A stretch of 21,703 nucleotides of DNA from a virus. This document shows positions 1-21,703 of this stretch, one piece after another. How positions within the stretch are numbered: the stretch's first letter is position 1; each line of letters opens with the position of its first letter. The stretch covers positions 1 through 21,703 of the IMG/VR virus record IMGVR_UViG_3300036900_000394; one strand, given 5' to 3'. The notes below the pieces were generated by a model. It saw only the letters and a program-made list of their open reading frames with translations. It had not been told where the DNA came from and did no database searches. The position numbers and the translations under genes were made by a program.

Positions 1-1959
1 ACCTCCTGCGCCTGGGGCGCCGATATTCGCGGCTGAGCCCATCATGACCTGCTGCCCCGGCGGTGGCAACGCGCCGGCGCCGTTCGGCGCGGTGGCGAGT
101 GCGGCGAGGTCCGGGACCCCTCCTGCACCTGCCGCGCCGCCCTCGAAGACACCCGGAGCCGGGGTCTGCATGCCGTTCGGCCCCGCGCCTGGTTGTCCGG
201 GTAGGGTGCCCTTGGCAGCCAGCGCCTGGGCCTGTGATGCAGCGCCCAGGATGTCTCCTCGTCCTGCAAACTGGAACACCTGCTGGTCGAGCCACTTCTG
301 GTACTCATCGCTCTGGCGGATGCGGTCGCGCGCCTTGCTGCGGCGGATTTCGTCCGGATTGTTGCCGAGGTACTCGATCGCCTCGTCGCTACCCCACGTG
401 CCGGCCTGCAGCCGCTCATGTGCGTAGCGGGCCTTGATCAGGTCGTCGGTCGGCAGCTCCTGCTGCACCTCCCAGCGCACCTTGACCGGGCGCGCGAAGT
501 CGTCCGGACCCAGGCCGATGTAGCCGCTGCCGCTCCTGGAGTCCGAGCCGGTGTAGCCGACCCAGATCTTCTCTTTGACCTTGTTCTGCGCCAGGTCCCA
601 GAGTTTTTCCGACTGGCGCTCGAGCAGCGCCTGGATGTTGTTGACGATGGGTCCGACGCGGGTCCGCGAGTAGCTCAGCACCTGGCTGATGGCGAAGCCG
701 GCACCCTCCATGCCGCTGAGCGTGGTCACGCGCGGCGACTCGAGCTCGCGGATGGCGTTGTCGATCAGCTGCATGTGCTTTTCGAGCGTGGCCGCGTCGG
801 GGTACTGGATGCGCGCGAGCTGGCGACCAGGGCCCAGGTTGATCACCTCGCCGGGCAGCGGGCCAGGATCGCGATCCCGCGGCTTGCCGTCGTCGCCAAT
901 GACCGGCGCCGCGGTCGAGTCGCCGTACGTCACCAGCGGCGACAGCAGGTCGCGCGCGACGTACTGGGCGTGCATCGCCCTGAGGTACTGGCGGTACTGC
1001 ACCAGCCAGAGCTTCGTCTGCGAGACGCCCCAGCCCACCTTGCGGTTGCGCCAGTGGTTCATCCACAACCCCGGTGCGAAGTCGTAGGGGATGAAGCCGT
1101 AGTTGTGCTTGAACTGCTTCACGATCGCGCCGGTCGGCTCGGACTTGTAGTTGGTGCCGGTCACCGCCCACGACGCCCAGGTCTCGTCCCAGTGCTCGAT
1201 CATGGTGACGCTGGTCGGCAGGATCGGCCGACCAGAGGCGCCGTACGCATTGCTGGCCTGCGACTGACCCATCTCCTCGGGCACGATGTTGCCGTCGCCG
1301 TCGACGCTGAGGCGGTAGCGGCGGAACGTGGTGCGCACCGGGCGGTCGGTGACCTCGAGCACCTCGGCGATCCTGCCGCCCATGTAGTCGGGGTACACCG
1401 CGCGGGCGTCGCAGAACTCCCAGGCGAACGGCGGGCCGCACGCCTTCTTTACGTCCTCGGTGGCCTTGTCGTAGTGGGCCCACGCCTCGGCACTTTCGCC
1501 TGGGTTGGGCACCGGGTAGGCGTAGCGCTTGTCCCAGGCGTCGGGCAGGAACAGGATCTTGGCCCACGCGCCGCCGTCGTTGAGCGCCGCGTCGGTCACA
1601 AAGGTCATCGTGTCCGCGCCAGGCGTCCTCGAGCCGCAGGACCAGAGCGTCTCTTCGGTCCAGTGCTCGCGCTGGGAGGCCGCCGTCTGCGCCGTGTCGC
1701 TTTCACCGCCGTCCAGGTGCAGCTTGGGCCGCTCGAGGGTGAGCATCGCCGTCTGCTGGAAGGCTTCCTCGCTCACGTCCGGGTCGCGAGGGTCGACGTT
1801 GACGAGGGTGTACTTCTCGTCGGCGCCCATCATGGCCGGGATGCGCATCTCGCGCTGGGCGCGCATGGTGTCGATCTGGACATCGTCGCGACGGTAGCGG
1901 TCATACATCTCCGTCTGGAGTTCGGAGAGGTACGACGCGCTGGGCGGACGATCAGCCAC
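1..1959 (-). CDS. Phage portal-like protein (partial, runs off the left edge)
   Basis: Reading leftward from a GTG at 1959, the frame stays open for 653 codons to the window edge, so the C-terminus is missing. The protein starts MADRPPSASYLSELQ. It has an acidic, Trp-rich middle (HWRNRKVGWGVSQTKLW, LPGEVINLGPGRQ) and then a helical segment with ESPRVTTLSGMEGAGFAISQ, the portal-like 'clip and stem' pattern. The tail is rich in Gly, Ala, Pro and Gln. Portals form the dodecameric DNA channel at the capsid vertex and dock the terminase. Placement downstream of the terminase genes supports the call, although a two-gene cassette separates them. GTG is the only usable start after an in-frame TGA; its Shine-Dalgarno sequence is weak. 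The long open frames on the other strand and in the neighbouring minus frame here are compositional shadows. The portal call rests on motif pattern and context, not on a search. Confidence 0.72.
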   Translation of the reverse strand, partial: MADRPPSASYLSELQTEMYDRYRRDDVQIDTMRAQREMRIPAMMGADEKYTLVNVDPRDPDVSEEAFQQTAMLTLERPKLHLDGGESDTAQTAASQREHWTEETLWSCGSRTPGADTMTFVTDAALNDGGAWAKILFLPDAWDKRYAYPVPNPGESAEAWAHYDKATEDVKKACGPPFAWEFCDARAVYPDYMGGRIAEVLEVTDRPVRTTFRRYRLSVDGDGNIVPEEMGQSQASNAYGASGRPILPTSVTMIEHWDETWASWAVTGTNYKSEPTGAIVKQFKHNYGFIPYDFAPGLWMNHWRNRKVGWGVSQTKLWLVQYRQYLRAMHAQYVARDLLSPLVTYGDSTAAPVIGDDGKPRDRDPGPLPGEVINLGPGRQLARIQYPDAATLEKHMQLIDNAIRELESPRVTTLSGMEGAGFAISQVLSYSRTRVGPIVNNIQALLERQSEKLWDLAQNKVKEKIWVGYTGSDSRSGSGYIGLGPDDFARPVKVRWEVQQELPTDDLIKARYAHERLQAGTWGSDEAIEYLGNNPDEIRRSKARDRIRQSDEYQKWLDQQVFQFAGRGDILGAASQAQALAAKGTLPGQPGAGPNGMQTPAPGVFEGGAAGAGGVPDLAALATAPNGAGALPPPGQQVMMGSAANIGAPGAGG

Positions 1960-1985
1960 GACTCTGGGGCCGAAGTGTAACGCGA

Positions 1986-2010
1986 TGTTTCACGCCGAAT
2001 GTTTCACGCC
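1986..2010. repeat. Two direct copies of TGTTTCACGCC (parS half-site-like)
   Basis: TGTTTCACGCC occurs at 1986-1996 and again at 2000-2010, a 14-bp period, in the 61-bp gap between the stop of the ParB-domain gene and the portal start. TGTTTCAC is exactly one half of the classical chromosomal parS palindrome (TGTTTCACGTGAAACA). The second half is absent in both copies, so neither is a complete parS. The position next to a ParB-domain gene makes an operator or binding role possible, but this is inference. Confidence 0.4.
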
Positions 2011-2020
2011 GGCCGCGGGG

Positions 2021-3535
2021 CTATTTCATTTCGGCAGCGTACTTCCGCGGCTCAAGCACGTCGCGCTGCAGATAGCGCATGTGGAACACGTCGGCGACGT
2101 GCAGCGGTTGGTGATCTGGAGAGCCGGGGTATTCACGTTTGGGCTCATACAAGTTGCTCTTGTGGTAGACCCTCGCTCCCACCAGCTGGGCCTGATGTTC
2201 GAGATCGGCGACCCACGACAGTGGTGGATGCCACGCAGGCGTTTCGCTCGAAGCTGACGCACCACCAATTGCCAACCAGTCAAAGTGCTCCAGGTGCTCG
2301 AACTGGAGGGGCTCGAGCAGGGGCTCAATACTCAGCCACCGTACGCTCGCTTTGACCTTGGCGAAAGCGTCCTCTGCCAACTTGACGCGGGCCTGCGCGT
2401 CCACGGTCGTGCCCACCCAGGCGTTGTCGGGAAACTCGAACTCAGCCAGCCGTTGTGGGAACTTCGTCAGAAACAAGAAGTTCCACTGAGGGTTGTCGCG
2501 GACGACCTCGAGTACCCCATTGATCCACTCCTGCGGCACCCACCGTCCAAAGAGGTCGGCCATGCTGCACGTGAACACATTGCGGTACCCGATCTGCGTG
2601 GAGGCCTCCGACGGAACACGGGTGTTTTTCGGCGCACTCAATCTCTCAGGCAGAAACGTTGGCTCGAAGCCTTGTGGATAGGCAGCAATGCGTCCACGAC
2701 CGAGCGCAAGGTCGCGAGCGTAGCAGTACGAGCAATCGTGTTTGCATCCGGTGACTGGATTCCACGACCACTGCGCCCACTCGATCTTCGTCGTCGACTG
2801 CTCATTGAATTTGATGTCAGTTGACCGCGGGCGCTCCAATTGACTGCGCTGTTCGGCAGCCGACATCGCTCGCCAGGCAGAGAGGGTCAGCAGCGGGTAA
2901 GCGTCATTCTGCGCGGGTGCTGCCTCGGGCTTTGTCAGCAGTCCCCATGCTTGAGCCATGCGATGGGCGGCGTCGACGCTCTTGCCGTTCAGTTCGGAGC
3001 GCAGGTCCTCCGCCATCTCTGCGCCACCACGGGCCTCGAGTCCGTCGATTGCCTGAACGACATCGGCACCCTTCTCCATCGTGCGCGACTTCCGACCGAC
3101 TCTGTCCGCGGCGAACTCACTCGCTTCGCCCTTCCTCGCTTCCCGCAAATTTGCGGGAAGCGAGTTATTTAGGGTCGCCTGGCGCTGTCGCGCGAACCAG
3201 CTCTCCACTTCGCGCCACACCATGTACTCACGCACGGTCTGCTCTTCCGTTTTGACCCGTTGGCGGTTGTGTTCAAGCAACGCCCTGAGAATTTCGTTCT
3301 CGTCATCGCTCCAGAATTCGATGACCGGTACTTGCTCTAGCCCTACGCGTCTGGCCGCATGCCAGCGGCGGTGACCCGAAACGATCAGTCCATCACGGGT
3401 GACGACTAATGGATCCATCACACCGTGCGCTCGAACGCTAGCGATCAGACCGTCATCCGCCTTATCGCCGTAGATTGCCTGGTTTTTGGGATGGGGTCGC
3501 AATGCGGATACGTTGCGCAATTCGAGTTCAGTCAT
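2021..3535 (-). CDS. ParB-like domain fused to a three-Cys-motif (Gp37/Gp68, DUF5131-type) protein
   Basis: The product has 504 residues. Residues 1-75 are a ParB/sulfiredoxin-type N-domain: RPHPKN near 13, then VSGHRRWHAA at 52-61. Residues 80-200 continue as in ParB-like phage proteins, with an HTH-like stretch RVGRKSRTMEKG near 145. From about 245 the protein becomes a Gp37/Gp68 (DUF5131) domain with the hallmark WNPVTGC and a CxxxCxxC cluster at C264, C268 and C271, spaced as in radical-SAM iron-sulfur sites. Family members of this second domain occur next to a partner protein, and that gene lies directly upstream here. I chose the ATG at 3535 because it overlaps the upstream stop (ATGACTGA, 8 bases) and is where ParB similarity begins; a longer frame exists to 3616. 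By eye the gene is less GC-rich than the phage around it. Chemistry and substrate are unknown; nucleic-acid modification is a plausible inference only. Confidence 0.85.
   Translation of the reverse strand: MTELELRNVSALRPHPKNQAIYGDKADDGLIASVRAHGVMDPLVVTRDGLIVSGHRRWHAARRVGLEQVPVIEFWSDDENEILRALLEHNRQRVKTEEQTVREYMVWREVESWFARQRQATLNNSLPANLREARKGEASEFAADRVGRKSRTMEKGADVVQAIDGLEARGGAEMAEDLRSELNGKSVDAAHRMAQAWGLLTKPEAAPAQNDAYPLLTLSAWRAMSAAEQRSQLERPRSTDIKFNEQSTTKIEWAQWSWNPVTGCKHDCSYCYARDLALGRGRIAAYPQGFEPTFLPERLSAPKNTRVPSEASTQIGYRNVFTCSMADLFGRWVPQEWINGVLEVVRDNPQWNFLFLTKFPQRLAEFEFPDNAWVGTTVDAQARVKLAEDAFAKVKASVRWLSIEPLLEPLQFEHLEHFDWLAIGGASASSETPAWHPPLSWVADLEHQAQLVGARVYHKSNLYEPKREYPGSPDHQPLHVADVFHMRYLQRDVLEPRKYAAEMK
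3135..3164. repeat. Perfect 30-bp palindrome inside the ParB-fusion coding sequence
   Basis: CTCGCTTCCCGCAAA (3135-3149) is followed at once by its exact reverse complement (3150-3164), centred on AATT. Symmetry stops at both ends (C outside on the left, T on the right). On the coding strand it encodes about residues 124-133 (SLPANLREA) of the ParB-like linker, so it adds no insertion or frameshift. It could form a long hairpin in RNA or a cruciform in DNA, or be a dimer-binding site. Chance occurrence of 15 consecutive matched pairs at a given position is about one in 4^15. Confidence 0.9.
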
Positions 3536-4448
3536 CGAACAGTCCTCGCTGCAGGCGACGTTGCCTTTCGGCCTTCGTGCTCTGCAATCTGTCCAGCCGT
3601 TCCATGCCAGTCTCACTGTCCAGCGCGACGAATCCCCGCTCTTTTAGAACTCGCATGGACGGGTTATTTGTGCCGTACAACCACGTCCACTGGTAGTTGC
3701 CCCGTAACTGTGCGAGTTGCCACGTCGTCTTCTTGAATCCCGCCCGAATCTCCTGGATCGTCGCCTGCGCGTCCCGACGCCAGGGCCACTTACTCATAGT
3801 TCCCGGAAGGTGCAAAGCGATGTCGACCATCTTGAGTTCGGGGCGCCGTGCGACACTGCGGATTGCTGGGTCGTCGAACACCCTGTTCAAATCCACAATC
3901 ATCAACCCGGGCGTCCACGGGCGGACGTTGTCCTCAATCCAGGGCTCCGCGCGCTGACTGACCGAACCTTCCAGCAAGTCAATGCGCTGCGGATTGACGT
4001 GCAACTGTCGAACCACGGTTGCGAGGTGCCCCTCCAGTTGTTGGATTACGTCCGGGTTCTGCTCGACCAGGGCGAGCTGGTACGGCAACCGATAACGCAC
4101 TACAGCGTCCAGCAGCTGAAGTGGACTCCCGACGACGAGCTGTATGAGTCCGTGGTCAAGCGGGCAGGGATAGACGCCACTGCCTGCAGACAAATCCATG
4201 CCGCGGAAGTCCAGGGCCGGCTTGCCCACACGATGCCTGCCGCGATTGATATTGGCGCTGATTGACGTCACGACGTCGATGATCCGGAACAACTCCCAGA
4301 GCTTTTGCGGCGTCGCGTCCGACCTACCCACGACCAACCGTCCATTCTTCTTCGGGATTGGCATAGGGGTGAGGGGATCGATTCCGAGGCGGATCAAGAG
4401 CTCGTAAAAGAGCGCCGCAACCCGGCTGCTGCTAGGCTCAGAGGGCAT
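3528..4448 (-). CDS. tcmP: Three-Cys-motif partner (TcmP-like), methyltransferase-like protein
   Basis: The product has 306 residues from the ATG at 4448, which has AAGGAG 10 bases upstream. An ATG at 4457 lies only one base from that site and is less likely. DLSAGSG at about residues 85-91 resembles the glycine-rich motif I of SAM-dependent methyltransferases, and LALVEQNPDV about 40 residues later fits the acidic end of the second strand. MIVDLNRVFDD and MVDIALHLPGT follow as in TcmP proteins, and a basic C-terminal tail ends LFDD. TcmP proteins are known mainly as genomic partners of three-Cys-motif proteins. Here the stop overlaps the ParB/three-Cys start by 8 bases, so the two are probably translationally coupled. 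Methyl transfer is inferred from the motif only; no target-recognition domain is visible. Confidence 0.7.
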   Translation of the reverse strand: MPSEPSSSRVAALFYELLIRLGIDPLTPMPIPKKNGRLVVGRSDATPQKLWELFRIIDVVTSISANINRGRHRVGKPALDFRGMDLSAGSGVYPCPLDHGLIQLVVGSPLQLLDAVVRYRLPYQLALVEQNPDVIQQLEGHLATVVRQLHVNPQRIDLLEGSVSQRAEPWIEDNVRPWTPGLMIVDLNRVFDDPAIRSVARRPELKMVDIALHLPGTMSKWPWRRDAQATIQEIRAGFKKTTWQLAQLRGNYQWTWLYGTNNPSMRVLKERGFVALDSETGMERLDRLQSTKAERQRRLQRGLFDD

Positions 4449-4471
4449 CGAGGGCATACTCCTTGGTGTCA

Positions 4472-4502
4472 GGCCGCCGGCTGCGGGCGCAGCGCGGCGG
4501 CC
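4472..4502 (-). other. Strong GC-rich stem-loop ahead of the TcmP gene
   Basis: GGCCGCC at one end pairs with GGCGGCC at the other, and an inner CTGCG/CGCAG stem closes a short loop. The element lies between the terminase stop (4539) and the Shine-Dalgarno of the TcmP-like gene. No T-tract follows in either direction, so a simple intrinsic terminator is unlikely. An attenuator, an RNA processing site or a cassette boundary are all possible. Confidence 0.45.
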
Positions 4503-4538
4503 AGTAATTTTATGCGGCCCCACGCTGCTCGTGGCCGT

Positions 4539-5957
4539 CTACCGGCTAAACGCATAGCTGCTCCTGGTCGTCTGGGTCTCGGTACTCGCCGCGGCCCACG
4601 CCAGTGCCAACGCGATCACCGTGTCGTCGTGCTGACCCGACGGCGCGCCGTACCTGAGCATGCCTGACGGCAGCCGCTCCACCTCGTACGACTGCAGCTC
4701 GCCGGTCTGCACCGTGTCGTCCAGCAGCGCCAGGTCGCCGTTCTCGATTGCCACGCTCAGGCCCTGCACCACCGCGGCCTTGGTCGCGTTCGTCGACCAC
4801 CACGGCTGCACCGGCAGCGGGCGGCGGTTGTCGCCGTACATGCGGCCGTAGCCCTGCTGCAAGCGCTCGACGAGCGGTTGGCCCAGGGCGTTGGCCTCGG
4901 CCAGGACGACACGCGGCTGGTACAGGTCCGCCCAGCGATGGAGCCGCTCGGTCTGGAACTCGAAGTCAATCTGGGTGAAGCGGTCCATGGCCACCTGCTG
5001 GTAGGTGCTGGCGTCGACGACGCTGAACACCGTGAAGTCGTTCGAGCGGGCCCAGTCGCAGCCGATGACGTACGTGTGGCCGCGCTGCGGCGGCTGTGGC
5101 TCCAGGCGCGCCACGGCCTGCACGCCGCGGAAGACGCCGGAACCCTCGACCTCCAGGAACTGGGCCAGGAACTCCTGGGCGTAGATCCGCTCCGGCAGGG
5201 CGCGCCGCGCCGCCTCGAGCTCAGCGGGCTTGATGTACGGCGATGCGGATGACGGCATCTGCCACGAGCGCCACTCGGGCTCCAGCTCATCCTGGCCGAG
5301 CTGATACAGGCGGTGAAAGAAATTCAGGCCCTTGGGCGTCGACAGGAACCACGCGCCGCCCTCGAGCACGCTCAGCGTCGGGCGCAGGCTGGCCTGCCAC
5401 ACGTCCTCCAGGTTGCGCACCATGGCCGCCTCGTCGACGACGATCAGTCCGTAGCGCCGCCCGCGGCCGGCGTCCTCGTCGTCGAGCGACCAGCAGTCGA
5501 CGCTGCCGCCGCCGCGCAGGTCGAGGACGTGCTGCTGCTCGGATTTGCCGTTGGTCACCGGCTCGAGCGCGAGGCGCAGCGCGCGCCAGACCTGCTCGAG
5601 ATACTTGTAGGTCGGCGCGAACCAGGCGGTCGGCTGGCCCTCGGCCGCGGCGCGCGCGAGGCGGTCGATGCCGAGCGTGGTCTTGCCGATCTGGCGGCCG
5701 CAGGCGGCGACATTAAAGCGGCGCGCCTCACCGATCATCGTTTGCTGCGCCGCGTGCGGCGTCGGCAGAGCCAGCTGGGAGTTCGTCGGGACTTGGGTCG
5801 ATGGGGCGGAATCCTGCGAGAAGTCGAATGAGCGTGTCCCGCTCGGTCCCCAGTAGCGCGGCAACGTCTCCGGCGGATTGCCCCTGAACGTAGGCAGCGG
5901 AGGCGGTCGCTTGAAGCTGAGCGCGAATCGTCGTGATGTGCTCGGCGACGAGGTCAA
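4539..5957 (-). CDS. terL: Terminase large subunit (ATPase/nuclease packaging motor)
   Basis: The product has 472 residues from a TTG at 5957. It shows the adenine-binding Q-motif region PHAAQQ (about 68-72), Walker A GRQIGKTT (87-94), Walker B LIVVDEA (D175, E176) and the coupling motif STPKG. The C-terminal RNase-H-like nuclease has GCDWARSNDF, LAEANALGQ and HDDTVIALA carrying its acidic residues. It cuts and pumps concatemeric DNA into the prohead. The start is uncertain. The first ATG is at 5738 (ATGATCGGTGA overlapping the upstream stop), but that would remove the Q-motif. The TTG at 5957 has GGAGG nine bases upstream but overlaps the small-subunit gene by 230 bases. The enzyme call is firm; the start is not. 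Confidence 0.92.
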   Translation of the reverse strand: MTSSPSTSRRFALSFKRPPPLPTFRGNPPETLPRYWGPSGTRSFDFSQDSAPSTQVPTNSQLALPTPHAAQQTMIGEARRFNVAACGRQIGKTTLGIDRLARAAAEGQPTAWFAPTYKYLEQVWRALRLALEPVTNGKSEQQHVLDLRGGGSVDCWSLDDEDAGRGRRYGLIVVDEAAMVRNLEDVWQASLRPTLSVLEGGAWFLSTPKGLNFFHRLYQLGQDELEPEWRSWQMPSSASPYIKPAELEAARRALPERIYAQEFLAQFLEVEGSGVFRGVQAVARLEPQPPQRGHTYVIGCDWARSNDFTVFSVVDASTYQQVAMDRFTQIDFEFQTERLHRWADLYQPRVVLAEANALGQPLVERLQQGYGRMYGDNRRPLPVQPWWSTNATKAAVVQGLSVAIENGDLALLDDTVQTGELQSYEVERLPSGMLRYGAPSGQHDDTVIALALAWAAASTETQTTRSSYAFSR

Positions 5958-6156
5958 AGATCATCGCCTCCAGCACTTCGGGACTGCGCTCGCGCGTTGT
6001 CCGAACCGTCCGAACCTCTTCGGATTGGAGCCACTCGGAGACGGTCTGCTTGCGGAGTCCGAAACGTTGCGCGACCTGAGCAACAGTCGCCCCGGCAATG
6101 ATCGCGGCGACCACCTGGGCGCGCAGCTCGGGCGAGTGAGGCACACCGCGCGGCAT
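5728..6156 (-). CDS. terS: Terminase small subunit-like HTH protein
   Basis: The product has 142 residues. Its N-terminal part (about 8-45) is a helix-turn-helix of the Hin/transposase-like kind: RAQVVAAIIAGATVAQV, then FGLRKQTVSEWL. A helical middle (about 55-110) could be the oligomerisation core, and the tail is acidic and Ala-rich. Small terminase subunits bind the packaging site and hand DNA to the large subunit. The gene sits directly upstream of the large subunit and starts with the ATG that abuts the preceding stop (TGAATG). The role is inferred from fold pattern and position; a general DNA-binding regulator is the alternative. Confidence 0.7.
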   Translation of the reverse strand: MPRGVPHSPELRAQVVAAIIAGATVAQVAQRFGLRKQTVSEWLQSEEVRTVRTTRERSPEVLEAMIFDLVAEHITTIRAQLQATASAAYVQGQSAGDVAALLGTERDTLIRLLAGFRPIDPSPDELPAGSADAARGAANDDR

Positions 6157-6360
6157 TCACGCCTCCTCGTCCACAACGCGAGCACGCAGCGCGGCGGCCG
6201 CGTCCTCGGCATCGCGCTCTCCTGATGCAAGCCAGTCGAGCATGTTGACCTGACCCGCGAGGAAGCCGTTGACGAACTCGTCGCTCGAATCGCTGAGGTC
6301 GACGCCAAGCGGCTCCTTTTTCGCTCGCTGACGCAGCAGCGGCCACCGCAGGTCAGCCAT
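6157..6360 (-). CDS. Small hypothetical protein, 67 aa
   Basis: The product starts MADLRWPLLRQRAK and has an acidic, Ala-rich C-terminus ending VVDEEA; no recognised domain. The ATG at 6360 overlaps the upstream stop by 8 bases (ATGGCTGA). A GTG at 6366 would add two residues. Its stop directly abuts the small-terminase start. The position suggests a packaging or head-assembly accessory role, but nothing in the sequence proves it. Confidence 0.6.
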   Translation of the reverse strand: MADLRWPLLRQRAKKEPLGVDLSDSSDEFVNGFLAGQVNMLDWLASGERDAEDAAAALRARVVDEEA

Positions 6361-6589
6361 GGACACGGCTGGGCGCCAGAACGCGCCGATGGCGCCAGAT
6401 TTCGCGCATCAATTTCGAGCGATCTTCGCGCACCATGCCGCGATCGAAACGCACCTGGTCGGAGCGGGTGTACTGGCCCGCGGCCTCGAAGGCGTCGGCG
6501 AGGTGATCGAGCCGCACCATCTCGACGGCCAGGGCGTGGCAGCGTTCGCGGGCCGCAAGGTACCAGTCGGCGCTGAGCGTGGTCGTCAT
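6353..6589 (-). CDS. Hypothetical helical protein, 78 aa
   Basis: The product is predicted to be all-helical by eye (ARERCHALAVEMVRLDHLAD, then FDRGMVREDRSKLMREIWR), with many charged residues and no cysteine pair or membrane segment. The start overlaps the replication-protein stop as ATGA and the end overlaps the next start by 8 bases, so it belongs to the same transcript. No function recognised. Confidence 0.62.
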   Translation of the reverse strand: MTTTLSADWYLAARERCHALAVEMVRLDHLADAFEAAGQYTRSDQVRFDRGMVREDRSKLMREIWRHRRVLAPSRVHG

Positions 6590-7254
6590 GCTTCGGCTTC
6601 GGTTGGTGCCTTGGCCTTCGGGCAGTACGCCCAGTGCTCAGAGCCGGTTCTGGCGAAGTCTGGGCAGCATGCTGGCTCTCGTGGTGGCTCGGCTTTGGCA
6701 CTTCGCACTCGTGGCTTCGTCCCGTTCGTACTCAAATCGGGCGCCCCATTGGGGGGCGCGTCACCCCCTGCCTCGGCTGGGCCGAGGATAGGGGGCAGGG
6801 GGTACGAGCTACGAGAAGACGAAGAAGACGAAGAAGACGAAGAAGACGAAGCTACGAGACGGGCCGGGGGAGCACCTAGGTCCGGCTCCGGGTCCGGCTC
6901 CGGGGTTAACTCAGGTCCGGCTTCGTACCCCTCCGGTGCGGGTATCACCGACGCGTCTTCGCGCGGGTGGGGATGCTGGTGCTTGCGCCAGTTCTGGACC
7001 TGGATACACCGCTCACCACCGGATTGGTAGCGCTGAATGAACCCACGGTCCGCCAGCTGGTCGAGCGCCTTGTCGACGTTCACGTGGTCGTATGCCAGCA
7101 GCTCCGCCTTGAGCTTTTTCGGACGGTCCAGAAGACGGCCGTCGCGATCAGCTACGGTCCACAGTCCGGCGAAGAGCAGCCGGACCACGGGCTGCAACTC
7201 ACCGAGTGAATCGTTCGTGAAGAAGCCCGGCCGGATACTCCGTGTGCGCGCCAC
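6586..7254 (-). CDS. Phage replisome organizer-like protein with a Ser/Glu/Pro-rich tail
   Basis: The product has 222 residues from a GTG at 7254. Residues 1-90 match the N-terminal winged-helix domain of phage replication organizers: ARTRSIRPGFFTND, LLFAGLWTVADRDGRLLDRP, then FIQRYQ and IQVQNWRKHQHPHPR. Such proteins bind the phage origin and load helicase. After about residue 95 the chain becomes low-complexity: PEPDPEPD repeats, a run of 12 serines and a Pro/Gly stretch. It ends in a small Cys/His segment (ACCPDFARTGSEHWAYC) that may bind zinc. The low-complexity part is encoded by tandem repeats and flanked by hairpins. A frame extends upstream to 7512, but that part overlaps the neighbouring gene and has shadow composition. 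The ATGA overlap with the next gene places it in the early operon. Confidence 0.78.
   Translation of the reverse strand: MARTRSIRPGFFTNDSLGELQPVVRLLFAGLWTVADRDGRLLDRPKKLKAELLAYDHVNVDKALDQLADRGFIQRYQSGGERCIQVQNWRKHQHPHPREDASVIPAPEGYEAGPELTPEPDPEPDLGAPPARLVASSSSSSSSSSSSRSSYPLPPILGPAEAGGDAPPNGAPDLSTNGTKPRVRSAKAEPPREPACCPDFARTGSEHWAYCPKAKAPTEAEA
6741..6802. repeat. Adjacent inverted repeats within the replication gene
   Basis: GCGCCCC (6741-6747) is mirrored by GGGGCGC (6753-6759). CCCCCTGCC (6764-6772) is mirrored by GGCAGGGGG (6794-6802), with an inner CCTCGGC/GCCGAGG hairpin. Two strong stem-loops within 62 bases, next to tandem repeats and inside a replication gene, resemble the layout of a phage origin, though GC-rich coding DNA can produce hairpins by chance. 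Confidence 0.5.
6808..6859. repeat. Four tandem 9-bp repeats flanked by direct repeats
   Basis: GAAGACGAA is repeated four times without error (6815-6850). The array is flanked by GCTACGAGA on both sides (6808-6816 and 6851-6859). On the coding strand it encodes the poly-Ser run. Just beyond, TCCGGCTCCGGG is repeated twice (about 6881-6904) and encodes the PEPD repeats. The array may act as iterons for the protein it encodes, as in lambda O, or may be only a slippage-prone linker. Confidence 0.75.
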
Positions 7255-7267
7255 CTGCGTTCTCGCC

Positions 7268-7567
7268 CTAGACTTGCTCGCTCGAGCGTGTGCCGTGGCG
7301 ACGGCGCCCATTCGACGGAACGACCACTTCCTCCTCATCCATGTGACCGTTGGAACGGTCCTCCACCTCCTCGTCCTCCGCTTCGAAAAGCGGGCCCATC
7401 GACACCGTGCCCTCCGCCAGATTGACGACCAGGTCCTCGCCCAGCTGGGAGAACAGCCAGTCGCTGGGAATGTCGTGTGCCTCCAGATTGAGGCGGACCA
7501 CCGTGCGCACATCGTCCGCGCGTGACGGCGTGCCGCGTACAGCGGCGAGCCGAGCCTTAAATTGCAT
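7268..7567 (-). CDS. Hypothetical acidic protein, 99 aa
   Basis: The product starts MQFKARLAAVRGTPSRADDV. It has a mixed alpha/beta middle (VVRLNLEAHDIPSDWLFSQ, LGEDLVVNLAEG) and an acidic C-terminal half (EAEDEEVEDR, MDEEEVV). No known domain recognised. The ATG at 7567 is preceded by AAGGA about 10 bases upstream, one of the clearer ribosome-binding sites in this operon. The replication gene starts 13 bases after its stop, so the pair is probably co-expressed. Confidence 0.65.
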   Translation of the reverse strand: MQFKARLAAVRGTPSRADDVRTVVRLNLEAHDIPSDWLFSQLGEDLVVNLAEGTVSMGPLFEAEDEEVEDRSNGHMDEEEVVVPSNGRRRHGTRSSEQV

Positions 7568-7569
7568 CG

Positions 7570-7830
7570 CTATCGATTCCTTTCTAGGCGATCCCGACAG
7601 GTTCTCCAGTGAGACGTCGCCGTGCGCGTGCCGTCAGGCTTGATGTCGAAGGGACAGCGTCGATTGTTGGCGCGGGTGAAGCCCCACCAGATTGGCGCCC
7701 CACAGCCCGTCTGAGCGCAGCGCCGGGTCGGCGCCGAGCTGGCCAGCAGGATCTGGTGGGCGTCGTTCGGATAGATCCGCCACGCGTACTCTCGCTCGGT
7801 CTCGCCCTCAAGTGCTGGCGGCTTTGGCAC
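7570..7830 (-). CDS. Small putative zinc-binding protein, 86 aa
   Basis: The product has CAQTGCGAPIWW near the middle and a later RRCPF and HWRTCRDR, so cysteines and a histidine are spaced as in a small metal-binding fold. AYAWRIYP-like aromatic residues lie in the N-terminal half (YAWRIYPNDAHQ). The GTG start at 7830 has AGAGGG six bases upstream and overlaps the upstream gene by 23 bases. Similar small Cys/His proteins recur in this operon; the function is unknown. Confidence 0.65.
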   Translation of the reverse strand: MPKPPALEGETEREYAWRIYPNDAHQILLASSAPTRRCAQTGCGAPIWWGFTRANNRRCPFDIKPDGTRTATSHWRTCRDRLERNR

Positions 7831-8056
7831 GCTCGGCCCTCTGTTTTCTCCACAAACGGATCAGTTCCGGGTCGCTGTCGCGCATGAGCTCCTCGAGCGT
7901 CTCGAAGCTGACCACCTCCATGTCGGTGAGTTGCTTGACGCCATTGACGCTGCGCACGCCGTTCCACACGCCGAAGCGGTCCGTCGGCGCGGTCGTCGCC
8001 GTCAACGGCAGATGCTCCAGGTCCTCGTGCAGCTCGACCAGCCACCATCGGCTCAT
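7808..8056 (-). CDS. Hypothetical protein, 82 aa
   Basis: The product starts MSRWWLVELHEDLEHLPL at an ATG that overlaps the upstream stop as ATGA. A longer frame to 8176 is open but is out of phase with the real upstream gene. The protein contains GVWNGVRSVNGVKQL followed by a basic helix (IRLWRKQRAERAKAA). No domain recognised. Confidence 0.62.
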   Translation of the reverse strand: MSRWWLVELHEDLEHLPLTATTAPTDRFGVWNGVRSVNGVKQLTDMEVVSFETLEELMRDSDPELIRLWRKQRAERAKAAST

Positions 8057-8292
8057 TGACGGTACGTGCTCAGGTAGGAGTCGGGCAGCGTCTGGGTGAG
8101 CTGCTGCGCATTGAAGGATTGCGCGCCGGCCACCGTCGGCAGGACCTGCGTCGTCATGCCGAGGTTGTGCTGCCAATATGCGTTCGCGTTGCCCTGCCGT
8201 GGCAGCCCGCTAGTCTCCAGCAGTTGCTGGAACGCGGGCACCAGATCGGGCACCGGCGATGGTTTGACAAGCTCATCCACGGGCGCGCTCAC
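8053..8292 (-). CDS. Hypothetical protein, 79 aa
   Basis: A Pro/Val-rich start (SAPVDELVKPSPVPDLVP) is followed by a Gln/Asn-rich, aromatic C-terminal half (NANAYWQHNLGMTTQ, ending STYRQ). The GTG start at 8292 overlaps the upstream stop as GTGA and the end overlaps the next ATG, so it lies within a tightly coupled chain just after the recombination genes. No function recognised. Confidence 0.58.
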   Translation of the reverse strand: MSAPVDELVKPSPVPDLVPAFQQLLETSGLPRQGNANAYWQHNLGMTTQVLPTVAGAQSFNAQQLTQTLPDSYLSTYRQ

Positions 8293-8495
8293 GCGAAAGG
8301 GCGCACGAGGACCTCGAGCCGCGAGCGGTCGACCTCCTTCAATTCGCCGTTGGAGTCCAACACCGCACTGATCGCGGCGGAATGGGCGTCGCGGGCGATC
8401 ACGGCCTTCGGACCGAAGATCAGCTCCTGGCCGATGCCATCCTCCGCGGCCTTCTTCGTCGGGTTCTGCAGGATCGCGACTTCGAACAACGGCAT
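8289..8495 (-). CDS. Hypothetical protein, 68 aa
   Basis: The product starts MPLFEVAILQNPTKKAAEDG and alternates strands and short helices (ELIFGPKAVIARDAHSAAI, RSRLEVLVRPFA). Phage proteins of this style (short, beta-rich, with a GPKAVIARD-like strand) are often found beside replication or recombination genes, but I cannot assign a family. The ATG shares one base with the RecT stop (TGATG). Confidence 0.6.
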   Translation of the reverse strand: MPLFEVAILQNPTKKAAEDGIGQELIFGPKAVIARDAHSAAISAVLDSNGELKEVDRSRLEVLVRPFA

Positions 8496-9514
8496 CAGAT
8501 CACCCCTTCCTTCACGATTCCGGCCTCTGCATCGCGCACACGCCGCTCGAGGTCCTCGACCGCGGCGAGGGCGTCAGCATCACTCACCGACTGACTGATG
8601 GGCTCGTACTCGACGCCCAGGTCGCGCGCCTTCCCCGTCAGCAGTCCCCAGCGCTCCCGCAATTGCGCGCGGTTGAGCTGCGCGACCGTCTCGTCTCGCG
8701 CCTGGGCCGCGGCGTGCGCCTGCTCGACGATCGCCGCGGCACGGGGGTCCTGCACGACTTCGCCAGTGCGCGTGTCCACCGCGTAGACGCTCTCGCCGAG
8801 CATCCGGGTGTAGTCATCAGCTCGGGCCGCTGTCTCGCGTTCTGACGGACGTTCGACCACGACTGGGCCCGTCGGTTGCTCGCCCTCGTCGACATCCGCG
8901 AGCCCGCCCGTCTCGGACGGGAACGCGCGCCGCAACGCCTGGCGTTCAGCGGCAATCGCCAGCATGCTGCGCGGTCGCGCGCGCCACATTCGACCGCGTG
9001 GTCCGACACCCGGATAGCACTCATCCATGAACGCGACGCCCTCGAATGCGCCAACGCGCGAGCCATTGTTGGCAAACACCGTGACGACGCATTTCGCTGG
9101 CACGGGCTTGGTCGCACCGCGATCGTCGACGCGCATGTCATAGACGTCGGAGAAGCGTGGCTCACCCGCGCCGACATACCGCCCGGTCTTGACCGCGATG
9201 GTGCGCAGTCCGTCAATCCCGATATGCAGCGACGGACCGCTGCTCTCGCCCCCAAAACGCTCGTAATAGACCTGTTTGAGGAGCGGGTCGAGCCCACGGC
9301 GACGCACCGTGGCGATGAGCGTGATGAGCTCCTCCATCGACGAGCACTCTTTGAAGGTGGTTGAGGCCAGCAGCACCAGCTCCGGCTCGTCGATGCCCGC
9401 CAGCTCCAGCGCACGGTTGAGATCCATGCTCGAGGTGGCCGGCGGCAGGTCGCCAAACTGACGCATGCCCGAGGTTTTATCCAGCGGTCGGCGTTGTTCA
9501 AGAGCTCGTGTCAT
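8495..9514 (-). CDS. recT: RecT/Bet-family single-strand annealing protein
   Basis: The product has 339 residues. The core (about 40-200) matches Bet/RecT proteins: LVLLASTTFKECSSMEELI, RRRGLDPLLKQVYYERFGG, LHIGIDGLRTIAVKTGRYVG, CVVTVFANNGSRVGAFEG and then MLAIAAERQALRRAFP. These proteins anneal complementary single strands in phage recombination and concatemer formation. The C-terminal 130 residues are acidic and helical, as is usual for contacts with host SSB or replication proteins. The start at 9514 overlaps the exonuclease stop as ATGA; an upstream extension to 9580 has no support. Resection partners could be the neighbouring DEDDh exonuclease or the VRR-NUC protein further up the operon. 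Confidence 0.88.
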   Translation of the reverse strand: MTRALEQRRPLDKTSGMRQFGDLPPATSSMDLNRALELAGIDEPELVLLASTTFKECSSMEELITLIATVRRRGLDPLLKQVYYERFGGESSGPSLHIGIDGLRTIAVKTGRYVGAGEPRFSDVYDMRVDDRGATKPVPAKCVVTVFANNGSRVGAFEGVAFMDECYPGVGPRGRMWRARPRSMLAIAAERQALRRAFPSETGGLADVDEGEQPTGPVVVERPSERETAARADDYTRMLGESVYAVDTRTGEVVQDPRAAAIVEQAHAAAQARDETVAQLNRAQLRERWGLLTGKARDLGVEYEPISQSVSDADALAAVEDLERRVRDAEAGIVKEGVI

Positions 9515-10053
9515 GTGGTGAAACCTCCGTCGAGCACCAATTTGTAGTGAGCCAGGAACTCCCACGCCTGGCGGTTCCACTTCGCGTCGGCGAGCGCGTG
9601 GTGCTCGCCTTTGCCTAGTTCGGGCAGCGGCGGATTGCCGAGATCGTCAGCCCATTGCTTGATGTCGCGGCAGTACATCGGCCAGCCCTTCGGCAGGTCG
9701 ACCATGGAGCCGAATAGCTGGCACAGCACCACCCAGTCGTAGTCGGCGTAGTAGCCCCAGAACTCGGGCTTGCCGTGCATCTCGCGGTCGCAGAACAACT
9801 GGACTGCCAGAGCAATCGCACTTCGAAAGGCGGCCGGGCAGCTCGGCAGCTCGACGCGGTGGTTGACATGGCCGACGCAAATCAACTGCCGGATGACGTG
9901 CTCGCGCACCCAATCGTTGGCCTTCGAAAGGTCGGCGCTAGCGTTCTCGGCGTAGAACTCGCGGCCGTCCTCGGCCACGATGCCGATGCTCAGCAACTCA
10001 ATCGGACGATCGGGCCCGGATTCGATAAACTCGGTGTCCAGCCAGTAGCGCAT
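9511..10053 (-). CDS. DEDDh 3'-5' exonuclease (Rv2179c-like, DUF5051 type)
   Basis: The product has 180 residues. Exo I is RYWLDTEFIE with D6 and E8; a central acidic residue lies in YYADYDW (about D104); and the last motif HHALADAKWN gives H151/H152 and D156, the DEDDh set. It is close to the compact Rv2179c-like 3'-5' exoribonucleases common in actinophages and their hosts. It likely trims RNA or single-stranded DNA. It is chained to the lysozyme-like gene by TGATG and to recT by ATGA, so a supporting role in recombination is reasonable but not shown. The frame continues far upstream, but that region is a shadow of the previous gene. Confidence 0.82.
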   Translation of the reverse strand: MRYWLDTEFIESGPDRPIELLSIGIVAEDGREFYAENASADLSKANDWVREHVIRQLICVGHVNHRVELPSCPAAFRSAIALAVQLFCDREMHGKPEFWGYYADYDWVVLCQLFGSMVDLPKGWPMYCRDIKQWADDLGNPPLPELGKGEHHALADAKWNRQAWEFLAHYKLVLDGGFTT

Positions 10054-10550
10054 CAGCAGAGCCCTGCCGCGACGACAGCGAACTCGCGGGCGCGCCCGGC
10101 CGACAGCATCCAGCCGACGGCGGCGCGATTGGCCGACGGATCGAACACCGACAGTCCGGCGCGGCCCTGGGGTGTGGACCTCCAGGTAGAGGCCAAGAAT
10201 TGGCCCAACCCCGCCGCGCCGGACCGCGGATTCACAGCACGCGCATCGCCGCGGCTTTCGTAGTGGATGATGCAGTCCACGCGGGGACTTGACTGGCTGG
10301 TATATGACTGGCCAGGGAAGTTTGCGTGTGCTGGCGGTGGATCCAACTCGCCGGGCGTCGTCTGGAGGTAGGTCCAGGGGTCGACGCCAGTGCTGGCCAC
10401 CGCCCCGGCCAACGCTACGGGATCTTTGTGCGCTGCCGTCGCGGCGGCGAGCACCTCGGCGTTGACGTCGTCGGCATGACTGGCGATCACCGCGGTCGCC
10501 AGTAGGAAGCCGCACGCCAGGCCGCCCACGAACATCATGGCGCGCGCCAT
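10053..10550 (-). CDS. SLT/Rpf-like transglycosylase with N-terminal membrane anchor or signal
   Basis: The product has 165 residues. Residues 5-24 are hydrophobic (MFVGGLACGFLLATAVIA), a signal peptide or anchor. The C-terminal half (about 90-165) is a lysozyme-like fold: CIIHYESRGD with catalytic-type E98, NPRSGAAGLGQF, STWR, and a conserved tail NRAAVGWMLSAGR, as in resuscitation-promoting-factor and SLT domains. It should cleave peptidoglycan glycan strands outside the membrane. The location is odd: the early operon between a Cys-rich protein and an exonuclease, far from the lysis region. The ATG at 10550 overlaps the upstream stop as ATGA; MMFVGG at 10538 is an alternative. Confidence 0.8.
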   Translation of the reverse strand: MARAMMFVGGLACGFLLATAVIASHADDVNAEVLAAATAAHKDPVALAGAVASTGVDPWTYLQTTPGELDPPPAHANFPGQSYTSQSSPRVDCIIHYESRGDARAVNPRSGAAGLGQFLASTWRSTPQGRAGLSVFDPSANRAAVGWMLSAGRAREFAVVAAGLC

Positions 10551-10768
10551 CAGACCGCAACCTCGACTGAGACGGCACCCTCGAGCGGGCACGCGACGCA
10601 TGGCTCCGGGTCAGCACAGTCACACGGGCGGTACTGCACGTGAGCGCACTCCCCGTCGGCACCCTTATCGTCATCGCATGGGAGCGAGTCGGCGATCGAC
10701 TTGTGCTCCGGGCACACGTGGCAGATCACCTCGGGCTTGCCGTCGAACAGCACATGTTTGAGCCGCAT
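10550..10768 (-). CDS. Small cysteine-rich protein, 72 aa
   Basis: The product starts MRLKHVLFDGKPEVICHVC and contains eight cysteines and several histidines (CHVCPEHK, CAHVQYRPCDC, CVACP), so it very probably binds zinc, perhaps two ions. The upstream stop shares a base with the ATG (TGATG), and the long open frame above is a shadow. No family assigned. Confidence 0.68.
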   Translation of the reverse strand: MRLKHVLFDGKPEVICHVCPEHKSIADSLPCDDDKGADGECAHVQYRPCDCADPEPCVACPLEGAVSVEVAV

Positions 10769-11199
10769 CAGATCACCGACAGCGGGCGCTGGTCGTCGAA
10801 CTCGACGTTGGCGGTCAGTGGTCCCCGCGTCCGCACGGCCTTGCGCGCCATACATGGCGGGCACACGCCACAGTCGACGGGGATCCACAGATCGGGACGA
10901 TTGCGGTCGAATGTCCGACGCCCCGGCGAGTAGCAGGGCATCGCGCTCGGAATGTCGGGCACGCCGCACGACTCGAGGACCTCGAGCGGCCCGCCGGCGA
11001 TGTCGACCGCATCCGCCTGATGCCACCAATCGGGGATCTGGGCGAGCTCGTCGTCGCGCACCGCGCGGTGCATGCACAGCGTGATGCACATCCGAAAGAC
11101 CCGCTCGCGACTCGGGTTGCCAGCGCCTTCGAGGACCTGGTCGAGCAACCGCCTCGCGTGCCGCATCTGCCGCGGGGTCCACACGTTGGACGAGATCAC
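10768..11199 (-). CDS. Hypothetical protein with C-terminal CxxC motif, 143 aa or longer
   Basis: From a GTG at 11199 the product begins MISSNVWTPRQMRHARRLLD, continues through CITLCMHRAVRDDELAQIP and PDWWHQADAVDIAGGPLEVL, and ends with VDCGVCPPCMAR, a likely metal site. The real N-terminus may be upstream: the same frame continues back to 11265 with plausible coding sequence (GEPVWLASVSLRNRRG) but no ATG, GTG or TTG, and is stopped by a TGA at 11266-11268. Beyond that TGA the same frame carries the 45-residue gene at 11403. The gene may be two genes, an unusual start, or one gene broken by a nonsense change. Confidence 0.6.
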   Translation of the reverse strand: MISSNVWTPRQMRHARRLLDQVLEGAGNPSRERVFRMCITLCMHRAVRDDELAQIPDWWHQADAVDIAGGPLEVLESCGVPDIPSAMPCYSPGRRTFDRNRPDLWIPVDCGVCPPCMARKAVRTRGPLTANVEFDDQRPLSVI

Positions 11200-11265
11200 C
11201 TCGCCGCGGCGATTGCGCAGCGAGACGGATGCGAGCCAGACCGGCTCGCCGCCAAAGGCGTCGTT

Positions 11266-11403
11266 TCAACGGTTGACCGTCAGGCCGAGCCTGGCGTCCT
11301 CATTCGTCGGACTGACGTAATCCTGGAAGTGCTCGCCCTGCACCTGGTGGGCCCGAGCGGAGGGCGCCGCCATGGCCTGCTGTTGCAGCTTCGTCCACGT
11401 CAC
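11266..11403 (-). CDS. Small ORF, 45 aa, in frame with the following gene
   Basis: GTG at 11403 overlaps the preceding stop as GTGA, and the product runs MTWTKLQQQAMAAPSARAHQ to a TGA at 11266-11268. It ends DARLGLTVNR and the frame reads on as NDAFGGEPVWLAS into the next coding region without a shift. That makes it either a real small gene or the 5' part of one gene interrupted by TGA. TGA serves as the normal stop for most genes here, so general recoding is not indicated. Confidence 0.5.
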   Translation of the reverse strand: MTWTKLQQQAMAAPSARAHQVQGEHFQDYVSPTNEDARLGLTVNR

Positions 11404-11861
11404 AGCGGCAGATCCTCGTCGTCGTCGGGCTCATCGTCGGCGTTGTCATCGGTCGAGGCGCCAACGCCCGCGAGCTCACGCTGGCGCTGGTACTCCGCCT
11501 CGCGCTCCTTGCGCTCTTCCTCATACTTGGCGCGGCGCTCGTCTTCCGCACGCTTGCGCCGCTCGAGCATCGCCTCCTCGCAGGCCGGGTGGCGATAGTC
11601 GTCTTCGTCCCCGAGCGGCTGCTTGCACTCCGCGCACTGCCGCGCCGGCGGGTTCGCTTTGCGGCGAATGGCCAGCGTGCGCGAGTTGCTCAGTTCGTGG
11701 AAGAGCTGCACGCGCGCCTGCCAGAGCAGTTTCTGCGTGCAGTCGAGCGCATCGTCCTCGGCGCCCAGCTCTGCCGTGTACTCCACCTCGGCGCGCTCGG
11801 AGCCGTAGTCGTTGTCGCCGAGGCGTTGCTCGAGCGCAATGCTGATGCGGGTGACGCGCAC
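11400..11861 (-). CDS. Hypothetical phage protein with charged coiled-coil tail, 153 aa
   Basis: The N-terminal half is beta-rich (RVTRISIALEQRL, ERAEVEYTAELG), resembling a small protein found near phage recombination genes. A putative zinc site follows (CAECKQPLGDEDDYRHPAC). About 40 residues of Arg/Glu-rich coiled coil come next (ERRKRAEDERRAKYEEERK), and the end is strongly acidic. The GTG start shares a base with the upstream TAG (TAGTG). A longer frame to 12404 is a shadow. Function unknown; DNA binding at the beta-rich end is a guess. Confidence 0.65.
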   Translation of the reverse strand: MRVTRISIALEQRLGDNDYGSERAEVEYTAELGAEDDALDCTQKLLWQARVQLFHELSNSRTLAIRRKANPPARQCAECKQPLGDEDDYRHPACEEAMLERRKRAEDERRAKYEEERKEREAEYQRQRELAGVGASTDDNADDEPDDDEDLPL

Positions 11862-12316
11862 TAGCCCAGTCCCTCCAATCCATGTCGAAAGACGTGCTCG
11901 ACCTGGCGCCAGTCTTTCGGCCACCAGGTGAACACCTGAATCCCGCCGCGGCGCATCGACGGAATCGTGCGCTTCTGAAACTTGCTCAGCGTGCCGAACT
12001 TGCCCTTGAGCTCGGCGTCGAACGCCTCGCCAAATTCCTCGGACCAGAAGCGCCAGTCGGGCTGGCCGAGCGCTTCCGAGAAACCGTCCAACCGCGTGAG
12101 GTGCACGCTCTCCATGACGCCCTCGCTGTCGCGCAGGTGGACGCCGTTCCAACCCCAGAGCTTGGCGCGCGACTTCACCCAGCGCGTCCACTCGTCCTCG
12201 CCGACGATCGACTCGACGAGCAGGATCTGGGCACGCGTGAGTGTCTTCGCGGGCACGATGCGCACCGCCATCTGGCGCGCCTTCGGGTACGTCAGACCAC
12301 GGATGGCGAGGTTCAT
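11861..12316 (-). CDS. VRR-NUC-like nuclease, 151 aa
   Basis: The C-terminal half fits the VRR-NUC version of the PD-(D/E)xK fold: WGWNGVHLRDSEG, then PDW (P86, D87), DAELKGKFGTLSKFQ with E102, K104 and Q114, and the closing strand GGIQVFTWWPKDWRQVE. Phage VRR-NUC proteins are often Holliday-junction or structure-specific nucleases encoded among replication and recombination genes, as here. The N-terminal 50 residues look like a DNA-binding or adaptor region (ARQMAVRIVPAKTLTRAQ). The start overlaps the upstream stop as ATGA. PDW where PDL is usual is a small departure from the family pattern. Confidence 0.75.
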   Translation of the reverse strand: MNLAIRGLTYPKARQMAVRIVPAKTLTRAQILLVESIVGEDEWTRWVKSRAKLWGWNGVHLRDSEGVMESVHLTRLDGFSEALGQPDWRFWSEEFGEAFDAELKGKFGTLSKFQKRTIPSMRRGGIQVFTWWPKDWRQVEHVFRHGLEGLG

Positions 12317-12663
12317 GACCGCGAAGTCTCCTCAAGCAGAGGGAACACGTCGTCGATCGGGTACGGTGCGCTGCTGCCAGCGCCGACCACACCATCCAAG
12401 TCAAACGTGATCAACACGGTCCTCTCATCGTCATCCCAGAAAGCGTCGACGATGCCGTGGTGGTTGGGCGGCGGTTCGGTGCCAGTGGCGCGGCGCAGGA
12501 TCTCCCTTAACTGCGCCAATCCGGGGTCATTGACGTACACCCGGTCACCCACCTTGAGGGGCGCCTGCTCGCTCACGTCTTCGGTCGGCTCCGGCTCGCC
12601 GCCCAGGATGGTTTTGAGCGCGCGCTCAGCGCTGACGCCCAGGTGCGCGCCGTCGGCGGTCAT
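12313..12663 (-). CDS. Hypothetical protein with SH3-like barrel pattern, 116 aa
   Basis: The product starts MTADGAHLGVSAERALKTIL. An acidic linker leads to LKVGDRVYVNDP and then HHGIVDAFWDDDERTVLIT and FDLDG, the strand pattern of small SH3-like or KOW-like barrels that bind nucleic acid or protein. The start overlaps the upstream stop as ATGA. The fold assignment is by eye and weak. Confidence 0.58.
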   Translation of the reverse strand: MTADGAHLGVSAERALKTILGGEPEPTEDVSEQAPLKVGDRVYVNDPGLAQLREILRRATGTEPPPNHHGIVDAFWDDDERTVLITFDLDGVVGAGSSAPYPIDDVFPLLEETSRS

Positions 12664-12794
12664 CGTGGCCTCCAGAGCTTGCAGCGCTGGCACTGGCGCA
12701 ACAGGTCGCCGCGGCTGTCCCAGCGATGGGCGAACACACGACACACCATCTGCGCCAGCCACATGAAGTGGCGCTCATCGCTGACGGCGCTCAT
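12660..12794 (-). CDS. Very small zinc-ribbon-like protein, 44 aa
   Basis: The product starts MSAVSDERHFMWLAQMV and has CRVFAHRWD followed by CQRCKLWRPR at the C-terminus, so three cysteines and one or two histidines could hold one zinc. Both ends overlap neighbours (ATGA each), which supports real translation despite the length. Confidence 0.58.
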   Translation of the reverse strand: MSAVSDERHFMWLAQMVCRVFAHRWDSRGDLLRQCQRCKLWRPR

Positions 12795-12883
12795 CGGAGG
12801 TACCTGAACCACCTGGCGATGCCGAGCGCGAAGCACACGCTCGCGACCACCCACAGCACCAGGAGCCACGCCCACTCAGGCAT
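12791..12883 (-). CDS. Single-span membrane peptide, 30 aa
   Basis: MPEWAWLLVLWVVASVCFALG is almost entirely a transmembrane helix, with a short basic tail (IARWFRYLR) that should face the cytoplasm. The ATG shares one base with the upstream stop (TGATG) and the stop overlaps the next start. An early-operon membrane peptide could act in superinfection exclusion or membrane targeting; this is inference only. Confidence 0.55.
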   Translation of the reverse strand: MPEWAWLLVLWVVASVCFALGIARWFRYLR

Positions 12884-13176
12884 CAGCGATGCGTCCTTTC
12901 CTGCGCCGCGGCGAAGGCCGCCACGTCGGCCAGCGTGAAGCGCTTCGCCCACGCCGGCGTGAGCCCCAGCTCGACCATCTCGCCATGCAGCCACGTCTTG
13001 AGGGCCTCCTGTCCCATCCCGGACGCGGCTCGTCGTGCCGCACCGAGCATCAGCGCGGACATGCGCGCATCGAGGCAGGTTGGACACACGCCAGGCGCAG
13101 GATCGTCGGGGCCGAAGCTGAACTCGTCACCACCCTGGCGGCCGCAGTAGCGGCACGTCTCGATCGCCTGAGTCAT
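12883..13176 (-). CDS. Putative zinc-finger protein, 97 aa
   Basis: CRYCGRQGGDE near residue 8 and CPTCLDARM about 20 residues later form a C-x2-C ... C-x2-C zinc ribbon. The remaining 60 residues are helical (LMLGAARRAASGMGQEALK, TPAWAKRFTLADVAAF). It is likely a small DNA- or protein-binding regulator of the early region. The ATG overlaps the upstream stop as ATGA. Confidence 0.68.
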   Translation of the reverse strand: MTQAIETCRYCGRQGGDEFSFGPDDPAPGVCPTCLDARMSALMLGAARRAASGMGQEALKTWLHGEMVELGLTPAWAKRFTLADVAAFAAAQERTHR

Positions 13177-13436
13177 GCGTCCACCTCGCTCTTCCAGTAC
13201 GCGCTGGCTCCGTCTATCTCCCGTTCGACCTCATGGTCGGTGTACAGGGCGGCCAGCTCCTCCAGGCGCTGCACGATCTGGGTCAGGTTCAGCCCGAGAT
13301 GGGCGTTGGCGCGGATGGCATGCCACGAGCCGGCGTTCCAGGCCGCGGCCCAGACAGCGCTGGCGTCCTCCGACTCGCGCGGATGAGCCGCCAGCCAGGC
13401 GAAGTAGCGCCCGCGCGAGGCCTCGACGTCGGTCAT
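13173..13436 (-). CDS. Small hypothetical protein, paralogue of 17623-17895
   Basis: The product has 87 residues. SRGRYFAWLAAHP, ESEDASAVWAAAWNAG and a helical C-terminus align with the rightward gene at 17623, which reads PSGAYFAWRYYHP, EAEDPSAIWGAAWRAG. The family is short, Trp/Ala-rich and helical; I do not know its function. The two copies sit in different operons, one in the leftward early operon and one under the XRE/SWIM switch. The ATG shares one base with the upstream stop (TGATG). Confidence 0.66.
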   Translation of the reverse strand: MTDVEASRGRYFAWLAAHPRESEDASAVWAAAWNAGSWHAIRANAHLGLNLTQIVQRLEELAALYTDHEVEREIDGASAYWKSEVDA

Positions 13437-13615
13437 CAGGCGATCTCGGCCACCGTCTCGCGTCGATCGGCAATCGCGCGCTCGAGCAGGATCGTTGCCT
13501 GCTGGCGCCAGGATCGCCGTTCACCCGCCGCGATGCGCTCGATCGCCTTCCACACGCGGCGGTCCGCATAGATTAGTTTGGCTTCAAGTTGCTGTTGCGG
13601 CTCGGCCTCGCTCAT
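13436..13615 (-). CDS. Ribbon-helix-helix-like protein, 59 aa, first gene of the leftward early operon
   Basis: The product is MSEAEPQQQLEAKLIYADRR followed by VWKAIERIAAGERRSWRQQA and TILLERAIADRRETVAEIA. The strand (KLIYA), the first helix and the SWRQQATILLERAI helix resemble Arc/CopG-type repressors, which would suit an autoregulated operon head. The ATG at 13615 directly follows the conserved block CGCAGACTGGCG of a promoter-like element. No Shine-Dalgarno is obvious, so translation could be leaderless or rely on the short leader. Confidence 0.62.
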   Translation of the reverse strand: MSEAEPQQQLEAKLIYADRRVWKAIERIAAGERRSWRQQATILLERAIADRRETVAEIA

Positions 13616-13618
13616 GCC

Positions 13619-13671
13619 CGCCAGTCTGCGACGGACGAGCGTCCAACAAAAAGTGTAAGGATGGGTCCAAT
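13619..13671 (-). promoter_or_regulatory. Three-block promoter-like element, copy A, ahead of the early operon
   Basis: Read leftward the blocks are ATTGGACCCATC (13671-13660), CTTTTTGTTGGACGC (13653-13639) and CGCAGACTGGCG (13630-13619), followed three bases later by the ATG. The copy at 14977-15029 has the same three blocks with identical spacing (41 of 53 positions identical by my alignment). Conserved blocks with diverged spacers argue for function. The first block carries a -35-like TTGGAC. The position for a -10 holds GTTGGA or GTTAGA, not a TATAAT match. Confidence 0.6.
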
Positions 13672-13712
13672 CTTGGGCTGGCCTGGCTCTTGCCTCTCAA
13701 GGGCGTGATACG

Positions 13713-13997
13713 ATGAGCGACACATTAGTGCCACTTGAGACGGACACTAACGCACCTGTACTGACACCGCGACGCCCCGTCAGCATGACAGCGGTGCTCG
13801 TCCCCGGCTTACGAGCGATCCGCCTGGAGCGCGCACTGACCCAGGAAGAACTCGCCACGCGCGCGCGGGTCGGTCGCAAAACTGTCATGCGCGCCGAAGC
13901 GCTGCAAGAAATTCGCATCAGCAGCGTCCGCCGCCTCGCAGCTGCCCTGCGGGTCTCTCCAGCCCGCCTGCAACGCGTCCCTCCCGAGTCCCACTAG
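13713..13997 (+). CDS. XRE/Cro-type transcriptional regulator, 94 aa
   Basis: A helix-turn-helix lies at about residues 33-85: LRAIRLERALTQEELATRA, then VGRKTVMRAEALQEIRI and RRLAAALRVS. A 30-residue Thr/Pro-rich extension precedes it. The ATG at 13713 has AAGGG nine bases upstream. The gene faces away from the early operon, with 97 bases between start codons, so it probably controls that promoter region, in the manner of a Cro or C repressor. The short proline-containing end shows no dimerisation domain. Confidence 0.78.
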   Translation: MSDTLVPLETDTNAPVLTPRRPVSMTAVLVPGLRAIRLERALTQEELATRARVGRKTVMRAEALQEIRISSVRRLAAALRVSPARLQRVPPESH

Positions 13998-14065
13998 CGT
14001 CCTGCCGGCGTCCCACTCGCGCAAGGTTGCGTCCTTACTTTACAGTGCCTTCCTTAGACCGTAAC

Positions 14066-14096
14066 GTGACCCTTTCTTGGGCTTTTCATTAGACGC
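14066..14096 (+). promoter_or_regulatory. Partial third copy of the promoter-like element, ahead of the HTH/PAS-like gene
   Basis: GTGACCC, nine bases, then CTTTTCATTAGACGC matches blocks one and two of the elements at 13619-13671 and 14977-15029, with the same nine-base gap after GACCC. The third block is not present. It lies 110 bases ahead of the gene starting at 14206 and is oriented to read into it. The rest of 13998-14205 shows no gene. Confidence 0.48.
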
Positions 14097-14205
14097 AGGC
14101 ATCAGGCAGGGTTAGGAGACGAGGCCGCGTCGCTCTCCGACCGGCCCTGACAGCTAGTTCCGCGCGCCAGAGCTTTGGGCGCTCGAGCTTGGGGGTATTG
14201 GTTGA

Positions 14206-14967
14206 GTGACGGGCAGACCCTCTCTAACCATCGAAGAACTTTTGTCCCGATACGAGCGCTACGACACGCGGCGGCGCGCTCTGCACATCCCGCATCCGTC
14301 GCGCGCGGGATTCATTCAGGGCTTCGACGACGCCGGCTTCGGCATGTCCAAACAGACCCTCTACAACTACGCCGAGCACTACAACCTGCCCTGGCCGCTG
14401 CTGCCAGAAGACGAAAACGACCTGGTGTGGGTCATCTTCGGCCAGCCACCCTTCGATCTGACCTATGCGCGCCAATCGGTCGCCAGGGCACTCGGCCAAC
14501 CCGTCGAGGACATCGTCGGTCAACCGTCGATCGAGCTGCTGCGGCACGGGGTGACCATGGACGAGGGGACCGTCGACTGCATGCGCCGCCTCAAGCAGGA
14601 CCCGGCGTACAAGGTCGCCTGCGTGGAGCAGGAGTGGGTCGACGTCGCCGAGGGGCACTGCCAGATGGTCAACATGCAGGTCCGCTACACCGGTGCGCAC
14701 ACCGATCGCTTCTACGTGGTTGCCCACCCGATTGGGGCGCCGTACGTCTCCGAAGCTGACCTGTTCAACGTGCAGCCGGATCTCTTCTACGAGATGAAGC
14801 GTGTTCCTCCGCCGGTGCTGGCGGAGGCCTTCCGCGCGGTCAAGGGCCGCGGCGTCGGCGAGCTGGTCGACACCGTGCTACTGCTCAACGATCACCCTGA
14901 ACTCATACGCGAATATCTGGACCACACGCTGCCAAAGTACGAGTTTCCAGGGGACGCCGAGACGTAA
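14206..14967 (+). CDS. Putative regulator with HTH-like and PAS-like segments, 253 aa
   Basis: Starts at GTG 14206 (a GGGGG stretch lies about 10 bases upstream). Near residues 35-62 FIQGFDDAGFGMSKQTLYNY resembles a helix-turn-helix. From about 73 to 170 a PAS-like pattern is visible: VWVIFGQPPFDLTYARQSVA, ALGQPVEDIVGQPSIELL, and later CVEQEWVDVAEGHCQMVNM and DRFYVVAHPIG. The C-terminal 60 residues are helical (LAEAFRAVKGRGVGELVDTV, LIREYLDHTL). PAS domains sense small molecules, redox state or light, so this could link phage decisions to host physiology. The domain call is by eye and I recognise no exact family. The other long frame here (14175-14759) is a shadow. Confidence 0.6.
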   Translation: MTGRPSLTIEELLSRYERYDTRRRALHIPHPSRAGFIQGFDDAGFGMSKQTLYNYAEHYNLPWPLLPEDENDLVWVIFGQPPFDLTYARQSVARALGQPVEDIVGQPSIELLRHGVTMDEGTVDCMRRLKQDPAYKVACVEQEWVDVAEGHCQMVNMQVRYTGAHTDRFYVVAHPIGAPYVSEADLFNVQPDLFYEMKRVPPPVLAEAFRAVKGRGVGELVDTVLLLNDHPELIREYLDHTLPKYEFPGDAET

Positions 14968-14976
14968 CCCCGCAAC

Positions 14977-15029
14977 ATTGGACCCATCTTCAGCCTTTTA
15001 GTTAGACGCCGCCACGCCGCAGACTGGCG
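14977..15029 (+). promoter_or_regulatory. Three-block promoter-like element, copy B, ahead of the 49-aa ORF
   Basis: Blocks ATTGGACCCATC (14977-14988), CTTTTAGTTAGACGC (14995-15009) and CGCAGACTGGCG (15018-15029) lie directly before the ATG at 15032. The layout matches copy A in inverted orientation, so the two copies point outward from the regulator module at 13713-14967. Confidence 0.6.
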
Positions 15030-15031
15030 CT

Positions 15032-15181
15032 ATGGCCGACAAGCCCCCGCGGCAGGATCTACTCGATGAGCTCGCGCGCCTGTTCGCCGACGAGGTCCGC
15101 GAGATCCTGAGTCGGCCCGAGCAGAAGGCACCTCAACCCAAGGAGAGCGCGCCAGCGAGTTCAACTAAGGAAGGTAGGTAA
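15032..15181 (+). CDS. Small charged protein, 49 aa, tail-to-tail with the integrase
   Basis: MADKPPRQDLLDELARLFAD begins a short helix (EVREILSRPEQ), followed by a Lys/Pro/Ser-rich tail to TAA at 15179-15181. It is preceded by copy B of the promoter-like element, which supports it as a real gene, and its last 49 bases overlap the integrase 3' end on the opposite strand. Its size and position next to a serine integrase make it a candidate excision (directionality) factor or integrase regulator; no motif proves this. Confidence 0.52.
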   Translation: MADKPPRQDLLDELARLFADEVREILSRPEQKAPQPKESAPASSTKEGR

Positions 15182-16851
15182 TCCACATATCCGCGTGCTG
15201 ATATGTCGCTTGCACCCCTTCCTGACGCACCATTGCTGAAGATCAGTACGGGCCGCTCGCCATCCGGGTACTGCGTTCTCGGGTGTGGGCAATGGGCCCA
15301 CGGTGCCTCTGGCGTGACGCGCCGCTCGTCGATCAGTCGCGCGGTGTAGGACCGCAGGCGCCACTGACGCCCCCCACCGAACCCACGCGTCTCGATGCAC
15401 ACGTTCGCAAACAGCATCGTGTACACCCGCCCCTGGCGTTCTGGCGACATGCCGTCAATCAGGGCGATGGGGTTGCTCAGCAGCAGGTCACACACGGCCG
15501 CGACCTCCTCATCGTTGAGGCGAGCGTCCTCCTCGTCGACGACCTGCTCCTTAAGCGTGGCGATCTCCAGCTGCGCCTGGGTGATGCGATCCAGGAGCGC
15601 GGTGGCCTGCTGCAGCTCGGCGCGCTCCAGCATCTGCTGGCTGATGTAGGCGACCCGCTCCTCGAGAAACGCAAGTCGCTGCTTCGCGGGCGAGGGCGCG
15701 GAATGCTCCAGGAGGTTGGCACGGGCGCGCTCTGCGAGCCCCTGCGCGTCCGCCAGCACGTTCGGCAACTCCTCTCGCAACAGACGTAGCGCCACGAACT
15801 CACGAATCTTCTGGGGCCTTAGGCACGGTCGGCCGTCAGTCCCGCGGCCAACACCCTTCGCCGAGCACGCGTAGGTGCCGGCGCCGAAGCCGATCATTCG
15901 GGAGCCGCACGTCTCGCACTCGAGCACGCCGGGCAACGCTTGCTTGTTGCCGCTTTTCATCGTGCGCGTGTTCGCGGGCTTGTCGAACTTCCGCCGCCAG
16001 CGACGCACACGGGCTGGCTCCCAGTAGGCCAGATCGGGACGGAACTGCTCGAAGTCACGCGGCGCGCCGCTGGCGTCCAGCGCGAACTTGTCCCACACCG
16101 TTGAACGCTGCCTGGTGTGGACGCCGAACCTGAAGGTGCCCGTATAGATCGTGTTGCGCAGGATGTAGCGCAATCCGTACACCATCCAACGTGTACTCTC
16201 GCCGCCGCGGCCGCGGAACGCCGGCCGCGCGGGCCCCTCGGCGTTGAGACGTCGGCAGATTTCGGCCAACGAGTCGCACTCATCGAAGAGCCGCGCGAGC
16301 GCGTCCATGACGTGCTGGTGCTCGGGGTTCTTGGCGACGTGCTTCTTGTCACGGTCGTCGGCCACGTTGACGTAGCCGAGTGGCGTTTTCATGTAGTGGG
16401 GCTCCCGCTCGAGCTTCTTGAATGTCCCGCTCCAGAGCGTGTTGCGAATGTTGCGCCAGTCGAGGCCTGCGATGAAGCACTGGAACTGGAACTGCATGAG
16501 ATCATCGTCGAGACGCAGGTTGTACTCGCGGTCCCAGGTATGGAACTGGCCATGTGCCTCGACGATGCGCCGCGCGATCGTGCCGCCGTCAACGCCGAAC
16601 TCATCACGGGTGAGGCGCTTGAAGTCGAAAGCGGCGATGCCCTGGATCACACCGGCCTTCATATCGTCGAGCATCTGCATGGCGACCTTGCGCTTGGTCA
16701 GGTCGGACCCCGAGGTGCCCTGCTCGTCGTAGTAGCGGACCGTGTGGCCGCGCTGTTCGATGCGTGGCCCCAGGTCGTACTGCGCTTCTGAGCGGTAGTT
16801 GCCGACCTGCCTCGCGGTTGAATTGCGGATCAGGACACCGATTACACTCAT
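15133..16851 (-). CDS. int: Large serine recombinase (phage integrase)
   Basis: The product has 572 residues. The N-terminal catalytic domain has RNSTARQ with nucleophile S11, the GTSGSDLTKRKV loop, and FDFKRLTRDEFGVDGG with the conserved arginines. The recombinase domain follows (PLGYVNV, then IYTGTFRFG). A zinc ribbon is at CETCGSRM ... YACSAKG ... RPC, then a coiled coil (LAFLEERVAYISQQML, LLDRITQAQLEIATLKE). Large serine integrases recombine attP with attB and need a directionality factor for excision. The last 50 residues (from about NGASGRGASDIS) are unlike the rest and include an inverted repeat. ATG 16851 has AAAGGA about 14 bases upstream, rather far. It lies downstream of the XRE repressor on the same strand, so the two may share a transcript. 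Confidence 0.93.
   Translation of the reverse strand: MSVIGVLIRNSTARQVGNYRSEAQYDLGPRIEQRGHTVRYYDEQGTSGSDLTKRKVAMQMLDDMKAGVIQGIAAFDFKRLTRDEFGVDGGTIARRIVEAHGQFHTWDREYNLRLDDDLMQFQFQCFIAGLDWRNIRNTLWSGTFKKLEREPHYMKTPLGYVNVADDRDKKHVAKNPEHQHVMDALARLFDECDSLAEICRRLNAEGPARPAFRGRGGESTRWMVYGLRYILRNTIYTGTFRFGVHTRQRSTVWDKFALDASGAPRDFEQFRPDLAYWEPARVRRWRRKFDKPANTRTMKSGNKQALPGVLECETCGSRMIGFGAGTYACSAKGVGRGTDGRPCLRPQKIREFVALRLLREELPNVLADAQGLAERARANLLEHSAPSPAKQRLAFLEERVAYISQQMLERAELQQATALLDRITQAQLEIATLKEQVVDEEDARLNDEEVAAVCDLLLSNPIALIDGMSPERQGRVYTMLFANVCIETRGFGGGRQWRLRSYTARLIDERRVTPEAPWAHCPHPRTQYPDGERPVLIFSNGASGRGASDISARGYVDYLPSLVELAGALSLG
15185..15206. repeat. Inverted repeat in the 3' end of the integrase gene
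   Basis: ACATATC (15185-15191) and GATATGT (15200-15206) form a perfect 7-bp inverted repeat around CGCGTGCT. It lies inside the integrase C-terminal tail and just past the stop of the 49-aa ORF. It is a candidate part of attP or a terminator-like hairpin; neither is established. Confidence 0.4.
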
Positions 16852-16882
16852 AGCTGCAGGTTCAGTCCTTTCACACTGGTGG

Positions 16883-16926
16883 ATCTGCCATTGCCCCGGC
16901 CGAGCGACACACGGTGCGGGGCAGAT
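16883..16926. repeat. Inverted repeat between XRE repressor and integrase
   Basis: ATCTGCC (16883-16889) is mirrored by GGCAGAT (16920-16926), with an inner CCCCG/CGGGG pair. The 44-base span lies in the 87-base gap between the repressor stop and the integrase start. The length fits a serine-integrase attP site or a leader hairpin controlling integrase; no core sequence can be proven here. Confidence 0.38.
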
Positions 16927-16938
16927 TTGTGCACGTTT

Positions 16939-17160
16939 TTACCCTGACGTGAGCTGGGTGGGCTTGACGCCCAGCGCGGCAGCGAGCTTGCGCAGGGTGC
17001 TCGGGCGGGCGGCATGTGTGCCGCGTTCGATACGGATGATGGCCGCGGCGCTGACGCCGGCGATCTCGGCTAGGTCGGTCTGGCTGAGCGCCTGGAGGAG
17101 CCGCAGCTGGCGGACGCGCCGCCCCAGCAGGGTTGGATCGGCGTCTCTGGTGGTTGTCAT
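16939..17160 (-). CDS. XRE-type repressor, 73 aa
   Basis: A single compact helix-turn-helix fills most of the protein: LGRRVRQLRLLQALSQTDL, AEIAGVSAAAIIRIERGTH, then RPSTLRKLAAALGVKPTQL. Its size is typical of a minimal Cro/CI-like DNA-binding domain. The ATG at 17160 lies seven bases after a leftward -10 box (TATACT), so the mRNA is predicted to begin at or near the start codon. Two AGTATACT palindromes in the divergent promoter are the obvious operators, giving autoregulation and control of the SWIM gene. The integrase follows downstream. Confidence 0.85.
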   Translation of the reverse strand: MTTTRDADPTLLGRRVRQLRLLQALSQTDLAEIAGVSAAAIIRIERGTHAARPSTLRKLAAALGVKPTQLTSG

Positions 17161-17166
17161 ATGTCC

Positions 17167-17203
17167 CAGTATACTTGCATTAGACGTGCACTGTCAGTAT
17201 ACT
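17167..17203. promoter_or_regulatory. Overlapping divergent promoters with twin AGTATACT operators
   Basis: CAGTATACT occurs at 17167-17175 and 17195-17203, 28 bases apart; AGTATACT is a perfect palindrome. Rightward: -35 TTGCAT (17175-17180), 17-base spacer, -10 TATACT (17198-17203). Leftward: -35 CTGACA (17197-17192), 18-base spacer, -10 TATACT (17173-17168). Each palindrome covers one promoter's -10 and adjoins or overlaps the other's -35, so a bound repressor would block both. Predicted transcription starts fall at or next to the ATGs at 17210 and 17160. Confidence 0.72.
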
Positions 17204-17209
17204 CTGGAC

Positions 17210-17623
17210 ATGCAAAGAGAGCAGGCCAGCGTTAGAGGCGCCGACCTGCTCGAGGCCAACACCCTGGACAAGAGGGCATCGACCGTGACAACCGTACTGC
17301 TTCCCGAGACTGACCCGCGCGGCGCCAAGGCCGTCGCCATCGCCACCGACGCCGGCCAGTGGCTCAAGTGCTACCTCAAAGACGGCCGCAAGGCGTATGG
17401 CATCCGCTCGAGCCGCGATTCGGACGAGGTCTATTTCGTCACCCGCACCTCGTGCACCTGCTACGACGGCCAGCGCCGCACCTGCAAGCACATGCTCGCC
17501 GTGCAGCTGCACTGCGAACTGGTCGCGGACAAAACGCCGGCTCCGAAGGCCGACCTGAGCCGCATCCTCGGCAAGCCCCAGCGCGGCGTCATTCCCGCGG
17601 CGCTCATCGAGCGGGAGGACTGA
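17210..17623 (+). CDS. SWIM zinc-finger protein, 137 aa (or 112 aa)
   Basis: The C-terminal half carries SCTCYDGQRRTCKHMLAVQL, the CxC ... CxH signature of SWIM domains, which bind zinc and contact DNA or proteins. A beta-rich stretch precedes it (GQWLKCYLKDGRKAYGIRSS, DEVYFVTRT). Two starts are possible. ATG 17210 sits at the predicted transcription start and would be leaderless. GTG 17285 has AGAGGG about eight bases upstream and begins just before the conserved-looking part. It is the first gene of a four-gene rightward operon controlled by the XRE switch. The SWIM assignment is from the motif. Confidence 0.75.
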   Translation: MQREQASVRGADLLEANTLDKRASTVTTVLLPETDPRGAKAVAIATDAGQWLKCYLKDGRKAYGIRSSRDSDEVYFVTRTSCTCYDGQRRTCKHMLAVQLHCELVADKTPAPKADLSRILGKPQRGVIPAALIERED

Positions 17624-17895
17624 TGAGCGTCGCCGCTGACCCGTCTGGTGCGTACTTCGCGTGGCGCTACTACCACCCGCACGAGGCCGAGGACCCCAGC
17701 GCCATCTGGGGCGCCGCGTGGCGCGCCGGCGGCCGCGCGGCCATGCAGGACTCCACGCGCCTCGTCGAGCTCGTGCCGCTGCTGCGGGACCTGCTCTGCC
17801 TGTTGGAGGACGGGCAGATCGAGCACCTGGTCCGCGCCAGTGATCGCCGACCAGCGCCCACCTTCGACGACGACGAGTGCGAGGTGCAGTGGTGA
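17623..17895 (+). CDS. Small hypothetical protein, paralogue of 13173-13436
   Basis: The product has 90 residues. AYFAWRYYHPHEAEDPSAIW followed by GAAWRAGGRAAMQ aligns with the early-operon protein at 13173. A Leu-rich helix (LVELVPLLRDLLCLLED) and an acidic tail (FDDDECEVQW) differ from that copy. The ATG shares one base with the SWIM stop (TGATG). A family present on both sides of the lysogeny switch suggests a role needed under two conditions, but no function is known. Confidence 0.68.
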   Translation: MSVAADPSGAYFAWRYYHPHEAEDPSAIWGAAWRAGGRAAMQDSTRLVELVPLLRDLLCLLEDGQIEHLVRASDRRPAPTFDDDECEVQW

Positions 17896-18026
17896 ATCGC
17901 TGCTGGTGCGGTGCCGACGGCGAGCACGAGCACCTGTGTGGCGGCGGAATGATCAACGCGTTCCACCCCGGCTATCTGTTGGTCTGGTGGCAGCTGCTTC
18001 GCAGAATTGTGCGGCGCAAGCCATGA
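17892..18026 (+). CDS. Tiny Cys/His-rich protein, 44 aa
   Basis: The GTG start overlaps the upstream stop (GTGA). The product begins MNRCWCGADGEHEHLCGGG, with three Cys and two His in 14 residues (likely one zinc), and has a basic C-terminus LLRRIVRRKP. The next gene starts inside its stop (ATGA). The coupled overlaps at both ends support translation. Confidence 0.6.
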   Translation: MNRCWCGADGEHEHLCGGGMINAFHPGYLLVWWQLLRRIVRRKP

Positions 18027-18382
18027 ACGGGCGTGTGCCGACCGAGGACGTCGAGGGCATCGTCGAGAGCGTCAACGGGACAGGCCTCAAGATCGGCGGC
18101 ACGTGGGTCAACGTCTCGCGCTTTCACCCGGTGACGCTGCCCGAGAGCGGCGCCCATGTGCGTCTTCAGGTGGATGCAAAGGGGTACATCGTGGGCCTCG
18201 AGAACCTCTCCTCTGGCACAACTCCCGCAGTTCTGAGCGCGAAGGACGACCGCATCACGCGGCTCGCGGTGCTCAAGGCCGCGGCCGAGTTTGTCGGGCT
18301 GTGGGGGCAGTCCCGCGAGGACGTTCGCTCGGAGCATGTCCTGGTCATCGCCGACAAGTGGCTCAAGTGGGTCGAGGACTGA
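18023..18382 (+). CDS. Hypothetical phage protein with OB-like N-terminus, 119 aa
   Basis: Residues 10-65 form a small beta-barrel pattern (VEGIVESVNGTGLKIGGTWV, HVRLQVDAKGYIVGLE), as in short OB-fold nucleic-acid-binding domains. Residues 75-119 are a helical module (DRITRLAVLKAAAEFVGLWG ... VIADKWLKWVED) often seen at the C-terminus of phage single-strand-binding-like proteins. It is the last gene of the rightward SWIM operon. The ssDNA-binding role is inferred from fold pattern only. Confidence 0.65.
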   Translation: MNGRVPTEDVEGIVESVNGTGLKIGGTWVNVSRFHPVTLPESGAHVRLQVDAKGYIVGLENLSSGTTPAVLSAKDDRITRLAVLKAAAEFVGLWGQSREDVRSEHVLVIADKWLKWVED

Positions 18383-18488
18383 CCAGTCGCTTAGAATGCG
18401 TGTTCGGATCAAAACGACCGCCGCGCTGCGGAAACAGCCGGCGGCCCGACACCGAAGGGAGATAGCCCTCGATGCATCAACACGCTAG

Positions 18489-18509
18489 CACTGGGCCCAC
18501 GGGCCAGTG
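18489..18509 (+). promoter_or_regulatory. Hairpin that includes the GTG start of the ClpP-like gene
   Basis: CACTGG (18489-18494) pairs with CCAGTG (18504-18509), with an inner CC/GG pair and a CACG loop. The last three bases of the stem are the start codon itself. No strong Shine-Dalgarno is present. Such a fold would limit initiation unless melted. The surrounding 124-base gap (18383-18506) otherwise holds only a 30-codon frame (18396-18488) that I do not call. Confidence 0.45.
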
Positions 18510-19103
18510 ACCATCGTCCCCAACCAGCTGCAACCAACTCCGGGTGGGACGGTTTACGTCTCGTTTTCCTCTGACGTCAACGCCCATTCAACAGAGAGCC
18601 TGCTGGCCATAATGGCCAACCTGGCCAACATCGGAGTGGCCCAGGTCCATCTGCTGCTCTCAACACCGGGCGGCAACGTGATGCATGGGATGAACCTCTA
18701 CAACGTGTTGCGCGCACTCCCCTTCGATCTGACCACGCACAACGTGGGTAACGTCGATTCAATCGGCAACACAGTCTTTCTTGCGGGCAGACAGCGCTAC
18801 GCCTGTGAAAACACGACGTTCATGTTCCACGGCGTGGGTCTGAACGCGATCGGCCAGCGGCTCGAGGAGAAGTCAGTCCGCCAGACGCTCGCGTCGATCG
18901 TGGCTGACCAGACCCGGATCGGGGCTGTCATTCAACGGCACACCAGCCTGACGACGAGACAGATCGCCGGACTGTTTCGTGAGCAACAGACCAAAGACGC
19001 GGCATACGCCGTTCGCTTCGGGATTGTTCACGAGATTCGCGACGTTGAGATCCCCCAGGGCACTCCTGTAATCGCGCTGGTATTCCAACGCCAGGGCGTC
19101 TAG
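18507..19103 (+). CDS. ClpP/SDH-family serine protease-like protein, 198 aa
   Basis: The fold pattern is that of ClpP: TVYVSFSSDVNA, then LLLSTPGGNVMHGMNLYNVL (the oxyanion-side SPGG and following helix), NVDSIGNTVFLAG with candidate nucleophile S85, and TTFMFHGVG with H108 in the place of the catalytic His. The third acid is not clear. The nucleophile setting (NVDSIG, not AASMG) is unusual, so the protein could be a divergent or host-interacting protease, not a true Clp subunit. Phage ClpP-like enzymes are usually prohead proteases beside the portal; this one stands alone between the switch operon and the lysis region, with lower GC by eye, which suggests an acquired accessory gene. GTG 18507 is the only start after an in-frame TAG. 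Confidence 0.8.
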   Translation: MTIVPNQLQPTPGGTVYVSFSSDVNAHSTESLLAIMANLANIGVAQVHLLLSTPGGNVMHGMNLYNVLRALPFDLTTHNVGNVDSIGNTVFLAGRQRYACENTTFMFHGVGLNAIGQRLEEKSVRQTLASIVADQTRIGAVIQRHTSLTTRQIAGLFREQQTKDAAYAVRFGIVHEIRDVEIPQGTPVIALVFQRQGV

Positions 19104-19177
19104 CTCGAACGCGCTCACAGCAGGAGGATACTGGGTCGAGATCGTGTTCGTGGTCGAGATCCTGGTTACAGGTGTGT

Positions 19178-19336
19178 TTAGAGCAACCTCGCGAGCGCGC
19201 AGCCGCCGATCAGGAATAGCAGCACCGTCGGGTCGGGCCCGCCGATGACCAGGAACACCAACACCAGAATCAGCACCAGCAGCGCGATCAGCCACCCGAG
19301 TGTGACGGCTCTACCGCTGACGGTTCCGAGTTGCAT
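19178..19336 (-). CDS. Small membrane protein, 52 aa (holin-region)
   Basis: MQLGTVSGRAVTLGWLIALL begins a long hydrophobic helix continuing VLILVLVFLVIGG; after GPDPT a second short hydrophobic segment follows (VLLFLIGGCALARLL). The ATG overlaps the upstream stop as TAATG. Two closely spaced membrane segments and the position at the end of the lysis region suit a holin, antiholin or spanin-like accessory. In the 74 bases to the ClpP-like gene, GGTCGAGATC is repeated 18 bases apart; no clear terminator is seen. Confidence 0.6.
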   Translation of the reverse strand: MQLGTVSGRAVTLGWLIALLVLILVLVFLVIGGPDPTVLLFLIGGCALARLL

Positions 19337-19515
19337 TACCTCGTTTCCCTCCCAAAAATGAAGCCCACAGAGCTGCCCACGATGACCAGCGCGCCCTTGA
19401 TCGCCGCCTCGTCCGTGTTCGGGCTGACCACGATCCACGTCATCGCGACGATCAGCACGACCGAGATGACCGCGGTGACGACCAGCTTCGCCAGCTCCAG
19501 GTGCTGGTCGGTCAT
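19336..19515 (-). CDS. Small membrane protein, 59 aa (holin candidate)
   Basis: The N-terminus MTDQHLELAKLVVTAVISVV enters a single or hairpin membrane segment (LIVAMTWIVV), and a second hydrophobic stretch follows (KGALVIVGSSVGFIFG) before a basic end GRETR. Two spans with a short acidic loop match small phage holins. I chose ATG 19515 because it overlaps the upstream stop (ATGA); the frame is open to 19539. Confidence 0.62.
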   Translation of the reverse strand: MTDQHLELAKLVVTAVISVVLIVAMTWIVVSPNTDEAAIKGALVIVGSSVGFIFGRETR

Positions 19516-19745
19516 CGGCGCGTCAGCGCGGTGATCCATGCCGTGGTCACCGACGATAGGATGGCAATCGCCGCCTGCTCTTCAACGGGTTTGTCGCTGC
19601 CCAACAAGATGGCGAAGCACCCGCCACCGATGAACAGGGTCAGCCAGAAACCCGCAACCAGCCGCGCCAGGGTCAGGGTGACCTTGAGTCCTCGCCATTC
19701 GAGGATGACCGCGTGGTCGGGGTCGAGCTGCGGCGGCTGATCCAT
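19512..19745 (-). CDS. Small membrane protein, 77 aa (holin candidate)
   Basis: A polar start (MDQPPQLDPDHAVILEWRG) leads to a transmembrane stretch (LARLVAGFWLTLFIGGGCFA) and a moderately hydrophobic C-terminal helix (AAIAILSSVTTAWITALTRR). It lies directly after the endolysin candidate and one overlapping small gene. Which of these small membrane proteins is the true holin cannot be told from sequence. Confidence 0.6.
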   Translation of the reverse strand: MDQPPQLDPDHAVILEWRGLKVTLTLARLVAGFWLTLFIGGGCFAILLGSDKPVEEQAAIAILSSVTTAWITALTRR

Positions 19746-19858
19746 CGAGCACGAACCTCAGCCCCCGCGACACCGCCGACAAACCCCGCCATAGTCGGCA
19801 ACCCGTGCTTGCCCAGCCAGTCGGCCAGGAACAGCAGGAAGTCTGGCCAGACGTTCAC
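19673..19858 (-). CDS. Possible small membrane protein, 61 aa, overlapping the next gene
   Basis: GTG 19858 lies two bases after the endolysin stop. The product has an amphipathic-to-hydrophobic N-terminal half (MNVWPDFLLFLADWLGKHGL, PTMAGFVGGVAGAEV) and a Ser/Thr/Arg-rich tail. The tail overlaps the start of the 77-aa gene by 73 bases in another frame. The N-terminal half looks coding; the tail looks like read-over. It may be a real holin partner or a chance frame. Confidence 0.42.
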   Translation of the reverse strand: MNVWPDFLLFLADWLGKHGLPTMAGFVGGVAGAEVRARWISRRSSTPTTRSSSNGEDSRSP

Positions 19859-19861
19859 GCA

Positions 19862-20506
19862 TCACACGAGCCACACGCACGAGAAGGGGCCCAGGGCATT
19901 GAACTGCTCGCGCGAAAGCGTCGAATAGACACCCTTGTAGGCTGGCGCGGAATTGGCGATGTACAGGTCGCTGCCGCTCAGGCCGCGGACAGCGACCCAG
20001 TGATACCAGGCGCCGCCGGACATCATGCCGGTGGCCTTGCCGTACGTGGCATACGCCTGGTCGTAGTTGAGCCAGCCCTGGCTGGAGTTGAGACCGTACG
20101 AGTCGCGCAACACGCGCTGGAGCTGAGCGCCGGAGCCATCCATCAGGCCGTAGGTGGCGTTGATGTTTTGCGGCTGGCCAATTTCCTCGACGGCGCTCCA
20201 TTCGCTGGCGTTTGGGTTGACGTGAGTTGCCCTCTCGACCCAGGCCAGGCTGCACGCGGAACACGTCCACGACGCCTCCTGGCGCGGCATGTAGGTTTCG
20301 GGGTCGTAGGTCGGGACGAGCTCGCCGGCCTCCGAGGTGAGCAGGTAGTTGACGCTGGCCAGCGGCGCAAGGGTGGGGTTGATGGCCAGCAGGAGCGCCT
20401 CGACGCTCGGGGGCTCGCCCGTCCAGCGCCCCTCGAGCATGGCCGTCAGGGTCTGGACCGTCAGGCTCTGCTGCGCCTTGAGCTGGGCGAGGTCCTCCGC
20501 GATCAT
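19862..20506 (-). CDS. C39/papain-like cysteine peptidase, endolysin candidate, 214 aa
   Basis: After an N-terminal helical module (residues 1-50) comes a papain-like peptidase: EASWTCSACSLAWV with C82 or C85 as nucleophile, WYHWVAVRGLSGSD with H169, and LYIANSAPAYKG giving N185 or a nearby polar residue as the third member. Such domains cut peptide bonds in peptidoglycan or proteins; position directly before the membrane proteins favours an endolysin. No signal peptide is seen, so export would rely on a holin. The N-terminal module is repeated as a separate protein in the gene before it (20503-20697). The start overlaps the upstream stop as ATGA. Confidence 0.72.
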   Translation of the reverse strand: MIAEDLAQLKAQQSLTVQTLTAMLEGRWTGEPPSVEALLLAINPTLAPLASVNYLLTSEAGELVPTYDPETYMPRQEASWTCSACSLAWVERATHVNPNASEWSAVEEIGQPQNINATYGLMDGSGAQLQRVLRDSYGLNSSQGWLNYDQAYATYGKATGMMSGGAWYHWVAVRGLSGSDLYIANSAPAYKGVYSTLSREQFNALGPFSCVWLV

Positions 20507-20697
20507 GTCGTCTCGCTTTGGACCACCGGCGGGTCAGGGTGAAGCTGACCCTGGAGACCAGGGTCGATGGCGTACAGGTACGCCTCGACGGAGCCGGCGC
20601 CCGTCCACTGGCCGGCGAGGGCGGCCACCAGGGCCTGGACGGTGAGCGCCTGTTGCTGCTGGAGCTGGGTAATCTGGGCCAGCTCTTCGTCAGTCAT
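20503..20697 (-). CDS. Stand-alone copy of the endolysin N-terminal module, 64 aa
   Basis: ELAQITQLQQQQALTVQALV and AALAGQWTGAGSVEAYLYAI align with DLAQLKAQQSLTVQTLTAML and EGRWTGEPPSVEALLLAI of the endolysin candidate. A polar tail follows. The ATG at 20697 overlaps the upstream stop by 8 bases (ATGACTGA). The longer frame to 20862 is a shadow. A free copy next to a fused copy suggests a self-associating or virion-docking module. Confidence 0.68.
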   Translation of the reverse strand: MTDEELAQITQLQQQQALTVQALVAALAGQWTGAGSVEAYLYAIDPGLQGQLHPDPPVVQSETT

Positions 20698-20959
20698 GCG
20701 CGACCCCGTTGGCGACGAGCTCGCCGAACTGCGGCGCCGCTGGCGTCTCGACCTCGACCTCGCCGTTTTGCCAGTTGACGGTGACGCGATCACCGGCGCC
20801 GAGGTCGATGCCCGCGGCGAAGGCGACCGCCTCGAGGTAGCTCTTGACCAGGTCCTGCGCATCGTTCTGGACGAGCTGCGCGAACTGGAGCGCGCCCTGC
20901 ACCGCGGCGTAGCGCAGCTCGAGCGCGCGGAGCTGCGTATGCGACTCGATCCTTGGCAT
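20690..20959 (-). CDS. Hypothetical protein, 89 aa
   Basis: An N-terminal helical half (LRALELRYAAVQGALQFAQL, AQDLVKSYLEAVAFAAG) is followed by a small beta segment (DRVTVNWQNGEVEVETP). The ATG shares one base with the upstream stop (TGATG). It may be a tail-associated or assembly accessory protein given its neighbours; no family recognised. Confidence 0.64.
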   Translation of the reverse strand: MPRIESHTQLRALELRYAAVQGALQFAQLVQNDAQDLVKSYLEAVAFAAGIDLGAGDRVTVNWQNGEVEVETPAAPQFGELVANGVAHD

Positions 20960-21261
20960 CAGCCCCCCAGGTACAGACCCATCAGCCGACGCGAGAACAC
21001 GCCCAGGTCGCTGGCCGGCGTGTGGTCCGCCAGGCCTTTGTAGACATTGGCGACGGTCGCCATGTCGGTCGCGGCGCTCTTGATGTTGTCCACGTCCGCC
21101 TGCTCATAGCTGAACGGGGGCTCGAGCAGTGTCGCGTCGGGCGTGGCGTCCAGATACTGCTTGAATTGCAGCGCCTGATTGGCGAATTGCTCGATCGCGC
21201 GTGCCAGGTTGCCGGATTGCTGATCCAGGCTATATCGGTCTACCGGGATTCCAGCGGGCAT
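20959..21261 (-). CDS. Hypothetical helical protein, 100 aa
   Basis: The ATG at 21261 has one of the best ribosome-binding sites in the window (AAAGGAG, seven bases upstream, beginning in the stop region of the previous gene). The product starts MPAGIPVDRYSLDQQSGNLA, is helical in the middle (RAIEQFANQALQFKQYLD, VDNIKSAATDMATVANVYKG) and ends RRLMGLYLGG. It resembles small tail-assembly or baseplate proteins but I cannot name a family. An upstream frame to 21327 lacks support. Confidence 0.66.
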   Translation of the reverse strand: MPAGIPVDRYSLDQQSGNLARAIEQFANQALQFKQYLDATPDATLLEPPFSYEQADVDNIKSAATDMATVANVYKGLADHTPASDLGVFSRRLMGLYLGG

Positions 21262-21272
21262 TGCGTGCTCCT

Positions 21273-21703
21273 TTAGTTCCAGTACGGGAAGTAGCAGACG
21301 GTGGCGCCAACCATGAACTTCACCCAACCCACGCCAGCGCCGCCCGCGGGTCCGAATCCAGTGCCCCTCTGCAATGGCAACACTGACGCGGCACCATTGC
21401 CCTGGCCCACCTCAGAGCCGATACACAGGCCTCCGCTGGAGACCGCCGGCCCCAGCGCAATCATGGCGCCGCTATGCACCAGGTTGCCGACAACCTGGTT
21501 GGTGACGACCAGGTTGTTTGTGCGGACCTGGCTGTTGCCGCTCAGCGCCTCGAACGAGTGCTCGCCGCCACCCATGGACATGTAGCGGATCGACGGGTTG
21601 AGCGGCAGGATGTACGAACCACCGGTGCCGATGTTGTACTGACCCGCGCTGACCGCATTGGGCGTGGTCAGAGCTCCCACCGACGCGGTGCCGGTGGTCG
21701 TCA
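21273..21703 (-). CDS. Tail-fibre-like protein, C-terminal part (runs off the right edge)
   Basis: The frame is open to the window edge; the visible 142 residues form only the C-terminus. Gly/Ser/Asn-rich beta-strand sequence (TTPNAVSAGQYNIGTGGSYI, NNLVVTNQVVGNLVHSGAMI) and a last strand GWVKFMVGATVCYFPYWN match the C-terminal ends of phage fibres and receptor-binding proteins (typically ending GWIKV.vnGt.yYIPly). It is followed within 12 bases by the next start. The receptor-binding role is inferred. Confidence 0.6.
   Translation of the reverse strand, partial: TTTGTASVGALTTPNAVSAGQYNIGTGGSYILPLNPSIRYMSMGGGEHSFEALSGNSQVRTNNLVVTNQVVGNLVHSGAMIALGPAVSSGGLCIGSEVGQGNGAASVLPLQRGTGFGPAGGAGVGWVKFMVGATVCYFPYWN

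What the first reader, a model, noticed from the sequence alone, without database searches (positions are those of the whole stretch)
2021..4448. ParB/three-Cys fusion with a TcmP-like partner inserted between terminase and portal
Three-Cys-motif (Gp37/Gp68) proteins and TcmP partners are known as gene neighbours of unsolved function. Here the three-Cys protein is fused to an N-terminal ParB-like domain with an HTH-like stretch, and its start codon overlaps the TcmP stop by 8 bases. The pair breaks the usual terminase-portal adjacency and looks less GC-rich than its flanks, so it reads as an acquired cassette. CxxxCxxC plus a SAM-binding-like motif in the partner points to radical or methyl chemistry on nucleic acid or nucleotide, guided by the ParB part. 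It could be DNA protection or a counter-defence system.
Basis: partly seen in the sequence, partly recalled or inferred. Interest (0 to 1): 0.75.

Follow-up and report, generated by a model that had tools for sequence, protein, structure and literature searches.

The report
Swappable phage DNA-targeted radical-SAM enzyme pair
A soil phage carries an acquired two-gene unit in which a radical-chemistry enzyme of unknown function is fused to a DNA-binding domain and paired with a methyltransferase-like protein; many phages carry the same core with different DNA-binding domains and partners, which suggests a sequence-aimed DNA-modifying system that can now be tested.

Summary
Window 2021-3535 (-) encodes a ParB_N + HTH + DUF5131 (three-Cys, Gp37/Gp68) protein. 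Its ATG overlaps by 8 bp the stop of a TcmP-like gene (3528-4448). The pair lies between the terminase and a putative portal gene, with GC3 0.70-0.74 against about 0.90 in both flanks. Relatives with 95% identical flanks lack the pair. The fusion is not an artefact: 64 distinct viral fusions were found, and a TcmP-type gene lies just upstream in at least 59 of 62 testable ones.

The predicted structures explain the two unknown families. DUF5131 models as a radical-SAM domain closest to spore photoproduct lyase. TcmP models as an RlmJ-like methyltransferase whose only two invariant residues are candidates for RlmJ's catalytic Lys and Asp.

New here is the modularity. Around a conserved radical-SAM core, the DNA-binding head (ParB, or unrelated HTH-type heads) and the TcmP partner are exchanged, separately or together. 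In the same terminase-portal slot of L024, head and partner are both replaced while the core matches at DNA level.

I read it as an exchangeable, DNA-targeted two-enzyme base-modification module. Chemistry, substrate and the protective role are inferred. The slot is an accessory-gene hotspot.

The parts
2021..3535 (-). ParB_N-HTH-DUF5131 fusion gene (504 aa, ATG start; GTG at 3616 possible)
   Evidence: Pfam/NCBIfam/PHROG matches; AlphaFold model mean pLDDT 90.7
3272..3502 (-). ParB_N domain (residues 12-88) with SGHRR in place of the GERR motif and EHNRQR motif
   Evidence: Pfam E 2.6e-10; fold match to ParB/Noc Z 13.8; motif tally
2948..3247 (-). helical/HTH part of the DNA-binding head (about residues 97-196)
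   Evidence: PHROG 12047 match to residue 184; KorB match over model residues 3-199, Z 12.2
2159..2794 (-). DUF5131 domain, predicted SPL-like radical-SAM barrel (residues 248-459)
   Evidence: Pfam E 1.4e-41; VIA Z 13.6 to spore photoproduct lyase
2723..2746 (-). C264xxxC268xY270C271 cluster motif, followed by Y272
   Evidence: Cys invariant in 69 sequences; same C-x3-C-x-Y-C-Y pattern in SPLs
2567..2569 (-). fourth conserved Cys, C323 (Cys in 139 of 146 DUF5131, Gly in 7)
   Evidence: the fusion's only Cys are 264, 268, 271, 323
3528..4448 (-). TcmP-like gene (306 aa), predicted RlmJ-like Rossmann methyltransferase fold
   Evidence: TIGR04474 E 1.3e-4; model pLDDT 90; RlmJ Z 15.0 and Foldseek E 6.5e-10; hhalign to RlmJ E 9e-7
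4302..4304 (-). TcmP K49, invariant in 54 of 54; candidate counterpart of RlmJ K18
   Evidence: RlmJ mutants in PMC3814359
4176..4196 (-). TcmP SAM-binding motif I, DLSAGSG (residues 85-91)
   Evidence: aligned with RlmJ DTHAGAG
3891..3893 (-). TcmP D186, invariant in 54 of 54; counterpart of RlmJ D164 (DLNR here, DPNG in most relatives)
4425..4512 (-). leader of the unit: TAAAAT box, hairpin, GACACC, AAGGAG, CCCTCGATG
   Evidence: shared with L024, L014, L026 and window 18388-18492; fold z -4.2
4539..5957 (-). terminase large subunit, upstream flank
   Evidence: PHROG_2 E 9e-38
1..1959 (-). putative portal gene, downstream flank (name by position only)
   Evidence: no profile match

Best explanation
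It is an acquired, separately expressed phage accessory unit that modifies DNA at chosen places in two SAM-dependent steps. The DNA-binding head (ParB_N + HTH here, other heads elsewhere) brings an SPL-like radical-SAM enzyme (DUF5131) to its target DNA. The partner TcmP, an RlmJ-like Rossmann methyltransferase, acts on the same target, most likely on an exocyclic amine such as adenine N6. The radical-SAM enzyme then removes a hydrogen from a carbon of the base and rearranges or substitutes it. The product would mark phage or prophage DNA so that host or rival nucleases do not cut it; the HNH protein found in 26 of 62 relatives would be the matching cutter where present. Shown: gene architecture, predicted folds, invariant residues, tight linkage, modular exchange, acquisition. 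Inferred: DNA as substrate, order of steps, chemistry, and protection as the benefit.
For: DUF5131 model matches spore photoproduct lyase (Z 13.6, 223 residues) ahead of RlmN (11.0) and viperin (10.8); the first two act on nucleic acid. It shares the C-x3-C-x-Y-C-Y motif of SPLs and has a nearly invariant fourth Cys (139/146), as B. subtilis SPL does (PMC3742179). TcmP: RlmJ-family structures are the top nine Foldseek hits and the top VIA matches; hhalign to RlmJ E 9e-7; the only two invariant residues, K49 and D186, are candidate equivalents of RlmJ K18 and D164, both needed for methyl transfer (PMC3814359). Targeting: heads change at least 14 times on the DUF5131 tree (least possible 2); the window core is 76% identical to L022 while the heads are unrelated (15%); the annotated phage protein that covers most of the ParB head is a ParB-N6_N4_Mtase DNA methylase. 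DNA context: neighbours are replication initiators, helicase/primase, YqaJ-type recombinases, DNA methylases; a plasmid copy lies near a DNA adenine methylase, Sbash gp69 near a DNA methyltransferase. Linkage: TcmP-type gene upstream in at least 59 of 62 viral fusions, DUF5131 beside 11 of 12 classical TcmPs. PADLOC lists homologous pairs as candidate defence systems PDC-M30 and PDC-M41.
Against: No biochemical datum exists for any DUF5131 or TcmP protein that I could find. Structures are predictions and the relative placement of head and core is uncertain (pTM 0.65). Sequence similarity of DUF5131 to SPL is confined to the cluster motif, and C323 is one residue out of register with SPL's catalytic Cys. 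RlmJ and RlmN act on RNA. The window TcmP has DLNR at motif IV where most relatives have DPNG and RlmJ has DPPY, so its methyl transfer may be altered or lost. The window has no HNH gene in the unit.
Confidence: 0.5

Rival explanations
1. A restriction-like or interference system of temperate phages: TcmP and DUF5131 mark own DNA and a nuclease (HNH, or a nuclease activity of the ParB/Srx fold) attacks unmarked DNA of competitors.
For: An HNH ORF is wedged between TcmP and the fusion in 26 of 62 viral loci and fused to TcmP in L071 and L027; TcmP and head alleles are exchanged like specificity parts; homologous pairs are candidate defence systems in PADLOC; a serine-integrase gene is in the window, and the unit has its own promoter-like leader.
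Against: More than half of the loci, including the window, have no HNH gene in the unit; no nuclease activity shown; the short HNH ORFs tested (L008, L002) did not reach a Pfam match.
Confidence: 0.2
2. An RNA-modifying pair (rRNA, tRNA or mRNA), with the ParB-like head serving as a nucleotide-binding switch or transcription-coupled tether rather than a DNA-aiming device.
For: Fold neighbours RlmJ and RlmN modify RNA; standalone DUF5131-TcmP pairs in bacteria lack the head.
Against: Heads are repeatedly replaced by unrelated HTH-type modules; neighbours are DNA-replication and DNA-methylase genes; a classical TcmP carries its own winged-HTH domain (PF22560).
Confidence: 0.15
3. A DNA-lesion reversal enzyme, as spore photoproduct lyase is, that repairs phage or host DNA.
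For: Closest fold is SPL; shared C-x3-C-x-Y-C-Y and a fourth Cys.
Against: Repair needs no exchangeable sequence-reading heads, methyltransferase partner or HNH companion; SPL profile PF20903 does not match the window protein at E 1.
Confidence: 0.08
4. TcmP is a catalytically weak scaffold and the fusion is mainly a regulator (ParB/HTH repressor) in which the radical-SAM part senses redox state or SAM.
For: The window TcmP has DLNR at motif IV; its sequence is highly variable.
Against: K49 and D186 are the only two residues invariant in 54 otherwise very different TcmPs, and the cluster motif is invariant in 69 fusions, which speaks for catalysis.
Confidence: 0.07

Closest known systems
DUF5131 / phage Gp37-Gp68 / three-Cys-motif family (PF07505) with TcmP (TIGR04474)
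   Same: DUF5131 domain and cluster motif; adjacent TcmP-type partner; classical pairs adjacent in 11 of 12 loci
   Different: classical pairs have a bare DUF5131 of about 250 aa, and the classical TcmP scanned for domains (P. aeruginosa plasmid, 439 aa) ends in a winged HTH; here the DNA-binding part sits at the N-terminus of DUF5131 and TcmP is short
Spore photoproduct lyase (SPL, PF20903)
   Same: closest solved fold, C-x3-C-x-Y-C-Y motif, a fourth conserved Cys
   Different: no full-length sequence similarity; no ParB head or methyltransferase partner; reaction of DUF5131 unknown
RlmJ 23S rRNA A2030 N6-methyltransferase
   Same: closest solved fold of TcmP; matching motif I, GSP(L) and D; Lys/Asp pair
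   Different: RlmJ has DPPY and acts on rRNA; TcmP has DPNG/DLNR, lacks the Tyr and is tied to a radical-SAM partner
ParB-headed phage DNA methylases (such as Streptococcus phage Javan316 QBX26313)
   Same: same kind of ParB_N head on a DNA-modifying enzyme, also beside the terminase genes
   Different: enzyme part is N6_N4_Mtase, not radical SAM
PADLOC candidate systems PDC-M30 and PDC-M41
   Same: B components match the DUF5131 part (E 4e-40, 6e-41), A components match some TcmP relatives weakly
   Different: candidates only; the window TcmP itself does not match

Membership tests
DUF5131 (PF07505) | profile match over the curated cut-off | tested here: met
   143.1 bits against 28.9
DUF5131 (PF07505) | CxxxCxxC | tested here: met
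   C264/C268/C271 invariant in 69
TcmP (TIGR04474) | profile match over NCBI's cut-off of 53 bits | tested here: not met
   22 bits, E 1.3e-4; 39 of 54 relatives match the model; profile-profile E 3.9e-9 to an annotated TcmP
TcmP (TIGR04474) | gene neighbour of a DUF5131 protein | tested here: met
   8-bp overlap in the window; at least 59 of 62 viral loci
Radical SAM superfamily | sequence profile PF04055 over cut-off | tested here: not met
   14.5 bits against 29.5, motif only
Radical SAM superfamily | radical-SAM barrel fold with the cluster motif in place | tested here: met
   predicted model, SPL Z 13.6, RlmN 11.0, viperin 10.8
Radical SAM superfamily | [4Fe-4S] cluster and 5'-deoxyadenosyl radical | not testable with these tools
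   needs spectroscopy and SAM-cleavage assay
Spore photoproduct lyase (PF20903) | family profile match | tested here: not met
   no PF20903 match at E up to 1
Spore photoproduct lyase (PF20903) | catalytic fourth Cys at the position of C141 | tested here: inconclusive
   C323 nearly invariant but one residue out of register in the alignment
RlmJ methyltransferase | closest fold and catalytic Asp (D164) | tested here: met
   Z 15.0; D186 aligned to D164
RlmJ methyltransferase | catalytic Lys (K18) in the first helix | tested here: inconclusive
   K49 is invariant and lies in the first core helix before beta-1; its alignment to K18 is low-confidence and was seen only through classical TcmPs
RlmJ methyltransferase | DPPY motif IV | tested here: not met
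   DLNR in the window, DPNG in 26 of 54
ParB/Srx superfamily | ParB_N profile over cut-off | tested here: met
   40.6 bits against 26.3
Chromosome/plasmid partition ParB | GERR motif with the catalytic Glu | tested here: not met
   SGHRR in the window; G[HR]xR in most fusions
Restriction-modification system | cognate nuclease in the unit | tested here: not met
   none in the window unit; HNH ORF in 26 of 62 relatives

The most novel reading that the evidence does not exclude
A family of modular, sequence-aimed DNA-modification machines in which a conserved SPL-like radical-SAM engine makes a base modification not known before, in concert with an RlmJ-like methyltransferase, and in which phages re-aim the engine by swapping its DNA-binding head and its methyltransferase partner, much as restriction systems swap specificity subunits.
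Probability: 0.3. Interest if true: 0.9.

Novelty: new variant of a known kind. Interest (0 to 1): 0.68.

Why it matters
DUF5131 and TcmP are widespread gene neighbours of unknown function, and a search of the open-access library returned no paper containing 'DUF5131'. The fold assignments (SPL-like, RlmJ-like) with two nearly invariant sets of candidate catalytic residues turn 'unknown' into named mutants to make (C264, C323, K49, D186). The swapping of heads and partners around one core says where specificity should lie and predicts that chimeras will be re-aimed. If the product is a new DNA base modification, it adds to the few known radical-made nucleic-acid modifications and to phage protection or inter-phage conflict systems.

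Tried and rejected
Assembly artefact: rejected, the architecture recurs in dozens of independent contigs. Fixed terminase-portal association: rejected, 1 of 50 relatives with both genes has the pair in that slot and most fusions lie elsewhere. Searching TcmP alone in IMG/VR and in phage records found nothing; it diverges too much and was reached through the fusion's neighbourhood. PDB sequence profiles for DUF5131 and TcmP gave no relevant hit. Residue-level equivalence of C323 with SPL's catalytic Cys could not be settled from profiles; I had no coordinates to superpose. Literature: no paper holds 'DUF5131'; TcmP is only a table entry, once near the Hna defence gene of S. meliloti. The first idea that the 16-bp core of the palindrome at 3135-3164 is a widespread ParB site was not supported: 15 contigs, about a chance number by my estimate, mostly not in ParB genes. 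A gene upstream of the fusion in L063 (MTase-like by eye) and the genes upstream in L041 and L075 were not resolved as TcmP.

Full report
CHECK. The two genes are real. In the window's minus strand a ParB_N domain and a DUF5131 domain lie in one frame and a TcmP-like gene ends 8 bases inside it. The partner is only weakly recognised by NCBI's TcmP model (22 bits, cut-off 53). Its family is clearly related: 39 of 54 relatives match that model, and profile-profile comparison with an annotated TcmP gives E 3.9e-9. Both genes have GC3 0.70-0.74 between neighbours at about 0.90. The downstream 'portal' is so named by position; no profile confirms it.

NOT A ONE-OFF. Scans found 461 IMG/VR stretches and 211 GTDB stretches with relatives (the best 80 of each were kept). 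After removing duplicates, 64 viral loci carry DUF5131 with an N-terminal extension; of 62 with enough upstream sequence, 54 have a TcmP gene directly upstream with the first profile and five more with an iterated profile. In 26 of the 62 a short HNH-like ORF lies between the two, and in L071 and L027 HNH is fused to TcmP. The window has no HNH gene in the unit. A full-length relative is on a Streptomyces plasmid, and BFVD holds an unnamed viral protein that aligns over the whole length.

HEADS ARE EXCHANGEABLE. Most heads are ParB-like (several subtypes, joined by profile comparison); others are an HTH-type module starting YxxIGxxLxxIRD, and a few further types. On a maximum-likelihood tree of the DUF5131 core, the labels ParB / this HTH type / other need 14 changes (least possible 2; well-supported branches alone force 9 for ParB). 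The window's own six-member clade (support 99/98) holds both kinds: its core is 76% identical to L022, the heads 15%.

PARTNERS ARE EXCHANGEABLE TOO. L017 and L018 share 95% of the core protein but their TcmPs are 20% identical, and DNA similarity stops at the TcmP gene and resumes upstream. L051/L057 and L015/L023 match only from the core onward. L004/L067 keep TcmP (58%) and swap the head (18%). Window and L024 occupy the same terminase-portal slot: DNA similarity runs from the portal through the core (window 287-2809) and then from 4600 in the terminase, while head and TcmP between them are replaced. A fast evolutionary rate of TcmP alone would not give such sharp breaks.

ACQUISITION AND SITE. 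Relatives with 95% identical DNA in 1-2009 and about 92% in 6372-7822 lack the pair; the exchanged block 2010-5905 also includes most of the terminase gene. In 50 relatives with both flanking genes the gap ranges from 18 to 2810 bp with varied cargo such as glycosyltransferase or ParB-like genes; only L024 has the pair. In L018, L022 and L025 the same contig carries the unit elsewhere and a short terminase-portal gap (contig names; gaps). Across the family the usual neighbours are replication initiators, helicases/primases, recombinases and DNA methylases. The unit begins with a leader (TAAAAT box, strong hairpin, ribosome site) shared with L024, L014 and L026 and with a second low-GC gene of the window at 18.4 kb, which suggests independently expressed accessory genes.

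WHAT THE PROTEINS ARE. AlphaFold models are confident (mean pLDDT 90.0 and 90.7). TcmP is a Rossmann methyltransferase closest to RlmJ (Z 15.0, Foldseek E 6.5e-10; hhalign E 9e-7). Its only two invariant residues are K49 and D186. D186 aligns with RlmJ D164; K49 lies in the first core helix, as K18 does in RlmJ, though that residue pairing rests on low-confidence alignments. Mutating K18 or D164 abolishes RlmJ activity (PMC3814359). The window's motif IV reads DLNR where most relatives have DPNG, so its activity may differ. DUF5131 is a radical-SAM domain closest to spore photoproduct lyase (Z 13.6), then RlmN (11.0) and viperin (10.8). It shares C-x3-C-x-Y-C-Y with SPLs, and a fourth Cys is present in 139 of 146. 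SPL also needs a fourth Cys (PMC3742179), but exact equivalence is not shown.

MECHANISM (inferred). The head positions the radical-SAM core on DNA; TcmP and the core act in turn on the same base; the product is a mark that protects phage or prophage DNA, or discriminates self from competitors where HNH is present. Evidence for DNA rather than RNA: swapped DNA-binding heads, a ParB head shared with a bona fide DNA methylase, and DNA-metabolism neighbourhoods. PADLOC lists homologous pairs as candidate defence systems.

NOVELTY. DUF5131 and TcmP are a known pair of unknown function; fusion to a DNA-binding head, head and partner exchange, and the fold-based functional assignment are what is added. 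I rate it a new variant of a known kind, with interest 0.68, because it makes an open question directly testable.

Noticed in passing
window 4425-4512 (-) and 18388-18492 (+); L024 1608-1700; L014 and L026 3880-3974: A conserved leader (TAGAAT/TAAAAT box, G+C-rich hairpin with compensatory changes in L024, GACACC, purine-rich ribosome site, CCCTCGATG) precedes TcmP genes and also the lone plus-strand gene at 18507-19103, whose sequence looks ClpP-protease-like by eye and which lies in the window's other low-GC stretch. It may mark accessory (moron) genes, like start-associated sequences in mycobacteriophages.
   Followed up: partly
window 3135-3164; L321 5254-5281: A perfect 30-bp palindrome (CTCGCTTCCCGCAAATTTGCGGGAAGCGAG) lies in the codons of the ParB-HTH linker (SLPANLREA). 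Its 20-bp core occurs in only one other IMG/VR contig, at the same linker of another ParB-like protein. It could be a binding site inside its own gene; unexplained.
   Followed up: partly
terminase-portal interval of relatives, such as L216, L208, L187, L185, L262, L263: This interval is an accessory-gene hotspot: glycosyltransferase family 2 (L187), a ParB-like gene (L216), an HNH-like ORF (L208) and a recurring family starting near DRWxIPxxLRxxxAWAxWxY (primase-like by eye).
   Followed up: partly
L242, L253, L261, L265: Phages with 87-96% identical portal-region DNA carry an almost unrelated terminase large subunit; only the first part of the terminase protein (about 90 residues, 34% identity) is shared, pointing to a terminase swap.
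   Followed up: partly
L305 5123-8287 (P. aeruginosa plasmid): A gene annotated as a site-specific integrase, a bare DUF5131 and a TcmP with a C-terminal winged HTH (PF22560) lie in a row on large Pseudomonas plasmids, as if a mobile unit.
   Followed up: no
L306 4935-7245 (M. intracellulare plasmid): A DUF5131 gene close to the phage type lies without a detected TcmP but near a DNA adenine methylase, a possible partner replacement.
   Followed up: no
window 13619-13675 and 14973-15029: A 57-bp imperfect inverted repeat (77%) flanks 1.3 kb next to the serine integrase gene (15133-16851); possibly attachment-site or terminator related.
   Followed up: no
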